This document shows, one piece after another, positions 1 to 64,000 of a stretch of 64,000 nucleotides of DNA. The DNA lies in the NCBI RefSeq assembly GCF_000482545.1, contig NZ_KI519455.1, positions 372,001 through 436,000 of the forward strand, in the 5' to 3' direction. The DNA is from Arthrobacter sp. 35W. Lineage in GTDB: Bacteria; Actinomycetota; Actinomycetes; Actinomycetales; Micrococcaceae. Within the stretch, counting starts at the first letter, position 1; every line of letters starts with the position of its first letter. The position numbers and the translations under genes are program-made. The notes under the pieces were generated by a model, which did no database searches, had not been told where the DNA came from, and saw only the letters and a list, made by a program, of their open reading frames with translations.

Positions 1-1084
1 CATCCCCGGCCGGCGACACGGCTGCCTCGGCGAACTCGATGGTGTGCGGCACGGCCTCGCTGCCCTTGAACACCACGCAGGGGTGGATCGAGGGGAGATA
101 CTGGGAGACGTTCCCCATGTCCGTGGACCCGCCACCGCCGGATCCGGCGGGTGTTTCGACCTGGTAGCCGAGATCGGCGATATTTCCGTCCCAGAGTCGC
201 GCAATGCCAGGGTGGTGCCGCATGGGCGCGTAGGGCTTTTCAGATTGGCGGATGTCCACCTGGCAACCAGTGGCCAAGGCTGCCCCTTCCAGGGCGGCCC
301 GCACCCGGGCGCTCGTTTCAATCCAGTCGTTTTCGTCGGAAGCACGGACCTCGACCTGGAGGTCCGTCCGTCCGGGAATGATATTGGTGGCAGCACCGCC
401 GTTTTCAATGAACGATGCAACGACAATGCCCGGCTTGAGCTGCTGGCGCAGCAGCCCCAAAGCGACTTGGGCCAAAGTCGCCGCGTCTGCTGCGTTGATT
501 CCCTCGTGGGGTGCCGCCGCGGCATGGGCCGTGCGGCCGGTGAAGGCCACGTTCAGATGCTCAAGGGACCGGGCGGTGAAGGCCTCGCATGGCAGTTGGG
601 GTCCGCTGGACCCGTGCACCATAAGAGAGAAGTCGGTGTCGTCCCACGCGCCACGTTCGAGCATGATGATCTTGCCGCCGCCCTTCTCCTCCGCCGGCGC
701 ACCCAGCAGCTTCACCTTCAAGTTCAGCGAGTCCGCAACACCCTTGAGCGCAAGCGCTGCACCAACGGCTGCTCCCGCGATCACATTGTGCCCGCAACCG
801 TGGCCGATGCCCGGGAGGGCGTCATATTCGGCAACCAGCACCACCGTGCAGTCACCATTTCCGTAGACGGCCTCGATCGCCGTGGGCAGCCCATAGGCTC
901 CCCGGTCGACGTCGAATCCGGCCTGCTCGAGCGCGTCGGCGACGAGCGCCGAGGCATGGAACTCCTCAAAGGCAAGCTCCGGGTTGGCGCCGATGTCATG
1001 GCTCAGGCGTAGCAGCTGATTTCGATGCCCTTCAATGGCTTCGGTGATGCGTTCCTTGAGGATGGGAGCTGTTTCTGAGGTCAT
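1..1084 (-). CDS. M20 family amidohydrolase/peptidase, C-terminus beyond window edge
   Basis: The gene reads from an ATG at 1084 towards and past the left edge, so about 361 residues are visible and the C-terminus is missing. The protein starts MTSETAPILKERI. It carries the metal-binding GHGCGHN segment, the APAEEKGGGK segment with the likely catalytic glutamate, and HAAAAPHEG of the dimerisation/lid domain. These are typical of M20D amidohydrolases (AbgB or aminoacylase-like enzymes), which cleave amide bonds of N-acylated or aminobenzoyl amino acids with two metal ions. An AGGAA lies about 8 nt before the ATG. It follows the MFS transporter by 45 bp on the same strand, so the two are probably co-transcribed and the transporter may supply its substrate. 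No signal peptide is visible. The substrate cannot be told from sequence. Confidence 0.88.
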   Translation of the reverse strand, partial: MTSETAPILKERITEAIEGHRNQLLRLSHDIGANPELAFEEFHASALVADALEQAGFDVDRGAYGLPTAIEAVYGNGDCTVVLVAEYDALPGIGHGCGHNVIAGAAVGAALALKGVADSLNLKVKLLGAPAEEKGGGKIIMLERGAWDDTDFSLMVHGSSGPQLPCEAFTARSLEHLNVAFTGRTAHAAAAPHEGINAADAATLAQVALGLLRQQLKPGIVVASFIENGGAATNIIPGRTDLQVEVRASDENDWIETSARVRAALEGAALATGCQVDIRQSEKPYAPMRHHPGIARLWDGNIADLGYQVETPAGSGGGGSTDMGNVSQYLPSIHPCVVFKGSEAVPHTIEFAEAAVSPAGD

Positions 1085-1129
1085 TTTTGGTGTTCCTATC
1101 GTTGTTTGTTTGCGCTATTGAGACGGTTG

Positions 1130-2614
1130 TTATGGCTGAATAACGGCGGGGATGCGGTCGGAGCCTGTCGAAGCTGCCCCAGTCAGACTGTTGGTGCGGC
1201 CCCGGGACAGGAAGATGGCCGCCATGGCGGCAGCCACGTTCAGCGCGGCAAAGACCGTCCAGATCAGCTGGAATGCTCCAAGCGATGGTGCAACGACACC
1301 GGCCCCGGATCCGCCGGCGGAGACGACCAGGACGGTCGTCACCGAGGCCACAAATGCCCCGGCCAGGGACCCGCCAATGGTGCGTGCCGTGTTGTAGACG
1401 CCGGAGGCCGAGGCAGGTGCGGACGCAGGGGCCCTGTCGATCACGACAGCCGGCAGGGTGCTGAGGACGATTCCGTGGCCGAATCCTGCGATCGCCAGCC
1501 AGACGATCAGGACCACGCCCGATGACGGTGCGAAGGCCAGGCATAGAAGTGCCGCGGCCGCCGCCAGACACGCGAAAACCAATGTCCGGGCCTGGCCAAC
1601 CAGCCGGCCCAGAAGTGCGGCAGAGAACGAACCCAGGGTGCTGCTGACGGCCCCGATGGCCAAGACGAGCCCTACGGCCGAAACCGACATGCCGGCACCG
1701 TAGCCGAGCTTGTCCGGATTGGCACTCAGGAAGAGCACCGATGGGGCCTGGTTGCCGAACATGGTCACCGCTATGAGAAAGCCGATGCCGATGGGGTTGC
1801 CCAGCCGTGCGGCACGGATGACTTTGAGGTCCACGAGCGGGGATTCGGCCCGCTTCTCCACGCGAAAGAAGAGCACCAATGCGGCGATGCCCCCGGCAAG
1901 GGGAGGCAGGGCCTGCGGGGAGGTCCACCCCAGATGCGGGGCCTCGGACAGCCCGTACATAATCGCCACCAGTCCGGCGCCGAGGAGCACCGCCCCCTTC
2001 CAGTCAATGCGCCGGGAGGCATCGGGGCTGGTTTCGGGGACCAACAGCCAGACGAAGGGTACAAGGACCGCGATGCCAACCGCGGGAATCATCTGGACCA
2101 CGGCGAGGTTCCCCAGGGCATCCAACGCCACGCCGGACAACAGCATGCCCGCGGCAAGCCCAATGGTGAGGGCGCCCACTATCAGCCCGACGTCGCGGTT
2201 GGCGGACCGAATGCGGTGGGCTTTGAGCAGTGCCATGTCGAGTGGAAGGAATGCTGCCACCGGACCCTGGACCGCCGCACCGAGCAGGACCAGTGGGAAG
2301 GTGGGGGCGAAGGCGATCAGCAGCGAGCCGGCGGCCACCAGCGCCACGGAAACCACCAGCAGCCGCTGGTGCCCGAAACGGTCGCCCAGCATGGCAATCA
2401 ACGGCACCGACACGGCGGATGAAAGCAGTCCGACGGCAAGGACCCAGCTGGTCGACCCGGCGGGTACGCCGTACACACGCCCAATCTCCGAGAGCAATGG
2501 CACTATCCATCCCTGCACAAGTCCAGAGAGGAGTTCAAGGGCAATGAGGACCGGGACGAACAATCGAAGCTTGGCACCCGCCACGTTCTGGGCCCTCCGG
2601 TGGGCTGTGTCCAT
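1130..2614 (-). CDS. MFS transporter, DHA2/EmrB-like
   Basis: This is a 494-residue integral membrane protein with about 12-14 hydrophobic segments. The MFS signature after TM2 is visible as GDRFGHQR. The family moves small molecules or drugs by proton antiport. I chose the ATG at 2614 (MDTAHRRAQN) because GAAAGGAAG sits just upstream; the open frame extends to 2689 but would then overlap the divergent regulator. It forms a likely operon with the M20 hydrolase downstream and is divergent from an Lrp/AsnC-type regulator across about 112 bp, so that regulator is the obvious controller. Because of the hydrolase partner, the role could be uptake or efflux of an acylated amino acid or peptide rather than drug export. 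The substrate is unknown. Confidence 0.87.
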   Translation of the reverse strand: MDTAHRRAQNVAGAKLRLFVPVLIALELLSGLVQGWIVPLLSEIGRVYGVPAGSTSWVLAVGLLSSAVSVPLIAMLGDRFGHQRLLVVSVALVAAGSLLIAFAPTFPLVLLGAAVQGPVAAFLPLDMALLKAHRIRSANRDVGLIVGALTIGLAAGMLLSGVALDALGNLAVVQMIPAVGIAVLVPFVWLLVPETSPDASRRIDWKGAVLLGAGLVAIMYGLSEAPHLGWTSPQALPPLAGGIAALVLFFRVEKRAESPLVDLKVIRAARLGNPIGIGFLIAVTMFGNQAPSVLFLSANPDKLGYGAGMSVSAVGLVLAIGAVSSTLGSFSAALLGRLVGQARTLVFACLAAAAALLCLAFAPSSGVVLIVWLAIAGFGHGIVLSTLPAVVIDRAPASAPASASGVYNTARTIGGSLAGAFVASVTTVLVVSAGGSGAGVVAPSLGAFQLIWTVFAALNVAAAMAAIFLSRGRTNSLTGAASTGSDRIPAVIQP

Positions 2615-2726
2615 GGTGTCTTCCTTTCTCGTGAGCCCACCGGTGCGGCGGCTCTGTGGAATACTGTGACATCGGCAACATGAACACATGCTGATGTGCA
2701 GGATTCTGGCGATATCGGGAGGTCAT

Positions 2727-3737
2727 GTGAACAAAGATCAGCTGGACGAACTGGATTTGCAGATTATTAACGCCCTGCAGATCGAGCCGAGGATGCCGTG
2801 GACGTCGCTCGCCAAGATCATTGGCACCGACTCCGTCACACTTGCACGCCGCTGGGAACGGATCTCCAGCCAAGGGCTGGCCTGGATCAGCGCCGTGCAC
2901 GAAGCCGATGCTCCCCACAGCGTGGCCATCGTCGAAATACAGTGCGAATCCGGGAAAGCCCTCACCACCGCCGCACAAGCCAGCAAGGACCCAGCGATCT
3001 ACTCGATCGACCTCACCAGTGGATTCCGCGACATCATCATGACGCTGTTCGCAAGGAACGACGACGAACTGGCCGAGTACATCCTCGTCACATTGGGCCA
3101 GCTTCCCGCCGTACGGTTGGTCAGAACGCACATCGTCAATGTGGGGGTAAAAACCGGTGCACAGTGGACCCTGCGGGCACTCACTGCCGCGCAGGCGGAA
3201 AGAATACCTCGGTCCCGGCCCCCACGCCCCGGAGCCGCGAAGGTCATCCCGCACCAGACCATGTCACGGGTGGCCGGAGCCCTGGAAGGGAACGCTCGCG
3301 CGAGCAATGTGGAACTCGGGACAATCCTCGGCATGAGTCCGCAACGCGTCGGGGATGTCATCGCCACGATGCGGCGCCAAGGATCCTTGGGTCTCCGGGT
3401 GGACATCGCGCAGCCATATTCGAACTGGCCGACGGTGCTGTGGTACTTCATCCAGACCCCAAGTTCGTCCATCAACGCAGCCCAGGAGGCGCTTGCCGGC
3501 ATGCCGGAGGTGCAATTCGCCTGCGTGAGCACCGGCCAATGGAATCTGATCGTTGCACTCAGCGCCCGGCACCGCGCCGACGCCCCCAAACTGGAAGCCG
3601 AACTCGAGAAGCGGCTGCCCCATGCGACGATCATGGATCGTTCCATGGTCATCCGCGTCTACAAACATCTGGGGCATCTGCTGGATCGATCGGGCCGTGC
3701 CACCGGCGAATTCGTCAGCCGATCCCCACTTCCCTGA
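2727..3737 (+). CDS. Lrp/AsnC-type transcriptional regulator with two HTH-ligand modules
   Basis: The protein has about 336 residues, twice the usual 150-170 of an Lrp/AsnC protein. The N-terminal half has an AsnC-type helix-turn-helix (LDLQIINALQIEPRMPW, then IGTDSVTLARRWERI) followed by a ligand-binding RAM-like segment. A second HTH-like segment (ARASNVELGTILGMSPQRVGDVIATMRR) and a second RAM-like segment follow. Such double AsnC proteins are common in actinobacteria. I favour the GTG at 2727, preceded by CGGGAGG, although the frame is open from an ATG at 2688. It is divergent from the MFS/M20 pair and probably regulates it, with an amino acid or its derivative as effector; that is inference from position. 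Confidence 0.85.
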   Translation: MNKDQLDELDLQIINALQIEPRMPWTSLAKIIGTDSVTLARRWERISSQGLAWISAVHEADAPHSVAIVEIQCESGKALTTAAQASKDPAIYSIDLTSGFRDIIMTLFARNDDELAEYILVTLGQLPAVRLVRTHIVNVGVKTGAQWTLRALTAAQAERIPRSRPPRPGAAKVIPHQTMSRVAGALEGNARASNVELGTILGMSPQRVGDVIATMRRQGSLGLRVDIAQPYSNWPTVLWYFIQTPSSSINAAQEALAGMPEVQFACVSTGQWNLIVALSARHRADAPKLEAELEKRLPHATIMDRSMVIRVYKHLGHLLDRSGRATGEFVSRSPLP

Positions 3738-3809
3738 CCCACCATTGATCCTGTCGGTGCCTGCTAATAGAGTCGCCTGTGTTCCCTTCCATCCACCCAG
3801 GAGCACATC

Positions 3810-4598
3810 ATGCCCAAGCCCAACATCCCCGCTGGATCGCCGTGCTGGATCGATCTGATGACCTCGGACCCGGAGAAGACCAAGGACTTCTATGGCCAGC
3901 TTTTTGGCTGGACCTATGAAACCGGCGATGAAGAGAAATACGGCGGCTACGTGGTCGCCTCCAAGGACGGCGCCACCGTTGCCGGCCTGATGAAGAATGA
4001 CCCGCAATCCGGCTACCCGGACGTCTGGTCCACCTATCTGCGGGTGGATGACATCAATGCGGCCACCGCGGCCGTCACGGCCCACGGCGGCCAGATCTAC
4101 ATGCCGCCGATGGAGGTCCCGGAGCAGGGCCACATGGGCATGGTCGGCGATTCCAGCGGTGCAGCCCTGGGCCTGTGGCAGTTCGGCGGGCACACCGGCT
4201 ACCAGGTCAGCCGCGAGAACGGCACGCCGGCCTGGCATGAGCTGCACACCCGCGACTACGACGCGGCCATCGCCTTCTACAAGGACGTTTTCGGCTGGGA
4301 CTACGAGGTGGTTTCCGATGCTCCGGAGTTCCGCTACGCGACCTTGGGCTCCGGCGACGACGCCCTGGCCGGCATCTTCGACGCCTCCTCGGATCTGCCC
4401 GAGGGGGCACCGGCCAGCTGGCAGGTGTACTTTGCCGTGGACGACGCCGATGCCACCGTGGCCCAGGCCCTCGCCCTGGGCGGGGTGGTCGTGGAGGATG
4501 CCCAGGACACCCCCTACGGCCGGATGGCCTCGCTGACCGACCCGACAGGTGCCATGTTCCGGATCATGCAGGACCTGCCCGCCGCACCCGAGGCGTAG
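3810..4598 (+). CDS. VOC family protein with two glyoxalase/bleomycin-resistance domains
   Basis: The 262-residue protein has two tandem VOC modules. Each begins with a beta-strand motif of the type PCWIDLMTSDPEKTKDFYGQLFGW (first) or WHELHTRDYDAAIAFYKDVFGW (second). Each ends with a DPTGA or DSSGA plus LW/FRI motif. The family includes glyoxalases, extradiol dioxygenases and drug-binding proteins; this subgroup of actinobacterial two-domain proteins is usually uncharacterised. The ATG at 3810 follows AGGAGC at 6 nt. It stands alone between the Lrp gene and a strong bidirectional terminator. A metal-dependent enzyme or antibiotic-binding function is possible but not provable here. Confidence 0.85.
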   Translation: MPKPNIPAGSPCWIDLMTSDPEKTKDFYGQLFGWTYETGDEEKYGGYVVASKDGATVAGLMKNDPQSGYPDVWSTYLRVDDINAATAAVTAHGGQIYMPPMEVPEQGHMGMVGDSSGAALGLWQFGGHTGYQVSRENGTPAWHELHTRDYDAAIAFYKDVFGWDYEVVSDAPEFRYATLGSGDDALAGIFDASSDLPEGAPASWQVYFAVDDADATVAQALALGGVVVEDAQDTPYGRMASLTDPTGAMFRIMQDLPAAPEA

Positions 4599-4620
4599 CC
4601 GCCGGACAGCGGAGGCGAAG

Positions 4621-4670
4621 ACGACAGGCCGGCCCGCCACTCTGGAAGGAGCGGCGGGCCGGCCTGTCGT
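4621..4670. terminator. Bidirectional terminator between convergent genes
   Basis: A perfect 18-bp inverted repeat (4621-4638 against 4653-4670, beginning ACGACAGGCCGG) encloses a 14-nt loop. It lies between the stops of the convergent VOC gene (4598) and response regulator gene (4701), so it can serve both. Confidence 0.85.
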
Positions 4671-4700
4671 GCCAGGGACCCGAGGGATGGACTCGTCCGG

Positions 4701-5378
4701 CTACATGCCCGGCTCCACCAGACCCGTCTCGTAGGCCAGCACCACGGCCTGCACCCGATCGCGCAGCTCCAGCTTGCCCAGGATCTTGCTGACATGGGTC
4801 TTGACGGTCTGTTCGGCAATGAAGAGGGTTGCCGCGATCTCCTGGTTGGACATCCCCCGCCCCACCAGCGTCATGACCTCCAGTTCGCGCTCGGTCAGGC
4901 TGGCCAACCGCTCCAGCGACGGCGCGGGCCGGCTGCGGGATTTGGCGAACTGCTCGATCAGCCGTTTGGTCACCGACGGGGCCAGCAGGGCCTCCCCCGC
5001 GGCCACGATGCGCACCGCTGCGACAAGTTCGTCGGCCAGGGCATCCTTGAGCAGGAAGCCGCTGGCCCCCAGCCGCAGGGCGTCGTAGACATAGTCGTCC
5101 ACATCAAAGGTGGTCAGCATCAGCACATGCGTGGGCCGCGAGCCGTCGCCGGGGTGCTGGGCGGCCAGGATCTGCTCCGTGGCGGCCAGCCCGTCCATCA
5201 CCGGCATGCGGACATCCATCAGCACCACATCGGGGCGGTGCAGCGCGGCCATGGCAACGCCCTGGGCGCCGTCCTCCGCCTGCGCAACCACCTCGATGTC
5301 GTGCTGGGCGCCCAGCAATGCGGCGAAACCCGCCCGCACCATGGCCTGGTCGTCCACCACGAGGACTCGAATGGTCAC
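4701..5378 (-). CDS. Response regulator, NarL/FixJ family
   Basis: The 225-residue protein has an N-terminal receiver domain with acidic pair DD at 9-10 and the phospho-acceptor Asp55 in VVLMDVRMP. The C-terminal LuxR-type HTH reads LTERELEVMTLVGRGMSNQEIAATLFIAEQTVKTHVSKILGKL in part. It should be phosphorylated by the histidine kinase encoded directly upstream and then bind DNA. The open frame runs to 5498, but the GTG at 5378 is preceded by AAGGAG at 6 nt and starts exactly at the receiver fold (VTIRVLVVDDQ), so I used it. The gap to the kinase gene is 31 bp, indicating an operon. Target genes are not apparent in the window. Confidence 0.93.
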   Translation of the reverse strand: MTIRVLVVDDQAMVRAGFAALLGAQHDIEVVAQAEDGAQGVAMAALHRPDVVLMDVRMPVMDGLAATEQILAAQHPGDGSRPTHVLMLTTFDVDDYVYDALRLGASGFLLKDALADELVAAVRIVAAGEALLAPSVTKRLIEQFAKSRSRPAPSLERLASLTERELEVMTLVGRGMSNQEIAATLFIAEQTVKTHVSKILGKLELRDRVQAVVLAYETGLVEPGM

Positions 5379-5409
5379 TGGAACTCCTTGATTGCTAAAG
5401 AAAATGTGG

Positions 5410-6657
5410 TCAGGCGCCGGGCTCGGCCAGCGGCAGATGCGCACTGACCTGGAATCCGCCGTCGGCCGTGGGCGTGCAGAGGACGGAGCCGCCCACAATG
5501 GAGGCCCGCTCGCGCATGCCCATCAGGCCGTGGCCGGCATCGGGACCGCGGTCCAGCTGGGCCATGACGGCGCCCACATCCGAGGGCTCGTTGGCGACCT
5601 CCACCAGCAGGTGGCTCCCCTCCACGGCCAGCCGCACGGTGGCGGCGGCCCCCGGGGCATGCCGAATCACATTGCTCAGCGCCTCCTGGACGATCCGGTA
5701 TGCGGTGAGGCCGATGACCTCCCCCACCACGTCGGCATCCAGCGTGCCCAGCCCCTCCACGGTGACGGTGATGCCGGCGCTGCGGGCCGAGGTGACCAGC
5801 AGCCCAAGATCCGCCAGCCCCGGCTGGGGCCCGAGTTCACGGCCGGCGTCGGCGCTGCGCAGGGCGCCAAGCATGGAGCGCATCTCCGACATCGCCCGGC
5901 GCGAGGAGGCGGCAATGTCTTCAAACTCGGCCACCAGCGCACTGGACATGTCCGGGTGGCGGAAGGGCGCCGTCGTCGCCTGGACGACGACGGCGGACAT
6001 GCCGTGGGCCACCACGTCGTGGAGTTCGCGGGCAATCCTGGTCCGCTCCTCCGCGAGCCGGCGCATGGACTGCTCCTCGGCACTGAGCGTGCGCTCGGCC
6101 ACCAGCTGGAGCCGGATGTTCTGCCACTGCTGGGTGATTACCGAGGCCACCATCAGGCCGCCGGAGACCGAGGCAAAAACCACCACATTGGCTTCGCTGC
6201 CCGGCGTCGCGGCCCCCGGAACGCTGCGGTAGATGACGGCGGTGCCCACGGCCACGCTGAGCAGCCACGCGGCGCCGGCCAGCATCCAGTGGCTGCGCAG
6301 GCCCGTCACGCACACCACCAGCACCTGGGTCATCATGGCCACCACGCTGAACGGCATGGGCGCGGCACCCATCGGCGTGGCCAGCAGCGGCATCAGGGCC
6401 AGCGGCACCAGGGAGGCCAGCATCCCCACGGCCGGCCGGGCCACTGTCAGCGCCAGGGTTCCGGTGTGGGCAATGGCCAATCCCAGCCCGAACACCAGCG
6501 GCATTTGGTAGAGGTTGACGTTCAGCGAGGCCCCCACGGCCATCAGGGCCAGGCAGGCTGTGACAAAGCCCAGCCAGGCCCAGCTCGTCTTCTTCAGCCG
6601 CATGCTCGGCAGGGCGTTCAGCTGCGCGGTAAGCTGCGCCCGCCGGCTCTCAGGCAT
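5410..6657 (-). CDS. Sensor histidine kinase, NarX/DesK-type (HisKA_3)
   Basis: The 415-residue membrane kinase has about five or six predicted TM segments in residues 25-175. A dimerisation helix with the phospho-acceptor His213 follows in the motif RIARELHDVVAHG. The C-terminal HATPase_c domain has an N box (IVQEALSNVIRHAPG) and a G2-type GHGLMGMRER. It lacks a large extracytoplasmic sensor, so it probably senses a membrane or intramembrane signal, as DesK-like kinases do. Its ATG abuts the stop of the histidine phosphatase gene and its partner response regulator follows, so three genes are probably co-transcribed. The signal is unknown. Confidence 0.93.
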   Translation of the reverse strand: MPESRRAQLTAQLNALPSMRLKKTSWAWLGFVTACLALMAVGASLNVNLYQMPLVFGLGLAIAHTGTLALTVARPAVGMLASLVPLALMPLLATPMGAAPMPFSVVAMMTQVLVVCVTGLRSHWMLAGAAWLLSVAVGTAVIYRSVPGAATPGSEANVVVFASVSGGLMVASVITQQWQNIRLQLVAERTLSAEEQSMRRLAEERTRIARELHDVVAHGMSAVVVQATTAPFRHPDMSSALVAEFEDIAASSRRAMSEMRSMLGALRSADAGRELGPQPGLADLGLLVTSARSAGITVTVEGLGTLDADVVGEVIGLTAYRIVQEALSNVIRHAPGAAATVRLAVEGSHLLVEVANEPSDVGAVMAQLDRGPDAGHGLMGMRERASIVGGSVLCTPTADGGFQVSAHLPLAEPGA

Positions 6658-7356
6658 CTAGCGCTCCAGGCCGAGGTCCTCGACGGGCAGGGCGGACATG
6701 TCCGCCAACGGCCCGCTCTGGGTGTCGCTGCCCGCCGCCGGGCGGCCGTGCCACTGCAGGATCTTCCACGCACCGGCGGGAGACCCCGGGCCGGCCATGG
6801 TGCCCTCGAGGATGACGATGCCCGTGTTGTCGAGCTCAAAGTATTTCTTGTCGGTCCAATCCAGATTGCTGGCCCGGCAGCCGGCCCAGAAACGGATCAT
6901 GGCGCCGTGGCTGACCATGGCCACCGTGCCGCCGTCGGCCGCGTCCTCGGCCCGGCGGACGACGTCGTCAAAGCGCGCCAGAACCTCGGTTCCGGTGTCC
7001 GCGCCGTCCATGCGGACATCCGGCTCACCCTGCATCCAGCGCTTCAGGGTCCCCAGATAGGCCATGATCGACGCCGTATCGCCCTTCATCTCCAGCGTGC
7101 CGGCGGAGATCTCCCGCAGGCCGGCCTCGATCTGGACCTCCAGGTCCAGCTCCGCGGCCAGCGGTGCGGCCGTGGCCTGGGTGCGCGTCAGCGTGGAGGC
7201 ATAGATGGCGCCAAGGTGCTCCCCGGCCAGAGCGGTGGGCAGGCCCTCGGCCTGGCGCACCCCCTCCTCGGTGAGTCCGGGGCCGGGAAACGCCGTATCC
7301 AGCAGGTTCTCAAGGTTGGACGGTGTTTGGCCGTGCCGGATCAGAATCAGTCGCAT
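6658..7356 (-). CDS. Histidine phosphatase family protein (phosphoglycerate mutase-like)
   Basis: The 232-residue protein has the catalytic RHG motif at residues 7-9 (LILIRHGQTPSN), an internal YASTLTRTQATAAPLA segment, and the second catalytic histidine in TVAMVSHGAMIRFW. The family transfers or removes phosphate through a phosphohistidine; members act on sugar phosphates, phosphoglycerate or nucleotides. I chose the ATG at 7356, with AAGGAG 9 nt upstream, over the longer frame to 7449, whose extra N-terminus is low-complexity (PKGTEPKDTG). The stop touches the histidine kinase start. The specific substrate cannot be assigned. Confidence 0.9.
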   Translation of the reverse strand: MRLILIRHGQTPSNLENLLDTAFPGPGLTEEGVRQAEGLPTALAGEHLGAIYASTLTRTQATAAPLAAELDLEVQIEAGLREISAGTLEMKGDTASIMAYLGTLKRWMQGEPDVRMDGADTGTEVLARFDDVVRRAEDAADGGTVAMVSHGAMIRFWAGCRASNLDWTDKKYFELDNTGIVILEGTMAGPGSPAGAWKILQWHGRPAAGSDTQSGPLADMSALPVEDLGLER

Positions 7357-7448
7357 CCACCCATTCTCCTTCAGTCCCGTGTCCTTTGGTTCCGTGCCCT
7401 TTGGTGCCGGGCCCAGCGGTGCCGTGTCGGCGGGAGCCAGCCGAGGCA

Positions 7449-8321
7449 CTACTGGGACAGCGGCCGTCCGGCCATCTTCTCCAGGCGGGCAATGCGCTCG
7501 GCCATCGGCGGGTGGGTCGCGAAGAGCTTCGCGGCCCCGCCGCCCTTGAACGGGTTGGCAATCATCAGATGCGAGGTGTTCACCAGCGACTGTTCCTGGG
7601 GCAGCGGCGCCCGCTGGACGCCCAGCTCCAGCTTGCGCAGGGCCGAGGCCAGCGCCAGCGGATCCTCCGTCAGGCGCGCGCCGTCCTCGTCGGCGTCGTA
7701 CTCGCGGGTCCGGCTGATGGCCAGCTGGATCATCGAGGCCGCCAGCGGTGCCAGGATGGCCATCGCAATCATGGCCAGCGGGTTGGCGTTGCGCCGGTCC
7801 CCGCCGCCGAAGAACATCATCATCTGGGCCACAGAGGTGATGACACCGGCGACGGCGGCCGCCACGGAGGAGGTGAGGATGTCGCGGTTGTACACGTGCA
7901 TCAGCTCATGTCCCAGCACCCCGCGCAGCTCGCGTTCGTTGAGGATGGCCAGGATGCCCTCGGTGCAGCAGACCGCCGCGTTTTGCGGATTGCGGCCGGT
8001 GGCGAAGGCATTGGGCGCCTGTGTGGGTGAGATGTAGATGGCCGGCATGGGCTGGTTGGCCTTGACCGAGAGCTCGCGCACGATCGAGTAGAGGCCCGGC
8101 GCCTGGGCCTCGGTGACCGGATAGGCCTGCATGGAACGGATGGCGATCTTGTCGCTGTTCCAGTAGCCGTACGCCGTGGTCCCGACGCCGATCAGGGCAA
8201 AGATCCACAGCGGCGCGGCGCTGGATGTGCTGGAGGAAATGATGGCGCCGATCCCCAACAGGACCGCCCACAGCACGCCAAAGAGCGCCGCCGTCTTCAA
8301 ACCGTTGAAATGCTGGTGCAC
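7449..8321 (-). CDS. htpX: Zinc metalloprotease HtpX, M48 family
   Basis: The 290-residue membrane protease has the zinc motif HELMH at about residues 138-142 and a downstream glutamate region (REYDADEDGA). Two N-terminal TM segments (about 10-55) and two more after the zinc motif match the HtpX layout, with the active site facing the cytoplasm. HtpX degrades misfolded or damaged membrane proteins. The GTG at 8321 is preceded by GAGGAG and gives the usual N-terminus (HQHFNGLKTAALFG); the frame is open to 8348. It is on the same strand as the downstream phosphatase and two-component genes, but the gap is about 90 bp, so co-transcription is only possible. Confidence 0.93.
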   Translation of the reverse strand: MHQHFNGLKTAALFGVLWAVLLGIGAIISSSTSSAAPLWIFALIGVGTTAYGYWNSDKIAIRSMQAYPVTEAQAPGLYSIVRELSVKANQPMPAIYISPTQAPNAFATGRNPQNAAVCCTEGILAILNERELRGVLGHELMHVYNRDILTSSVAAAVAGVITSVAQMMMFFGGGDRRNANPLAMIAMAILAPLAASMIQLAISRTREYDADEDGARLTEDPLALASALRKLELGVQRAPLPQEQSLVNTSHLMIANPFKGGGAAKLFATHPPMAERIARLEKMAGRPLSQ

Positions 8322-8453
8322 TGCTGTTCTCTCCTCGTTGTTGCCCACGTGCGCAGGTGGTGCCGGTGGGTATTGGGAAAACGAATTGCCACTGCTTGGC
8401 GTTCCCGGGCCGGCGGTCGCGGACCGGGGGTCCTTCAGTTGTGTCCCTGCGGC

Positions 8454-9725
8454 TCAGGGCTGCGGGTGTTTGGCGTCGTAGCGCAGGAAGCCCGGCTGCA
8501 GCCGCGCCACCACCCACACTGCCACGATGCACAGCAGTCCGCCGACGACGGCCGCCCAGGGCTCGCCCAGCCATTGCCCGGTGCCGCCGGAAAAGAGGTC
8601 CCCCATCCGGGGCCCACCGGCCACCACCACGATGAAGATGCCCTGCAGCCGCCCGCGCAGATGGTCGGGCGTGGCCGATTGCAGGATGGTGGAGCGGAAC
8701 ACGGCACTGACCGAATCGGCGATGCCCGCCACCACCAGCGCGGCCACGGCGCCGACAATCCACGGCGACACCGCGCCGTCGACGGTCCGCCCGCCGGCCA
8801 GAATGGCGCCGCCCATCGCAGCAATGGCAGCGCCCCAGAGCGTGATGCTCCAGACCACGGCCAGGCCCTGGCGCCGGACGTGGCCCAGCGGGCCGGAGAA
8901 CAGCGCGGCCAGGAAGGAGCCTGCGGCAATGGCGGCCAGCAGGATGCCCGCCGTGGATTCACCGCCGCCCAGCCACAGGGCACCGATGGCCGGCAGCAGG
9001 GCCCGGGGCATGGCAAAGACCATCGCGCACAGGTCCACCAGGAAGGTCATCCGCACGTTCTTGTGCGTGCCCAGGAAGCGGAATCCCTCCAGCACCGAGC
9101 GGAATCCGGCCTTGCGGACCTCCCCCTCCGGCGGCAGCGAGGGCAGCCTGAACAAGGCCCAGAGCGAGGCGGTGAAGGTCAGCACATCCACCGTGTAGGT
9201 CCAGCCGTAGCCGACGCCGGCCACCAGGACACCGGCCAGCAGCGGTCCCAGCGTGGTGCCCAGGCCGAAAACGATCATGCTCAGCGCATTCGCGGCCGGC
9301 AGCAGCTCCGGGCGGACCAGGCGCGGGATGATGGCGCTGCGGGCCGGCTGGTTGATGCCGGCCGCCGCGGATTGGATGGCGATGAGGCCGTAGAGGATCC
9401 AGACATTGTCCAGCCCCAGCCAGGCCTGGACGGCGACGCCGATGGTCACCAGCCACAGCACGGCGGAACTGGCCAGGGCCACGGTGCGGCGGTCGTGGGC
9501 GTCGACCACGGAGCCGCCGTACAGTCCGGCCAGCACCAGCGGGATGAGGGCAAAGACGCCGAGCAGACCCACAGACCATGTCGACTGCGTCAGGTCGTAC
9601 ACCTGCAGGCTGACGGCGACGATGGTCAGCTGGGTGCCGATGGAGGATAGTGCCAGGCCGAACCACAGGCGCCGGTAGTCGGGGCTTTCGCGCAGTGGGG
9701 TGATGTCGGCCAGGAGTTTACGCAC
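8454..9725 (-). CDS. MFS transporter, DHA3/EntS-like exporter
   Basis: The 423-residue protein has about 12 hydrophobic segments. It starts MRKLLADITPLRESPDYRRLW, a common N-terminus of the EntS-like MFS group, and has a VDAHDRRTVAL loop after TM2 in place of the canonical MFS motif. EntS exports enterobactin in E. coli; actinobacterial members are mostly uncharacterised exporters. No siderophore genes are nearby, although a Fur-family regulator lies 1 kb away. It precedes htpX on the same strand with a gap of about 130 bp. Confidence 0.86.
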   Translation of the reverse strand: MRKLLADITPLRESPDYRRLWFGLALSSIGTQLTIVAVSLQVYDLTQSTWSVGLLGVFALIPLVLAGLYGGSVVDAHDRRTVALASSAVLWLVTIGVAVQAWLGLDNVWILYGLIAIQSAAAGINQPARSAIIPRLVRPELLPAANALSMIVFGLGTTLGPLLAGVLVAGVGYGWTYTVDVLTFTASLWALFRLPSLPPEGEVRKAGFRSVLEGFRFLGTHKNVRMTFLVDLCAMVFAMPRALLPAIGALWLGGGESTAGILLAAIAAGSFLAALFSGPLGHVRRQGLAVVWSITLWGAAIAAMGGAILAGGRTVDGAVSPWIVGAVAALVVAGIADSVSAVFRSTILQSATPDHLRGRLQGIFIVVVAGGPRMGDLFSGGTGQWLGEPWAAVVGGLLCIVAVWVVARLQPGFLRYDAKHPQP

Positions 9726-9830
9726 CGACCCAGCCTACCCGCGGGCTCCGCGCCGGATCCCCGGGCGCTCCCCCGCCGGCTCCCGGTGGCTAGACTGGGC
9801 GGGAAACGGCCACCAGGGGAAGGTGCAGGC

Positions 9831-10703
9831 ATGCGGGCACATGTGCACTCATCGGCCTTGTGGCGCATCCAGCGTCCCAAGACGCCCCTCACCCCCGGCC
9901 ATCTGCTCCTGCGTTTGAACGATCCCGCTACGGCGTTCGACGCCGCCTCCGCCGCAGACCTGCTGCATTGCTACAGATTGGCCCGGGCCGCCCTGGGAGC
10001 CGTTGCCGGCGCCACCGGGGCGGCACTGTACCTGCCCGTGGACTGGCACCCGGTGGGCGAGGGCCTGGGCGAACCGGCAGCCGAAACCTCCACCCCCACC
10101 ATCCACCTCTTCGCCGAATGGCCCAGCGCCGGGACCGCCGGAACGGGCTCGGCGGCGACGACGGCGTCCGCCCTGGCGGTGCCGCTGCACCGGCGGAGCG
10201 CCGCGACGGCAACCGGCCTCGCCAGTGCCGGTCTGGACACGCTGCCGGGTCTGGACGCGGCCCTGCGCGCACAGATGCGGGCCGCAGACCGTCCCACCCC
10301 ATCCCGCGTCACCGCCGCCGAAACACCCGGGACCGCGCCGGCGCACCACCGGCCCATCGTTCTGGCCGTGCCGGAGGACGCCGTCTCGCAGGCCCATTGG
10401 ACGGCTGGGCTGGGTGTGCCCAGCCTGGCGGAGGCGGACCCGCCGCTGCTGCTGGCCATCGGCGAAGCCCTGGCAGGTGCCATGGTCTACCCGCCCGGCA
10501 GGCCCGCCGTCGCCGGTCCAGCCACGGCCCCGGCGGAACCACCCTTCCGGCCCACGGGTTTCAGCTGCTGGGCCGTTGAATCCTGGCAGCCCGGCGCCGG
10601 CCCCCTGGAGCTGGCAGTCTTTGGCCGCAGCCACCGGGAAACCGTCCATCCACTGGCCATCTTCCTAACGCGCGGCAGCCTCGGACCGATCCCCGCTGGG
10701 TAG
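9831..10703 (+). CDS. Uncharacterised protein, possibly a degenerate HIT-like protein
   Basis: I do not firmly recognise this 290-residue protein. The N-terminal 85 residues contain RPKTPLTPGHLLLRLNDP, a LYLPVDWHPVGEGLGEP segment and TSTPTIHLFAEWP, which loosely recall the order of HIT-domain proteins. The histidine triad HxHxH is absent, so hydrolase activity is doubtful. The remainder is rich in Ala, Pro and Thr and has no signal peptide or membrane segment. The ATG at 9831 follows AGGGGAAGG at 8 nt; an upstream in-frame start at 9786 is weaker. It is divergent from the MFS exporter. The coding potential is well supported, the function is not. Confidence 0.7.
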   Translation: MRAHVHSSALWRIQRPKTPLTPGHLLLRLNDPATAFDAASAADLLHCYRLARAALGAVAGATGAALYLPVDWHPVGEGLGEPAAETSTPTIHLFAEWPSAGTAGTGSAATTASALAVPLHRRSAATATGLASAGLDTLPGLDAALRAQMRAADRPTPSRVTAAETPGTAPAHHRPIVLAVPEDAVSQAHWTAGLGVPSLAEADPPLLLAIGEALAGAMVYPPGRPAVAGPATAPAEPPFRPTGFSCWAVESWQPGAGPLELAVFGRSHRETVHPLAIFLTRGSLGPIPAG

Positions 10704-10760
10704 GCGCCGGCCCGGGAAACCGGTGTCCGGAGGAAAACTTCAGAAGAACTTAGCGTGCCC

Positions 10761-10783
10761 TTATTGTGAATTACTCAGAATAG
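10761..10783. promoter_or_regulatory. Fur/PerR-type operator
   Basis: This is an AT-rich dyad in a GC-rich region, TTATTGTGA-5 nt-TCAGAATAG, with 7 of 9 paired positions matching. It lies 16 nt before the likely start of the Fur-family gene and resembles Fur/PerR boxes, which suggests autoregulation. Confidence 0.65.
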
Positions 10784-10799
10784 GTGGTTGACTGAGGCC

Positions 10800-11228
10800 A
10801 TGGAACCGATCATGCACACCGAAGCGGACTGGGCGGCGCAGCTGCACTCCCACGACCGCAGGGTGACCAAGCAGCGGCTGGCCGTTCTGGCCGCCGTCGG
10901 GCAGCTTCCCCACGCCACGGCCGAGGCCGTCACCGACGCCGCCCGCGCAACGCTGCAGGCGTTGACGCTGCAATCCGTGTACGTGGTGCTGGCCGACCTC
11001 ACCGCGCTGGGCATGCTCCGCCGGATCGAACCGCCCAACTCCCCCGCCCGCTACGAAACGCGCACCGGCGACAACCACCACCACGCGATCTGCACCAGCT
11101 GCGGCAAGATCGAGGACGTGGACTGCGCCGTCGGCCACGCCCCCTGCCTAACCCCCAGCAGCACGACGATGACCATCAAGATCGCCGACGTCCTTTACCA
11201 GGGCATCTGCAGCGACTGCGGCCCCTAG
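10800..11228 (+). CDS. Fur family transcriptional regulator, PerR/CatR-like
   Basis: The 142-residue protein has the Fur winged-helix domain (RRVTKQRLAVLAAVG, then TLQSVYVVLADLTALGMLRRIE), a metal-binding HHHAICTSCGKIEDVDC segment, and a C-terminal CSDC. The two CxxC pairs form the structural zinc site. The regulatory metal site uses the HHH cluster. Its position directly before a catalase gene is the classic arrangement of peroxide sensors such as CatR and FurA in actinobacteria. The frame opens at a TTG (10788), but the ATG at 10800 is more plausible. It probably represses itself and possibly the catalase until peroxide oxidises it. Confidence 0.88.
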   Translation: MEPIMHTEADWAAQLHSHDRRVTKQRLAVLAAVGQLPHATAEAVTDAARATLQALTLQSVYVVLADLTALGMLRRIEPPNSPARYETRTGDNHHHAICTSCGKIEDVDCAVGHAPCLTPSSTTMTIKIADVLYQGICSDCGP

Positions 11229-11327
11229 ATTTCCGTCGGCACGGCGTGAGGTCTCCCTTCGCCGCCACTGCCAACGGTCAGCCCTTGCAAGGGCACCTCA
11301 GCCAAGAAACCCAACAACAGGAGAATC

Positions 11328-12767
11328 ATGACTGCTCATTCGACCACCCAGTCCGGTGCCCCCGTCACCTCGGATGCCCACTCCCAGTCCGTCGGCGCCG
11401 ACGGTGCCATCGCCCTGACCGACCACTATCTGGTCGAGAAGCTGGCCCAGTTCAACCGCGAGCGTGTGCCGGAGCGCGTAGTGCACGCCAAGGGCGGCGG
11501 CGCCTTCGGTACGTTCAAGACCAGCCAGGATGTGTCCACCTACACCAAGGCCGCACTGTTCCAGCCCGGTGTTGAGACCGAGATGCTGATCCGCTTCTCC
11601 TCCGTGGCCGGCGAGCAGGGCTCCCCCGACACCTGGCGCGACCCCCGCGGCTTCGCCGTGAAGTTCTACACCACCGAGGGCAACTACGACCTCGTTGGCA
11701 ACAACACCCCGGTGTTCTTCATCCGCGACGGCATCAAGTTCCCGGACTTCATCCACTCCCAGAAGCGCCTGCCGGGCTCCAACCTGCGCGACGCCGACAT
11801 GCAGTGGGACTTCTGGACCCTCTCCCCCGAGTCCGCGCACCAGGTGACCTGGCTGATGGGCGACCGCGGCCTGCCGGCCTCTTGGCGTGAAATGCAGGGC
11901 TACGGCTCGCACACCTACCAGTGGATCAACGCCGCCGGCGAGCGCTTCTGGGTCAAGTACCACTTCCACACCAACCAGGGCGTGTCCGCCATGAGCGGCG
12001 AAGAGGCCGCAACCCTGGCCGGTTCGGATGCCGATTACTACATCCGCGACCTCTACACGAACATCGAAGCCGGCAACTTCCCCTCCTGGGAGCTGCACGT
12101 GCAGGTCATGCCGTACGAGGATGCCAAGGACTACCGCTTCAACCCCTTCGACCTGACCAAGACCTGGTCCAAGAAGGACTACCCGCTGATCCACGTCGGC
12201 ACCATGACGCTGGACAAGAACCCGGAGAACTACTTCGCGCAGATCGAGCAGGCCGCGTTTGCGCCGTCGAACTTTGTGCCCGGCATCGCCGCCTCCCCGG
12301 ACAAGATGCTGCAGGCCCGCATCTTCTCCTACGCGGATGCACACCGCTACCGTGTGGGCACCAACCACGCCCAGCTGCCGGTGAACGCCCCGAAGAACGA
12401 GGTGCACAACTACAGCCAGGCCGGCCAGGGACGCTACCACTTCAACTCCGCGTCCACCCCGGTCTACGCCCCCAACTCCAAGGGCGGCGCCGCTGCCGTT
12501 GAGCCCACCACCCCCGGTGGCGGCTGGGAGAACGACGGCGCCCTGACGCTGTCCGCCCACTCCCTGCACTCCGAGGACAGCGACTTCGGCCAGGCCGGCA
12601 CGCTGTACCGCGAGGTGTTCGACGACGGCGCCCGCGCCCGCTTCCTGGACACCATCACCGGTGCCGTGGGCGGCGTGCAGGATGCCGACATCAAGGAGCG
12701 CGCCATCGCATACTGGACCAACGTTGACGCCGAGCTCGGCGCCAAGCTGCGGGCCAACCTGGGCTAG
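11328..12767 (+). CDS. katA: Monofunctional haem catalase
   Basis: The 479-residue protein matches the small-subunit (clade 3) catalase length. The distal haem histidine is His53 in [12 protein letters not shown], the catalytic asparagine lies in GNNTPVFF near 125, and the proximal haem-ligand tyrosine is Tyr335 in [12 protein letters not shown]. It dismutates hydrogen peroxide in the cytoplasm. The ATG at 11328 has AGGAG a few nt upstream. It follows the Fur-family gene by 99 bp, so it is either read from that promoter or from its own; no second Fur-like box was seen in the gap. The gene symbol is by family analogy. Confidence 0.96.
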
Positions 12768-12779
12768 TCCCCAAACGCT

Positions 12780-12805
12780 CCCCAAGCTCGCACGCTCGCT
12801 TGGGG
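12780..12805 (+). terminator. Terminator-like hairpin after catalase
   Basis: An 8-bp stem (CCCCAAGC against GCTTGGGG, 10-nt loop) starts 13 nt after the catalase stop. Outer complementary sequence (AAACGC and GCGTTT) can extend the pairing. There is no U tract. Confidence 0.55.
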
Positions 12806-12856
12806 GCCCTCGCGTTTGTGGGCCCACCCAAACGCTCCCCACCGCTTCATCCCGCT

Positions 12857-12875
12857 GGTCGAGCTCGTCGAGACC
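12857..12875. repeat. Short intergenic palindrome-like motif
   Basis: The sequence GGTCGAGCTCGTCGAGACC is partly self-complementary (GGTC...GACC around GAGCTC). Sequences of this form recur between genes in many high-GC actinobacteria. Only one copy is in this window, so its repeat nature is from general knowledge. Confidence 0.35.
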
Positions 12876-12988
12876 CGGTGCCCCGCGCACTTGGTCCCGA
12901 CGGGCTCGGCCAGCGGCATTTAACGCCATTGTCCACAGACCCCCGGCCCGTGCTGGCATGCGCACTCGCCGCTCCGTAGGATCCACCC

Positions 12989-13624
12989 ATGGACACTTTC
13001 ACCGGAATCCCCGCCGCAGCCATGGCCTTCTACGCCGAGCTGGAGGAGAACAACAACAGGGAGTGGTGGCTGGAGCACAAGGATGTGTACGACGGCGCCG
13101 TGCGGGGGCCTCTGGAGACCCTGTTTGCCGGGCTGGAGCCGGAGTTCGGCCCCGCGAAGATCTTCCGCCCCAACCGCGACATCCGCTTTTCAGCCGACAA
13201 GTCCCCCTACAAGACGGCCCAGGGCGCGTTCGCCGCGAACCACGAGGGATTGGGCTACTACCTGCAGATCAGTGCCGATGGCCTATTGGTGGGTGCCGGC
13301 TGCCACTCGTACTCCCCCGCCCAGCTGGCCCGCTACCGCTCCGCCGTCGACGCCCCGGTCAGCGGCGTCGAACTGGCCGACGTCGTCGACGCCGTGGCGC
13401 AGGCCGGTTTCAGGATCGAGGGCGAAATGCTCAAGACCGTCCCCCGCGGCTTCGACAAGGAGCACCCGCGGGCGGAACTGCTCAAGCACAAATCCCTCTC
13501 CGCTGCCGTGATGCTCGGCCAACCCGGCTGGATGGACAGCCCCGCCGCCCAGGGGGAAGTTGCAGCGCTCTGGACCCAATTGCGCCCCCTGGTCGAGTGG
13601 ATGGCCGCGCACGCCGCCCCTTAA
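12989..13624 (+). CDS. DUF2461 family protein (TIGR02453-like)
   Basis: The 211-residue cytoplasmic protein has the family features: an N-terminal FYAELEENNNREWW segment, PNRDIRFSADKSPYKT in the first half, and the YYLQISADGLLVGAGCHSYSP strand pair. C-terminal VPRGFDKEHPRAELLKHKS also fits. The family is widespread and has no established biochemical function. The ATG at 12989 begins just at the conserved N-terminus. The 3' end of the coding sequence runs into the first copy of the 67-bp palindromic repeat, and its last bases are duplicated near the second copy at 21.4 kb. It stands alone, convergent with the levan fructotransferase gene. Confidence 0.88.
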   Translation: MDTFTGIPAAAMAFYAELEENNNREWWLEHKDVYDGAVRGPLETLFAGLEPEFGPAKIFRPNRDIRFSADKSPYKTAQGAFAANHEGLGYYLQISADGLLVGAGCHSYSPAQLARYRSAVDAPVSGVELADVVDAVAQAGFRIEGEMLKTVPRGFDKEHPRAELLKHKSLSAAVMLGQPGWMDSPAAQGEVAALWTQLRPLVEWMAAHAAP

Positions 13625-13625
13625 C

Positions 13626-13692
13626 CCCAACTGGGTGACACTTATGACACATTCCGAGGCCCGGATCGTGCGATAACTGTCACCCAGTTGGG
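13626..13692. repeat. 67-bp palindromic intergenic repeat, copy 1
   Basis: Two 25-nt arms (13626-13650 and 13668-13692) match at 22 of 25 paired positions around a 17-nt centre. The outer core is CCCAACTGGGTGACA. It lies between convergent genes (DUF2461 and levan fructotransferase), so it could end transcription from both sides. Three more copies with the same 25-17-25 layout are at 21415, 29732 and 53021. Confidence 0.9.
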
Positions 13693-13707
13693 CACAGAGC
13701 TGGGCTG

Positions 13708-15267
13708 CTAGCTGGGGGTGCCGAACTCGCGGATGGTGATTCCGGTGAAGGTGGCGGGGCCGCCATCGGTGTAGAAGGAGATCCCGGTGTCGCCGTCGGC
13801 GAAATGCACTTGCTGCGAAAGAACTGTGTGACCGGCGTTCACGAACACCTCGACGCTCTGCGTATCGACAAAGATGCGCAGGTGGACCGATCGTGCGTTG
13901 GCGTCGATGGGCGCGGCAGCACGCGTGTAGGGCACGAGCGAGAAGCCGCTCTGGTTCGACGGCGCGCGGTCGACGTACAGCTCGTTTCCATACTTGCCGA
14001 TGTTTGTGTGGCGGGAACCGTCCCAGGACCGGCCGACCGAGACGCCGACGTTCGCCGCTGTGTCCCACGAGACGTCGAACTCGAGCTCGTAGGCGCGCCC
14101 GGTCCACGGAAGCAACGAGCTTCCCGAGACGGTGCGGTCTGGGATCGTGGTGGCTGCGGTGGCGTATCCCGCGAGCGCCGGGACCGGAGTGCTGAGCAGG
14201 CCGTACCGGCCGCCAGGCTGGGACTCGAGCCGCAGTTCCCGCACGATGGAGTTCTGCCCGTTGTACCCGTCGGATGCATCGGTGGGTACGTCGCGGGCTG
14301 CATACTTCCAGTTGTTCATCCATGCGATGGCGAGGCGCTTTGTCTCTGGCGCTTCGTGCGACGGCCACGTCACGGCCGCGTACCAGTCCCATCCCCAGTC
14401 GAGCCACTGCGGTGTGAGGTCACCGGCGGTGAACGTGGTGCCGTTCCAGGAACCCATCCAATAGGCGTAGGTCATCGGCAGGTCGACGCTGTAGGCATCC
14501 ATGCTCGCCCCGAACACCCAGTGCCGCGTGCCATCGCCAGCGGTCATCTCGAACAGATCTGGGCATTCAATTCCGCCAAGAGCATGGTTCGGGTAGTCAA
14601 AATTGGATTTCCACTGCCAATCCAGCAGGTTCGGCGAGGTGTAGAAGGCCGCGTAGCGTGCCCGTCCAATCACGCACACCCATTCGCCGCGTGCCGCGTC
14701 CCAGTGGATCTTGGGGTCGCGGAACCACTCTGCGTTTTCAATCTCGGCGGCTGTCGTGGCCGTGCGACCGTCGGTGTTGATGATCACCGGGTCGGCCAGG
14801 GCTGTGAAGGTGGAGCCACCGTCGGTCGACCAGTAGAGGTACTGCTCTTGATATTTGCGGATCCCATCGGTCGGCTGGGTCGCGAGTGCGACCACCGCCC
14901 CGGCACCGAAGCCGGCAGTGTTGGCGGTGTCGACGACGGCGGACCCCGACCACACCGGGAAGTCGGGCTGCAGGGGCATCACTACGCCGTGGTGCGTGTA
15001 GGCCACCCCGTCTGTGGTCGTCGCGTGGTCCCAGCCGCCCTGGCCGTTGTTCTGCCCGGAGTGCAGGTAATAGAGCTGATAGGCGCCGTTGGTGTACACC
15101 GGACGCTGCGGGTCGCACAGCCAGCCGGAGGGTGGGGTCATGTGGTAGACCGCCCGAAGGGAGGTCTGGGCGTGCGCGGCAATGGGCACCGCGCCGCCCA
15201 TGAAAAGGGCAAGTGCCCCGGCTCCTGCCCCGTGCAGGACAGTGCGTCGCGAGATCTCGTAGGTCAT
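13708..15267 (-). CDS. lftA: Secreted levan fructotransferase, GH32 (difructose anhydride IV-forming)
   Basis: The 519-residue precursor has a Tat-type signal (SRRTVL at 6-11, cleavage probably after AHA at 33). The mature protein starts with a five-bladed GH32 domain and ends with a beta-sandwich. The nucleophile is Asp52 in GWLCDPQRP, a variant of the usual WMNDPNG; RDP is at 183-185 and the acid/base Glu234 is in ECPD. From memory the sequence closely resembles Arthrobacter ureafaciens levan fructotransferase (EC 4.2.2.16), which converts beta-2,6-fructan to difructose anhydride IV by intramolecular transfer. A levanase or levanbiohydrolase is the main alternative. The ATG at 15267 has GAGAGGAAA upstream. 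It is divergent from the GH32/ABC/LacI operon and shares its operators. Confidence 0.88.
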   Translation of the reverse strand: MTYEISRRTVLHGAGAGALALFMGGAVPIAAHAQTSLRAVYHMTPPSGWLCDPQRPVYTNGAYQLYYLHSGQNNGQGGWDHATTTDGVAYTHHGVVMPLQPDFPVWSGSAVVDTANTAGFGAGAVVALATQPTDGIRKYQEQYLYWSTDGGSTFTALADPVIINTDGRTATTAAEIENAEWFRDPKIHWDAARGEWVCVIGRARYAAFYTSPNLLDWQWKSNFDYPNHALGGIECPDLFEMTAGDGTRHWVFGASMDAYSVDLPMTYAYWMGSWNGTTFTAGDLTPQWLDWGWDWYAAVTWPSHEAPETKRLAIAWMNNWKYAARDVPTDASDGYNGQNSIVRELRLESQPGGRYGLLSTPVPALAGYATAATTIPDRTVSGSSLLPWTGRAYELEFDVSWDTAANVGVSVGRSWDGSRHTNIGKYGNELYVDRAPSNQSGFSLVPYTRAAAPIDANARSVHLRIFVDTQSVEVFVNAGHTVLSQQVHFADGDTGISFYTDGGPATFTGITIREFGTPS

Positions 15268-15441
15268 GAAGTGGTTTCCTCTCAAGCATTCGGCGGTGAT
15301 GGAGGCACATTGACGGGAAATGGCATCGACAAGGTTTTGCAGCCAACGCCGCACTTTTTCCCGGGTGAAGAACACGAACCGATGATCACGGCCATGCCGT
15401 GCCGCGCTGTCCAAGCTCGCAGCGGCTCATCGGTACACAGG

Positions 15442-15471
15442 ACGATAATGCGACTTCCTCGCTGTGGTCAA
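15442..15471 (-). promoter_or_regulatory. Predicted lftA promoter
   Basis: Reading the minus strand, TTGACC (15471-15466) and TATCGT (15447-15442) are separated by 18 bp. The -35 box lies inside operator O1, so a bound LacI protein would block RNA polymerase. Confidence 0.6.
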
Positions 15472-15481
15472 GCGTTTAATC
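15466..15481. promoter_or_regulatory. LacI-type operator O1 (levan locus)
   Basis: GGTCAAGCGTTTAATC has the central CG at 15473-15474 and is an imperfect palindrome. It matches O2 and O3 in reverse orientation and covers the -35 box of the lftA promoter. Confidence 0.72.
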
Positions 15482-15566
15482 ACCCGACACCTGATGTGGA
15501 CCCCAAGGGAGCGGTGCACCCCTAACGCTTTTCTGGAGCGGTCCCCGGGAACGGAAAACAAACTTT

Positions 15567-15582
15567 GCTAAAACGCTTGACC
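15567..15582. promoter_or_regulatory. LacI-type operator O2 (levan locus)
   Basis: GCTAAAACGCTTGACC has its CG centre at 15574-15575. It overlaps the -35 box (TTGACC) of the promoter reading into the GH32/ABC operon. Confidence 0.75.
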
Positions 15583-15605
15583 AGTTGTGTGACGCACGAT
15601 ACTTT
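15577..15605 (+). promoter_or_regulatory. Predicted promoter of the GH32/ABC operon
   Basis: TTGACC (15577-15582) and TACTTT (15600-15605) are separated by 17 bp, giving a start near 15612 and a leader of about 36 nt. It is bracketed by operators O2 and O3. Confidence 0.68.
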
Positions 15606-15612
15606 TAGATCC

Positions 15613-15628
15613 GATCAAACGTTTTAGC
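15613..15628. promoter_or_regulatory. LacI-type operator O3 (levan locus)
   Basis: GATCAAACGTTTTAGC has its CG centre at 15620-15621, 46 bp from O2. It begins at the predicted transcription start, an ideal repression site. Confidence 0.75.
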
Positions 15629-15647
15629 AGAATGGACACCAGAGCCG

Positions 15648-17084
15648 ATGAACCGCTCAGTTTTCTTCCAACCCGCAGACAGCTGGGTTGGAGACCTCAT
15701 CCCCTTCGAGAAGGACGGTGAGTTCTGGCTTTTCTACCTCCACGAGGTCCGCAGCGACCCCAAGCCGGGCACCTCATGGAATCTCGTCACAACAAAGGAC
15801 CTTGTCAGGTTTGAGGACCAGGGTGTTGCCCTGCACCATGGCTCCGAGAGTGATGCCGATTTCAACGCGTACACGGGCAGCATCGTGTGCGACCAGGACG
15901 GCATCCACCGCCTGTTCTACACGGGACAGAACCCGCAGCACCTCGGCTCCGACGGGGCGCCGCTGCAGCTAGTCATGCAGGCCACCAGCACCGACGGAAT
16001 GCAGACCTGGGTCAAGCACCCGGAACTGACCTTCGGTGCGCCGGCAGGCTACGAGTCCGGCGACTGGCGGGACCCCTTCGTCTTCCGCGATGAGGAGGCC
16101 GGACTGTGGCGGATGCTGCTGGCCGCACGGCACGCAGCGGGCCCAGACCGCCGCCGCGGCGTCATTGCCCAGTGCGTTTCCACCGACCTGGAGACCTGGG
16201 TGCACACCGAACCATTCTGGGATCCGCGGCGGTACATCACCCACGAATGCCCGGACGTGTTCGCCTGGGGCGACTGGTGGTACCTCGTCTACTCGGAGTT
16301 CTCGGAATCCTTCACCACCCGCTACCGAATGGCCAAAAGCCCCACCGGACCGTGGACGGTGCCCGAACGTGACAGCGTCGATGGGCGCGCCTTCTACGCC
16401 TCAAAGACGGCCGAACGGGATGGCCGCCGGTTCTTCTTTGGCTGGATCGCCAGCAAAGAGGAAAACCAGGACGACGGCGCCTGGCAATGGGCCGGAACGA
16501 TGTCCGTTCTGGAAGCACGCCAGAATCCCGACGGAACACTGGCCTTCGCCTTGGCGGAGGAACTGGTTGAGAGCTTCTGGGAGGAAATCCCTGCAACGTT
16601 TGGCCGCAGCCTCCCGGCAACGATGGATGTTCCGGACGGGTACTCGTCCCTTGTCTCCGAGGAGGTCCTGCCCTCGCAGTTCTACGCCAAGACGGTTCTG
16701 CAGATCGGCGCTGGCACCACGGAATGCGGCCTGCTGCTGCGCTCCAGCGCCGACGGAGACGAGTCCTACGTCATCCGTCTGGAACCCAAGCGCGGCCGCA
16801 TGGTTTTCGACAGGTGGCCTCGGAAAGCCACCGGCGACGCGCAGTGGAACGTCTCCGGCGACGTACCGTTTGAGATCGAACTCGAGCGCCCATGCGACCT
16901 CGGCCCCGGCGAACACACCCTCGAAGTCGTCGTCGACGGCGATCTCTGTGTCGCCGTCGTGGACCGCCAGGTGGCACTGAGCACCCGCATCTACGACCGG
17001 CCTCAGGGCCGGATCGGAGTCTTCGTCGGGGAAGGCTCAGCCACCATCACAGACCTTGAAATACGCAAGCGCACCGACAACTAA
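15648..17084 (+). CDS. Cytosolic GH32 family glycosidase, candidate difructose-anhydride or fructo-oligosaccharide hydrolase
   Basis: The 478-residue protein has no signal peptide. Its N-terminal part is a GH32 five-bladed domain: nucleophile Asp16 in WVGDLIPF (in place of WMNDPNG), RDP at 141-143, acid/base Glu200 in HECPD. A C-terminal beta-sandwich starts near 340. The family cleaves beta-fructosides with retention; it resembles the FosGH2/Aec43-type branch found in fructo-oligosaccharide loci, though I cannot confirm the subfamily. It is the first gene of an operon with a sugar ABC importer and LacI regulator and is co-regulated with lftA. I infer that it opens imported difructose anhydride IV or levan oligomers. 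The divergent nucleophile loop suggests an unusual substrate. Confidence 0.85.
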   Translation: MNRSVFFQPADSWVGDLIPFEKDGEFWLFYLHEVRSDPKPGTSWNLVTTKDLVRFEDQGVALHHGSESDADFNAYTGSIVCDQDGIHRLFYTGQNPQHLGSDGAPLQLVMQATSTDGMQTWVKHPELTFGAPAGYESGDWRDPFVFRDEEAGLWRMLLAARHAAGPDRRRGVIAQCVSTDLETWVHTEPFWDPRRYITHECPDVFAWGDWWYLVYSEFSESFTTRYRMAKSPTGPWTVPERDSVDGRAFYASKTAERDGRRFFFGWIASKEENQDDGAWQWAGTMSVLEARQNPDGTLAFALAEELVESFWEEIPATFGRSLPATMDVPDGYSSLVSEEVLPSQFYAKTVLQIGAGTTECGLLLRSSADGDESYVIRLEPKRGRMVFDRWPRKATGDAQWNVSGDVPFEIELERPCDLGPGEHTLEVVVDGDLCVAVVDRQVALSTRIYDRPQGRIGVFVGEGSATITDLEIRKRTDN

Positions 17085-17128
17085 ACACCTGCACCCATAT
17101 TCCGTTCCAATCGAAGGAGATTGACCCC

Positions 17129-18463
17129 ATGATGAAAATGATCCGAACGGCCGCTGTGGCAGCGGCCACGGTCCTCGCCCTGGCCGCCTGTGGCGGCGGC
17201 GGGTCCGCCAGCTCGTCCAATGTGAACCCCACCGGCGAAATCAAGCCGCGCGAGATTTCATGGCTGCTGTCCCGCCCCGCTGACGGCGCGGTGATCAACA
17301 TCATGAAGCAGATCGCTGCTGACTACGCCAAGGACCACCCCGGCTTCGAACTGAATCTGATCACCACCCCGGACCGGCCCTCCTACATCCAAAAGCTGGA
17401 GACGTTGGCCGCGGCGAACAAGCTCCCTGAACTCTTTGATACGGATGCGACGCCGTACGCCCAGCAGCTGGCAAAGCAGGGCAAGATGGTGGACGCCGAG
17501 AAGCTCCTGAAGGACCTTGGCGTCTACGACAACTACCGGTCCAACGCGCTGGACTACCAGCGCTTTGATGACGGGTCCCTGTACATGATCCCGTTCCAGT
17601 TTGAGCTGGAGTTCGTCTGGTACAACAAGAAGCTGTTGCAGCAGGCCGGCGTCGCCGCTCCGACGTCGCTGGATGACATCCCGGCGATGTGCACGTCCCT
17701 GCGCAATGCCGGCATCACGCCGATCGCCCTCAATGGGCAGGACCAGTGGCCCCTGGAGCGGTACATGGCCTACCAGCCGTTCCGAGCTGCCGGACCGGAC
17801 TTCATCCAGAAGCTGAAGAGGGGCGAGGCAAAGTTCTCCGACCCGGCGGGCCAGAAGGCTGTGGAGTGGATGGCCGCGCTGGGCAAGGCCAAGTGCTTCC
17901 AGGATGGATTCTCCTCCCAGGGCTACTCAGATGCCCAGAACCTGTTCACGTCCGGCAAGGCGGCCATGTACAACATCGGCACCTGGGAGCTCCCCAGCCT
18001 GGCGACCGACAAGCTCAACCCGACGGTCCGCGATGATGTCGACTTCTTCACCCTCCCCACCACCCAGGGCTCCGTCACCGCCGCCAACGAGTACGTCTCC
18101 CCCTCCGGCATCGGCATGGCGGTGAATGCCAAGACGTACGACCCCCTCGTCAGCGATTTCCTGAAGTTCGCCCTGAAGAAGTACCCCGCGGCCTATGCAG
18201 CCACCGGCGCTCTCTCGCCGACGGTCGATGCACAGACCGAGATCCCGGCGAATGCCTCCCCCCTGTTCACGAAGGCCCTCGACCAGGCCAAGGATCTGGG
18301 CGGCCAGCAAGCCATGCCATGGGACACCCAGCTCGACCCGACGACCAACGGCCGGCTGCAGCAGGAGCTCGTGCTCCTTGTCCAGGGCGACATCACACCC
18401 GAGGAGTTCACCACCACGATGGACAAGACCATCGCGCAGAACGCCCCGAAGTTCTTCAAATAG
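17129..18463 (+). CDS. Sugar ABC transporter substrate-binding lipoprotein
   Basis: The 444-residue protein has a lipoprotein signal with lipobox LAAC (Cys21) followed by a Gly/Ser linker. The rest fits family 1 solute-binding proteins (PTGEIKPREISWLLSRPADG, TDATPYAQQLAKQGKMVDAE, SGKAAMYNIGTWELP). It is anchored outside the membrane and delivers a sugar to the two downstream permeases. The ATG at 17129 follows AAGGAG; a second in-frame ATG is next to it. The gap to the GH32 gene is 44 bp. No ATPase gene is present in the operon, so it probably uses a shared MsiK-type ATPase, as is common in actinobacteria. The ligand is probably difructose anhydride IV or a levan oligosaccharide. Confidence 0.92.
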   Translation: MMKMIRTAAVAAATVLALAACGGGGSASSSNVNPTGEIKPREISWLLSRPADGAVINIMKQIAADYAKDHPGFELNLITTPDRPSYIQKLETLAAANKLPELFDTDATPYAQQLAKQGKMVDAEKLLKDLGVYDNYRSNALDYQRFDDGSLYMIPFQFELEFVWYNKKLLQQAGVAAPTSLDDIPAMCTSLRNAGITPIALNGQDQWPLERYMAYQPFRAAGPDFIQKLKRGEAKFSDPAGQKAVEWMAALGKAKCFQDGFSSQGYSDAQNLFTSGKAAMYNIGTWELPSLATDKLNPTVRDDVDFFTLPTTQGSVTAANEYVSPSGIGMAVNAKTYDPLVSDFLKFALKKYPAAYAATGALSPTVDAQTEIPANASPLFTKALDQAKDLGGQQAMPWDTQLDPTTNGRLQQELVLLVQGDITPEEFTTTMDKTIAQNAPKFFK

Positions 18464-18509
18464 CCACAATGGTGGGGGCTCCGGCCCCCACCACCGGAAA
18501 GGCCCTCCC

Positions 18510-19391
18510 ATGCTTCCCAACAGGTCACGACTATCTGTTCTGATCTTCCTGCTTCCACCGCTGCTGCTCTACGGCGCAGCCGTGCTGTTCCCCATCCTCC
18601 AGTCCCTGTTCCTCAGCTTCTTTTCCTGGAACGGCATCAGCGACATGGAATTCGTTGGCCTCGCCAACTACGCCCGGATGCTCTTCGGCGACGACGTCTT
18701 CTGGCGTTCCTTCTTCAACGCGCTCGGCTATCTGGCCATCTGCCTGGTGCTGCAGCTGGGCGGTGCCCTGCTCGTCGCCAGCCTCCTCGCCTCGCTGCGC
18801 CGCGGCCGCGAAGTCGTCAAAACCCTCTACCTGCTGCCGGCCGTGATCTCCACTGTGGCCATCGCGTTCCTGTTCGTGCGCATCTACTCCATTGACCCTG
18901 TGGGGCTGCTCAACCAGCTCCTGGACTGGATCGGCCTGGGTGGGTTGGAACGGGCCTGGCTGTCCGACGTCAACACGGTCCTGGCTGCGGTGTCGATCCC
19001 GGAAGGCTGGCGGTTCACCGGCCTGTACATGCTCATCATCTACGCGGCCCTGCTCTCCGTCCCCCAGGAACTGGAGGAGGCAGCCCGCCTCGACGGGGCC
19101 TCGCGGTGGCAGGTCTTCACCAAGATCCGCTTCCCCCACATCATGCCTGTCTGGATCACCACCACCATCATGGCCACCACCTACGGTCTGCGCGGATTCG
19201 ACATTCCCTACCTCATGACCAATGGCGGGCCCGGACAATCCTCGGAGCTGTTGACCACTTACATGTACAAGACGGCCTTCACCAGCACCGACTTTGGCTA
19301 CGCCAGCACCATCTCGGTCTTCATCGTCGTCGAGTGCCTCGTCGCCGTCGGACTCATCCTCTTCATGCTCAAACGAAAGGCGGACGCATGA
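18510..19391 (+). CDS. Sugar ABC transporter permease, MalF-like
   Basis: The 293-residue protein has six predicted TM segments. The cytoplasmic EAA loop, which docks the ATPase, reads EEAARLDGASRWQVFTKIRFPHIMP near 190. The frame is open far upstream, but the ATG at 18510 (MLPNRSRLSVLIFLLPP) fits the family start and follows GGAAAGG. It comes 46 bp after the binding-protein gene and overlaps the next permease by 4 bp (ATGA), indicating translational coupling. It forms the channel with the second permease. Confidence 0.93.
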   Translation: MLPNRSRLSVLIFLLPPLLLYGAAVLFPILQSLFLSFFSWNGISDMEFVGLANYARMLFGDDVFWRSFFNALGYLAICLVLQLGGALLVASLLASLRRGREVVKTLYLLPAVISTVAIAFLFVRIYSIDPVGLLNQLLDWIGLGGLERAWLSDVNTVLAAVSIPEGWRFTGLYMLIIYAALLSVPQELEEAARLDGASRWQVFTKIRFPHIMPVWITTTIMATTYGLRGFDIPYLMTNGGPGQSSELLTTYMYKTAFTSTDFGYASTISVFIVVECLVAVGLILFMLKRKADA

Positions 19392-20290
19392 CCGCGCAAG
19401 CAGCCCCGACCACCCGGCGCGCCACCACCCCGACGGAGAGCGGCCCGCCCTTGCGCCGGCGCCGCAAGGCGACGTTCTCCGCCACCCTGACACGGGTCTT
19501 GATAGCCCTCATTGTCATCGTCCAGGTCTACCCGCTCGCCTGGCTTTTCATCACCAGCCTGCGCACCGAACACGATTTCGCCACCGGGGATCCGTTCGCC
19601 CTGCCCAAGGCAATCACGCTCGACAACTACGTACGTGCCTTCGAGACTGGCAATCTGGGGCAGAACATCCTCAACAGCTTCATCGTGACCATGGGCGCGA
19701 ACCTGCTCATCGTGCTCCTGGGCATGATGGCCGCCTACGCACTCCAAGTCCTCGGGTTCCGATTCAGCAAGTTTGTCCGCGGACTGTTCCTCATTGGCAT
19801 CATCGTTCCGGTGCAGATCGCCCTCGTCCCGCTGTTCATCGACTACTCGGCAGTGAACATGCTCGACACCTACCAATCGATGATCATCCCGTTGGCCGGA
19901 TTCGCTCTGCCGATGTCGATCTACCTCTTCTCCTCATTCTTCGAGTACATTCCGCGTGAAACGTATGAGGCTGCCTCCTTGGACGGTGCCGGCCCGTACC
20001 GGATCTTCGGCCTGGTGACGCTGCCGCTGTCCATCAACACGATCGTCACCGTCGTCCTGGTCAACAGCATCTTCATCTGGAACGACTTCATCTTCGCCAA
20101 CACCTTTGTCCTTTCGGAGGATCTCAAGACGATTCCGCTGGGGCTGCAGAACTACATCGGTGCCATGGGCAAGACGGACTGGACGGCCACGTTTGCCGCC
20201 GTCTGCGTCACGATCACCCCGCTGCTGCTGGTTTTCCTTGTGCTGAACAAGGCGATGATCCAGGGTCTGGAGAGCGGGGCAAACAAGTAA
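19388..20290 (+). CDS. Sugar ABC transporter permease, MalG-like
   Basis: The 300-residue protein has a basic N-terminal tail, then about six TM segments from residue 30. The EAA loop reads YEAASLDGAGPYRIFGLVTLPL near 200. The ATG at 19388 overlaps the previous stop (ATGA). The C-terminus (NKAMIQGLESGANK) is typical of MalG-like permeases, where the last residues contact the ATPase. With the preceding permease it makes the importer channel of the levan locus. Its stop overlaps by one base an ATG of the following LacI frame. Confidence 0.93.
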   Translation: MTAQAAPTTRRATTPTESGPPLRRRRKATFSATLTRVLIALIVIVQVYPLAWLFITSLRTEHDFATGDPFALPKAITLDNYVRAFETGNLGQNILNSFIVTMGANLLIVLLGMMAAYALQVLGFRFSKFVRGLFLIGIIVPVQIALVPLFIDYSAVNMLDTYQSMIIPLAGFALPMSIYLFSSFFEYIPRETYEAASLDGAGPYRIFGLVTLPLSINTIVTVVLVNSIFIWNDFIFANTFVLSEDLKTIPLGLQNYIGAMGKTDWTATFAAVCVTITPLLLVFLVLNKAMIQGLESGANK

Positions 20291-20331
20291 TGGCCTCGAT
20301 AACAGACGGATATACTCCTGAGGGAGGGAAG

Positions 20332-21393
20332 ATGAATTCGATGGAGAATGATCCGGGCACGCCTATGGCTGCGGCCGCATCCACAGTGCAGCCCGCGCGC
20401 GCCCATCCCGTCACCCTGCGGCAGGTCGCGGAAGCCGCCGGCGTCTCCACGGCCACCGTCTCCCTCATTGTCAACAAGAAAAAGGGCGCCCGAATCGCCG
20501 CTGACACCCGCAACCGGGTGCGGGACGCCATCCGGGACCTGGGCTACCGGCCCAATGCCATGGCCCAGACCCTTGTCAGCGGCAGCTCCAGGTTCATCGG
20601 GTTGGTTGCCGATGCCATCGCCACCACCCCCTTCGCCGGCCAGATCATCCATGGCGCCCAGGATGAGGCGTGGAAACACGGATACGCCCTCCTGATCGCC
20701 AACACCGAGGGCAATGGCGAGTTGGAAACGGACGCCATCGCCATGATGCTCGAATACAAGGTGCGCGGCATCCTCTACTCAACCTGGTTCCACCGTGCCA
20801 CAGCTGTCCCCGCCTCTTTGCGCGAGTCGGACTTCGTCTTGGTGAACTGCTTCTCAACGGAGCCCGATGCACGTGCCGTGATCCCGGATGAAGTCCAGGG
20901 CGGCCGGTCAGCCACGGACATCCTGCTCCGCAACGGCCACCGCCGGATCGCCTTCATCAATGCCACGACGCCGGCGCCCGCCAAGGACGGACGCCTGCAG
21001 GGATACAGGGAGGCTTTGGAAGCGGAGGGAATTCCGTTTGACGAGTCCCTGGTGCTCGAGGCCTACCCCGACCAGGAAGGCGGATACGGGGCAACCGAAG
21101 AGCTTCTGAAGCGCGGCGTCACCGCTGTGTACTGCTACAACGACCGAATGGCGATGGGCCTCTACGATGGCCTGCGTGAGAACGGCCTGTCCATCCCGGG
21201 CGACATGGCCGTGGTGGGCTTTGACAACCAGGAAGTCATTGCCGCGCACCTGCGCCCCCCACTGTCGACGGTCTCGCTGCCCCACTACGAACTGGGCGCC
21301 GCGGGCGTGAGGATGCTGCTGGGTCTGGACGAATCCCCGGCCGACACCGCAGTGAAGGTGCACTGCCCCCCTGTGGAGCGCAGCTCCGTATAG
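20332..21393 (+). CDS. LacI family repressor of the levan locus
   Basis: The 353-residue protein has an N-terminal extension of about 25 residues. The LacI HTH follows (TLRQVAEAAGVSTATVSLIVN) with its hinge helix, then the periplasmic-binding-protein-like effector domain (FIGLVADAIATTPFAGQIIHG to the C-terminus). The ATG at 20332 follows GAGGGAGGG closely. An ATG at 20290 overlapping the permease stop would add 14 residues and is the alternative. It is the last gene of the operon, so it probably represses its own operon through O2/O3 and lftA through O1. The effector is probably difructose anhydride IV or a fructose derivative, which is inference from context. Confidence 0.9.
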   Translation: MNSMENDPGTPMAAAASTVQPARAHPVTLRQVAEAAGVSTATVSLIVNKKKGARIAADTRNRVRDAIRDLGYRPNAMAQTLVSGSSRFIGLVADAIATTPFAGQIIHGAQDEAWKHGYALLIANTEGNGELETDAIAMMLEYKVRGILYSTWFHRATAVPASLRESDFVLVNCFSTEPDARAVIPDEVQGGRSATDILLRNGHRRIAFINATTPAPAKDGRLQGYREALEAEGIPFDESLVLEAYPDQEGGYGATEELLKRGVTAVYCYNDRMAMGLYDGLRENGLSIPGDMAVVGFDNQEVIAAHLRPPLSTVSLPHYELGAAGVRMLLGLDESPADTAVKVHCPPVERSSV

Positions 21394-21414
21394 GGCATGC
21401 ACGCCGCCCCTTAA

Positions 21415-21481
21415 CCCAAGTAGGTGACAGCTATCGCACACTCCGAGGCTCGGAACGTGCGATAACTGTCACCCAGTTGGG
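21415..21481. repeat. 67-bp palindromic intergenic repeat, copy 2
   Basis: Arms 21415-21439 and 21457-21481 match at 22 of 25 paired positions around a 17-nt centre that is itself nearly palindromic (TCCGAGGCTCGGA). It separates the convergent LacI and APC permease genes. The 19 bp ending at 21417 (GCACGCCGCCCCTTAACCC) are identical to the 3' end and flank of the DUF2461 gene at 13609-13627. Confidence 0.9.
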
Positions 21482-21489
21482 CCGGAAGG

Positions 21490-23034
21490 CTAGACGGCGT
21501 CGAACTCCGGGACCTGCTGCTCCGAGGCTGTCGCGGCTGAATCGGCGGCGCCAGCCTTCTCTGCTGCCTCTTCCTTGCGCAGGCGGGAGTTCCGGTAGCC
21601 GTAGGCGAAGTAGAACGCCAGGCCGACGGCCAGCCAGATGGCGAAGAACAGCCAGGTCAGCGTGGCCAGGTTGAACATCAGGTACAGGCACAGCGCGGCG
21701 GACAGCACGGGGATCACCGGGCCGAAGGGCACCTTGAAGGCGGGCTTGAGGTCCGGGCGCTTGCGGCGCAGCACCAGGATGCCCACGCTGACCATCACGA
21801 ATGCGGAGAGCGTGCCGATGTTGATCATCTCGCCCAGCAGCTCCACCGGGGTGAAGCCGGCCACCACGGCCACCACCACGCCGCAGATGATCTGCAGGCG
21901 GGCCGGGGTGCTGCGCTTGTCGCTGGTCTTGCTCAGGGAGCGGGGCAGCAGCCCGTCGCGGCTCATCGCCATCGTCACGCGGGCCAGGCCCATCAGGAGC
22001 ACCATGATCACAGTGGTCAGGCCGATCAGCGAGCCCAGGGAGATCACGACGACGGCCCAGTCGGCACCGACGAGGTGGAAGGCCGTCGCCAGCGACGGAT
22101 CCTTCTGCTGCGCGAGCTCCGTGTAGGGCACCATGCCGGTGACGGCCAGCGTCACCAGGATGTACAGGACGGTGACGACGGCGAGGCCGGCGAAGATGCC
22201 GCGGGGCAGCGTCTTCTTGGGGTTCTTGACCTCTTCGGCGCTGGTGGCCACGACGTCGAACCCGATGAAGGCGAAGAACACCAGCGCGGCACCGGAGATC
22301 AGCCCGCTGAAGCCGTAGACGGACGGGTTGGCGCCACTGAGGAAGGACAGGAACGGCTGCACCGTCCAGCTGACGCCTGTGTCATCGGCCGGCTGGGAGG
22401 CCGGGATGAACGGCACGTAGTTCTGCGCCTTGACGAAGAAGAAGCCGGCCACGATCACGAAGAGCACGATGGCGATCTTGATGATGGTGAAGACGTTGTT
22501 GATGCGGGCCGACAGCTTGGTGCCCAGCACCAGCACGGTGGTGAAGACGGCGACGACGATCAGCGGACCCCAGTACATGGTGACGGGCCCCAGGGCGATT
22601 TCGGCCGGGATGTTGACGTTCACCGCCTGCAGGAAGTCGCTGAGGTAGACGCCCCAGTACTTGGCGATCACGGCGGCGGCCATCAGCAGTTCCAGGACCA
22701 GGTTCCAGCCAATGATCCACGCCAGCAGCTCGCCCATGGTGGCGTAGGTGAAGACGTAGGCGCTGCCGGCAACGGGGATTGCCGTGGCGAATTCCGCGTA
22801 GCACATGATGGCCAGCGCGCAGGTGACCGCGGCCAGCACAAAGGAGATGGTGACGGCCGGGCCGGCGTTGAAGGCCGCGGCCTTCGCGCCGACGGAGAAG
22901 ATCCCCGCTCCGACGGCCACGGCAATGCCCATGATCATCAGATCCCAGGTGCTCAGCGTCCGCTTGAGGGTGCGTCCGGGCTCGTCCGCATCAGCGATGG
23001 AACGTTCAATGGATTTGGTGCGCAACAGGTTCAT
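21490..23034 (-). CDS. APC family amino acid permease, cationic amino acid transporter-like
   Basis: The 514-residue protein has 12 or more TM segments. The conserved N-terminal KRTLSTWDLMIMGIAVAVGAGIF is the APC substrate-site start, and FFAFIGFDVVATSAEEVKNPKKTLPRGI is the TM6-loop signature of the YfnA/CAT group. The C-terminus has an added TM pair and a charged cytoplasmic tail. The family imports amino acids by proton symport. The ATG at 23034 (MNLLRTKSIERSI) fits homologues; the open frame to 23133 is unlikely. It is monocistronic, convergent with the levan-locus repressor. The exact amino acid cannot be inferred. Confidence 0.9.
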   Translation of the reverse strand: MNLLRTKSIERSIADADEPGRTLKRTLSTWDLMIMGIAVAVGAGIFSVGAKAAAFNAGPAVTISFVLAAVTCALAIMCYAEFATAIPVAGSAYVFTYATMGELLAWIIGWNLVLELLMAAAVIAKYWGVYLSDFLQAVNVNIPAEIALGPVTMYWGPLIVVAVFTTVLVLGTKLSARINNVFTIIKIAIVLFVIVAGFFFVKAQNYVPFIPASQPADDTGVSWTVQPFLSFLSGANPSVYGFSGLISGAALVFFAFIGFDVVATSAEEVKNPKKTLPRGIFAGLAVVTVLYILVTLAVTGMVPYTELAQQKDPSLATAFHLVGADWAVVVISLGSLIGLTTVIMVLLMGLARVTMAMSRDGLLPRSLSKTSDKRSTPARLQIICGVVVAVVAGFTPVELLGEMINIGTLSAFVMVSVGILVLRRKRPDLKPAFKVPFGPVIPVLSAALCLYLMFNLATLTWLFFAIWLAVGLAFYFAYGYRNSRLRKEEAAEKAGAADSAATASEQQVPEFDAV

Positions 23035-23200
23035 GTAATCCGCTCGGCAGTCTAAAAGTAACCAATAGACCGTAGCGGGAGGGCCAAGGAGCCTGCTGCC
23101 CAAAAGGCTGGTTTGTCTTACATGGTGAGACAATCAGCGCTTAATTTGGATGGATCAGGCTTCCGCACCCGTTAATTCGCGTCCGCCCGTGCGGCGGGAC

Positions 23201-23239
23201 CGGCCGGTTCCCGGATGCAGAGCGTCCGGGAACCGGCCG
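23201..23239 (-). terminator. Terminator-like hairpin downstream of fprA-like gene
   Basis: A perfect 14-bp stem (CGGCCGGTTCCCGG against CCGGGAACCGGCCG, 11-nt loop) lies 12 nt beyond the stop of the minus-strand reductase gene at 23251. Confidence 0.75.
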
Positions 23240-23250
23240 TCTAGCTCCGA

Positions 23251-24678
23251 TTAGCCTCGGGATGCCTCAATCATGCCCTCGCGGGGCACCACCTTCACGC
23301 GCTCGCGCGCCGGCCCGCCGTCGTTCTCTGCGGTCCAGGCCTCGCCCAGCGCCTTCTCGTGCGCATCCAGCTTCAGCCAGCCCTCCCAGGTGGTGTAGTC
23401 GACGCCGCGGGATTCCAGCAGCTTGACCACCTCGTCCTCGCCCGGGCGCTCGGCGGCGGGCAGGCTGAGCCGGTCCTCCAGCAGGCAGCCGATGGTCTCC
23501 AGGGCGTCGCCCTTGGTGTGGCCGATCAGGCCCACCGGACCGCGCTTGATCCAGCCCGTGGCGTAGATGCCCTGGATGGGGTTGCCATCGGTGTCCAGCA
23601 CGCGGCCTGCGACGTTGGGCAGCACGCCGCGGCGGGCGTCGAATTCCAGCTCGGGCAGCTCGGAACCGAAGTAGCCAATGGCGCGGTAGACGGCCTGGAC
23701 CGGGTAGTCGATGAACTCGCCGGTGCCGCGGGCGTTGCCCGTGCCGTCGAGCTCATTGCGCTCGAACTTGATGCCGGCAACCTTGCCGTCTTCACCGATG
23801 ATCTCCACCGGGGTGTGCAGGAAGTGCAGGTGCAGGCGGCGCGAGGCGGAGCCCTCGCCGGGGGTGCCGTGGTGGTCGGGCTGCTCCACGAGCCAGTTGG
23901 TCAGCGTGTTCACCATCGTCTTGACCTGGTTGTTGGTCCGGATCGCCTCATCCGAGGCCTCATCGAACTCAAAGTCCTCCGGGTACAGCACGATGTCCAC
24001 ATCCTTGGAATGCGACAGCTCGCGCAGCTCCAGCGGGGTGAACTTCACCTGGGCCGGGCCACGGCGGCCAAAGACATGCACATCCGTCACCGGGGACTTC
24101 TTCAGACCCGCGTAGACGTTCTCCGGGATCTCGGTGACGAGCAGGTCGTCCGCGTGCTTGGACAACACCCGGGCCACATCCAGCGCCACGTTGCCATTGC
24201 CCAGCACCGCAATCTCCTTCGCCTCCAGCGGCCACTCGCGCGGCACATCCGGGTGCCCGTCGTACCAGGAGACGAAATCGGCTCCACCGTAGGAGCCCTC
24301 CAGCTCAATGCCGGGAATGTTCAGATCCGCATCCTTGATCGCACCGGTGGCGAAGATGACGGCGTCGTAGCAGGCCCGGACATCGCTGAGCGTGAGGTCG
24401 CGGCCGTAGGTGACATTGCCGAAGAAGCGGATGTCGCCGCGGTCCAGCACCTTGTGCAGGGCGTTCACGATGCCCTTGATGCGCGGGTGGTCCGGAGCCA
24501 CGCCATAGCGGATCAGGCCGTACGGGGCCGGGTAGGACTCAAACAGGTCGATGCTGACCTCCACGTCACCGCCGGCGACCTCCTGCGATTTGGTCAGGAT
24601 GTCGGCGGCATAGACGCCGGCAGGACCAGAGCCAATGATGGCAACGCGGAACGGGCGGGCGGATGTCGAGCTAGACAA
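23251..24678 (-). CDS. fprA: Ferredoxin/adrenodoxin-type NADP reductase, FprA-like, paralog 1
   Basis: The 475-residue flavoprotein has the FAD-binding GSGPAGVYAAD near the N-terminus, APYGLIRYGVAPDHP typical of the adrenodoxin-reductase/FprA group, and the NADP-binding AVLGNGNVALDVARVL. The C-terminal TGWIKRGPVGLIGHTKGDA completes the FAD site. It moves electrons between NADPH and ferredoxin. I chose the TTG at 24678, with GGAAGGA 7-8 nt upstream; the frame is open to 24762. A paralog at 51549-53006 shares most of the protein and a 119-nt stretch identical in DNA. Ferredoxin genes are not adjacent, and no clear operon partner is seen. Confidence 0.9.
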   Translation of the reverse strand: MSSSTSARPFRVAIIGSGPAGVYAADILTKSQEVAGGDVEVSIDLFESYPAPYGLIRYGVAPDHPRIKGIVNALHKVLDRGDIRFFGNVTYGRDLTLSDVRACYDAVIFATGAIKDADLNIPGIELEGSYGGADFVSWYDGHPDVPREWPLEAKEIAVLGNGNVALDVARVLSKHADDLLVTEIPENVYAGLKKSPVTDVHVFGRRGPAQVKFTPLELRELSHSKDVDIVLYPEDFEFDEASDEAIRTNNQVKTMVNTLTNWLVEQPDHHGTPGEGSASRRLHLHFLHTPVEIIGEDGKVAGIKFERNELDGTGNARGTGEFIDYPVQAVYRAIGYFGSELPELEFDARRGVLPNVAGRVLDTDGNPIQGIYATGWIKRGPVGLIGHTKGDALETIGCLLEDRLSLPAAERPGEDEVVKLLESRGVDYTTWEGWLKLDAHEKALGEAWTAENDGGPARERVKVVPREGMIEASRG

Positions 24679-24839
24679 GGGTGAGTCCTTCCGAACTGTC
24701 GGGCCCACCGCTGACGCGCGGACCAAATCAGGAGCGATGCAAGGAGTGGGCTCCGGCACCACCGCCCAGTCTAGATTGTCTGCCCGGACAGCGCTAAGCC
24801 AAGGTGAGCAAAGCCTCAGCTAAGCAGCCCCGCCTCCGC

Positions 24840-25898
24840 TCAGCGGTGGGCGCCTGTGGGCTGGCGGCGGCGGTGGAAACCGACCACGACGACGCCGATC
24901 CCCAGGACCACCGCACCGGCCAGCAGCGCCAGGGAGCCGCCGAACCCGGTATTGGCCATGCCGTCGCCGGCCGCAGCTGAAGTGCTTGGCGAAACGGCCC
25001 CGGTCGAGGCCGATCCGCCGGCTGCTCCGCCCGCCGCGTCGCTGGCTGCTGACGTGGCGGTTCCGGCCTCGGGGGCGCCCGACGGCGTGGCCGTCGCCGT
25101 CGCCGTCGCCGTGGGCGTGGGCGACGGCGCCAGACCGGGCGCGACCGCGAGCGCAAGGTTCCGCGTGGCCGTCAGCGGCACGGCGGAGGAATCCGCCACG
25201 GTGATGGCGGCGGTGAAGCTGCCCACCGCCGTCGGCACTCCGGTGATGGCCCCCGTGGCGGCGTCGATCGACAGCCCGCCCGGCAGGCCCGCAGCGGAGT
25301 ACCTGTACGGTGCCACACCGTTGATGCTGGCCACCGCGGCCGAGTAGGGGGTTCCCTCGGTGCCGCCGGCCAGTACCGGGGTGAAGACCTCCAGCGGCCG
25401 TCCCTCGATGCTGACGGTGCCGTAGCTGGTGATGGCGGCATTCGCACTCACCGCACCGCCTCCCGCGGTGGTGTAGAGCACGAGCGTCCACGTCCGGGTC
25501 CCCTCCGGCGCCGTCCACTGCAGTGAAGAGGTGGCGCCGTCGGCGGCGTTGACGCTGCGCAGGGAACAGTGGGCCACCGTATTGGCCGGGAGGAAGATGC
25601 CGTCGTAGAGCGCCGCCAGCACCGAACCGCCCGAGGCCGTGACATCGGCCCGGAAGCTCCCGGTTCCGGGGCCGCCGGTGGTGAAGACGATGGTCTTGTA
25701 GGACGCCAAGGTGCCGCTGGGGTAGCAGGAGGAGTTGAGGATGGGCATGTTGACCAGCTCGGCGCCGTCCAGCACGACGGCCGCGGTGGACGTGACGCCG
25801 GCGCGGGCGGGGGCGGCCGCCAGCATGCCCGCCAACAGTGCTGCGACGGCTGTTGCGCACAGGGCAAGCGCCAGCTGAAAGAGACGGCTCGGCTGCAT
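24840..25898 (-). CDS. Secreted, membrane-anchored surface protein with one Ig-like domain
   Basis: The 352-residue protein has a signal peptide (hydrophobic core about 8-28, cleavage near APARA), an N-terminal beta-rich domain of about 130 residues, and a putative Ig (He_PIG-type) domain with the motif GLPGGLSIDAATGAITGVP. A Thr/Ala/Pro-rich stalk follows, then a C-terminal TM helix and HRRRQ. The MANTGFGG just before the TM helix resembles, but does not exactly match, a class E sortase LAxTG signal, so it may be wall-attached or only membrane-anchored. The ATG at 25898 has TGGAG upstream. It is divergent from the secreted beta-helix gene. Its ligand or role is unknown. Confidence 0.8.
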   Translation of the reverse strand: MQPSRLFQLALALCATAVAALLAGMLAAAPARAGVTSTAAVVLDGAELVNMPILNSSCYPSGTLASYKTIVFTTGGPGTGSFRADVTASGGSVLAALYDGIFLPANTVAHCSLRSVNAADGATSSLQWTAPEGTRTWTLVLYTTAGGGAVSANAAITSYGTVSIEGRPLEVFTPVLAGGTEGTPYSAAVASINGVAPYRYSAAGLPGGLSIDAATGAITGVPTAVGSFTAAITVADSSAVPLTATRNLALAVAPGLAPSPTPTATATATATPSGAPEAGTATSAASDAAGGAAGGSASTGAVSPSTSAAAGDGMANTGFGGSLALLAGAVVLGIGVVVVGFHRRRQPTGAHR

Positions 25899-25981
25899 CA
25901 AAACTCCATGATCGTGGGAGGAATCGGACGGCTCCATGCCCGGGCTCCCCCGGCATCGGAACGCGCTGTCACAAAGCGATA

Positions 25982-26007
25982 GCCAGTGAGCACTGATGCT
26001 CGCTGGC
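25982..26007. promoter_or_regulatory. Dyad in divergent promoter region
   Basis: GCCAGTGAGCA and TGCTCGCTGGC are complementary at 10 of 11 positions around a 4-nt centre. It lies between the divergent surface-protein and beta-helix genes and could bind a shared regulator. The regulator is unknown. Confidence 0.45.
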
Positions 26008-26071
26008 ATGTATTCTGCATCACAATAGAGCACTTTGGATGAGCAGCTCTTTTGTTACAAGGAGATCCCAT

Positions 26072-27178
26072 ATGTCACGTCCCACCACTGAAGCATCGGC
26101 ATCACCCATCCGCCGGCGCGGCCTCCTTGCCGGCGCCGGGGCCGCCGGTTTCGGCGTTCTGGCCGGCCTCGCCGCGGCCCCCGCCGCCCGGGCCCAGGAC
26201 AGTGCCACCGGCGCACTTCCGGTGCTCTCCCCCGGGGATGACTGGGCCGCAACGCTTGCCGCCACACCCCAGGTCCAACTGGTGGCAGGGGCGGCCTACA
26301 CCCTGGAAGCCGCCGTCGACCTCCCCCACAACACCCTCATCGAGGGCAATGGCGCCATCGTGACCGTGGCCGGGGATGGCATCGGTGCGTTCACCGCCAC
26401 ATCCAAAATCGGCATCACGCTGCGCGGCATCACCTTCCAGGGGCGCACGGCGGATCCTCTCAACGCCGCAGCCAACTTTGCCCACACCGCCGTACGGCTG
26501 GTCCGCTGCACCGACTTCCGGGTGCTGGACTGCGATTTCAACTTCTGGCTTGGCGCAGGTGTCGCCGTCACCGGTTCCACCAGTGACGACTACTTCTCCT
26601 ACCGAGGCCACGTGGAGGGCAACAACTTCCACAGCTGCTACTTCGGCGTCTCCTTCACCGACCGCGCCGAGTACTGCCTGCTGGCCAACAACATCTTCAG
26701 CACCAACCGGCTGGCCATCTGGAACAGCTCGGGCAACCTCACCACCACTTCCAATGTGGCGGTGAACTGCTACGGCGCCTACTACGCCTACGCCAAGACC
26801 AGCCCGTACGGCGCCCAGAGCTCCGACAACTGGAACCACGGTGCGGTGGTCGGCAACACGTTCAACCACAGCAACGGCAGCGGCGGCCCCCGCTGGACGT
26901 CCAATGCGGCGTTCCCCATCGGCGGCGCCAGCACCGACCCGGGCTCCGGCGTCGTCGTCGACGGTCTGCTGCCGCCGACCTTCACCGGCAACACGCTCTG
27001 GTACACCAACATCAAGGCCAACAACCACGGCGCCAATGTGTGGATGCTGACCGGCAACGCCCTGTCGAACCTGTCAATCACGGCCAACGGCACCAATCCG
27101 ATCAAACTGCTGGGCTACCAGTCCAACGGTGCCGCCAACGTCCCCACTCTGGTGGGCAACGTCCAGTCGGTGTTCTAG
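26072..27178 (+). CDS. Tat-secreted right-handed beta-helix protein
   Basis: The 368-residue precursor has a Tat-like signal (RRRGLL at 14-19; cleavage probably after ARA at 41). The mature part has repeated short strands and Asn/Gly turns (NTLIEGNGAIVTVAG, KIGITLRGITFQG, YRGHVEGNNFHSCYFGV, CLLANNIFSTNRLAIWN), the pattern of a right-handed parallel beta-helix. That fold occurs in pectate lyases, inulin fructotransferases and other polysaccharide-active proteins. I see no specific catalytic motif, and it does not resemble the inulin fructotransferase sequence that I know. The ATG at 26072 follows AAGGAG. It is divergent from a surface protein, suggesting an extracellular glycan or adhesion role, which is weak inference. 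Confidence 0.8.
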   Translation: MSRPTTEASASPIRRRGLLAGAGAAGFGVLAGLAAAPAARAQDSATGALPVLSPGDDWAATLAATPQVQLVAGAAYTLEAAVDLPHNTLIEGNGAIVTVAGDGIGAFTATSKIGITLRGITFQGRTADPLNAAANFAHTAVRLVRCTDFRVLDCDFNFWLGAGVAVTGSTSDDYFSYRGHVEGNNFHSCYFGVSFTDRAEYCLLANNIFSTNRLAIWNSSGNLTTTSNVAVNCYGAYYAYAKTSPYGAQSSDNWNHGAVVGNTFNHSNGSGGPRWTSNAAFPIGGASTDPGSGVVVDGLLPPTFTGNTLWYTNIKANNHGANVWMLTGNALSNLSITANGTNPIKLLGYQSNGAANVPTLVGNVQSVF

Positions 27179-27222
27179 GCACCCGCCGGTCCATGCGCCG
27201 CCGGCGCGGCCGTTCCGGTGCC
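27179..27222 (+). terminator. Possible terminator after beta-helix gene
   Basis: GGCACC (27179-27184) pairs with GGTGCC (27217-27222), and an inner GCGCCGCCGGCGC can fold alone. It overlaps the stop of the beta-helix gene. No U tract is present. Confidence 0.4.
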
Positions 27223-27268
27223 ACACATCACAGGGTGGCACTGGAATAGCCGTGCGGAGCGTGCTGTT

Positions 27269-28252
27269 ATGGATCCTGTGCCAGCCCGCGATACAGACCT
27301 CAAAGCCATGCCCCTTACCTCCGGACGGCGCCCGCGCCGCAGCGAATCCACCACGGGGGCCTTGTATGGCATCGCCTCCTACGGCATCTGGGGTGTGCTG
27401 CCCCTGTACTTCATCGTTTTGAGCCCGGCCGGCAACGTGGAAATCGTCGCCAGCCGCATCGTCTTCTCGCTCGTCTTCTGCGCTGCACTGCTCACCGCCA
27501 CCCGGGGCTGGGGCAAGTTCACGGCCGCCATCCGCGACCGCAAGGTGCTCGGTCTGCTGGCCGTTGCCGCCGTACTGCTCACCGTGAACTGGCTGACCTA
27601 CACCTATGGCGTCACCACCGGCCAGGCCATCGAGGCCTCGCTGGGCTACTTCATCAATCCGCTGGTCTCGGTGCTGCTGGGCGTGCTGGTCCTGAAGGAA
27701 AAGCTCCGCCCGCTGCAGTGGGCGGCCGTGGGCATCGGGGCCACCGCCGTCGTCATCCTCACCATCAGCTACGGGAAGCTGCCCTGGATTGCCCTGGTGC
27801 TGGCCTTCAGCTTCGGCCTCTACGGCTTCGTGAAGAAGAAGGTGGGGCCTAAGGTCGATCCGACGTCCAGCCTGAGCATCGAAACCGCCGTGCTGGCGCC
27901 CTTCGCCGCCGCCACCCTCGTGTTCCTGAGCGTGAACGGCGAGGCCACTCTGGCGACGCTCGGCGCGGGCCACTTCTGGCTGATGGCGGCCTCGGGGGTC
28001 ATCACTGCTGTGCCTCTGGTGATGTTCGGCGCCGCCGCCTCGCGGCTGCCGATGACCACCATCGGCCTGCTGCAGTACCTTGCCCCGGTGATCCAGTTCA
28101 TCATTGCCGTTGCCGTGCTGGGCGAGCAGATGGGTGCGGCCCAGTGGATGGGCTTCATCATCGTCTGGGTTGCTCTGGCGCTGTTGACGGTGGACATGCT
28201 GCACAGCTACCGCAAGATGGTGCTGCTGCGCCGGGCGGGCATTTCGGCCTAG
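27269..28252 (+). CDS. rarD: EamA/RarD family transporter
   Basis: The 327-residue protein has ten predicted TM segments in two EamA repeats. The N-terminal GALYGIASYGIWGVLPLYF and the TYTYGVTTGQAIEASLGYFINPLVSVLLG motif are typical of RarD proteins. RarD is a drug/metabolite transporter whose substrate is not settled. The ATG at 27269 has GGAG about 9 nt before it; ATGs at 27218 and 27308 are alternatives. It is followed after 76 bp by the flavoprotein gene on the same strand, with a hairpin between, so they are probably separate units. Confidence 0.9.
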   Translation: MDPVPARDTDLKAMPLTSGRRPRRSESTTGALYGIASYGIWGVLPLYFIVLSPAGNVEIVASRIVFSLVFCAALLTATRGWGKFTAAIRDRKVLGLLAVAAVLLTVNWLTYTYGVTTGQAIEASLGYFINPLVSVLLGVLVLKEKLRPLQWAAVGIGATAVVILTISYGKLPWIALVLAFSFGLYGFVKKKVGPKVDPTSSLSIETAVLAPFAAATLVFLSVNGEATLATLGAGHFWLMAASGVITAVPLVMFGAAASRLPMTTIGLLQYLAPVIQFIIAVAVLGEQMGAAQWMGFIIVWVALALLTVDMLHSYRKMVLLRRAGISA

Positions 28253-28265
28253 CAGTACGCTTGGA

Positions 28266-28292
28266 CGCACCGGGTCCGCACGGTCCGGTGCG
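28266..28292 (+). terminator. Hairpin after rarD
   Basis: CGCACCGG and CCGGTGCG form an 8-bp stem with an 11-nt loop, 13 nt after the rarD stop. No U tract is present. Confidence 0.5.
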
Positions 28293-28328
28293 GGCGTCCG
28301 GTGCGGACGGAAGTGGAGGGACCTTGGC

Positions 28329-29714
28329 ATGGGTGTCGAAGACTTTGATCTCCTGGTGGTCGGCGGCGGGAAGGCCGGCAAATCCCTGGCCATGGATCTG
28401 GCCGCAGCAGGCCAATCCGTCGCCATGGTGGAACGCGGAATGATCGGCGGCACCTGCATCAATGTCGCCTGCATTCCCACCAAGACGCTCGTCAACAGCG
28501 CCCGGCTGCTGAAAACCATGTCCCGCGCCGCGGATTTTGGCATCGCCGCCGCCGGCACCCCCGTCATTGACGTGGATCTGCTGCGCGCCCGCAAGGAGGA
28601 CGTGGTGGGCACCATGGTGGCCGGCCAGCGCAAGGCCTTTCTGGCCTCGGGCATGGACCTGGTCATCGGCCAGGCGCGTTTTGTTGGTGAGCGCACCGTG
28701 GAGGTGGCGCTCGACGACGGCGGCCGGCGCACGCTGCGCGGCACCAATGTGGTGGTCAATACGGGCATGGTCCCGTTCCATCCGCCCATCGAGGGGCTGG
28801 CCGGGGCCAACGTTCTGGACAGCAATTCCATCCTGGCCCTGGAGCGGCTGCCGCGCTCCATCATCATCCTGGGCGGCGGCTACATCGGCTCCGAGTACGC
28901 CAGCATGCTGGCCACCATGGGACTGGCTGTGACTGTCATCCAGCGCGCCGCCTCGCTGCTCCCCCGCGAGGATGCCGATGTAGCCGCCGCGGTGGAGGAC
29001 GGCTTCCGCGCCGCCGGCACCACCCTGCTACTGGGCGAGGAAGCGGTGCGGATCGAGCGGGCGGGCGATGGCACCGTGGCGGCCGCCCTGGCCTCGGGCG
29101 GCACCGTCACGGCCGAGGAGCTGATGGTCGCCGTGGGCCGGACCCCCGTCACGGCGGAGCTGGGGCTGGAAGCTGCCGGCGTCGAGTTGACCGAACGCGG
29201 GTTTGTGGCGGTCGACGACCAGCTGCGCACCACCGCCGACGGCGTCTGGGCCGCCGGAGATGTGGCGGGCACCCCGCAGTTCACCCACGCCTCGTGGAAC
29301 GACTACCGGATCCTCAAAGCCAATCTGGCCGGCGGCTCACTGAGCACCCGGGACCGGCTGATCCCCTACAGCGTCTTCACCACCCCGGAGCTGGGCCGCG
29401 TGGGCCTGTCCGAGGCCGAGGCCGGGGCTGCCGGACTGGACATCCGGGTGGCGACGATGCCCGTCGCCGCCATCCCCCGGGCCCGCACCGTGGGCGAGCT
29501 CGACGGCGTCTGGAAGGCCGTCGTCGAACGCGGCACCGATCTGATTCTGGGCGCGGCGCTGCTGGGCCATGAATCCAGCGAGGCCATCGCCGTTGTCCAG
29601 ATGGCGATGCTGGGCGGGCTGCCCTACCAGCGTGTGCGCGACGCCGTCATCAGCCACCCGACCATGGCCGAGGGCCTCCAACTGCTCTTCAGCGACGCGT
29701 TCCTTCAGGCCTGA
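28329..29714 (+). CDS. FAD-dependent pyridine nucleotide-disulfide oxidoreductase, mercuric reductase-like
   Basis: The 461-residue protein has an FAD-binding GGGKAGKSLAMDLA, a redox-active cysteine pair (Cys43 and Cys48 in GGTCINVACIPTK), and an NAD(P)-binding GGGYIGSEYASML. A C-terminal dimerisation domain completes the class I disulfide oxidoreductase layout. Dihydrolipoamide dehydrogenase, mercuric reductase and mycothione reductase are in the same family. The usual C-terminal His-Glu pair is replaced by a segment reading SHPTMAEGL, as in many MerA/YkgC-like proteins. No N-terminal mercury-binding domain is present, so a general reductase role is safest. It ends at the third 67-bp repeat. 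Confidence 0.88.
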   Translation: MGVEDFDLLVVGGGKAGKSLAMDLAAAGQSVAMVERGMIGGTCINVACIPTKTLVNSARLLKTMSRAADFGIAAAGTPVIDVDLLRARKEDVVGTMVAGQRKAFLASGMDLVIGQARFVGERTVEVALDDGGRRTLRGTNVVVNTGMVPFHPPIEGLAGANVLDSNSILALERLPRSIIILGGGYIGSEYASMLATMGLAVTVIQRAASLLPREDADVAAAVEDGFRAAGTTLLLGEEAVRIERAGDGTVAAALASGGTVTAEELMVAVGRTPVTAELGLEAAGVELTERGFVAVDDQLRTTADGVWAAGDVAGTPQFTHASWNDYRILKANLAGGSLSTRDRLIPYSVFTTPELGRVGLSEAEAGAAGLDIRVATMPVAAIPRARTVGELDGVWKAVVERGTDLILGAALLGHESSEAIAVVQMAMLGGLPYQRVRDAVISHPTMAEGLQLLFSDAFLQA

Positions 29715-29731
29715 CCCACCCCGCCACCCAC

Positions 29732-29798
29732 CCCAACTGGGTGACAGCTATCGCGCAAAAAACGCCTCGGAATGTGCGATAACTGTCACCTAGTCGTC
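29732..29798. repeat. 67-bp palindromic intergenic repeat, copy 3
   Basis: The left arm (29732-29756) matches the consensus closely. The right arm begins GTGCGATAACTGTCACC at 29774 but diverges at its outer end (TAGTCGTC), which encodes the last codons and stop of the universal stress protein. The 17-nt centre is kept. It lies between convergent genes. Confidence 0.85.
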
Positions 29799-30659
29799 GA
29801 GGCGCTCGAAGTCGCGGGGAACCACGACCATCGGCACCGGCAGGGCGCGCAGGATCTTGTTCGCCGTCGGGCCCAGGAAAATCTTGTTCTTCTCCGCCAA
29901 CCGGCTGGATCCAACAATCACCAGCTCGCCGGCCTTCCAGCCGATCGAATCGATGGCCTCCTCGATGGTGCGCCCGTGCGCGGCCGTGACGGTGACGGAG
30001 CCTTCGGGCAGCTCAGCAGCCGCCTCGCTGAGCGCCGTGTTGACGTGCTGGCGGGCCGGGCTGAGCGGATTGTCCAGATCGTATTCGCCCTGTTCCAGCT
30101 GGTCCAGCTCGAGGATGGAGACCAGCCGCAGCGGCACATTGCGCCGGGACGCCGCATGCACGCCGACCTGAACGACGGCGTGCCATCCCTCGCGGGTGCC
30201 AGTCATCACCGTCAGGCGGCTCAACGCGGCCTTGCGGTTGTAGCCGCGCGGGGCCAGCGCCACCGGCACAGGCGAGGCGTGCAGCAGGGCATTGGCCACG
30301 CTGCCCACGGTGAAACGCTTGAACAACCCGTTGCTGGCGGCACCCACCACAATCAGGCGTGCGGAGAACTCCCTGGCGGCCTCGATCAGTCCGGCGGCCA
30401 GGGATTCGGCGGAGCGTACGTGGAAGGTTGCCGGAAGCCCCACCGGGACCAGCCGCATGGCCTCCCGCTTGGCGGTCAGGACGCGCTGTTCGGCCGCATC
30501 CACGCGGTTGCCGTCCGGGTTCAGGGCCACATAGGGTGCGTCCTTGCCCACGACGAACACGATGTCCAAGGTGGCGCCCTGGGTCTTGGCAATCACGGCG
30601 GCCAGTGCGATGGCGTCCCCACCGCGCTCATCGGGCCTGAAACCTACTACATATCGCAT
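29790..30659 (-). CDS. Universal stress protein with two UspA domains
   Basis: The 289-residue protein has two tandem UspA domains. The first has VVGAASNGLFKRFTVGSVANALLHASPVPV and the second IVGSSRLAEKNKIFLGPTANKILRALPVPMVVVP, both similar to the ATP-binding GxxG-x9-GS/T loop. The family binds ATP or cyclic nucleotides and helps survival in stress. The ATG at 30659 begins at MRYVVGFRPDERG. Its last codons and stop fall inside the right arm of palindromic repeat copy 3. It is monocistronic. Confidence 0.92.
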   Translation of the reverse strand: MRYVVGFRPDERGGDAIALAAVIAKTQGATLDIVFVVGKDAPYVALNPDGNRVDAAEQRVLTAKREAMRLVPVGLPATFHVRSAESLAAGLIEAAREFSARLIVVGAASNGLFKRFTVGSVANALLHASPVPVALAPRGYNRKAALSRLTVMTGTREGWHAVVQVGVHAASRRNVPLRLVSILELDQLEQGEYDLDNPLSPARQHVNTALSEAAAELPEGSVTVTAAHGRTIEEAIDSIGWKAGELVIVGSSRLAEKNKIFLGPTANKILRALPVPMVVVPRDFERLDD

Positions 30660-30785
30660 AAATCCAGCCCTTCACGGGTTCACGGCTGCGCGGCGGGATC
30701 ACCTTCGCTGCAGCGTTGGAGCATTGGTAGCTCAGACTCTACAGCCGCCGCGCCCGGGCCGGTACGCTCACCAGACAACCGGCCC

Positions 30786-30848
30786 CCGCGAACGAGCAGC
30801 ACAGGAGAGTGGTGGGCCCGCACACTGTCCTGTGCTGCTTGTTCGCGG
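30786..30848 (-). terminator. Strong terminator hairpin of the GH29/ABC operon
   Basis: A 21-bp stem (30786-30806 against 30828-30848, 20 of 21 matched with one G-U pair) has a 21-nt loop. It starts 13 nt past the stop of the last gene of the minus-strand operon, so it most likely ends that transcript. Confidence 0.82.
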
Positions 30849-30861
30849 AAGGGTGGGTGGG

Positions 30862-31875
30862 TTAGGGAGCGGAGGTGCGCACGTTCAGCTCCCAAGGGAA
30901 GTCCAGGAGCGACGGCGGGAGGCTGGCGTCGCGGGCCCGCGCCACCAGCCGGGCGGCCACCTGGGCGAAGAGGTCCGCCGGCCCGGCGGAGGTCAACGAC
31001 GGCGACATGAGGGCGCCCTCGGGAGTGTTGCCGATGCTGGCAATGTGCACATCCTCCCCCACCACCAGGCCCAGCCTTTCGGCGGCACGGACGGCCTGGA
31101 TCCCGGCAAAGTCGGTGCTCGCGTAGAGGGCAGTGGGCCGGTCCGGTCCCTGCAGCAGGGCCGTGGCGCGGGCAAAGGCGCCCACGGGTGTGCCGTCGAA
31201 GACCGCCACGTCCCGCTCCCGGACCTGTACGCCCGCCTCCGCCATCACCTGCCGGTACGGCTCCAATCTGGACGGCTGCAGCGGGTGGATCTGGCGGGAG
31301 GTTGCGCCGGGAGCCGGAACCAGCGCCGCCACCGAGCCATGCGAGCGCAGCAGATGCTCCACCACCATGGCGCAGCCGGGGAGCGCATCGGAGCGCACCA
31401 CATCAAATCCGTCAGGTTCCAGCGTTTCATCGAAGACCACCAGCGATGTGCCGGCGGCGGCCAGGGACCTGACCAGCCGGCGCTCGGCGGGTGCGACGGC
31501 ATCAAGGAAGATGGCGTCGGCGCGGTGGGTGTCCAGCACGGAGCTCCAGCTGCCGTCCGCCATGATCAGCACAGTGATCCCCGCGGCTGCAGCGGCCTGC
31601 TGGACGGCGTCCACCATGGCCCGCGCCCACGGATCCGAACTGAGCATGGTCAGCGACAGCAGCATCGTGCCGGTGCGCCCCGTCCGCATGGCCTTGGCCG
31701 CCTGGTTGGGCCGGTAGCCCAGGGCGGCCGCGGCGGCGTGCACCTTTGCCGCCGTCGTCGTCGAAAAGCCCGCGCGGGAGGCCCGGCCCACCTGCCCGGA
31801 GAGCACATTGGACACGGTCGCCGTGGATACGCCGGCCGCCGCGGCCACGGCCCTGATGGTGGGCACGGTGGCCAC
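30862..31875 (-). CDS. LacI family regulator at the end of the GH29 operon
   Basis: The protein is about 337 residues. The LacI HTH is at the N-terminus (TIRAVAAAAGVSTATVSNVLSG) with hinge helix (AALGYRPNQAAKAMRTGRTG), followed by an effector-binding domain. I chose the GTG at 31875; another GTG at 31866 is possible. It starts 4 nt after the GH29 stop, so it is translated with it. The longer open frame running into GH29 is a shadow. As the last gene of the ABC/DUF2264/GH29 operon it probably gives feedback on that operon, alongside the second LacI encoded divergently at 40597. Confidence 0.88.
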   Translation of the reverse strand: MATVPTIRAVAAAAGVSTATVSNVLSGQVGRASRAGFSTTTAAKVHAAAAALGYRPNQAAKAMRTGRTGTMLLSLTMLSSDPWARAMVDAVQQAAAAAGITVLIMADGSWSSVLDTHRADAIFLDAVAPAERRLVRSLAAAGTSLVVFDETLEPDGFDVVRSDALPGCAMVVEHLLRSHGSVAALVPAPGATSRQIHPLQPSRLEPYRQVMAEAGVQVRERDVAVFDGTPVGAFARATALLQGPDRPTALYASTDFAGIQAVRAAERLGLVVGEDVHIASIGNTPEGALMSPSLTSAGPADLFAQVAARLVARARDASLPPSLLDFPWELNVRTSAP

Positions 31876-31879
31876 GCTG

Positions 31880-33250
31880 CTACACCAGCACATCCGGGTT
31901 GGGCTCGCGCAGGGCCGCCGGACCAGTTGCCAAGACCGGGTCCAGCGCGAAGGCGAGGACCCCGGCGCCGCAGCCGGACAGGTCGAACTCCACAGTGGAT
32001 TCGGACAGCGTGCGCGCCGCGCAGCCCGCGGAGGTGGGCCCCAGTGCGCGGTGCCCGGCCAACGACATCCCCGGTGGCAGCGCCAGCGTGATCCGGCCCG
32101 AGGCCGGGCGGCGGGTGACGACGGCGTACACCGTGCCGTCCGCGGCCGCCGTGTAGTAGCCCCATCCCGGATAGGTCCAACCCTCGGCATGGCCGCAGCC
32201 GTAGACGGCCTCGCCATTCTCCGCCAGCCACGCACCCACAGCACGGGCGATGCCGACCTCCACCGGCTGCAGCGAGCCATCCCCGCGCGGGCCGAAGTTC
32301 AGCAGGAAGTTCCCGCCCAGCGAGGTGCAGTGCACCAACATCTCCACCAGATCCGCGGGGTGTTTGAGCGTGGCGGCCGCCCAATCGCCGCGGTGGTAGC
32401 CCCAGCTGGCCTGGGGGATGGTCATGCAGGCCTCCCAGTCGCGCTCGGCCACGGAGGTGTCCCAGGGATCGGGCAGCCGGCGCTCGTAGCCGCTTTCGTA
32501 ATCGCCCATCAGGGCCCCGTTGGAATCCACATGCCGGGCGCCCAGATCGTCGGCGCGCAGCCGGGAGTTCACCACGACGCCGGGGACCAATTCCTTCAGC
32601 CGCTGCTCCACCTCCCAGGTCCACTTGCCGTTGCGCTTCACGGATTCGTCCCAGGTGCCGTCAAACCAGAAGGCCTTCACGGAGGGGTAGCGTGTGGCCA
32701 GCTCCTCCAGCTGGGCCATGGCGAAGTCCAGGTAGCGGGCGAAGGCCGTCTCGTCCCCGGCCGTTTCCAGGGCAAAGCGCCAGTCCGGGTGGTGCCAGTC
32801 CAGCACCGAGTAGTAGAAGTTCACGTCGATGCCGCGTGCCTCGTAGGCGGCGATAAGCTCCGCCAGGACGTCGCGGCCGGAGGGGGTGTTGCCGATGTGG
32901 AAATCCGTCTGGGCCGTGGGCCACAGGCAGAACCCGTCGTGGTGCTTGGTGGTGATGGTCATGTACCGCACGCCCAGCGCCGCGGCGGTGTCAGCCCATT
33001 CCTCGGGGTTGAACGCCTCCAGCGTGAACTCCCCGGCGAGCGCCTCCCATTCGGGTGCTGGAACCTTTGCCACGCGCGGCAGGAACTCGGCGGCAAAGTC
33101 CACGTCCTCCCCGTTCCAGCGTCCGGCGGGTATGGAGTACAGGCCCCAGTGGATGAACTGGCCGAAGCGGTGGCCGCGGAAGCGCTCCATGGCGGCGTCC
33201 GTGCGGCGTCCGCCGGGGTTGGCGCCGTAGGCGAGGGTATGGGTGGCCAT
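31880..33250 (-). CDS. GH29 family alpha-L-fucosidase
   Basis: The 456-residue protein has no signal peptide and is presumed cytosolic. The catalytic domain is recognisable from FGQFIHWGLYSIP, TITTKHHDGFCLW (HHDGF at 103-107) and the nucleophile Asp197 in AFWFDGTWDES. A C-terminal beta-sandwich follows. GH29 enzymes remove alpha-linked L-fucose with retention. It overlaps the DUF2264 gene by one base (TAATG), so the two are translationally coupled. A cytosolic location and the adjacent importer suggest that it acts on an imported fucosylated oligosaccharide. Some GH29 relatives act on other sugars, so fucose specificity is likely but not certain. Confidence 0.9.
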   Translation of the reverse strand: MATHTLAYGANPGGRRTDAAMERFRGHRFGQFIHWGLYSIPAGRWNGEDVDFAAEFLPRVAKVPAPEWEALAGEFTLEAFNPEEWADTAAALGVRYMTITTKHHDGFCLWPTAQTDFHIGNTPSGRDVLAELIAAYEARGIDVNFYYSVLDWHHPDWRFALETAGDETAFARYLDFAMAQLEELATRYPSVKAFWFDGTWDESVKRNGKWTWEVEQRLKELVPGVVVNSRLRADDLGARHVDSNGALMGDYESGYERRLPDPWDTSVAERDWEACMTIPQASWGYHRGDWAAATLKHPADLVEMLVHCTSLGGNFLLNFGPRGDGSLQPVEVGIARAVGAWLAENGEAVYGCGHAEGWTYPGWGYYTAAADGTVYAVVTRRPASGRITLALPPGMSLAGHRALGPTSAGCAARTLSESTVEFDLSGCGAGVLAFALDPVLATGPAALREPNPDVLV

Positions 33251-35268
33251 TATTGCTTTCCCGTCTTTCCGTCCCAGGGCACAAAGGATGCCAGGTCAAA
33301 GGTGTGTGCTTCCCCGCCGGTCCACTGCGCCGTCACCACCGTGCCATCCACGCGGACGTCGACGGCGGCGCGCAGCTCGGCCTCGGTGGGAGCCTCCCCG
33401 CGCGTGAGGGCGTGCAGCGCAAGGTGCACGCTGGGCTCGCCGGCCCGGGCCGGATCGATGGCGGCAGTCAGGAAGGGCACCACGTGGTGTCCGGCCAGGG
33501 CGTTGTCGCCGCTGTAGGCAGCGGTGGCCGGCTGCTCCCAGCCGGAGAGTCCGACGACGGCGGCAAAGACGCCGTCGCCGTTCCGGGCCCAGGCCAGCGG
33601 GGCCAGCCCGTCGGTTTCAGAACCCGAGGTGCCGGCGTCGGGCATCGAATCCCCGGCCACGGCGGCCGAACCCTCGCGGAGCACATAGCCAGCCGCACCG
33701 TGCACCAGATGCGCCCGGAGTTCGTAGATGCCCTCCACCAGCGAGACGGTGGTGACGGCCGTGCCCGGCAGGGACGTGTTGTTCAGCTGCGGGATGTGGA
33801 CCGAGCCGCTCAGGGCACCGTCCACGCGGGTGCCGCGCAGCGAGCAGCGCCGGCTGGCCATGCCGTCGGCATCCACCAGGGCCAAATGGCCGTCGATGTT
33901 GTCCACCCAGGCAGCGCCCGTGCCGGGGGCTGTGTGCGTGGAATAGGAGAACTTGGCATAGTGCGGATCGTCCGGGTCCGTGCCCCAACCCACCGGCAGG
34001 CCGCAGTGGTCGCTGCCGTGGTTGGTCAGCCGGACCAGGTCCCCCGCGGTGCTGAAGGTCCAGCCGACGTCGGGCAGGGCGCGCTGGAGCGGGGCGCCGT
34101 CGGTGGGCTGAGCCTCCTCCTGCGCCGTCCAGACGGGGTGGTCCGCCGGCAGGGCCAGCCCGAGGAAGCCGATGCCGGCCAGGTACGGCGAGCCGAAACC
34201 GCTGTACTCCTGGCAGGAATCGAGGTGTTCGCGGTACCAGCCCAGACTGGGCGGGCCGTCGACGCCGACGCCCCGGTCGGTGAAGTTGGCCAGCACGCCT
34301 GAGGCCAGACGGCGGGTGGCGCCGGGCGCGAGCGGGTTGACCCCGGCCAATTCGGCGCACCAGAGTGCCCCCAGCACGGCGGTGCGGTAGGCCAGCGATC
34401 GCCCCACATGCAGCACGGCGCCGTCGTCGGCGTACATCAAGGACTGGGTTTCAATGAACGCCCCCAGCCGCTCCTTGCACCGGCGGCCCTCGTACGTGTC
34501 CTGCTGTCCCGTCATCTCGTACCAGGCCCACAGATACGGGTGGATGGCCCAGGCGTTGTAGTAGTCAATGGCGTGCTCGGGACCGTCCGTGTACCAGCCA
34601 TCGCCCAGGTACCAGGATTCCACCCGCGCAACATTGCGAGCCCCGGTGCAGCCGGAGACATCCTCCCCCACGGAGCGCAGGAAGCCCTCGGCCATGGCCG
34701 GGAAGAGCTGCCAGTTGTTGCCCCAGACCTCCAGCCGCGCATGGTGGCGCAGCCAATCGGCCACCTGCGTCTTCTCCTCGCGGGAGAAGCCCTCCCACAG
34801 CCAATCGCGGCTGATGTAGAGGGAGAAGGCAATGTTGGCGGCCTCGACGATCGAATTGGTGACACCCAGCAGCGGCGGCTTGCAGGTGACGCCCCGCGGC
34901 CAGGATTCGGGCCCAGCCGGGTCGGTGCCGGCCAGCAGAGCCTGCCGGTACCAGGCGGCCAGCTGCAGAGGGTCTTCGCCCTTGGCGCCGGCAAGGCGCG
35001 GCGCGGCCATCAGCAGGCTCCGGCCAATGGTCTCCATGCTTTCGCGGCGCTCGCCGTCGCGCGTCACACGCCCGGGCAGCACCGGCGCGGCGTGCAGTTC
35101 GCTGCTGTACCGGCGGATGTGGCCCAGCCAGTTGTCCGCGGTGGCCTCCCAGTGGCTGCGGGTCCACCCAGTGAAAGGTGAAAGGGCTGCATCCAGTGCG
35201 GGCAGAACGAACGGAGGCTGGGTCGCGGTCTCGGTCTGGGTCTCATTCTCGGTCTCGGTCTCGGTCAC
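33250..35268 (-). CDS. DUF2264 domain protein
   Basis: The 672-residue cytosolic protein fits DUF2264, a family of unknown function found in polysaccharide-use loci. Visible segments include MAAPRLAGAKG, VTNSIVEAANIAFSL, DGWYTDGPEHAIDYYNAWAIHPYLWAW and QEYSGFGSPYLAGIGFLGLALP. The N-terminal half looks all-helical, as in an (alpha/alpha)6 barrel of glycoside hydrolases and lyases, and the C-terminal half is beta-rich. A GTG at 35268 has AAGGA 8 nt upstream. The N-terminus TETETENETQTETATQ comes from hexanucleotide-like repeats and is probably disordered. Its close coupling to GH29 suggests that it is an enzyme for the same imported glycan. Confidence 0.85.
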   Translation of the reverse strand: MTETETENETQTETATQPPFVLPALDAALSPFTGWTRSHWEATADNWLGHIRRYSSELHAAPVLPGRVTRDGERRESMETIGRSLLMAAPRLAGAKGEDPLQLAAWYRQALLAGTDPAGPESWPRGVTCKPPLLGVTNSIVEAANIAFSLYISRDWLWEGFSREEKTQVADWLRHHARLEVWGNNWQLFPAMAEGFLRSVGEDVSGCTGARNVARVESWYLGDGWYTDGPEHAIDYYNAWAIHPYLWAWYEMTGQQDTYEGRRCKERLGAFIETQSLMYADDGAVLHVGRSLAYRTAVLGALWCAELAGVNPLAPGATRRLASGVLANFTDRGVGVDGPPSLGWYREHLDSCQEYSGFGSPYLAGIGFLGLALPADHPVWTAQEEAQPTDGAPLQRALPDVGWTFSTAGDLVRLTNHGSDHCGLPVGWGTDPDDPHYAKFSYSTHTAPGTGAAWVDNIDGHLALVDADGMASRRCSLRGTRVDGALSGSVHIPQLNNTSLPGTAVTTVSLVEGIYELRAHLVHGAAGYVLREGSAAVAGDSMPDAGTSGSETDGLAPLAWARNGDGVFAAVVGLSGWEQPATAAYSGDNALAGHHVVPFLTAAIDPARAGEPSVHLALHALTRGEAPTEAELRAAVDVRVDGTVVTAQWTGGEAHTFDLASFVPWDGKTGKQ

Positions 35269-35297
35269 TAACTTGGTCCTTTGGTTCCTGCTGCTGT

Positions 35298-35329
35298 ACT
35301 GGATTAATGCTGCACTGGACTAATGCTGC
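35298..35329. repeat. Tandem 16-bp direct repeat
   Basis: ACTGGATTAATGCTGC is followed directly by ACTGGACTAATGCTGC, one mismatch in 16. It lies just upstream of the DUF2264 start in the intercistronic gap. Confidence 0.7.
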
Positions 35330-35337
35330 TCCACCAT

Positions 35338-35380
35338 CCGGCGGCGCCCGCCCCCGGCAAAAGGGGCCGGCCGCCGCCGG
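35338..35380 (-). terminator. Intercistronic hairpin after the binding-protein gene
   Basis: CCGGCGGCG (35338-35346) pairs with CGCCGCCGG (35372-35380), and the interior can pair further around AAAA. It lies 20 nt after the stop of the solute-binding protein gene. Such hairpins often protect the binding-protein mRNA and reduce read-through to later genes. Confidence 0.6.
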
Positions 35381-35400
35381 ACGGCGGTGCAAGGGGAGTG

Positions 35401-37053
35401 CTAGGAGGCCAGGGCCTGCTCGTACTCGCCGCGGATGGTGTCGCCGCCGCTGGTCTTCCAGGCTGCGATGGCGGCCTTCAAGCCGGCCATGTCGCCGCGG
35501 CCCGCAATGAAGGCGGTGGCGGCGTCGGAGACCGGCTGGCCCAGCTTGGAGCCCTGCGAGGAGTCCGTCGGGCTGAACAGCGTCTCACAGGGGTTGGCCA
35601 CACCGAGGGGGATCAGCTTGGAATAGGCGCTGTGCAGCGTGGTGGCGATCTCCTTGTTGGAGGGATCGAACACCACCTGCTGCGGGGCGGCCAGGTACTT
35701 CCACGGCACGGCGGTGTCCAGCAGTCCGCGCTCGGTGGCGATCGGGTTGCCGTTGCCGTCCAGTGTGTAGTCGGTGCCCTCGACGCCGTAGTTGAGCAGC
35801 AGGTACTCCTCGCTGCCAAACGGTGCGGCCAGGAAGTTGGCCACCCCCAGAACCTCCTTCAGCTTCGCCTCGTCGTTCTGCTTGAGCATGACGGTGCCGA
35901 AGGTGACGTTGTCCAGCCAGGTCTGGGCCTTGCCGCCGTCGTGCCCGAACGGGATGAACGGCACGGCCTTGTTGGCCGGGTTGGCGGCGGGCAGCGAGCG
36001 GCCGTAGCCGGTGGGGCCGGTGTAGGCAGGCAGTCCGTCGTAGATCATGGCGACCTTGCCGGCGATGAAGGCGTTGACCATCTGCGACTTGGTCCAGCCC
36101 TCGGAGCCGGGTACGTACAGGCCATCCTTGTAGAGCTTGGCGGCGAACTCGATCGCGGCCAGGTACTCCTCGGTCTCGAAGGCTCGGGTGAGCTTGCCGC
36201 CGTCGTTGCGCCACACATTCGGGGTGCGGAAGATGTGGTGCAGCATGGTCAGCCCAAACTTGGTGCTGCCCAGGGCCCACTGGTTGTTGGCCGGATCCGT
36301 CAGCGCGGTGGCGACGCGGTAGAAATCGTCCTTGTCCTTGATATCCGCGGTGGAGGAGACACCCACCTTCTCCAGCATGGTCTGGTTCACGAAGCCGGAG
36401 CCGCCGGTGAGGTTGCGCGGGATGGGCAGCGAGTAGATCTTGCCGGCCTGGACGGTGTTCTTCCAGAAGATCTCCGGGATGGCCGCCAGGTTGGGGTACG
36501 CGGCAATCTTGTCGCCACCGAGGTAGGGGGTCAGATCGGCGCATTTGGCCTGCAGGAACTCGATGGTGTCCTTGACGGCGGAGCCGTTGTTCAGCATCAG
36601 GTCCGGCAGATCGCCGCCGGCCACCACGGTGTTGAACTTCGTGTCGTAGTCATCGGAGGAGACGGAGGTGATCTCCACGGTGCCGCCCAGACGCTCCTCG
36701 ATGGCCTGCCAGGCCGGGTTGGAACCGCGGCCGTTGGGGGCGGTTCCGAAGAGGTTGGTGATCGCCGTGATCTTGGTGCCGTTCAGCGGCGCCTTCTCCA
36801 CACTGCGGAAGGCCTTGGGGTACTTGAAGAACGCGGAGGGAACGCCGTCGGCGGTGCCGGCGATGTCCGCGGCCTGGGCCTTCAGCGGAATCGTGGTGGG
36901 CAGCAGGGCATCGGAGGCGTTGGAGACGCCGGCCACCGTGCGCTGGCCGCAGGCAGCCAGGGACCCGGCGCCAAAGAGGGCCAGGGCGCCGACGCCGGCC
37001 ACGGAGAGGAAGTTGCGGCGGCTGGGGCCGGCGGGACGGGTTGCTGCATTCAT
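35401..37053 (-). CDS. Carbohydrate ABC transporter substrate-binding lipoprotein, LplA-like
   Basis: The 550-residue protein has a Tat-like motif (SRRNFL at 11-16) and a lipobox LAAC with Cys35. Its length and the FLQAKCADLTPYLGGDKIAAYPNLAAIPEIFW-type segment are typical of the large LplA/YtcQ-type binding proteins that pair with LplB/LplC permeases. These systems import complex oligosaccharides such as alginate, rhamnogalacturonan or N-glycan fragments. The gene follows its two permeases in the minus-strand operon with a gap of about 53 bp. No ATPase gene is present, so a shared ATPase is expected. The ligand is likely a fucosylated or related oligosaccharide, by context. Confidence 0.92.
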   Translation of the reverse strand: MNAATRPAGPSRRNFLSVAGVGALALFGAGSLAACGQRTVAGVSNASDALLPTTIPLKAQAADIAGTADGVPSAFFKYPKAFRSVEKAPLNGTKITAITNLFGTAPNGRGSNPAWQAIEERLGGTVEITSVSSDDYDTKFNTVVAGGDLPDLMLNNGSAVKDTIEFLQAKCADLTPYLGGDKIAAYPNLAAIPEIFWKNTVQAGKIYSLPIPRNLTGGSGFVNQTMLEKVGVSSTADIKDKDDFYRVATALTDPANNQWALGSTKFGLTMLHHIFRTPNVWRNDGGKLTRAFETEEYLAAIEFAAKLYKDGLYVPGSEGWTKSQMVNAFIAGKVAMIYDGLPAYTGPTGYGRSLPAANPANKAVPFIPFGHDGGKAQTWLDNVTFGTVMLKQNDEAKLKEVLGVANFLAAPFGSEEYLLLNYGVEGTDYTLDGNGNPIATERGLLDTAVPWKYLAAPQQVVFDPSNKEIATTLHSAYSKLIPLGVANPCETLFSPTDSSQGSKLGQPVSDAATAFIAGRGDMAGLKAAIAAWKTSGGDTIRGEYEQALAS

Positions 37054-37106
37054 TGAAATTACCCTTCTCTAAAAGATCTGGTTTGGCACAGCTGGCAGGA
37101 CGGGCG

Positions 37107-38063
37107 TCAGCCCTTGATGGCGCCGGTGAGGACGCCCTTGGTGAAGTAGCGCTGCAGGAACGGGAAGACGATCACGATCGGCAGCAGGGAGACCACGACG
37201 ACGGCCATCTGGATGGCCTGGGACGGCACGGCGATCTCCGCCACGGCCCCGGCGTCGCCCATGGGTTGGCCCAGCAGCACGTACTGGCGCAGGATCATGG
37301 ACAGCGGCCACTTGTCATCGTTGAGGTAGAGCATCGCGTTGAAGAAGGCGTTCCAGTAGCTGACGGCGTAGAACAGGCCGACGACGGCGAGCACACCCTT
37401 GGAGAGCGGGAGCACCATCTGGACGAGGATGCGGAAGTCCCCGGCGCCGTCGATCTTGGCGGCCTCGAAGAGCTCCTGCGGCAGGTTCATGAAGAACGAG
37501 CGCACCACCACCAGGTTGAAGGCGCTCATCAACGTGGGCAGCACCAGGGCCGCGTAGGAGTTGAGCAGGCCCAGCTCCTTGACCATCAGGAAGGAGGGGA
37601 TGATGCCAGGGCTGAACAGCATGGTGAACAGCGCCGTCATCAGGAAGAAGCGCCCGCCCACCAGGTTCCGCCGGGACAGTCCGTAGGCCATGGCCACGGT
37701 GACCACCAGAGACAGCGCCGTGCCGATCAGGGTGATCAGCAGCGAGCGGACCAGCGCGTTGGTGACCACCCCGCCGGCAAAGATGGTCTGGTAGGCGGCC
37801 AGCGTCGGTTCCTTAGGGAAGAGCACCAGGCCGTTGTTGTTGGCAATCTCCGTCTGGCTGGACAGGCTGGTGGCCAGCACGGCAAAGAGCGGGTAGAGCG
37901 CCATGAAGCAGATGGCCACGATCAGAATGGCCTTGCCCAGCTGCATCGCGGGCTTGGGCTTCTCCATCCAGACGGGTCGCTCGTTGCCGGCCTCCCAGCG
38001 CTGGCGCAGCGTGGGGCGCGGGGCGCGCAGGGCGTTACTTGGATTTGCCACTGGAGTAGACAC
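37107..38063 (-). CDS. Carbohydrate ABC transporter permease, LplC/YtcP-like
   Basis: The 318-residue protein has six TM segments. The EAA loop reads LFEAAKIDGAGDFRILVQMVLPL in the second half, and the C-terminus ends QRYFTKGVLTGAIKG, the standard ending of this family. The frame starts with a GTG at 38063 that overlaps the upstream permease by 29 bp; a GTG at 38051 is an alternative with better ribosome-binding spacing. It works with the LplB-like permease and the lipoprotein encoded next. It belongs to the operon controlled from the promoter near 39350. Confidence 0.93.
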   Translation of the reverse strand: MSTPVANPSNALRAPRPTLRQRWEAGNERPVWMEKPKPAMQLGKAILIVAICFMALYPLFAVLATSLSSQTEIANNNGLVLFPKEPTLAAYQTIFAGGVVTNALVRSLLITLIGTALSLVVTVAMAYGLSRRNLVGGRFFLMTALFTMLFSPGIIPSFLMVKELGLLNSYAALVLPTLMSAFNLVVVRSFFMNLPQELFEAAKIDGAGDFRILVQMVLPLSKGVLAVVGLFYAVSYWNAFFNAMLYLNDDKWPLSMILRQYVLLGQPMGDAGAVAEIAVPSQAIQMAVVVVSLLPIVIVFPFLQRYFTKGVLTGAIKG

Positions 38064-39156
38064 CTTCCTGTCCGAAGAAATGGGCGAGCTTGTTGGCCCC
38101 GAGCACCAGGAACAGTCCCACGATGCCCTTCACGAGTCCGACGGCGGCGGCCGGCCCCCATTGGCCGTCCTGGATGCCGTGGAAGTAGACGTAGGTGTCC
38201 AGCACCTCGCCGGCGCCCGGGCCGACGTTGTCGCGCTGGAGCACAATCTGTTCAAAGCCCACGGAGAGGATGCTGCCCAGGTTCAGGATCAGCAGCAGGA
38301 TGACCACGGGCATGATGCCAGGCATCGTGATGTTCCACATCCGGTGCCACGGGCCGGCACCGTCGACGGCGGCGGCCTCGTAGAGCTCCTGGTCCACGTT
38401 CATCAGGGCGGCCAGGAAGATGATGGTGCCCCAGCCGGCGTCCTTCCAGACGGACTGGATGGTGACAAGGAACGGGAAGAACTCCGGAGTGGTCATGGCG
38501 TCGAAGCGCGGCAGGCCCAAGCTTTGCAGCACATGCGGCACCACACCCGTGGCGCCGAGGATCTCGGAGAAGACGGCCACGATGATCACCCAGCCGATGA
38601 AGTGCGGCAGGTAGACGACGCTCTGGACGAACTTGCGGATCCGCTTGGACATGATGGAGTTCAGCAGCAAGGCCAGCATGATCGGCACCGGGAAGAAGAG
38701 CACCAGCTGCAGGCCGGTGATCACCAGGGTGTTGCGCAGGGCCACCCAGAACGCCGCGTCCTTGAACATCGCGGAGAAGTTGTCCAGCCCCACCCAGACG
38801 CTGTCCACGAAGCCCAGGTACGGCTTGTAGTCCAGGAAGGCGATGATGTTGCCGGCCAGCGGGACGTAGTGGAACACCACAAAGTAGGCGAAGCCGGGCA
38901 GGATCAGCGCGAGCATCACCTTGTCGCGGCGGATGCGGCTCCACAGCGATCCGCGGCGCTGGGCCGCCGTCCTGGCATTCCTGGCGCCGCCGGACCGCTT
39001 CCCGGTTTTGCTGGGCTTGCCGTGCTTGCTGTGCTCTCCGGGGTTGCCGGCCTTGCCCGACTTCTCCGGGGCACCGGGGGCCTGGGCGCTGCCGGGCAGA
39101 ACGGATGCCGGCCCGGCGGAGCCGGCCGGATCAAGTGTTTTGCTACTGCTGCTCAT
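38035..39156 (-). CDS. Carbohydrate ABC transporter permease, LplB/YtcO-like
   Basis: The 373-residue protein has a long, Gly/Ser/Lys-rich cytoplasmic N-terminus of about 75 residues, then six TM segments (KVMLALILPGFAYFVVFHYVPLAG and on). The EAA loop reads LYEAAAVDGAGPWHRMWNITMPG. The long N-terminal tail is unusual but common in this subfamily. The ATG at 39156 follows AGAGGACTTGT. It is the first gene of the six-gene minus-strand operon, with a leader of about 160 nt from the predicted promoter. It forms the channel with the following permease. Confidence 0.93.
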   Translation of the reverse strand: MSSSSKTLDPAGSAGPASVLPGSAQAPGAPEKSGKAGNPGEHSKHGKPSKTGKRSGGARNARTAAQRRGSLWSRIRRDKVMLALILPGFAYFVVFHYVPLAGNIIAFLDYKPYLGFVDSVWVGLDNFSAMFKDAAFWVALRNTLVITGLQLVLFFPVPIMLALLLNSIMSKRIRKFVQSVVYLPHFIGWVIIVAVFSEILGATGVVPHVLQSLGLPRFDAMTTPEFFPFLVTIQSVWKDAGWGTIIFLAALMNVDQELYEAAAVDGAGPWHRMWNITMPGIMPVVILLLILNLGSILSVGFEQIVLQRDNVGPGAGEVLDTYVYFHGIQDGQWGPAAAVGLVKGIVGLFLVLGANKLAHFFGQEGVYSSGKSK

Positions 39157-39302
39157 ACAAGTCCTCTATCTGTCCCGTCTGCGTCTGTTCAATCGCCCGA
39201 ATCCCTCAAGCCGGGGTCGGGCCCCGCTGGGTTTCGGTCCGGTGGGCGGGGCATCCGATGCACCGGCACGCATCGGGAGTCCATCACTCCCAAAGCTGCA
39301 AA

Positions 39303-39320
39303 ATAGTAAACGCTTACTAT
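39303..39320. promoter_or_regulatory. LacI-type operator for the ABC/GH29 operon
   Basis: ATAGTAAACGCTTACTAT is palindromic around the CG at 39311-39312 except at one position pair. It begins 6 bp beyond the -10 box of the minus-strand promoter, so a bound repressor would sit at +1. Confidence 0.85.
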
Positions 39321-39326
39321 GGAAGT

Positions 39327-39356
39327 AACGTACAGATCGCCCCCATGTGATGTCAA
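39327..39356 (-). promoter_or_regulatory. Predicted promoter of the ABC/GH29 operon
   Basis: On the minus strand, consensus TTGACA (39356-39351) and TACGTT (39332-39327) are 18 bp apart. The operator follows immediately. Confidence 0.72.
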
Positions 39357-39462
39357 CAACATCTTGGGGATTCCTGGAATCGAATAGAGAATCCCTTGAT
39401 TTGCATGGATTTCCGTTGCCAGCGACCTCTAAACCTCCCCGCCCGGCACCTCCGGTTCGGGA

Positions 39463-39492
39463 TTGACAGCCACATTCCAGGAGTTCTACTGT
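39463..39492 (+). promoter_or_regulatory. Predicted promoter of the dehydrogenase/LacI pair
   Basis: TTGACA (39463-39468) and TACTGT (39487-39492) are separated by 18 bp. The operator starts 8 bp later. Confidence 0.7.
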
Positions 39493-39499
39493 GTTGATC

Positions 39500-39517
39500 G
39501 TAGTAAGCGTTTACTAT
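39500..39517. promoter_or_regulatory. LacI-type operator for the dehydrogenase/LacI pair
   Basis: GTAGTAAGCGTTTACTAT is the reverse complement of the 39303 operator except at one end base. Its position relative to the promoter mirrors that site, so one repressor should control both directions. Confidence 0.85.
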
Positions 39518-39571
39518 CGGTTTCTGGACCACAAGGAAGCCGCAGGCAGTCAGAGAAGGTGAGCCAGGACG

Positions 39572-40597
39572 TTGACAGGGAACAGTGCCGGCAGCGGCGT
39601 AGTGAAGGCCGCCTTCGTGATGGCGCCGAAGAATCTGCCCACGCTCTTCAGCGGCGACGACGTCGAGCGCCTGGCCGCCACCGTCCAGCTCCTCTCCCCC
39701 TCCCCCATCGACAGCTTTGACGAACCCGGCGTGAGGGAGCTGCTGGCCGACGTCGAGCTGCTCGTGACTGGATGGGGAGCCCCCGCCATCGATGCCGCCG
39801 AGTTGGACGCCATGCCCCGGCTGCGCGCCATCGTGCACGCTGCCGGAACCGTCAAGACCTTCCTGACCGATGCTGTCTTTGAGCGCGGCATCCAGGTTTC
39901 CTCCTCGGCCGCGGCCAACGCCGTACCGGTGGCCGAGTTCACCTTTGCCGCCATCGTGATGGGCCTCAAGCGCAGCAGCCGTTTCACCCACCAGCTCAGG
40001 ACCACGGGACGAAGCCGCACCACGGAGGGCATGCCGCCGCTGGGCACCCACGGTGTAGTCATCGGCATCGTCGGCGCCTCCCGGGTGGGGCGCGCCGTCG
40101 TCGGCCTGCTGGCCAACCTGGATGCCACGGTGCTGGTGCACGACCCCTACCTCAGCACGCTGGAAGCGGCCGAGCTGGGCGTGGAACTGGTGGAGCTGGA
40201 TGAGCTCTGCCGGCGTTCGGATGTGGTGAGCCTTCACGCCCCGGCCACCGAGGCGACGGCCAAGATGATCGGCGCGGCCCAGCTGGCCGCCATGAAGGAC
40301 GGCGCCGTGGTCATCAACACCGCCCGCGGCTCCCTTCTCGACACCGCCGCCTTGACGGCGGAGGTGGCTGCGGGGCGGCTGGACGCCTATCTGGACGTCA
40401 CGGACCCCGAGCCGCTCCCGGCCGATTCGGTGCTGTTCACCCTGCCCAACGTGGTGGTCACGCCGCACATCGCCGGCGCCCTGGGCAACGAAATCCACCG
40501 GCTGGGCCACCAGGCCGTGACCGAAGTGGAGCGTTTTGCCCAAGGCTTGCCGCTGGCCTTCCCGGTAATTGCCGCCGATCTTGCAAGAATCGCGTAG
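39572..40597 (+). CDS. D-isomer specific 2-hydroxyacid dehydrogenase family protein
   Basis: The protein has up to 341 residues. Its C-terminal half has the NAD-binding segment GIVGASRVGRAVVGLLANLDATV, catalytic-region NTARGSLLDTAAL with the arginine, and the histidine in VVTPHIAGALGNE. The family interconverts 2-hydroxy and 2-keto acids using NAD(P)H. The frame starts with a TTG at 39572 (AAGGTGA 9 nt upstream). Comparison with the paralog at 58705 suggests that the true N-terminus could be the GTG at 39602. It overlaps the downstream LacI start by one base. Its presence in the glycan locus suggests a step in sugar-acid metabolism. Confidence 0.87.
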   Translation: MTGNSAGSGVVKAAFVMAPKNLPTLFSGDDVERLAATVQLLSPSPIDSFDEPGVRELLADVELLVTGWGAPAIDAAELDAMPRLRAIVHAAGTVKTFLTDAVFERGIQVSSSAAANAVPVAEFTFAAIVMGLKRSSRFTHQLRTTGRSRTTEGMPPLGTHGVVIGIVGASRVGRAVVGLLANLDATVLVHDPYLSTLEAAELGVELVELDELCRRSDVVSLHAPATEATAKMIGAAQLAAMKDGAVVINTARGSLLDTAALTAEVAAGRLDAYLDVTDPEPLPADSVLFTLPNVVVTPHIAGALGNEIHRLGHQAVTEVERFAQGLPLAFPVIAADLARIA

Positions 40598-41691
40598 TGA
40601 AGCAAAACAACGTGCCGGCTGCCTCCCCCCTGCCCCCGCAGCGCAGTGGTGTGACCATCACCGACGTCGCCACCTCCGCCGGGGTCTCGGTGGCCACCGT
40701 CTCGCGCGCACTCAGCGGCAACTACCCCGTGGCGGCGGCCACCCGTGAACGCGTCCAGCACGCCGTCGCTGCTCTGGGATATGTGGCCAACGCCCATGCG
40801 CGGGCCCTTGCCGGAGCCACCACCCGCACGGTGGGCATCATCATCAATGACGTGGCCGACCCCTTCTTTGCGTACATCGCCCGCGGCGTTGAGCGCCAGG
40901 CCAGCGCCGAGGGCCGCCTGTGCCTGATCATGGCCACGCACGGGGACAAGGAACGCGAACTGGCCCTGGTGGACCTGCTGCGTGAACAGCGCACCGACGC
41001 CGTCATTCTGGTGGGCGGCGCCTCCGACGATCCCCGCTACCGCAAGCAGATGGCGGACCGCGCCCGCGCACTGGATGCGGATGGCTCCGTACTGGTCCTG
41101 TGCGGGCGCCCCTCCCTCGGCCCCAATGTGCCGACCAAGACGGTGGGCTACGACAACGAGGGCGGCGCGTTCGCCATGACCGACTACCTCATCTCCCAGG
41201 GCCACCGCCGGATCCTGTACGTGGGCGGCCCGCAGAACTTCTCCACCACGGCCGCCCGGCTGGCGGGCTTCCGCCGCGCGCTGGCGGCCCGCGGCATCGA
41301 ACACGATCCCGCACTGGTCCACGAGGGTGCCTTCGGCCGCGGCTTTGGCTACTCCCGCATGAAGGAAATCCTCGCCACGTCCCTGGACTTCACCGCCGTC
41401 TTTGCCGCGAACGACATGGTGGCCGCCGGCGTCCTGCAGGCCCTGGAGGAGCAGGGGCTGCGCGTCCCCGAAGATGTCTCGCTGGTGGGCTACGACGACG
41501 TCCCGCTCGCCAACGAACTGCGCCCGCGGCTGACCACCGTCCATGTGCCGTTGGAGGACATGGGCCGCGAATCCGTCCGGCTGGCCCTGGCCGATTCCGC
41601 CCACGACACCGGTGCCTCCTCGGACAACACCATCACCGTGGGCACGCACATCGTTCTGCGCAACTCGGTCGCACCGCTCGCCCCCCGCTGA
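40597..41691 (+). CDS. LacI family repressor of the GH29/DUF2264 locus
   Basis: The 364-residue protein has an N-terminal tail of about 17 residues, the LacI HTH (TITDVATSAGVSVATVSRALSG), a hinge with the AALGYVANAHARALAGA segment, and the effector domain from TVGIIINDVADPFFAYI. The GTG at 40597 overlaps the dehydrogenase stop (TAGTG), so it is translationally coupled. Palindromic operators at 39303 and 39500 lie in the promoter region of its operon and of the divergent ABC operon, making it the best candidate for both. A second LacI at 30862 is in the ABC operon. The inducer is unknown. Confidence 0.9.
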   Translation: MKQNNVPAASPLPPQRSGVTITDVATSAGVSVATVSRALSGNYPVAAATRERVQHAVAALGYVANAHARALAGATTRTVGIIINDVADPFFAYIARGVERQASAEGRLCLIMATHGDKERELALVDLLREQRTDAVILVGGASDDPRYRKQMADRARALDADGSVLVLCGRPSLGPNVPTKTVGYDNEGGAFAMTDYLISQGHRRILYVGGPQNFSTTAARLAGFRRALAARGIEHDPALVHEGAFGRGFGYSRMKEILATSLDFTAVFAANDMVAAGVLQALEEQGLRVPEDVSLVGYDDVPLANELRPRLTTVHVPLEDMGRESVRLALADSAHDTGASSDNTITVGTHIVLRNSVAPLAPR

Positions 41692-41812
41692 CCGCCGTCG
41701 TCCGGCCCTGTCCCTGCACCTGCACCCGGGTTTAAGATCAAAGCAGCCACGGTCTGGGGAGGACGGCGGAGGCTCCGACGTCGACCGGGTGCAGACTCGC
41801 GGGAGACAAGCC

Positions 41813-42283
41813 ATGGGCGAAGAGGCCGATGTCCGGCAGCAGCTGTCCGCACGCGTCGCAGCGCGCCGGGCAAACCTTTCGATCTTCCTCAGACGTGCCA
41901 GGCCGCGGCGGAACCGTCTGGCCAACCTGAGCATTGCCGGCAGCGCCGTCGCCGCCGTGATGACGGCCGGACCGGCGCTGGGTGGAAAGTCCTTCACGGC
42001 CACCGTCCAGGGCAGCCTGGGCATCGAGGACAGCTCCACCGTGTGGCGGGTCCTCTGTCTGGTGGCCCTGCTGGTCTCGGTGGCAGCGGCCGTGGCCACC
42101 AACCTCAGCAATTCCCGCGATCTGGACGGGCGCGTCACCGCCGCTGAAACCTGCAATGCGGAGCTGGAGGGACTGCAGACCATGCTGGAGTTCGGGCAGC
42201 TGCCGCTCCAGGACGCCGTCAAGCTGTACCAGCAGTACGTGGCCAAGGTGCCCTTTGTCGACGAGGCCGCGCCCGCCGGCTAA
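41813..42283 (+). CDS. Small membrane protein of unknown function
   Basis: The 156-residue protein has a basic N-terminus (RVAARRANLSIFLRRARPRRNR). Two hydrophobic stretches (about residues 40-58 and 75-95) flank a short loop, and a soluble C-terminal tail follows (CNAELEGLQTMLEFGQLPLQDAVKLYQQYV). I do not recognise the family; it loosely recalls small actinobacterial membrane proteins with SLATT-like layout. The ATG at 41813 follows GGGAGA; upstream open frame belongs to the LacI shadow. It is separated from gabT by a strong terminator and is probably monocistronic. The function is not known. Confidence 0.72.
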   Translation: MGEEADVRQQLSARVAARRANLSIFLRRARPRRNRLANLSIAGSAVAAVMTAGPALGGKSFTATVQGSLGIEDSSTVWRVLCLVALLVSVAAAVATNLSNSRDLDGRVTAAETCNAELEGLQTMLEFGQLPLQDAVKLYQQYVAKVPFVDEAAPAG

Positions 42284-42329
42284 GTCGGCCCCGCCTTTCC
42301 GGCCCCCGCCGGCTGACCCCAACGCAAAA

Positions 42330-42384
42330 CGGCCCCGCAGCACGGACCAGCAGCGGGCAGCATCTGGTCCGTACGGCGGGGCCG
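42330..42384. terminator. Bidirectional terminator between small membrane protein and gabT
   Basis: CGGCCCCGC (42330-42338) pairs with GCGGGGCCG (42376-42384), and CGGACCAG (42343-42350) with CTGGTCCG (42364-42371). The two-part stem stands between convergent genes with stops at 42283 and 42401. Confidence 0.8.
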
Positions 42385-42400
42385 CGGTATGGGGGGGGTG

Positions 42401-43765
42401 TTACTTGACGGCGGCGCGGATGGCGTCGCAGAGCACATCCAGTCCGTCGTTGAGCAGCTCGTCGGAGATGACAAGCGGCGGCAGCAGGCGGATGACGTTC
42501 CCGTAGGTGCCACAGGTGAGGATGACGACGCCGGCGGCGAGGCAGGCTGCGGCAATCGCCTTGGTGTCCTCGGCGTTGACCTCCTTGGTGGTGGCGGCAG
42601 TGCCGGCCTTCACCAATTCGATGGCCACCATGGCGCCGCGGCCGCGGAACTCGCCGATGATGTTCTTCTCGCCCAGTTCGGCGGCGAGGGCTGCCATGCG
42701 GTCGCCCACGATCTTCTCAATGTTCTGTGCACGGGCGTTCAGATCGAACTCGCGCATCGTGTTGATCGCTGCCAGCGCGGCGGCGCAGGCCACCGGGTTG
42801 CCACCGTAGGTGCCGCCCAGACCGCCCGGGTGGACGGCGTCGAGCAGGTCGGCACGGCCGGTGATGGCGGACAGCGGCATGCCGCCGCCGATGCCCTTGG
42901 CCATGGTGATGATGTCCGGGACAACGCCCTCGTGCTCGGAGGCGAACCAGGCACCGGTGCGGCAGAAGCCGGACTGGACCTCGTCGGCAATGAAGACGAC
43001 GCCGTTTTCCTTGGCCCAGGCGGCCAGGGTCGGCAGGAAGCCCTCGGCCGGGACGATGAAGCCGCCCTCGCCCTGGATCGGCTCGATCACGATGGCAGCC
43101 ACGGAACCGGCGCCGATCTGCTTCTCGATCATGGTGATGGCGCGCTGGGCGGCCTGCTCACCCTTGATCTCGGCCTCTTCGCGGAAGGGGTAGCTCATCG
43201 GCACGCGGTAGATCTCCGGTGCAAACGGGCCGAAGTTGGTCTTGTACGGCATGGCCTTGGCGGTCAGCGCCATGGTCAGGTTGGTGCGGCCGTGGTAGGC
43301 GTGGTCGAACGCGACGATGGCGTCGCGGCCGGTGGCCAGGCGGGCCACCTTGATGGCGTTCTCCACGGCCTCGGCGCCGGAGTTGAACAGCACGGTGCGC
43401 TTCTCGTGGTCGCCGGGGGTCAGCTTGTTCAGCTCCTCGGCGACGGCGATGTAGCCCTCGTACGGGGTGACCATGAAACAGGTGTGGGTGAAGTGTGCGG
43501 CCTGCTCGGCCACGGCGGCGACGACGGCGGCGTCGGAGGCGCCGACACTGGTCACGGCAATGCCCGAGCCGAGGTCGATGAAGGAGTTGCCGTCAACGTC
43601 CTTGATGATGCCGCCGTCGGCGTCTTCAACATAGACCGGCACGGAGGAGGCCACGCCGCCGGCAACCACGGACTTGCGGCGCTCGTTCAGCGCAGCGGAC
43701 TTCGGGCCCGGGAACGCCCCGAGGATCTGGCGCTTCTGCTCGAGGCGGTACTGGATTTCTGCCAT
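42401..43765 (-). CDS. gabT: 4-aminobutyrate aminotransferase
   Basis: The 454-residue class III aminotransferase has the PLP region motifs FNSGAEAVENAIKVAR and FDHAYHGRTNL, the Asp in FIADEVQSGFCRTG, and the PLP lysine at Lys290 in TMAKGIGGGMPL. It transfers the amino group of GABA to 2-oxoglutarate, giving succinate semialdehyde and glutamate. The ATG at 43765 follows GAAAGG. It comes 180 bp after the aminobutyraldehyde dehydrogenase gene on the same strand, so both belong to the putrescine-GABA route. A succinate-semialdehyde dehydrogenase gene is not in the window. Related 5-aminovalerate or beta-alanine aminotransferases are less likely alternatives. Confidence 0.94.
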   Translation of the reverse strand: MAEIQYRLEQKRQILGAFPGPKSAALNERRKSVVAGGVASSVPVYVEDADGGIIKDVDGNSFIDLGSGIAVTSVGASDAAVVAAVAEQAAHFTHTCFMVTPYEGYIAVAEELNKLTPGDHEKRTVLFNSGAEAVENAIKVARLATGRDAIVAFDHAYHGRTNLTMALTAKAMPYKTNFGPFAPEIYRVPMSYPFREEAEIKGEQAAQRAITMIEKQIGAGSVAAIVIEPIQGEGGFIVPAEGFLPTLAAWAKENGVVFIADEVQSGFCRTGAWFASEHEGVVPDIITMAKGIGGGMPLSAITGRADLLDAVHPGGLGGTYGGNPVACAAALAAINTMREFDLNARAQNIEKIVGDRMAALAAELGEKNIIGEFRGRGAMVAIELVKAGTAATTKEVNAEDTKAIAAACLAAGVVILTCGTYGNVIRLLPPLVISDELLNDGLDVLCDAIRAAVK

Positions 43766-43945
43766 GGTGTTGCCTTTCTCATCTTTCGAAAATTCGTAGT
43801 TGGCGGGCTCGTCAATGGAGCCCGGGCCGGCCGGGGTGCCGGCTTCCGTAGCCGCGCATCGCGGCTGCGTGCGGCGCAGGCTCTGCGGGCGGAGCGACGG
43901 ACCAGACCGTGTCTAAGCGGCGGGAAGCCGGCGCCCCGGCATCGC

Positions 43946-45376
43946 CTAGGCGTCCAGCGAGCTCATCACGTGCTTGATGCGCGTGTAGTCCTCGACGCCG
44001 TACATCGAGAGGTCCTTGCCGTAGCCGGACTGCTTGAAGCCGCCGTGCGGCATCTCGGCGGTCAGCATGATGTGGGTGTTGATCCACACCGCGCCGAAGT
44101 CCAGATCGCGGGAGACGCGCATGGCCACACCGTGGTTGGAGGTCCAGACACTGGAGGCCAGGGCGTATTCGACGTCGTTGGCCATCTCGACGGCCTCCTC
44201 CTCGGTCTTGAACGTCTGCACTGTCAGCACCGGGCCAAACGTCTCCTCCTGGACGATCGAGTCGGTCTGCTTCACACCGTCCACGATGGTGGGCTCGAAG
44301 AAGAAGCCCTTGTCGCCGGCGCGGTGGCCGCCCGTGACAACCGTGGCGTACTCGGGGATGTTCTCCACCACGTGGACAACCTGGTTGAAGTGGTTCACAT
44401 TGTTCAGCGGACCGAAGTAGTTCTTGCTGTCGTCCTGGTGGCCGGTTTCCAGCCCCTTGGCGGCGGTGGCCAGTGCTGCGACCAGCTCGTCGTGGGCGGA
44501 TTCCTCCACCAGCACGCGGGTGATGGCGGTGCAGTCCTGGCCGGCGTTGAAGAAGGCGAACTCGGCGATGGACTGGGCCGTCTTGCCCAGATCAGCGTCG
44601 GCGAACACGATGGCCGGAGCCTTGCCGCCCAGTTCCAGGTGGGCCCGCTTCAGGCCCTCGGCGGCACCCTTGGCGACGGCGATGCCGGCGCGCACGGAGC
44701 CGGTGATGGAGACCATCGAGGGGGTCTTGTGGGCCACCATGGCGGCACCGGTGGCGCCGTTGCCCAGGATCACGTTGAGCACGCCGGCGGGCAGGATGTC
44801 CTTGGCGATGTCGGCCAGCACGAGGGTGCTTTCCGGGGTGGTGTCGGAGGGCTTGAGCACAATGGTGTTGCCGGCAGCCAGGGCCGGGCCGATCTTCCAG
44901 ATGCCCATCAGGAAGGGGTAGTTCCACGGTGCCACCTGGGCAATGACGCCCACGGGCTCGCGGCGGATGTAGGAGGTGAAGCCGTCCATGTACTCGCCGG
45001 CGGACTTGCCCTCGAACAGGCGGGCGGCGCCGGCGAAGAAGCGCAGCTGGTCCGCGCCCGCGGCGACCTCCTCGGTGGCGATCATGGCCTTGACCTGGCC
45101 GGTGTTGCGGTGCTGTGCCTCGACCAGCTCATCGCTGCGTGCCTCGATGGCGTCGGCCAGCTTCAGCAGCATGGCCTGGCGGTCGCGCGGGGTGGCGCGT
45201 TTGAAGGTCTTGAACGCCGCGGCCGCCGCACTCATGGCAGCGTCGATGTCCGCCTGGCTGGAGATGGGCGCCTTTGCCACGATCTCGCCGTTGGTCGGGT
45301 TGACGATGTCCAGGGAATCCGTGCCCGTTGCAGGGACGAACTCGCCGTTGATGAAGTTCTGCAGGGTTTGAACCAC
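43946..45376 (-). CDS. patD: Gamma-aminobutyraldehyde dehydrogenase, PatD-like
   Basis: The 476-residue aldehyde dehydrogenase has the glutamate in LELGGKAPAIVFADADL and catalytic cysteine in NAGQDCTAITR. Segments FFAGAARLFEGKSAGEYMDGFTSYIRR and MPHGGFKQSGYGKDLSMYGVEDYTRIKHVM match E. coli YdcW/PatD closely. PatD oxidises 4-aminobutyraldehyde (1-pyrroline) from putrescine to GABA with NAD. The longer frame begins in the PucR shadow; the GTG at 45376 has GAGAGGAAAG before it. It is divergent from the PucR-type regulator and upstream of gabT. Succinate-semialdehyde dehydrogenase (GabD) is the main alternative, but the PatD-like motifs argue against it. Confidence 0.88.
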   Translation of the reverse strand: MVQTLQNFINGEFVPATGTDSLDIVNPTNGEIVAKAPISSQADIDAAMSAAAAAFKTFKRATPRDRQAMLLKLADAIEARSDELVEAQHRNTGQVKAMIATEEVAAGADQLRFFAGAARLFEGKSAGEYMDGFTSYIRREPVGVIAQVAPWNYPFLMGIWKIGPALAAGNTIVLKPSDTTPESTLVLADIAKDILPAGVLNVILGNGATGAAMVAHKTPSMVSITGSVRAGIAVAKGAAEGLKRAHLELGGKAPAIVFADADLGKTAQSIAEFAFFNAGQDCTAITRVLVEESAHDELVAALATAAKGLETGHQDDSKNYFGPLNNVNHFNQVVHVVENIPEYATVVTGGHRAGDKGFFFEPTIVDGVKQTDSIVQEETFGPVLTVQTFKTEEEAVEMANDVEYALASSVWTSNHGVAMRVSRDLDFGAVWINTHIMLTAEMPHGGFKQSGYGKDLSMYGVEDYTRIKHVMSSLDA

Positions 45377-45539
45377 GGTGTACTTTCCTCTCCAAATGGA
45401 TGTTGGGGACTTTGCGCAGCAGGATGGTGGACCTGCGGCGTTCGGACCTCTGCTGAGCCTAAGGCAGGCATGGGGCTTCGGTGAATGGCCGTCTGCACCA
45501 CCGGACCAATGTGCGTTAGTGCGTTTGTATAGTTGAACC

Positions 45540-46991
45540 ATGGCAATTTCCCTGGCGGACCTGCTGTCCACGCCACACCTGAACCTAAGGAACCTGGGCT
45601 CGACCCGGTCCACGCTGACGACCCCCATCGATTGGGTGGCCGTGACGGAGTTGGAGAACCCCCAACCGTTCCTCAGCGGCGGTGAATTGGTCCTGACCAT
45701 CGGGGCGCGGCAGCTCACGGCCGACGCCCAGCGCTCCTTTGTCCGCCAGATCCGCCGGGCCGGCGCCGTCGGCATCGGCTTCGGCGTTGGCTTCGGCCAC
45801 GACGAGGTGCCCGCGGCCCTGGTGGCGGAGGCCAACCGGTGGAGCGTGCCCGTCATCGAGGTCCCCTACGGCACGCCCTTCATTGCCATCGGCAAGCTCG
45901 TGGCGGATTCGCGCAGCGCGGACCACTACGCCAAGCTTGAACGCCTGCTCAGCCAGCACCAGGTGCTGGCCCGGGCCCTGCTCTCCGGCGGCGGCCTGCC
46001 GTCCCTGCTGCGCAAACTGGCGGGCATGGTGTCCACCGATCTGGTGCTCACGCAGTTCGGCACCGAGCTGTTCAGCACCGTGCCGGGCACGGCCGTTGAC
46101 GACGACGGCTGGCTGCCGGTGGCGCTGGCCACCGGCAAGCGCGATGCCAGCACGCTGTGGCTGCGCAGACCGTACGTTGACGATGGGATCGTCGACTACG
46201 CCAAGGGCCTGATCAGCGTGGAGCTGAACAACCTCATCCAGCGCCGCCGCACGGCCCGCCAGATTGCCGGCCAGGTGCTCTCGGATGTGGTCCGCGGCTC
46301 CTTGGAGGCCCCCGTGGCGGCCGCCCGGTTGCAGGGTTTGCAGATCGACCCCGGCGCGAAGAACCAGATCCTGCTGGTGCAGGCCACGGCCGCCACCTTC
46401 ACCACGCTCTCCACCATGGCGCTGCCCACCGAGCTGGAATCCGCCGTCGCCGCCGTCGTCAGCACCGGCGACGTGCACGAACTCGCAGTGGTGGTGCCGC
46501 CGCAGCTGGGCGATCCGGGCGCCTTGGGCCGCGCCCTCGCCCGGCAGATGGCCCAGGTGGGCATCGTCGGATCCGTGGGGGTGGGTGGCGCCTACACCCA
46601 GGCCAATGGGCTGCGCTGGAGCTACTTTGAGGCCCGCGAGGCCGCCTCCCGCGGCCAGGAGGTGAACCTGCCCGAACGGCTCAGCCTCACCTCCCTGCTG
46701 CTCGCCAGCGAGGACGTGCCCATGGCGGACATGGCCGAGGAGGCGCTGGGCCCGCTGGTGGCGTTCGACGCAGCGCACTCGGCCGAGCTGGTCAACACGC
46801 TCGAGGTGTACCTGCGGCTCAACGGCTCCGTGGCCGGCGTCGCCGATGCCCTCACCCTGCACCGCAACACCGTGCGGTACCGGCTGACCCAGATTGCCGA
46901 GCTCACCGGCTACGACCCGGCCCTGACGGCGGACCGGGTGCAGCTGTGGCTGGCGCTGGCCGTGCGCCGGCTCTCCCGGCCCGGCGGGTAG
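45540..46991 (+). CDS. PucR family transcriptional regulator
   Basis: The 483-residue protein has an N-terminal PucR-like domain (MAISLADLLSTPHLNLRNLGS), a central GGDEF-like regulatory part, and a C-terminal helix-turn-helix (LRLNGSVAGVADALTLHRNTVRYRLTQIAELTGYD). PucR proteins control purine, GABA or amino-acid catabolism, often as activators. It is divergent from patD across 163 bp and is probably its regulator, responding to GABA, putrescine or a related amine. The ATG at 45540 closes the intergenic region with a TATAGT-like -10 nearby. It ends 4 nt from the convergent permease stop, so no separate terminator is present. Confidence 0.9.
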   Translation: MAISLADLLSTPHLNLRNLGSTRSTLTTPIDWVAVTELENPQPFLSGGELVLTIGARQLTADAQRSFVRQIRRAGAVGIGFGVGFGHDEVPAALVAEANRWSVPVIEVPYGTPFIAIGKLVADSRSADHYAKLERLLSQHQVLARALLSGGGLPSLLRKLAGMVSTDLVLTQFGTELFSTVPGTAVDDDGWLPVALATGKRDASTLWLRRPYVDDGIVDYAKGLISVELNNLIQRRRTARQIAGQVLSDVVRGSLEAPVAAARLQGLQIDPGAKNQILLVQATAATFTTLSTMALPTELESAVAAVVSTGDVHELAVVVPPQLGDPGALGRALARQMAQVGIVGSVGVGGAYTQANGLRWSYFEAREAASRGQEVNLPERLSLTSLLLASEDVPMADMAEEALGPLVAFDAAHSAELVNTLEVYLRLNGSVAGVADALTLHRNTVRYRLTQIAELTGYDPALTADRVQLWLALAVRRLSRPGG

Positions 46992-46995
46992 AGGG

Positions 46996-48573
46996 TTACT
47001 CCTCCACCACCAGGGCGGGGGTGTCCTGGCGCAGGGTTTCGCCGCGGAAGAAGCCGGGCATCCGCCGGTAGACCAGGGCCATCACCACCAGGCCCAGGGC
47101 GATGATGCCCACGCCGATCACGAACACCAGCCCGACGCCGAACACCTCCGAGCCGCTGCCGAAGGCCGGGTCCCAGCTGTCCACGGCGGTCTGCAGGAAC
47201 ACCACGGCCAGGCCCACTCCGCCCAGCAGCGGGAACAGCAGCCGGAAGAAGACGTTCCGGGCACTGGTGAACCAGCTGTGGCGGAAGTACCAGACGCAGG
47301 CCAGCGCCGTCAGCCCGTAGTAGAAGCAGATCATCAGCCCCAGGGCCTGGATGGTGTCGTTGAGGACGTTGTCGCTGGCAAAACGCATCAGCGCGTAGAA
47401 GCCGGCGGAGACAACCCCCGCCACAACCGTGGCGAACACCGGGGACTTCAAGTGCGGGTTGACCCTGGCGAAGGACGCCGGCAGCGCCTTGTAGTAGCCC
47501 ATCGCCAGCAGCCCGCGGGCCGGGGAGACGAAGGTGGACTGCAGCGAGGCCCCGCAGCTGGACAGCACGGCCAGGGACAACAGGATGGCGAACGGACCCA
47601 TCACCGGGGAGGCGATGGCCGTGAAGACGTTTTCGGCAATGTCCGGGTTGGTCAGTCCGACGCCGGTGTCCCCCACGCCGGCGAACATCAGCAGCGCGAT
47701 GGAGCCCAGCAGGTACACCACCAGGATGGCCACGGCCACGAGGGTGGCGGCCCGTCCGGAGGTCTTCTTTGAGTTGGTGGTCTCCTCGCTCATGGTCAGG
47801 CACAGGTCCCAGCCCCAGAAGGAAAAGATGGACAGCGACAATCCGGCGGCGAAGGCGGAGAAGCTGCCGATGTCCAGCGGATTGAACCAGGCCCAGTCGA
47901 AGGCCAGGCCGGTGGCTGCCTGCCCGGAGGCCACCTTGGCGAAGGCCCCCACGACGAACCACGCCAGCACCAGGATCTGGAAGCCCACCAGGGCGTACTG
48001 GACGGACTTGGTGGTTTTGACCCCGCGGCAGGAGACCCACACGGCGATGGCGACAAACACCAGGCAGGTGGCCACATTGATGACCTTGTCCGCGGCCAGG
48101 GCGGCAATCCACTCCTGCCCCGTCAGCTGGGACAGGAAGAGGTAGAAGAAGTCCACGGCCACCCCGGCCAGGTTGGACAGCACGATGATGTTGGCCGCCA
48201 GCAGCCCCCAGCCGCCCATCCAGCCGACAAACGGGCCGAACGCCTTGGTGACCCAGGTGAAGGTGGTGCCGCTGTCCGGGGAATCCGCATTCAACTCCCG
48301 GTAGCCCAGGGCCACCAGGAACATCGGGATGAACCCCACGATGAAGATGGCCGGCAGGTGCGTACCCACCGCCGCCACCGTGGGGCCGATGGTGCTGGTC
48401 AGGACGTAGGCCGGGGCGATGGTGGAAATGCCGATCACGATGACGGCGAGAAGCCCCAGCTGGCCGGCGGCCAGCCCCTTGCCCGGTGCCTTGGCGCCGT
48501 CGGCTCCGGAACCCGGCCCCGCCGTCGTCGTCGCCGTCGAACGTGCAGTCTTGAGGGTGCGTGTCTGACTCAT
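46996..48573 (-). CDS. APC family amino acid/polyamine permease
   Basis: The 525-residue protein has an N-terminal cytoplasmic tail of about 35 residues, then 12 TM segments (LAAGQLGLLAVIVIGISTIAPAYVL and on). The family imports amino acids or amines by proton symport. The frame is open to 48861, but the ATG at 48573 (MSQTRTLKT), with GAAAGG 8 nt before it, lies just after the agmatine deiminase stop and is the real start. Its place in the operon after agmatine deiminase and N-carbamoylputrescine amidase suggests that it imports agmatine or putrescine. It is convergent with the PucR gene. Confidence 0.9.
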   Translation of the reverse strand: MSQTRTLKTARSTATTTAGPGSGADGAKAPGKGLAAGQLGLLAVIVIGISTIAPAYVLTSTIGPTVAAVGTHLPAIFIVGFIPMFLVALGYRELNADSPDSGTTFTWVTKAFGPFVGWMGGWGLLAANIIVLSNLAGVAVDFFYLFLSQLTGQEWIAALAADKVINVATCLVFVAIAVWVSCRGVKTTKSVQYALVGFQILVLAWFVVGAFAKVASGQAATGLAFDWAWFNPLDIGSFSAFAAGLSLSIFSFWGWDLCLTMSEETTNSKKTSGRAATLVAVAILVVYLLGSIALLMFAGVGDTGVGLTNPDIAENVFTAIASPVMGPFAILLSLAVLSSCGASLQSTFVSPARGLLAMGYYKALPASFARVNPHLKSPVFATVVAGVVSAGFYALMRFASDNVLNDTIQALGLMICFYYGLTALACVWYFRHSWFTSARNVFFRLLFPLLGGVGLAVVFLQTAVDSWDPAFGSGSEVFGVGLVFVIGVGIIALGLVVMALVYRRMPGFFRGETLRQDTPALVVEE

Positions 48574-48586
48574 CGTTGAGCCTTTC

Positions 48587-49633
48587 TCAGGGGATCCGGG
48601 GTTGCTGTTGGGTGATGCAGTGGATGCCGCCGCCGCGGGCGAAGAGTTCGCGGGCGTCGATGCCCACCACCCGGCGGCCGGGGTAGGCCTCGGCCAGGAT
48701 GGCGGCGGCCTTGGAATCCATCGGGTCGTCGAAGGAGCAGGCCAGGACGCCGCCATTGAGGACCAGGTGGTTGATGTAGCTGTAGTCCACCGGACCCTCG
48801 TCGTCCCAGAGTGTTTCCGGCGCGGGGACCTCGATGATCCGCCACTGGCGTCCGGCGGCATCGGTGGTGGTGCGCAGGTACGCGATCAGCTCGGCACTGA
48901 TGGAGTAGTCCGGGTGGGCGGGGTTCTGCTGGCTGTGCACCAGCAGCGTCCCCGGGCTGGGGATGGCCGCCACGATGTCCACATGTCCGCGGGTGCCGAA
49001 GCGCTGGGCGTCCCGGGTCAGTCCTCGCGGCAGCCAGATGACCTTGGTGGCGCCAATGGTCCGGGCCAGCTCGGCCTCCACATCGGCCTTGGTGGCGCCG
49101 GGGTTGCGGTCCGGGTCCAGCTGCACGGTTTCGGTCACCAGCACCGTCCCCTCGCCGTCGACGTGGATGCCGCCGCCCTCGTTCACCAGCGGTGAGCGGA
49201 CGACGTCGGCACCGGACCAGGTCCCGACCGTGGCGCCGATCTTCTCATCGTGCCCCCAGCTGGCCCAGTCCTGGGCGCCCCAACCGTTGAAGACCCAGTC
49301 CACGGCCCCGAGCCTCCGGCCAGCACCTTCGGCGCCGGCGCCGTCGTCGTTCACCACAAAGGTGGGGCCGATGTCCCGCATCCAGGCATCGTCCAGTTCC
49401 GCGGTGCGCAGCTCGACCCGCGGATCCAGGAAGCTCCGCGCAATGTCCTCATGCCCCGGGGCCACCACCATCGTGACGGGTTCAAAGTCGACGGCGGCAT
49501 TGGCCACGGCGGCCCAGGTGCGGCGGGCGGCGTCGGCCTCCTCCGCGGTGTCGCCGAGCGTGTAGCTGCCCGAGGGGAAGGCCATCCAGATGCGCTCCTG
49601 CGGGGCCGTCTCCGCGGGCATGGTCCAGCCCAT
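48587..49633 (-). CDS. aguA: Agmatine deiminase
   Basis: The 348-residue enzyme has the guanidine-binding DDAWMRDIGPTFVV (81-94), NEGGGIHVDG with Glu152, catalytic His217 in RGHVDIVA, and nucleophilic Cys339 in GGGIHCITQQQP. It hydrolyses agmatine to N-carbamoylputrescine and ammonia. It is a little shorter than the usual 360-370 residues. The ATG at 49633 overlaps the amidase stop by one base (TGATG), so the two are translationally coupled; the longer open frame is a shadow. With the next enzyme it converts agmatine to putrescine, feeding PatD and GabT encoded nearby. Confidence 0.95.
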   Translation of the reverse strand: MGWTMPAETAPQERIWMAFPSGSYTLGDTAEEADAARRTWAAVANAAVDFEPVTMVVAPGHEDIARSFLDPRVELRTAELDDAWMRDIGPTFVVNDDGAGAEGAGRRLGAVDWVFNGWGAQDWASWGHDEKIGATVGTWSGADVVRSPLVNEGGGIHVDGEGTVLVTETVQLDPDRNPGATKADVEAELARTIGATKVIWLPRGLTRDAQRFGTRGHVDIVAAIPSPGTLLVHSQQNPAHPDYSISAELIAYLRTTTDAAGRQWRIIEVPAPETLWDDEGPVDYSYINHLVLNGGVLACSFDDPMDSKAAAILAEAYPGRRVVGIDARELFARGGGIHCITQQQPRIP

Positions 49634-50649
49634 CAGCGCACCTGGCTTTCTGCGGCGGGGGCGCCGGCAGGGACCGGTTCGCCGCCGAAGGGCGCCTCGG
49701 GACGGACGGGGTCCAGCAGCCGGGCGTAGGTGTCGGGGCGGCGGGTGGCCAGGAAGGGGAAGAGCTCGAGCCAATCCGCCCGCTGGGCCAGATCCAGGTC
49801 CGCCACCAGCACGGCGGATTCATCCCGCGGCGCCTGCACCAGGATGCGGCCATAGGGATCGGAGATGAACGAGGAGCCGTAGAAGGTGACAGTGCCCTCG
49901 CTGCCGGTGCGGTTGGGCACCACCATGAACAGGCCATTGGCGATGCCGTTGCCGACAATCACCTGCTGCCACAGCGGCTGCGTGTCGAAGTCCGGGAAGG
50001 AGGGCTCGGAGCCGATGGCCGTGGGGTAGACCAGCAGCTCGGCACCGCCCAGGGAGTAGAGCCGGGCGACCTCCGGGAACCACTCGTCCCAGCAGGTGGG
50101 CATGCCCAGCCGGGCGCCGTCCAGCTCTGCGGGGGCGTGGACCTCGTAGGCATCCGCGGCGGCGGGGCCCTCGCGGAAGAATTTGTCCTCGTAGTAGCCG
50201 TCGGTCCGCGGGATGTGCAGCTTGTGCGTGCGGGCCAGCAGCTCACCCTCCGGGGACACCAGAATGGCGGTGTTCAGGCCCAGGCCGTCATCACCCTGGG
50301 GGCCGTCGGCGCGCTGGTAGAGGGAGGCATGCACCGTGACATTGAAGTCGCGGGCGGCCGCGGCGGCAAAGGTGAAGGTGGGGCCGGTGAGCAGATCCTC
50401 GGCAATGACATTGGGGGTCCCCGTGGGCAGCACATCGGCCGGGTAGCGGGAGAGCGTGAGCTCCGGCAGGAAGACCACCGTGGCGCCCAGGCCTGCGGCG
50501 CGGGCAATGCCCTCGCGCAGCTCGGCGGCAACGGCAGCGGCGTCGGGCTGCCAGCGGTGCTGGACGACGCCCACCCGCAGCGGGGCCCGGCCGGCGTCGT
50601 CCACCCGGGCCCAGGAACGGGGCGGGGCGAAGTTGGTCAGTTCAATCAT
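49633..50649 (-). CDS. aguB: N-carbamoylputrescine amidase
   Basis: The 338-residue nitrilase-superfamily enzyme has the catalytic triad Glu63 (FLPELTLS), Lys143 (RTHKLHIP) and Cys186 (MPTCWDEWFPE). It hydrolyses N-carbamoylputrescine to putrescine, carbon dioxide and ammonia. It has about 15-20 extra residues at the N-terminus and a C-terminal tail compared with typical plant or bacterial AguB. The ATG at 50649 follows AGGAGAAG. It is first in the aguB-aguA-permease operon and is divergent from a TetR regulator, with an operator just downstream of its promoter. Confidence 0.94.
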   Translation of the reverse strand: MIELTNFAPPRSWARVDDAGRAPLRVGVVQHRWQPDAAAVAAELREGIARAAGLGATVVFLPELTLSRYPADVLPTGTPNVIAEDLLTGPTFTFAAAAARDFNVTVHASLYQRADGPQGDDGLGLNTAILVSPEGELLARTHKLHIPRTDGYYEDKFFREGPAAADAYEVHAPAELDGARLGMPTCWDEWFPEVARLYSLGGAELLVYPTAIGSEPSFPDFDTQPLWQQVIVGNGIANGLFMVVPNRTGSEGTVTFYGSSFISDPYGRILVQAPRDESAVLVADLDLAQRADWLELFPFLATRRPDTYARLLDPVRPEAPFGGEPVPAGAPAAESQVR

Positions 50650-50678
50650 GGCTTCTCCTGTGAGATGGCAGTCACATA

Positions 50679-50697
50679 AAACGAATGGCGTTCGTTT
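50679..50697. promoter_or_regulatory. TetR-type operator 1 (agu operon)
   Basis: AAACGAATGGCGTTCGTTT has perfect 7-bp arms around a 5-nt centre. It immediately follows the -10 box of the predicted aguB promoter and covers the start of transcription. Confidence 0.8.
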
Positions 50698-50727
50698 ATT
50701 ATGAAGTCACGGCTCGCAGTGGCGCAA
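50698..50727 (-). promoter_or_regulatory. Predicted aguB promoter
   Basis: On the minus strand, TTGCGC (50727-50722) and CATAAT (50703-50698) are 18 bp apart. Operator 1 lies just downstream. Confidence 0.55.
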
Positions 50728-50734
50728 GGGGTAA

Positions 50735-50751
50735 AACGAATTAAGTTCGTT
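50735..50751. promoter_or_regulatory. TetR-type operator 2 (tetR side)
   Basis: AACGAATTAAGTTCGTT has the same AACGAA-5-TTCGTT form as operator 1. It lies about 32 bp before the TetR start and overlaps a possible -10 box, consistent with autoregulation. Confidence 0.78.
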
Positions 50752-50783
50752 ATTATCGAAGAACCCGTCGATGGAGGATCCGC

Positions 50784-51392
50784 ATGGCCCGCCCGCTCAG
50801 CCCTAAGCTCTCCCCCGCCCTCATCACCGAGGCCGCCCTGGAGATGGTGGACCAGCGCGGCGAATTCACCATCCCGGAGCTGGCCAAGCGGCTGAAGGTG
50901 AGCCCCTCCTCGCTCTACAACCACGTCTCCGGCAAGGACGACATCATCGAGCTCATGCGCGGGGCGGCGGTGGCAGCCATTGCGCTGCCCTCCCCCGGCA
51001 TGGACTGGGTGGACGCGGTGCGGGACATCGCCGTGAAATACCGGGATTCCTATGCCCGCCACCCGCGGCTCATCCCGCTGCTGACGGCGCATGCCGTCCG
51101 CGACGCCACCACCATTGGGATGTACAACGTGCTGGCCGAGCTCTTCACCTCCGCCGGCTTCGCGCCGCGGCGCGTGCTGGAGGCCATCACCGTGCTGGAC
51201 AGCTACGTGCTGGGCTCGGCCCTGGACGTGGCGGCGCCGGACAATGTCTGGGATCCGGGCGAGCTGGCCTCCGACGCCCTGCGCGACGCCCTCGACGCCG
51301 GCCTGGGCCACCCGGGACGCGCCGACGACGCCTTCACCTTTGGCCTGGACCTGATCATCAACGGCCTGGCCGCCCACGTACACGCAGGGTAG
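50784..51392 (+). CDS. TetR family repressor of the agmatine operon
   Basis: The 202-residue protein has an N-terminal TetR HTH (ITEAALEMVDQRGEFTIPELAKRLKVSPSSLYNHVSGKDDIIELM) and a C-terminal ligand-binding domain of the TetR_C (tetracycline-repressor-like) type. The ATG at 50784 has GGAGGATCC upstream. It is divergent from aguB and the shared 134-bp region has two matching operators. It therefore probably represses the aguB-aguA-permease operon and itself, with agmatine, N-carbamoylputrescine or putrescine as ligand; the ligand is inferred. Confidence 0.9.
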   Translation: MARPLSPKLSPALITEAALEMVDQRGEFTIPELAKRLKVSPSSLYNHVSGKDDIIELMRGAAVAAIALPSPGMDWVDAVRDIAVKYRDSYARHPRLIPLLTAHAVRDATTIGMYNVLAELFTSAGFAPRRVLEAITVLDSYVLGSALDVAAPDNVWDPGELASDALRDALDAGLGHPGRADDAFTFGLDLIINGLAAHVHAG

Positions 51393-51434
51393 GACCACGG
51401 CTGGGCAGCCTCTGGGGGCGTGCCGCCACGCGAA

Positions 51435-51499
51435 AATCGCGCCCCCTCATAACAATCGCGCCGGATCACCGGGGCGGATTCTTACGAAGAGGCGCGATT
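51435..51499. repeat. 65-bp dyad between convergent genes
   Basis: Outer arms AATCGCGCCCCCTCATAAC (51435-51453) and CTTACGAAGAGGCGCGATT (51481-51499) match at 15 of 19 positions. The 27-nt interior is again nearly palindromic (AATCGCGCC...GGGCGGATT). It lies between tetR and the second reductase gene and may terminate both. Its sequence differs from the 67-bp family. Confidence 0.65.
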
Positions 51500-51548
51500 G
51501 CGGCCGGTCCCGTGCAGGGACCGGCCGATGGCGTCTTGTGGGTGGAAC

Positions 51549-53006
51549 CTAGACGACGGCGGCAGCGCCGCGGGAGACGTCGACCATCTCGGCGCGGGGC
51601 ACCACCTTCACGCGCTCGCGCACCGGCCCGCCGTCGTTCTCTGCGGTCCAGGCCTCGCCGAGCGCCTTCTCGTGCGCATCGAGCTCGATCCAGCCCTCCC
51701 AGCTGGTGTGCTCCACGCCGCGGGAATCCAGCAGCTCCACGATGGCCGCGGCCTCGGGGCGGGCCGCGGCGGGCAGCCCCGTGCGGTCCGTGAGCAGGTG
51801 GGTGATGGTCTCCAGGGCGTCGCCCTTGGTGTGGCCGATCAGGCCGACTGGTCCGCGCTTGATCCAGCCCGTGGAGTACACACCCGGCACGTGGGTGCCG
51901 GCGGCGTCCAGCACCCGGCCGCCGTCGTTCACCACGACGCCGCGCTGGTGGTCGAACTCGACGTCGTCCAGGGCGGAGCCGAAGTAGCCGATGGAACGGT
52001 AGACGGCCTGGACCGGGTAGTCCACTAGCTCGCCGGTGCCGCGGGCGTTGCCCGTGCCGTTCAGCTCCGTGCGCTCAAACGTGATGCCCGTGACGCGGCC
52101 ATCGGCGCCGGTGACCTCCACCGGGTTGTGCAGGAAGTGCAGGTGCAGGCGGCGGGAAGCGGTCAGCGGCTTGTCCTCCTGCTCGACCAGCCAGTTGGTC
52201 AGCGTGTTCACCATCGTCTTGACCTGGTTGTTGGTCCGGATCGCCTCATCGGAGGCCTCGTCGAACTCGAAGTCCTCCGGGTACAGGACGATGTCGACAT
52301 CCTTGGAGTGGCTCAGTTCGCGCAGTTCCAGCGGGGTGAACTTCACCTGCGCCGGGCCGCGGCGGCCAAACACGTGCACATCGGTCACCGGGGACTTCTT
52401 CAGACCCGCGTAGACGTTCTCGGGAATCTCTGTCACCAGCAGGTCGTCGGCGTGCTTGGAAAGCACCCGGGCCACATCCAGGGCCACGTTGCCGTTGCCC
52501 AGCACCGCAATCTCCTTGGCCTCCAGCGGCCACTCGCGGGGCACATCCGGGTGTCCGTCGTACCAGGAGACGAAGTCGGCCCCGCCGTAGGAACCGTCCA
52601 GCTCGATGCCGGGGATGTTCAGATCCGCATCCTTGATCGCACCGGTGGCGAAGATGACGGCGTCGTAGTGCTCCTGCAGATCCGCCAGGGACAGATCCGT
52701 TCCGTAGTCCACGTTGCCGAAGAAGCGGATGTCGCCGCGGTCCAGCACCTTGTGCAGGGCGTTCACGATGCCCTTGATGCGCGGGTGGTCCGGAGCCACG
52801 CCATAGCGGATCAGGCCGTACGGGGCCGGGTAGCGGTCGAAGAGGTCGATGCTGACCTTGAGGCCATCGCTGACCTCCTGGCTCTTGGTCAGGATGTCGG
52901 CGGCATAGACGCCGGCCGGTCCGGACCCGATGACCGCCACGCGCAGCGGGCGGTCCTCGGTGCCAATTTCAACGGAGGAGGTCTTCGGTGACACGGCTGT
53001 GCTCAT
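51549..53006 (-). CDS. fprA: Ferredoxin/adrenodoxin-type NADP reductase, FprA-like, paralog 2
   Basis: The 485-residue protein has the same FAD motif (GSGPAGVYAAD), APYGLIRYGVAPDHP, NADP motif (AVLGNGNVALDVARVL) and C-terminal TGWIKRGPVGLIGHTKGDA as paralog 1. It moves electrons between NADPH and ferredoxin. The ATG at 53006 (MSTAVSPKTSSVE) is used; the frame upstream runs through the fourth palindromic repeat and is not coding. It lies after the siroheme synthase gene on the same strand, next to the sulfonate transporter, so it could supply electrons for ferredoxin-dependent sulfite reduction. Parts of the gene are identical to paralog 1. Confidence 0.9.
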   Translation of the reverse strand: MSTAVSPKTSSVEIGTEDRPLRVAVIGSGPAGVYAADILTKSQEVSDGLKVSIDLFDRYPAPYGLIRYGVAPDHPRIKGIVNALHKVLDRGDIRFFGNVDYGTDLSLADLQEHYDAVIFATGAIKDADLNIPGIELDGSYGGADFVSWYDGHPDVPREWPLEAKEIAVLGNGNVALDVARVLSKHADDLLVTEIPENVYAGLKKSPVTDVHVFGRRGPAQVKFTPLELRELSHSKDVDIVLYPEDFEFDEASDEAIRTNNQVKTMVNTLTNWLVEQEDKPLTASRRLHLHFLHNPVEVTGADGRVTGITFERTELNGTGNARGTGELVDYPVQAVYRSIGYFGSALDDVEFDHQRGVVVNDGGRVLDAAGTHVPGVYSTGWIKRGPVGLIGHTKGDALETITHLLTDRTGLPAAARPEAAAIVELLDSRGVEHTSWEGWIELDAHEKALGEAWTAENDGGPVRERVKVVPRAEMVDVSRGAAAVV

Positions 53007-53020
53007 TTCTGTGGGTGGTT

Positions 53021-53087
53021 CCCAACTGAGTGACAGTTGTGTCGCATTCCGGGGGTCAGAACGTGCGATAACTGTCACCTAGTTGGG
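53021..53087. repeat. 67-bp palindromic intergenic repeat, copy 4
   Basis: Arms at 53021-53045 and 53063-53087 surround a 17-nt centre. The right arm (GTGCGATAACTGTCACC...) is close to consensus and the left arm has several changes. Unlike the other copies it lies between two genes on the same strand, cysG and the second fprA. Confidence 0.85.
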
Positions 53088-53094
53088 GCAGGGG

Positions 53095-54354
53095 TCAGGG
53101 GTGGGTGAGGGTCTTGGGTTGGGTGCCGTAGTTGGCGGTGGCGAGCTCGGGCGGGGCCAGCGGGCTGACCCGCACCACGTCGCCGACGACGACGACGGCC
53201 GGGTTGGCCACGCGGACGGCGGCCGCCTGTGCGGCGATGGTGCCCAGCGTGCCAATGGTGACGCGCTGGTTGGGGGCGTAGCCGTTCTCGATGATGGCCA
53301 CGGGGCAGTCGGCCCCACGGCCGGCGGCGGAGAGCGTCTTGACCGACTGGTTCAGCGTGCCGATGCCCATCAGGATGACGACGGTGTGGTCGCTGCCGGC
53401 GGGGACCTGGTCCAGGTCCTCGTGGCCGCTGATCAGGGTGAAGGCCTTGGCCAGACCACGGTGGGTCAGCGGGATGCCTGCGGCGGCGGGCACCGAGACG
53501 GCACTGGTCACGCCCGGCACCACCTCGACGTCGACGCCGTTCTCGCGGCAGTGGATGGCTTCCTCGCCGCCGCGGCCCAGAATGTACGGGTCCCCGCCCT
53601 TGAGCCGGACCACACGGTTGCCGGCCTGGGCCTCGCGGACGAGGATCGCGTTGATCTCCTCCTGCGGCACGGGGTGGTGGCCGGGGGTCTTGCCGACCTC
53701 GATGATGCGCACATCGGCGTCGAGCCCGGAGAGCAGGGAGCGCGGGCCCAGGCGGTCGGCGACGACGACGTCGGCCTCGGCCAGCAGGCGGCGGCCGCGG
53801 ACGGTGATCAGTCCGGCATCGCCCGGCCCGCCCCCGACAAGGGCGACGGAACCCTGGCTGGGCGAAGCCGAAACTTTGCGGCGGCGCAGCGGGAGGCTGC
53901 CGCTTTCCAGAGCGGTGGCGACGGCGTTGCGCAGGGCCTGGGCCCGGCGGGAGTCGCCGCCGGCGTTGACGGCAATCTTGACGTCGTCGACGGAGGCCAC
54001 AGCGGGCATCCAGGCCGAGGACGAGGAGGCATCGGAGGCGTTCACGGACCAGATCCGGGCGGCCTCGGCGTCGGCGGCCACGGCGTCATCGACGTCGGGG
54101 ATGCCTGTCGCGGCGTGCACAAACCACATGCCGTCGACGTCTGAGGAGGTGTAGCTGCGCTGTTCCCAGGCGAGCAGTCCGCCGTCGTGCAGCGCGGCCA
54201 GGGCATCGGAGAGGGCGGGCGCCACCACCGTGACGCGGGCGCCGGCGTCGAGCAATCCCTTGGCCCGGCCCGCGGCAGTCTCGCCGCCGCCGACCACCAG
54301 GACGGAGCGTCCGAGCAGTCGCAGGGAGGCGGGGTAAATATCCACATTTGCCAT
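53095..54354 (-). CDS. cysG: Siroheme synthase: uroporphyrinogen-III methyltransferase fused to precorrin-2 dehydrogenase
   Basis: The 419-residue protein has an N-terminal NAD-binding precorrin-2 dehydrogenase part (SVLVVGGGETAAGRAKGLLDAGA, then WSVNASDASSSSAW) to about residue 160. A methyltransferase domain follows (VGGGPGDAGLITVRGRRLL, RLKGGDPYILGRGGEE, PGVTSAVSVPAAAGIPLTHR). It makes precorrin-2 and oxidises it towards siroheme, the cofactor of sulfite and nitrite reductases. It is shorter than E. coli CysG (457 residues). The ATG at 54354 follows AAGG. Neighbours are the sulfonate ABC genes and a ferredoxin-NADP reductase, so sulfur assimilation is the likely use. Confidence 0.93.
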   Translation of the reverse strand: MANVDIYPASLRLLGRSVLVVGGGETAAGRAKGLLDAGARVTVVAPALSDALAALHDGGLLAWEQRSYTSSDVDGMWFVHAATGIPDVDDAVAADAEAARIWSVNASDASSSSAWMPAVASVDDVKIAVNAGGDSRRAQALRNAVATALESGSLPLRRRKVSASPSQGSVALVGGGPGDAGLITVRGRRLLAEADVVVADRLGPRSLLSGLDADVRIIEVGKTPGHHPVPQEEINAILVREAQAGNRVVRLKGGDPYILGRGGEEAIHCRENGVDVEVVPGVTSAVSVPAAAGIPLTHRGLAKAFTLISGHEDLDQVPAGSDHTVVILMGIGTLNQSVKTLSAAGRGADCPVAIIENGYAPNQRVTIGTLGTIAAQAAAVRVANPAVVVVGDVVRVSPLAPPELATANYGTQPKTLTHP

Positions 54355-54489
54355 GAGTAGACCTTAGAGAAGCCGTAACAAAGCGATCAATAGTGCCGAA
54401 ACACCCGTTCACGGGGCGTCACGCGGGGACATATTTGCCACCGCCCGAAAGCACTGTGAAAGCGCGGGGGAAGCGCCCGGAAAACGCCC

Positions 54490-54506
54490 GGCTCCGCTTG
54501 GGAGCC
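54490..54506 (-). terminator. Short terminator of the ssu-like operon
   Basis: GGCTCC and GGAGCC form a 6-bp stem with a 5-nt loop, just past the permease stop at 54513 on the minus strand. A GGGCGTTTT stretch follows. Confidence 0.55.
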
Positions 54507-54512
54507 AGGGGC

Positions 54513-55409
54513 CTAGCGGGTGCTGCCGGAGAGCAGTCCGCGGCCGCGGAGCAGGCGCTTTTCGATCGGTGCGAACACCAGCAGTTCCACGATGATGCCC
54601 ACGAAGAGGATCAGCAGGATGGCCGAGAACACGACGCTCATGTCGGACAGCGTGCGGCCCTGGTCCAGCAGCGAGCCCAGGCCAAAGCCCATGGTTCCGC
54701 CGACGGTGATGATCTCCGCGGCCATGAGCGAGCGCCAGGAGAAGGCCCAGCCCTGCTTCAGCCCTGCCACGTAGCCCGGCAGTGCCGCGGGCAGCACGAT
54801 CTGCAGCGCCATCTCCAGCCGCGAGGCGCCGAGGACCTGGCCCACGCGGCGGTATTGCGGTGGGATCTGGTCCACGCCGGCAATGAGGCCGTTGACCATC
54901 GAGGGGATGGCCCCCATCAGCACCACAAAGTAGGCGGTGCCGTCGGTGAGCCCAAACCAGAGGATGGCGGCCGGAACCCAGGCCACCGAGGGCAGCACCT
55001 GCAGGCCGGAGATGAGCGGCCCAAACGCCCGGCGCAGCAGTTTGACCTGGGCCAGCAGCAGGCCCAGTGGGGTCGCCACTGCCACAGAGATCAGGAAGCC
55101 GACCAAGCCGCGCTGCAGCGAGGTCCAGACGGCCTGCTGCACGCTGCCCTCGCCCCACAGCGTGCTGAGCGAGCCGATCACATCCAACGGTCCGGGCACG
55201 ATGTCGCGGCGCCGGAAGCCGAGGGAGACATAGACCTGCCAGGCCACCAGGATCACCAGGAAGGCGGCCAGGGGCAGCAGGACGCGGGTCCAGTCGACAC
55301 CGTGCTTGGCGGTGGTCTCGGATTGGAGCGAATCCAGCCCGGCCTCGAGCTGGCGGAAGTCGTCGGGGGAGCCCTGTTTCAGGACGGGTGCTGTGACGGT
55401 CTCAGGCAT
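54513..55409 (-). CDS. ssuC: ABC transporter permease, aliphatic sulfonate type
   Basis: The 298-residue permease has an N-terminal cytoplasmic segment of about 40 residues, then six TM segments. The EAA-like loop reads RVGQVLGASRLEMALQIVLPAALPG, as in SsuC/TauC permeases. With the ATPase and binding protein it imports sulfonates or similar anions (nitrate or pyrimidine precursors are the alternatives in this family). Its start overlaps the ATPase stop by 8 bp. Being next to siroheme synthase supports sulfur use. It is the last gene of the operon. Confidence 0.9.
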   Translation of the reverse strand: MPETVTAPVLKQGSPDDFRQLEAGLDSLQSETTAKHGVDWTRVLLPLAAFLVILVAWQVYVSLGFRRRDIVPGPLDVIGSLSTLWGEGSVQQAVWTSLQRGLVGFLISVAVATPLGLLLAQVKLLRRAFGPLISGLQVLPSVAWVPAAILWFGLTDGTAYFVVLMGAIPSMVNGLIAGVDQIPPQYRRVGQVLGASRLEMALQIVLPAALPGYVAGLKQGWAFSWRSLMAAEIITVGGTMGFGLGSLLDQGRTLSDMSVVFSAILLILFVGIIVELLVFAPIEKRLLRGRGLLSGSTR

Positions 55410-56313
55410 GACGGCGGATCTCCTCGCGCAGGCGGGTGGTGATGGCGCCGGTCAGCTCTCCGGCCTTGCCGGCATTGGTGCGGTGCTCCTCGGAGACCTC
55501 CCACTGGGCCACGACGCGGCCGGGGCGGGAGGAGAGCAGCAGCACACGCTGGCCCAGCCGCACCGCCTCGCGCACATTGTGGGTGACAAAAACGATGGTG
55601 CGCCCGGTTTCCTTCCAGATCCGCTCCAGCTCGTCGTGCAGCAGGTCGCGGGTGATGGCATCCAGGGCCGCAAAGGGCTCGTCCATCAGCAGCAGCGGGC
55701 GGTCCTGGGCCAGGGCCCGTGCCAGCGACACGCGCTGGCGCATGCCGCCGGAGAGTTCGTGCGGGCGCTTGTCCGCGGCCTCGGCCAGGTGGACCAGCTC
55801 CAGCAGCTCCATGGCGCGGGTGCGGCGCTCGGCCCGGCCCACGCCGCGCAGCTTCAATGCCAGCTCAACATTGCCTCGGGCAGAGATCCACGGGAACAGT
55901 GCCGAGTCCTGGAACATGAACGCTGCACCGTCGCTCGGCACCTCCAGCGCACCGCTGCTGGGCTCTTCCAGCCCGGCGATGATGTTCAGCAGCGTGGACT
56001 TCCCACAGCCGGAGGCACCCAGCAGGGCCACGAACTCGCCCTGCCCGATGGTCGCGTTGACGTCCTCCAGCACGGGGGCGCCGGAACCGAAGCGCTTGCC
56101 CAGGTTTTCCAGGACGACGGCGGCTTCGCGCCGGGGCGCGGCCAGGGAGGGGGCCGGGTCCGTGGACACAGCTGCATGCGGCACCGCCGTTTCAGACACG
56201 GCCGTTTCCGACACTGCTGCTTCAGGTGTTGCTGCCACGATCCCGTCCTCCTCTGTGCTGCGGGCGGCTGTTGCCGCGCCGCTCCCGGCTATGGAAGCCG
56301 CCGTCGTGCTCAC
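55402..56313 (-). CDS. ssuB: ABC transporter ATP-binding protein, aliphatic sulfonate type
   Basis: The 303-residue protein has a Walker A (GASGCGKSTLLNIIAG), a Q-loop (FMFQDSALFPWI), the ABC signature (LSGGMRQRVSLARAL), Walker B (LLLMDEPFAALD) and an H-loop (IVFVTHNVREAV). The N-terminus (about 65 residues) is a low-complexity Ala/Thr/Val-rich extension not present in E. coli SsuB (255 residues). A GTG at 56313 overlaps the binding-protein stop (GTGA). It energises the sulfonate permease. Confidence 0.92.
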   Translation of the reverse strand: MSTTAASIAGSGAATAARSTEEDGIVAATPEAAVSETAVSETAVPHAAVSTDPAPSLAAPRREAAVVLENLGKRFGSGAPVLEDVNATIGQGEFVALLGASGCGKSTLLNIIAGLEEPSSGALEVPSDGAAFMFQDSALFPWISARGNVELALKLRGVGRAERRTRAMELLELVHLAEAADKRPHELSGGMRQRVSLARALAQDRPLLLMDEPFAALDAITRDLLHDELERIWKETGRTIVFVTHNVREAVRLGQRVLLLSSRPGRVVAQWEVSEEHRTNAGKAGELTGAITTRLREEIRRHA

Positions 56314-57470
56314 TCTGTGCCCAGCCCTGCGGCCGAGGCGGTAGGCTGACCGGCGTCCTTCAGGACGGCGTTCAGCGGGGCCAGATCAAAGATTCCGTTG
56401 ATGTCCGCCTGCTTGGTGACGCCGGCGGTGACTCCGTGTTCCAGCAGTTTCGGGTAGGTGGCGGCCAGTGGATCGGCGGTGAACGTCAGCGCCGACAGCG
56501 AGCGGGCCAGGACATCGGCCGGAAGCGTAGCGCCCGCAGCTTCCTTGAGGCCGGCATTGATGACATCGCCGGCGGTGCCGGGGTTGTCCTTGATCCACTG
56601 CACGGAGGCCACGTGGCCGCGGAGCAGGGCCTTCACGGTGTCCGGGTGCTCCTTGAGGAAGGAGGCGTTCACGATCAGGATCGTGGTGGTGAACTGGCCC
56701 TTGTCCCAGAGGTCCTTCTCATCCACCAGCACCTTGGCGCCGGCCTGCAGCACCAGCCGCGAGGCCCAGGGCTCCGGCAGCCAGGCGCCGTCGAGCTTGC
56801 CGTCCTGGAACAACTTCAGCGTCTGGGCGTTTTCGGTCGGGTTGATGGCGACGTCGCCGCCGCCGTCGGGCGTGGTCTTCAGGCCCTGGTCGGCCAGCCA
56901 GGAACGCAGTGCGACGTCCTGTGTGCCGCCCAGCTGCGGGGAGGCCAGCACCTTGCCCTTGAGGTCCGCGGCCGATTTGATGGCCGGGTTGACCACGAGC
57001 TGGGCCCCACCGGAGGCGGCGCCGGCGATGATCCGGATGGACTCGCCCTTGCTCTTGACGAAGGAGTTGATGGCCGGGTTCGGGCCCAGGTAGGCGGCGT
57101 CGATGGCACCGGCATTGAGCGCCTCGATGGCGGCCGGTCCGGCGTTGAAGACCTGCGTGCTGAGCTTGGTGGAGCCGAGCTCCTTCTGCAGCAGGCCCTT
57201 CTGCAGACCCACCAGTGCGGGGGCGTGGGTGACGTTGCCGAAGTAGCCGAGCTTGAGCTCGGTGGCCGGGGAGGCCACGACGGCGGGCTGTTCGGCGGGC
57301 TTGTTCTGGTTGCCCAGGGTCACGGAGGCGACGGCGGCACCGGCGCCAATGAGGAGAACGAGGCCTGCGACGAGGCCTATCTCCAGTGCCCGGCGGCGGC
57401 CCTTGGGCTTCTCACCGGCGACGATGCGTGTGGTGGCCGGTTTATTGGTGTGCTGCGGTTCTTCAGACAT
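56310..57470 (-). CDS. ssuA: ABC transporter substrate-binding protein, sulfonate type, with N-terminal membrane anchor
   Basis: The 386-residue protein has a cytoplasmic N-terminal tail of about 30 residues, one TM helix (about 30-50) and a soluble NMT1/SsuA-like domain (KLGYFGNVTHAPALVGLQKGLLQKELG; YLGPNPAINSFVKSKGESIRIIAGAASGGAQLV). Most SsuA proteins have a cleaved signal or lipobox; here the uncleaved-looking anchor follows a basic KGRRR, so it may stay tethered. It probably binds alkanesulfonates or a related anion. The ATG at 57470 follows AGGAGC. It is the first gene of the ssuABC-like operon. Confidence 0.9.
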   Translation of the reverse strand: MSEEPQHTNKPATTRIVAGEKPKGRRRALEIGLVAGLVLLIGAGAAVASVTLGNQNKPAEQPAVVASPATELKLGYFGNVTHAPALVGLQKGLLQKELGSTKLSTQVFNAGPAAIEALNAGAIDAAYLGPNPAINSFVKSKGESIRIIAGAASGGAQLVVNPAIKSAADLKGKVLASPQLGGTQDVALRSWLADQGLKTTPDGGGDVAINPTENAQTLKLFQDGKLDGAWLPEPWASRLVLQAGAKVLVDEKDLWDKGQFTTTILIVNASFLKEHPDTVKALLRGHVASVQWIKDNPGTAGDVINAGLKEAAGATLPADVLARSLSALTFTADPLAATYPKLLEHGVTAGVTKQADINGIFDLAPLNAVLKDAGQPTASAAGLGTE

Positions 57471-57605
57471 GGGGGGTGCTCCTAAACTGTGCGGATGATG
57501 GCGATGGGGGCGTAGCTAGGCCGCGCAACATCGCCGCATTCGTCCGCCGGAGCGGTGCTGCCCGGAGGCAGACAGGGGGGTCCGGGGGTGCAGAGCGGGA
57601 GTGGT

Positions 57606-57627
57606 CATTCCTCCACGGTAGGGAATG
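57606..57627. promoter_or_regulatory. Possible operator upstream of ssuA
   Basis: CATTCC and GGAATG flank 10 nt, and the site lies about 140 bp upstream of the ssuA-like start. It could be a regulator site. The evidence is only the dyad and its position. Confidence 0.3.
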
Positions 57628-57660
57628 CTCTTCTGGCCTTCAATGGCGGGGAAACGCCAG

Positions 57661-57685
57661 GTCACGCAGGGTCACGCAGCGTCAC
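57661..57685. repeat. 10-bp tandem direct repeat, 2.5 units
   Basis: GTCACGCAGG, GTCACGCAGC and GTCAC follow one another. They lie about 190 bp upstream of the ssuA-like start and could be regulator sites one helical turn apart. Confidence 0.5.
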
Positions 57686-57821
57686 ATTCCGGGGCATGAA
57701 TCTGGGGGTTGGGCCCGTCGAATCCAGGCGCGACAGACGTGTCCCCGGTTGGCGACGTCGTTCCCCTCCGACGACGCGGTAGTGGACGCGTCCGCAACGG
57801 GGTGGCGCGTCCCCGGCCGCC

Positions 57822-57863
57822 GCCGTCAGCCGTCAGCCGTCAGCCGTCAGCCGTCAGCCGTCA
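57822..57863. repeat. Six-unit GCCGTCA heptanucleotide tandem repeat
   Basis: Six perfect copies of GCCGTCA occupy 42 bp, just past the stop (57869) of the minus-strand isomerase gene. A perfect array of this kind can change in copy number by slippage. It is outside any coding sequence. Confidence 0.92.
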
Positions 57864-57868
57864 GGAGA

Positions 57869-58705
57869 TCAGACCTTGGCGAACCAGTTGTTCAGGGCCG
57901 CGAGGGCGGTGTCGAGGTCGGGGATGTCGGGGTGCCAGGCCTTCTCCCATTCGAGGGAGAGCCAGCCGCCGGCGCCGTCGCGGGCCTCCATCAGCGCTGC
58001 GATCTCCGCCACGGGGATGTCCCCCTCCCCCACCAGCTCGGGGTGGCCGGCCATCGTGGCGTCCTTGATCTGGGCGTAGGCCAGCCAGGGGTCTAGCGCC
58101 GCCAGCGTCTGCTCCGGCGACTCCCCCGCCCGGGCCGGGTGCACCATGTCCCAGATGACGCGCACGCCGTGGCCGGGCACGACGGCGTCCAGGGCCGTCA
58201 GGACGCGGGCCAGGTCCGCACCGCGCGGGTGGGAGTCGTGGGTTTCCAGCAGAATCACCGGACCGCCGGCCGTCCCTGAGCCGGCGCGGAGCGCGAGCAC
58301 TGCGGCGGCCAGCCGGCGCAGCATCCGCTTGTCCGCGGCGGAGCGGTGCATGCGGACGTCGATGCCACCGGCGGGGGCGCCGGCACCCGGGAACACCCGC
58401 ACGCCACCGGCACCCAGGTCGCGTGCCAGCTCCAGCTCGGCCTCTAGCGCCGCAAGCACCTGGGCGTCGTCCTGGTCCGGGGCGCCGATGCGGACGTAGG
58501 AGGCCACGCCCAGCACCTCGATCCCGGCGGCGGCAAGGGCCCCGCGCAGTGCGGCGCGCTCGGCGGTGGACAGGCCGGTGTGCACCAGCTGGCCCTCGCC
58601 CGAGCGCAGTTCCAGACCCGTGGCACCGTGCCGGACGGCCAGCTCGACCACGTCCTCGAGCGTGGCCCCCGGGCAGCCGAGCGTAGAGAATGCCAATTTC
58701 GCCAT
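57869..58705 (-). CDS. Sugar phosphate isomerase/epimerase-type TIM-barrel protein
   Basis: The 278-residue protein fits the AP-endonuclease-2-type TIM barrel (LAFSTLGCPGATLEDVVELAVRHGATGLELR). Likely metal ligands lie in PVILLETHDSH, VIWDMVHPARAGE, YAQIKDA and WLSLEWEKAW. Relatives isomerise or epimerise sugars or keto-inositols, and some act as lyases on 3-keto-glycosides. It overlaps the dehydrogenase gene by one base and is the last gene of the operon. A six-unit tandem repeat lies just past its stop. The substrate is unknown; the operon context suggests an oxidised sugar. Confidence 0.87.
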   Translation of the reverse strand: MAKLAFSTLGCPGATLEDVVELAVRHGATGLELRSGEGQLVHTGLSTAERAALRGALAAAGIEVLGVASYVRIGAPDQDDAQVLAALEAELELARDLGAGGVRVFPGAGAPAGGIDVRMHRSAADKRMLRRLAAAVLALRAGSGTAGGPVILLETHDSHPRGADLARVLTALDAVVPGHGVRVIWDMVHPARAGESPEQTLAALDPWLAYAQIKDATMAGHPELVGEGDIPVAEIAALMEARDGAGGWLSLEWEKAWHPDIPDLDTALAALNNWFAKV

Positions 58706-59712
58706 CAGGCGGTCCTTCCCAAAATGTCCTGGTCCAATGCGTACAGCAGTTCTTCGCCGCGGGCGGCCCGGCCAGCCTCGGCCAGCGCCGTGTCCGCCAG
58801 TCGTGCGAGTTCAACGCCCAGCGACCCGGCCGCGTGCGGAGTGAGCAGCACGTTCGGGTGGTCGTAGAAGGGGTGGTCCGGATCCAGCAGTTCCGGCGTG
58901 GTGACGTCCAGGACGGCGTAGAGATCGCCACCCTGGATACGGCGGACCAGCGCGTCCTGGTCCACCAGACTGCCCCGGGAGGTGTTGATGAAGGTCGCCC
59001 CGGGGCGGATGAGGCCCAGTGCGCGTTCGTCGATCATGTGCCGCGTTGCCGGAATCTCCGGTGCGTGCACGGTGACGACGTCGGACGTGGACAGCAGCTC
59101 GTCCAACCCCACCGCCGTGACGCCCAGTTCGGCGGCCTCGGCGTCGGAGAGGTACGGGTCGAAGACCACCACGTCGAAGGCGAAGGGCTTCAGCAGCCCC
59201 AGCAACGCCCGGCCTATCCGCGAGGCCCCCACCACGCCGATCCGCTGCCCGTAGTTGCCCATCGCCGGGTACAACGACTCCATGGGAACCCTGTTGCGGG
59301 TGCTTTTCAGCGTGGCGGCCAGCTGCAGAACCTTTTTGTTGGCCAGCAGGATCATGGCCAACGTGTACTCGGCCACGGGGATCGCATTGGCGTCCGCGGC
59401 CGTGGAGACCCTGATGCCGCGGTTGAACACCGCCTCGCCCACATGCCCCTTCACCGACCCGGCCGCATGCAGCACAAAGCGGAGGTTGGGCGCGAGCGCC
59501 AGCACCTCCTCGGTCAGCGGCGGGCAGCCCCAGCCCGTCACGAGGGCGTCCACGCGGGCAAGGACTGCCGCGGCGTCCGGGGATGTGAAGTCTGCCAGCG
59601 GCCGCGGCGACAGCAGCACCAGCTCCGGGTCGAGGGCGGCCAGGCGCTCCGAGGGGAACATCCGTTCCGCCACGCTCGGACCCATCGCCAGAGCGATGTT
59701 CAGCGGTGCCAT
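58705..59712 (-). CDS. D-isomer specific 2-hydroxyacid dehydrogenase family protein
   Basis: The 335-residue protein has the NAD-binding RIGVVGASRIGRALLGLLKPFAFDVVVFD, NTSRGSLVDQDAL with the arginine, and VLLTPHAAGSLGVELARL with the histidine. The family reduces 2-keto acids or oxidises 2-hydroxy acids. It is a clear paralog of the protein at 39572-40597: both share VTGWG, VHAAGSVK/VHAAGTVK and GVVGASRIGRA/GIVGASRVGRA. The ATG at 59712 starts at MAPLNIALAMG. A strong hairpin separates it from the upstream isomerase gene. Paralogs in two sugar operons suggest a shared chemistry for both glycan routes. Confidence 0.9.
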   Translation of the reverse strand: MAPLNIALAMGPSVAERMFPSERLAALDPELVLLSPRPLADFTSPDAAAVLARVDALVTGWGCPPLTEEVLALAPNLRFVLHAAGSVKGHVGEAVFNRGIRVSTAADANAIPVAEYTLAMILLANKKVLQLAATLKSTRNRVPMESLYPAMGNYGQRIGVVGASRIGRALLGLLKPFAFDVVVFDPYLSDAEAAELGVTAVGLDELLSTSDVVTVHAPEIPATRHMIDERALGLIRPGATFINTSRGSLVDQDALVRRIQGGDLYAVLDVTTPELLDPDHPFYDHPNVLLTPHAAGSLGVELARLADTALAEAGRAARGEELLYALDQDILGRTA

Positions 59713-59748
59713 CGTGCCTCCTTGGGCCCCGTGCGGGCCATTGTGTAC

Positions 59749-59793
59749 GCGGCCACCCGCGGGGACGTTCGGTGCGTCCCCGCGGGTGGCCGC
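59749..59793 (-). terminator. Intercistronic hairpin with perfect 19-bp stem
   Basis: The arms 59749-59767 and 59775-59793 pair perfectly (GCGGCCACCCGC... ) around loop TTCGGTG. It lies between two genes of the same operon. It could reduce expression of the last two genes or stabilise the upstream mRNA. Confidence 0.8.
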
Positions 59794-59819
59794 GGTGGTG
59801 GAATGCCGTGCCGGGTCCG

Positions 59820-60740
59820 CTACGGGACCGGCACTGCCCCCAGACTAAGCGACGGCTCCACCAGGGATGCCCAACGCTCCTTGACCGTTTCAACGACGTC
59901 GGCGGGCGGGGCGTTCCAGATCTCCTGGTTGAAGATCTCCACCTCCACCACGCCGTCGTAGCCGGCCGCAGCCACCCACTCGCCGATCGGCGCAAAGTCG
60001 ATCACGCCGTCGCCCATGAACCCGCGCGACAGCAGGGCATCGGCGGCGATGGGCAGGTTGAAATCGCACACCTGGTAGGAGGCAATGCGCCCCTCCCGCC
60101 CGGCGCGGGCAATCTGGGCCTCCAACGCCGGGTCCCACCAGACGTGGAAGGTGTCGACGACGACGCCGACGGCCTCCACCGGGTGGGGCGCGGCCAGATC
60201 CAGGGCCTGGCCCAGGGTGGAGACGACGGCGCGGTCCGCTGCGTACATCGGGTGCAGCGGTTCGATCACCAGGCGCACACCGTGTTCCAGCGCGAAGGGC
60301 ACCAGTTCGGCCAGCCGGGCCGCCACATTGGCACGGGCGGCCAGCAGGTCCCTGCCACCGGCGGCAGGGGCGGTGGCCGTTCCGCCGTCGACAGCACCGG
60401 GGGCGACACTGAAGGCGGGCAGACCGCCCACCACCATGATCAGCTCCGTGGTGCCGAGCGCCTTGGCTTCCAGGATGGCCGCCTGGTTGTCGGCCAGGGC
60501 GGCCGCAGCACCGGCCGGATCCGCGGCCGTCAGGAAGCCGCCGCGGCACAGGCTGGAGACGGAGAGCCCGGAGGCCTTGACCATCTCCACGGCCTGCTCC
60601 AGGCCAACCTCGGCCACCTTGTCGCGCCACAGGCCGATGTGGCCCAGGCCGGCGGCCCGGCACAGCTCCAGCGCCTCGGCCAGCGAGGCCTTCTTGATCG
60701 TGGCCGTATTCAGCGACAGGCGCCCAAACACGGCGCTCAC
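59820..60740 (-). CDS. Sugar phosphate isomerase/epimerase-type TIM-barrel protein
   Basis: The 306-residue protein has the AP-endonuclease-2 fold (LSLNTATIKKASLAEALELCRAAGLGHIGLWRDK). Likely metal sites are in RLVIEPLHPMYAADRAV, VGVVVDTFHVWWDP, YQVCDFN and DGVVEVEIFN. Such proteins isomerise, epimerise or dehydrate sugar derivatives. A GTG at 60740 overlaps the DUF993 stop (GTGA), so it is translationally coupled. It is only distantly related to the other TIM-barrel protein of this operon. The specific reaction is unknown. Confidence 0.88.
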   Translation of the reverse strand: MSAVFGRLSLNTATIKKASLAEALELCRAAGLGHIGLWRDKVAEVGLEQAVEMVKASGLSVSSLCRGGFLTAADPAGAAAALADNQAAILEAKALGTTELIMVVGGLPAFSVAPGAVDGGTATAPAAGGRDLLAARANVAARLAELVPFALEHGVRLVIEPLHPMYAADRAVVSTLGQALDLAAPHPVEAVGVVVDTFHVWWDPALEAQIARAGREGRIASYQVCDFNLPIAADALLSRGFMGDGVIDFAPIGEWVAAAGYDGVVEVEIFNQEIWNAPPADVVETVKERWASLVEPSLSLGAVPVP

Positions 60741-62017
60741 AGCCCGGCCCCGATTTCGGAAGGTCCGGCGATCCCGGCACCGGCCAGGAACGTCCGCATC
60801 CTATCGGCGGCAACCGCCGGCTCCAGCAGGAGCCCGGCGGCGTCGGCCAGGCGGAACAGCTGGACCAGGTGGGCCACGCTCCGTCCGGAGTGCAGCCCGC
60901 CCACCATGGCAAAGCCGGGCTGGAAGCCGTTGAGCCAGGCCAGGAAGGCGATCCCCGTCTTGTAGTAGTACGTGGGCGCCTCGAAGATGTGCAGCCCCAG
61001 CTCCCGGGTGGAGTCCAGGATGGCGCGGGCGCGCACCGGATCCCCGGCGTCGTAGGCCTGCATCGCCGTGGAGGCGGCGGGTGCGATGGCCGCAAAGATG
61101 CCCAGCAGGGCATCCGAGTGGTGCTCGCCGTCGCCGTCGATCAGCTCCGGGTAGTTGAAGTCGTCCCCGGTGTACAGGCGCACGCCGGCCGGCAGCGCGG
61201 CGCGCAGGCGGACCTCGTGGGCGGCATCCAGCAGGGACACCTTCACGCCATCCACCTTGTCCGCGTGGGCGGAGATCAGTTCCTGGAACGTCGCGGTGGC
61301 GGCGTCGACGTCCTCGCTCCCCCAGTAGCCCGCAAGCGCCGGGTCGAACATGGTGCCCAGCCAGTGCAGCACCACGGGTTCGCGGACCTCGGCCAGCAGC
61401 GTGGAGTACACGTGCAGGTAGTCCGCCGGGCCGGTGGCCACGCGGGCCAGGGCGCGGGAGGCCATCAGGATCACCTTGGCACCGGATTCCTGAACCACCG
61501 CGATCTGCTCACGGTAGGCGGCGAGGACGGCGTCCAGCCCGGCGGCACCGGGTTCAACGGTGGCCGGATCCAGCTGGTCCGTGCCGGCGCCGCAGGCCAG
61601 CAGGTCGCGGAGCGTGCGCTCGGCCGTGGCAATGCCGGCGGCCTCTGCCGCGCTGCGGCGGATGAGCTCCTGCGTGGCGGGCCAGTCCAGGCCCATGCCG
61701 CGCTGGGCGGTGTCCATGGCATCGGCAATGCCCACGCCCCAGCTCCACAGCTCGTGGCGGAACGCCAGCGTGGCATCCCAATCGATGTCCGCCGGGGAGC
61801 CGGGCGTATTGCTGCCCAGCACCTTCGGGGCCACATGGGCCGCGGCGTACACCTTGCGGGAGGTGATCAGTGCCTCGGGTTTGGTCCAGGGACCGGTTTC
61901 TCCGAGCAGCATTTCCTCAAGCACGACAGCGCCGGACGTGCCGGTGCCGACCGGCAGCAGGATGCTGGGTCCGGTGCCCTCTTCTGCCTTTATCTCTTCT
62001 TGCAGCTGGGTGGTCAC
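60737..62017 (-). CDS. DUF993 family protein, dihydrodipicolinate synthase-like
   Basis: The 426-residue protein fits DUF993, an uncharacterised family with a TIM-barrel related to class I aldolases. Visible segments include DIDWDATLAFRHELWSWGVGIADAMDTAQRGMGLDW, HWLGTMFDPALAGYWGSED, DGVKVSLLD with a likely Schiff-base lysine, and LYTGDDFNYPELIDGDG. By analogy it may cleave or form a C-C bond of a keto-sugar. A GTG at 62017 overlaps the oxidoreductase stop by 4 bp (GTGA). It lies between the oxidoreductase and an isomerase, a conserved-looking order. The substrate is not known. Confidence 0.85.
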   Translation of the reverse strand: MTTQLQEEIKAEEGTGPSILLPVGTGTSGAVVLEEMLLGETGPWTKPEALITSRKVYAAAHVAPKVLGSNTPGSPADIDWDATLAFRHELWSWGVGIADAMDTAQRGMGLDWPATQELIRRSAAEAAGIATAERTLRDLLACGAGTDQLDPATVEPGAAGLDAVLAAYREQIAVVQESGAKVILMASRALARVATGPADYLHVYSTLLAEVREPVVLHWLGTMFDPALAGYWGSEDVDAATATFQELISAHADKVDGVKVSLLDAAHEVRLRAALPAGVRLYTGDDFNYPELIDGDGEHHSDALLGIFAAIAPAASTAMQAYDAGDPVRARAILDSTRELGLHIFEAPTYYYKTGIAFLAWLNGFQPGFAMVGGLHSGRSVAHLVQLFRLADAAGLLLEPAVAADRMRTFLAGAGIAGPSEIGAGL

Positions 62018-63192
62018 AGCGCGATCTCCGGGATGTCCAGGGTGCGGCGCTCGGCGGAGGACTGCAGTCCCAGCTCGGCCAGCTGAACGCCGCGGGCTGC
62101 GGAAAGCAGGCCAAAGCGGTGCTCGCGGCCGGCGATGACGTCGCGCAGGAATTCCTCCCACTGCAGCTTGAAGCCGTTGTCCAGGTCGGCGTTCGCGGGG
62201 ACCTCGGCCCACTGCTCGCGGAAGGCCTCCGTGACGGGCAGGTCCGGGTTCCAGACCGGCTTGGGGGTGTTGCCTCGCTGCTGGGAGACGCATTTGCGCA
62301 GACCGGCGACGGCGGAGCCGTGCGTGCCGTCCACCTGGAACTCCACCAGCTCGTCGCGGTACACGCGCACGGCCCAGGAGGAGTTGATCTGGCCGACGAC
62401 GGCGTCGCCGGACGGGGTCTCCAGGTCGAAGATGCCGTAGGCGGCGTCGTCGGCGGTGGCCTTGTACTCGTTGCCTGCCTCGTCCCAGCGGGCCGGGATG
62501 TGGGTGGCGGTCTTGGCGTTGACGCTCTTGACCTGGCCAATGATGCCTTCGAGCACGTAGTTCCAGTGGCAGAACATGTCGGTGGTCATGCCGCCGCCGT
62601 CTTCCTTGCGGTAGTTCCAGGACGGGCGCTGGGCCGGCTGGATGTCGCCCTCGAAGACCCAGTAGCCGAATTCGCCGCGGATGGAGAGGATGCGGCCGAA
62701 GAAGCCCTCATCCACCAGACGGCGCAGCTTGACCAGGCCCGGCAGGTACAGCTTGTCGTGCACCACGCCGGCGGTGACGCCGGCGTCGCGGCCGATGCGG
62801 GCCAGCTCGATGGCCTCCTCCAGCGTCTCCGCCGTCGGCTTCTCGGTGTAGATGTGCTTGCCGGCGGCCATGGCCTTCTTCAGGGTGGCGGCGCGCAGGC
62901 TGGTCATGGAGGCGTCGAAGATGACGTCCACGGACGGGTCATTGATGACGGAGTCCAGATCCGTGGTCCACTCGTCCACGTTGTGCAGCTTGGCCAGCTC
63001 GCGGACCTTCTCCTCATTGCGGCCAACCAGGATCGGCTCGATGGCCACCTTGGTGCCGTCCTCCAGAACCAGGCCGGAATCGCGCAGCGGCAGGATGGAG
63101 CGCAGCAGGTGCTGGCGGTAGCCCATGCGTCCGGTGATGCCGTTCATGGCGATGCGGAGCACGGTGGGCCGCGGCGAAGTTTGCTCAGTCAT
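62014..63192 (-). CDS. Gfo/Idh/MocA family oxidoreductase
   Basis: The 392-residue protein has an N-terminal Rossmann domain with a variant dinucleotide loop (MNGITGRMG at 16-24) and the catalytic EKP motif at 117-119 (HIYTEKPTAETLEEA). A C-terminal substrate domain follows (GEFGYWVFEGDIQPAQRPSWNYRKEDGGGMTTDMFCHW). The family oxidises a sugar or inositol hydroxyl, often at C3, with NAD(P). I used the ATG at 63192 after AGGGAGACCCC, just downstream of a perfect LacI operator; the longer frame runs into the control region. It is the first gene of the five-gene operon, so it probably starts the pathway. The substrate is unknown. Confidence 0.9.
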   Translation of the reverse strand: MTEQTSPRPTVLRIAMNGITGRMGYRQHLLRSILPLRDSGLVLEDGTKVAIEPILVGRNEEKVRELAKLHNVDEWTTDLDSVINDPSVDVIFDASMTSLRAATLKKAMAAGKHIYTEKPTAETLEEAIELARIGRDAGVTAGVVHDKLYLPGLVKLRRLVDEGFFGRILSIRGEFGYWVFEGDIQPAQRPSWNYRKEDGGGMTTDMFCHWNYVLEGIIGQVKSVNAKTATHIPARWDEAGNEYKATADDAAYGIFDLETPSGDAVVGQINSSWAVRVYRDELVEFQVDGTHGSAVAGLRKCVSQQRGNTPKPVWNPDLPVTEAFREQWAEVPANADLDNGFKLQWEEFLRDVIAGREHRFGLLSAARGVQLAELGLQSSAERRTLDIPEIAL

Positions 63193-63220
63193 GGGGTCTC
63201 CCTGGAGGTTGTGTGAAACA

Positions 63221-63238
63221 TTGGAAAGCGCTTTCCAA
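63221..63238. promoter_or_regulatory. Perfect 18-bp LacI-type operator
   Basis: TTGGAAAGCGCTTTCCAA is a perfect palindrome with central CG. It begins within the -10 box of the oxidoreductase promoter, so the divergently encoded LacI protein would block it. Confidence 0.88.
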
Positions 63239-63266
63239 GATAGACTGGATCCAGCCGCCGCGTCAA
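63237..63266 (-). promoter_or_regulatory. Predicted promoter of the oxidoreductase operon
   Basis: On the minus strand, TTGACG (63266-63261) and TATCTT (63242-63237) are 18 bp apart, directly before the operator. Confidence 0.7.
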
Positions 63267-63370
63267 TGCCATTTCGCGAAGATGTTCTGAAAATGGTGCA
63301 ATGGCCCTGCAGCACCCGCCCGTCACGCCAGCAATTCCCCCAGCCGTTACCGTCAGCGAAGGAGCCCTCA

Positions 63371-64000
63371 GTGGCCGTCACCCTCAGCGATGTGGCCCGC
63401 CACGCCGGAGTATCCCTGGCCACCGCCTCCCGCGTGCTCAACGGCTCGGACCGCACCCCCGCAGCCGGCATTGCCGAGCGCGTCAAGGCCGCTGCGGTGG
63501 AGCTGGGGTACGTCGCCAACGCCCAAGCCCAGGCCCTCGCGCGCGCCGCCACCCGGCTGGTGGGGCTGGTGGTCCACGACATCGCGGACCCCTATTTCTC
63601 CACCATTGCCCGCGGGGTGCAGCACAGCGCCGGGGAAAAGGGGCGCCAGGTGCTGCTGGCCAGCTCCGACCATGGTCCGGAGGCCGAGCTCGATGCGGTG
63701 TCGGCGTTCATCGCCTACCGCACGGACGCGATCATTCTGGCCGGATCCCGCAGTGAAACGCCCGATCCGGCGCTGACCGCCCTGCTGGCCGGCTACATCG
63801 CCGGCGGCGGCCGCGTGGTGACCTTGGGCGCCACCGATGTGCCGGGCGCGCAGCATCTGGACCTTGCCAATGAAGCAGGGGCCTTCGAACTGGCCAGCGC
63901 GCTCATCGCGCGCGGCAGTACGCGTTTCGCCATCCTGGCCGGCCCCGGCACGCTCACCACGGCGCGCCAAAGGGCCGCCGGCTTTGCCCGTGCGTTGGGA
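63371..64000 (+). CDS. LacI family regulator, 3' end beyond window edge
   Basis: The visible 210 residues hold the LacI HTH (TLSDVARHAGVSLATASRVLNG), the hinge region (AAVELGYVANAQAQALARA) and the first part of the effector domain (RLVGLVVHDIADPYFSTIARGVQHSAGEKG). The GTG at 63371 follows AAGGAG at 6 nt; an in-frame ATG at 63293 would add 26 residues but has no clear binding site. The open frame runs past the right edge. It is divergent from the oxidoreductase operon, and the perfect operator at 63221 lies between, so it is the likely repressor. The hinge and effector domains resemble those of the LacI at 40597. Confidence 0.9.
   Translation, partial: MAVTLSDVARHAGVSLATASRVLNGSDRTPAAGIAERVKAAAVELGYVANAQAQALARAATRLVGLVVHDIADPYFSTIARGVQHSAGEKGRQVLLASSDHGPEAELDAVSAFIAYRTDAIILAGSRSETPDPALTALLAGYIAGGGRVVTLGATDVPGAQHLDLANEAGAFELASALIARGSTRFAILAGPGTLTTARQRAAGFARALG

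Follow-up and report, generated by a model that had tools for sequence, protein, structure and literature searches.

A levan fructotransferase and a co-regulated uptake operon with a candidate intracellular difructose anhydride IV hydrolase in Arthrobacter sp. 35W

Reports that enzymes form difructose anhydride IV (DFA IV) from levan date from the early 1980s (references in PMC6245366), and the compound has been studied as a functional sweetener (PMC6828762). Among the literature matches listed, from a search that lay mostly outside subscription journals, there was no DFA IV import system and no DFA IV hydrolase. For DFA III, a route has been reported in Arthrobacter and Blautia, in which an extracellular GH91 fructotransferase is followed by uptake and by an intracellular GH91 DFA-IIIase and a GH32 enzyme (PMC11538131). 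The GH32 endo-levanase BT1760 is reported to cut levan and to leave levanbiose (PMC6560043). A further set of GH32 proteins, 'cluster 4' of gut butyrate producers, is presented in PMC7833758 as having no known substrate, and the authors of that article suggest that the assignment of these proteins to GH32 may itself be wrong.

The window analysed here is a stretch of 64,000 nucleotides from the soil bacterium Arthrobacter sp. 35W (contig NZ_KI519455.1, positions 372,001 to 436,000). An initial annotation had placed, at 13708-21393, the gene of a secreted levan fructotransferase (LFT) next to a divergently transcribed GH32-SBP-permease-permease-LacI operon, in which SBP denotes a lipoprotein solute-binding protein, and all six of the six genes were found (Table 1). 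Pfam assigned the six proteins only to GH32/GH43, SBP, permease and LacI-type families, and neither GH91 nor GH172 was detected in them. The description of the module as 'complete' was too strong: 13708-21393 contains no ATPase gene and no kinase gene, and the exo-GH32 is likewise missing from it. The repeats flanking the module were considered as module-specific ends and rejected, as they belong to a palindromic family spread genome-wide.

Table 1. Features of the lftA-GH32c locus, in window coordinates
Feature	Position	Strand	Basis
lftA: secreted levan fructotransferase (LFT), GH32, 519 aa	13708..15267	-	PDB search + Pfam
lftA sigma-70-like promoter, TTGACC-N18-TATCGT; -35 inside lftA operator	15442..15471	-	consensus match only
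O3, LacI-type operator, lftA side	15465..15482	-	genome scan, relatives
O1, LacI-type operator; includes TTGACC -35 of GH32 operon	15566..15583	+	genome scan, relatives
O2, LacI-type operator, downstream of proposed GH32-operon promoter	15612..15629	-	genome scan, relatives
GH32c: cytosolic GH32, candidate DFA IV ring-opening hydrolase	15648..17084	+	Pfam, alignment
Lipoprotein solute-binding protein (SBP), ABC sugar importer	17129..18463	+	SBP_bac_1
ABC permease A	18510..19391	+	Pfam
ABC permease B	19388..20290	+	Pfam
LacI-family regulator, final gene of operon	20290..21393	+	Pfam

The lftA product was compared with the LftA of A. ureafaciens (EC 4.2.2.16, GH32, PDB 4FFF-4FFI). A total of 401 of 478 residues (84%) were identical to 4FFF without gaps (PDB search, E 1.7e-286), and the GH32N and GH32C domains were recognised by Pfam. 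The GH32 catalytic triad is present, with D52 aligning with the residue mutated in 4FFH (D54N); the FRDP and ECPD motifs are identical in the two enzymes, which appear to differ in nothing essential. The ATG start of lftA is preceded by GAGAGGAAA, and the SRRTVL stretch near the N-terminus is presumably a Tat-like signal. With its function carried over from the 84% identical solved enzyme, the window LFT is predicted to yield DFA IV from levan.

The operators claimed to be common to lftA and the operon proved to be real. The pattern TGMTWAAACGYTTGAYCR was derived from the three sites, whose zero mismatches are therefore by construction; every other match in the 4.66 Mb genome has at least 2 mismatches. 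The sites hold the same positions in relatives, with O1 at about -82 and O2 at about -36 from the GH32 start, and the third operator site was found in 21 of 21 loci with a divergent LFT. In locus L086, the third operator is present, although the regular-expression search overlooked that site. In three other genomes, the operators lie upstream of an unlinked LFT homologue. The lftA promoter pattern, a consensus match only, was found once against a mean of 0.1 in shuffles.

The distribution of the two transcription units was then scored in family- and order-level samples, taking the top 3-5 candidates that a first look gave for each genome. On this basis, GH32c was found in all 15 LFT-bearing genomes among the 295 family genomes and in 3 of the 280 that lack LFT, and the order-level sample gave GH32c in 7/7 LFT genomes. 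Judged by the same best 3-5 candidates, 11 order-level genomes have GH32c (at least 52%) and no LFT, 12 have weaker GH32c relatives (33-39%) and no LFT, and three have an LFT homologue (55-57%) and no GH32c at E 1e-60. Given that GH32c co-occurs with LFT and that operators are also present at unlinked LFT homologues, the coupling of LFT and the operon looks functional. A chance neighbourhood was rejected on the co-occurrence, the operators in trans and the kept operator spacing. Gene clusters were counted with a codon-usage gene caller, and antisense ORFs in GC-rich DNA also cluster.

GH32c exceeded the curated cut-offs for PF00251 (108.3 bits) and PF08244 (28.2 bits), and also passed that for the GH43 family PF04616 (34.7 against 32.2). 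No signal peptide was apparent when the sequence was inspected by eye. By alignment, D16, D142 and E200 are the catalytic residues, and the Asp nucleophile, the Asp of RDP and the Glu acid/base are kept in 68/68 orthologues. The Asn of the NDPNG motif and a conserved Gln are reported to bind fructose at subsite -1 in GH32 (PMC7833758); G15 and L31 of GH32c stand at these two sites, and all 68 orthologues have Gly and Leu in place of the fructose-binding pair. The closest solved relative, by sequence and by fold, is BT1760 (GH32, PDB 6R3R/6R3U), which carries the same Gly and Leu, and LevB1 (9h8i) was placed lower in the fold list than BT1760 and LFT. A plain exo-fructosidase was thus rejected, both on the missing pocket residues and on the preference of sequence and fold for BT1760. 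BT1760 is described as a cell-surface enzyme that cuts polymeric levan (PMC6560043), whereas GH32c is apparently cytosolic and adjoins an importer.

By residue signature alone, at Asn53, Gln70 and the kept residues, GH32c was matched to 'cluster 4'. As given in PMC7833758, these proteins have Gly at the Asn53 site, as in GH32c, and Leu or Gln at the Gln70 site, where GH32c has Leu; the Asp, Ser, Arg, Asp and Glu of their signature (Table 3 of that article) are kept in GH32c. Both lack the NDPNG motif and both are linked to GH43, and two of the three 'cluster 4' members adjoin ABC transporters, as GH32c adjoins the importer (PMC7833758).

Considering these observations, we put at roughly 60% the probability that LFT makes DFA IV, that the ABC system would import it and that GH32c would open the ring. 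The secreted LFT would cut difructose units from levan and close them into DFA IV, which the lipoprotein and the two permeases would then take up, driven by a MalK-type ATPase encoded elsewhere in the genome. LFT and endo-levanases, as a class, place an O6-linked fructose at -1. Since the -1 pocket of GH32c lacks the Asn-Gln pair by which a terminal fructose is held, it could accept an O6-substituted fructose, and both fructoses of DFA IV, having a substituted O6, would fit such a pocket. GH32c may then attack one of the two beta-2,6 bonds and open the ring to levanbiose, from which a separate exo-GH32 and a kinase, outside the module here, would give fructose phosphate. LacI would repress both transcription units via one operator set, with DFA IV or a product of it as the probable inducer.

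The ATPase and further GH32 enzymes were sought in the rest of the genome. The single strong MalK-type match lies outside the module; actinobacteria habitually share one MsiK-type ATPase. Beyond the module, this genome carries three more GH32/GH43-like genes; the plain exo-GH32 is encoded on another contig. Relatives in other families carry an exo-GH32 and a kinase inside the operon, and various loci have an exo-GH32 gene next to that of GH32c. The LAAC of the SBP, read by eye, we take to be a lipobox, and the best solved relatives of SBP, which include xylo- and chitin-oligosaccharide binders, gave no pointer to its ligand. The pathway reading of the initial annotation therefore stands for the secreted LFT, the uptake operon and their common control, as borne out by conservation and the operators in trans, and falls for the whole route within about 8 kb, the likely ATPase and the likely second GH32 being encoded elsewhere in the genome.

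Against the DFA IV reading stands BT1760, which has the Gly and Leu of GH32c and cleaves levan; linear oligosaccharides could accordingly be the substrate of GH32c. GH32c would then be a cytosolic BT1760-type levan-oligosaccharide hydrolase and the importer would take linear beta-2,6 oligosaccharides released by LFT or other levanases, with DFA IV opened otherwise or unused. This is consistent with the cleavage of levantriose and longer chains by BT1760, and also with the gene content of operon genomes that lack LFT. No LFT lies within the stretch examined in 20 of the 38 named GH32c loci; 17 of these 20 genomes have no GH32 (E 1e-20) more than 45% identical to LFT, in 16 of the 17 other GH32 genes are present as possible suppliers of the importer, and three (G309, G310 and G313) combine GH32c with a 44-45% endolevanase-like enzyme. 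LFT and the endolevanase-like enzyme are not mutually exclusive, since genome G177 has both together with GH32c. However, the operon tracks LFT in the family and order samples, endolevanase-like enzymes occur without the operon, and operators with at most 1 mismatch were found at LFT genes but were missing from the other GH32 places surveyed. Furthermore, enzymes of the same signature are reported to have failed to degrade levan in extracts (PMC7833758), and linear oligosaccharides should need no more than an ordinary exo-GH32. We regard a linear substrate as the main rival, yet an unlikely one.

It seems decidedly improbable that GH32c cleaves only levanbiose or sucrose-like sugars and that the ring is opened by a reversed LFT or by a second, unlinked enzyme. 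Retaining transfer reactions are in principle reversible, and the three additional GH32/GH43-like genes could supply such an enzyme, but none of the 68 orthologues keeps the exo-type Asn and Gln, and the loci with an exo-GH32 beside GH32c would have two enzymes for one job. We give very little credence to an importer and a GH32c that serve an unrelated furanoside and merely have a regulator in common with LFT: the xylo- and chitin-oligosaccharide binders among the best solved relatives of the SBP and the 11 order-level genomes with GH32c but no LFT would agree with it, but the LFT genomes carry GH32c (15/15 and 7/7, best 3-5 candidates per genome) and the operators follow LFT where LFT is unlinked.

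The LFT-less operon carriers include Arthrobacter globiformis NBRC 12137 and A. pascens DSM 20545; among soil strains, Paenarthrobacter aurescens TC1 bears LFT. Decay of the operon in such strains was rejected as a general rule by dN/dS. For GH32c, SBP, PermA and LacI, the median pairwise dN/dS was 0.060-0.108 among 15 loci drawn from the 20 named ones without LFT and 0.059-0.106 among 10 loci with LFT. For LacI, 13 of 105 pairs lay beyond the dS limits or gave no estimate, and the values of the LFT-less set ranged up to 1.5. In strain SPG23, a permease gene is apparently split. Alignment A1 comprised 20 of the 38 named loci and the window; the tree left out L058 and L065, which lie on the contigs of L083 and L086, as well as L102, whose genes appear to be broken. 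The distribution suggests that strains with the operon and no LFT are scavengers of the DFA IV of their neighbours.

More tentatively, and at rather less than even odds, GH32c may be the first intracellular DFA IV hydrolase, which would give the orphan NDPNG-less GH32 group, gut members included, its substrate class, namely difructose anhydrides or their difructoses. On this bolder reading, LFT together with the importer would turn levan into a private sugar, unusable by neighbours without the pair, and LFT-less scavengers would have arisen repeatedly, keeping only the importer and the ring opener. One candidate gene is now named for each missing DFA IV step, a testable substrate is offered for the GH32 proteins whose substrates are published as unknown, and the public LFT-less carrier strains make the scavenger idea directly testable.

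In the DFA I pathway, a difructose dianhydride is reported to be opened inside the cell by the GH172 alpha-fructofuranosidase (PMC8605356), and intracellular opening is likewise proposed here; GH172 acts on alpha-fructofuranosyl bonds, whereas DFA IV has only beta bonds. A distant relative of GH32c lies near a GH172 gene in pACHL02 and directly beside one in genome G514. The three-stage gene set of a secreted ring-closing enzyme, an importer and a cytosolic glycosidase under common operators appears to be present in the window, and its order would be that reported for the DFA III pathway (PMC11538131): the ring is closed outside, imported and opened inside, and the difructose is hydrolysed. 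The module differs from that pathway in dealing with levan and beta-2,6 bonds, and in that the ring maker and the proposed opener both belong to GH32.

The six genes named in the initial annotation were all located computationally, in the order proposed, in the window, which spans C2:372001-436000 of a 4.66 Mb genome. Pfam assigned both enzymes to GH32 and the others to SBP_bac_1, BPD_transp_1 (two permeases) and LacI. The secreted enzyme (LFT), whose N-terminus carries a Tat-like signal motif, aligned without gaps to the levan fructotransferase of A. ureafaciens, with 401 of 478 residues identical, and its next solved relative, the endolevanase LevB1, was far behind. This close match indicates that the product of LFT is very likely difructose anhydride IV (DFA IV). 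Ten ORFs outside 13708-21393 were also scanned; a catalase-like, a PerR/Fur-like, a TIGR02453, an amino-acid permease and a flavoprotein-like ORF were among them, the rest gave zero or negligible matches, and no link to the module was evident in any of the ten. The module is closely flanked at both ends by palindromic repeats (13618-13693 and 21407-21482) that are 84% alike and belong to a genome-wide family with at least 73 matches on both strands together (40 of 70 candidates scored).

We determined how often LFT occurs with the cytosolic GH32 enzyme (GH32c), scoring the best 3-5 candidates per genome. Among 295 same-family genomes, LFT (≥55%) was present in 15 and GH32c (≥56%) in 18, and all 15 fell within the 18 (Fisher p = 1e-22). 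GH32c accompanied LFT in 15/15 genomes versus 0/10 further family genomes having only a LevB1-resembling enzyme (42-45%, E 1e-100) (p = 3e-7); kinship among genomes means that both p-values overstate independence. Among 396 order genomes, LFT (≥65%) occurred in seven, all with GH32c (≥52%); 11 of the other 389 had GH32c (≥52%) and 12 more had weaker relatives (33-39%). Seven order genomes had nothing closer than a 43-46% enzyme, and GH32c was absent at E 1e-60 from all of them; the family set includes three of these seven. Counter-examples were found: G309, G310 and G313 (no LFT) and G177 (with LFT) have GH32c and a 44-45% enzyme, and GH32c was missing at E 1e-60 from three order genomes that have an LFT homologue of 55-57%. 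Loci were fetched for two of these three, and in both the homologue adjoins another importer and another GH32/GH43-like protein. A second GH32/GH43-like type, marked by a WxWDxW motif and by Leu in the Gln position, was seen at L207 and L208 together with an LFT homologue of 57% and a further importer; a gene resembling it lies elsewhere in the window genome (C1:1565387, L004).

The initial annotation had also proposed shared operators, and three copies of a LacI-type motif, TGMTWAAACGYTTGAYCR, bear this out; elsewhere in the whole genome the motif was not found at ≤1 mismatch, the next-best place having two.

Copies of the LacI-type operator in the module (window positions)
Feature	Position	Strand
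Operator TGMTWAAACGYTTGAYCR	15465-15482	-
Operator TGMTWAAACGYTTGAYCR	15566-15583	+
Operator TGMTWAAACGYTTGAYCR	15612-15629	-

Since the motif was derived from these same sites, the comparative test is the one that counts. By regex, two sites at roughly -82 and -36 relative to the GH32c start were kept in 45 of 46 loci with GH32c ≥70% identical (two genomes counted twice); the exception, L103, has one. Within this set, the third site, on the LFT side, was present in 21/21 loci with a divergent LFT. In L058/L083 and L069, where LFT is upstream and codirectional, it also has its own site(s), as does a 55% homologue in L064. In L052-L054 and L059-L063, LFT is the last gene and follows LacI; a search within 400 bp of this LFT revealed no site, and it may therefore be transcribed together with the operon. 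Near GH32c or LFT of the distant loci L199-L206 and L107, the motif was not found. The TTGACC -35 hexamers of both promoters fall within operators; the promoter on the GH32 side was identified by visual inspection and was not called by the promoter scan.

Further evidence came from LFT genes away from the operon. GH32c occurs at 38 named genome loci, and at 18 of them an LFT (80-87% identity) is adjacent. The 20 genomes without one contained no LFT above 56% at E 1e-20: three (G300, G302 and G311) carry a homologue of 55-56% at another position, split in G311, 16 have only GH32 matches ≤45%, and one has no match. A search for operators (≤1 mismatch) in 23 genomes found sites in 22. Assigned by position against GH32c locus ranges and the GH32 places found, these lie upstream of GH32c, save for one palindrome (G308:C26) and those upstream of exactly the three unlinked homologues; no other GH32 place in the 20 genomes has an operator at ≤1 mismatch. 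Thus, the regulator follows LFT around the genome.

GH32c carries Gly and Leu in place of the fructose-binding Asn (NDPNG motif) and Gln of ordinary exo-GH32 enzymes. Of 18 order-level stretches fetched, 14 contain a GH32c orthologue, with an Asn/Gln exo-GH32 in the operon region in seven, a carbohydrate kinase in five and LFT in four; in L052-L054, loci of the same family, LacI and LFT are separated by an exo-GH32. One locus on Curtobacterium plasmid pTCL unites an LFT homologue (69%), TatA, TatC, a kinase, an exo-type GH32, an importer, LacI and GH32c (51%), and its permeases and LacI are just 27-35% alike; GH32c and LFT remain paired when the transporter is swapped. Beside LevB-like enzymes, the adjoining GH32 is of exo type in 7/11 loci and of GH32c type in 0/11. 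Both patterns fit a scheme in which GH32c would perform a step beyond the reach of the exo enzyme, which would then finish. Computation establishes the gene content, the signals of co-regulation, the co-occurrence, the residue signature and the fold relation of GH32c. We infer that DFA IV would be the product of LFT, the imported ligand and the substrate of GH32c, with levanbiose as putative intermediate and DFA IV or a compound derived from it as the probable inducer. In the window genome, the finisher is likely C1:1276052 (no apparent signal peptide) and the importer ATPase likely C2:1832321, both unlinked to the module. PMC8605356 and PMC11538131 describe routes of three stages for DFA III and DFA I; for DFA IV, the literature searched, with most subscription journals outside it, yielded its formation only and no three-stage route.

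Several loci are of separate note. In Curtobacterium sp. TC1 pTCL (L107 155-11467), tatA and tatC adjoin the LFT homologue, as if the export route travels with its cargo. On plasmid pCR1A of the Firmicute Enterococcus gilvus (L108 7998-15983), a complete ABC importer is grouped with a GH32c-like enzyme (38%), a GH32 of exo type and a ROK-family protein, with no LFT seen within the stretch. Distant GH32c relatives (33-38%) lie close to or beside a gene of GH172, the family of DFA I synthase/hydrolase, at L106 3730-13428 (pACHL02 of Pseudarthrobacter chlorophenolicus A6) and L210 8774-11264.

On the GH32c tree (68 rows and two outgroups), presence of LFT must change 13 times, well-supported branches forcing no fewer than 11 of these changes, and dN/dS is equally low in LFT-less operons and others. 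The third operator is kept at the would-be LFT promoter in five LFT-less loci (L081, L086, L090, L099, L104), which suggests that LFT was lost from them in the past. In L086 (Arthrobacter sp. SPG23), two short ORFs occupy the place of permease A (12870-13747). A public product usable only by operon carriers would favour such a pattern of producers and scavengers; the importer could also serve other diets.

An inactive protein is a possible cause of a negative assay on cell extracts. The three GH32 enzymes of gut bacteria that PMC7833758 calls 'cluster 4' have Gly in place of Asn, either keep Gln or carry Leu there, lack NDPNG and resemble GH43; in cell extracts they were inactive on sucrose, kestose, nystose, arabinan, inulin and levan, and the authors suggest that the substrates are unknown or that these are perhaps not GH32 enzymes. 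GH32c shares the same replacements, a likeness of residue signature, and it also exceeds the Pfam cut-off for GH43.
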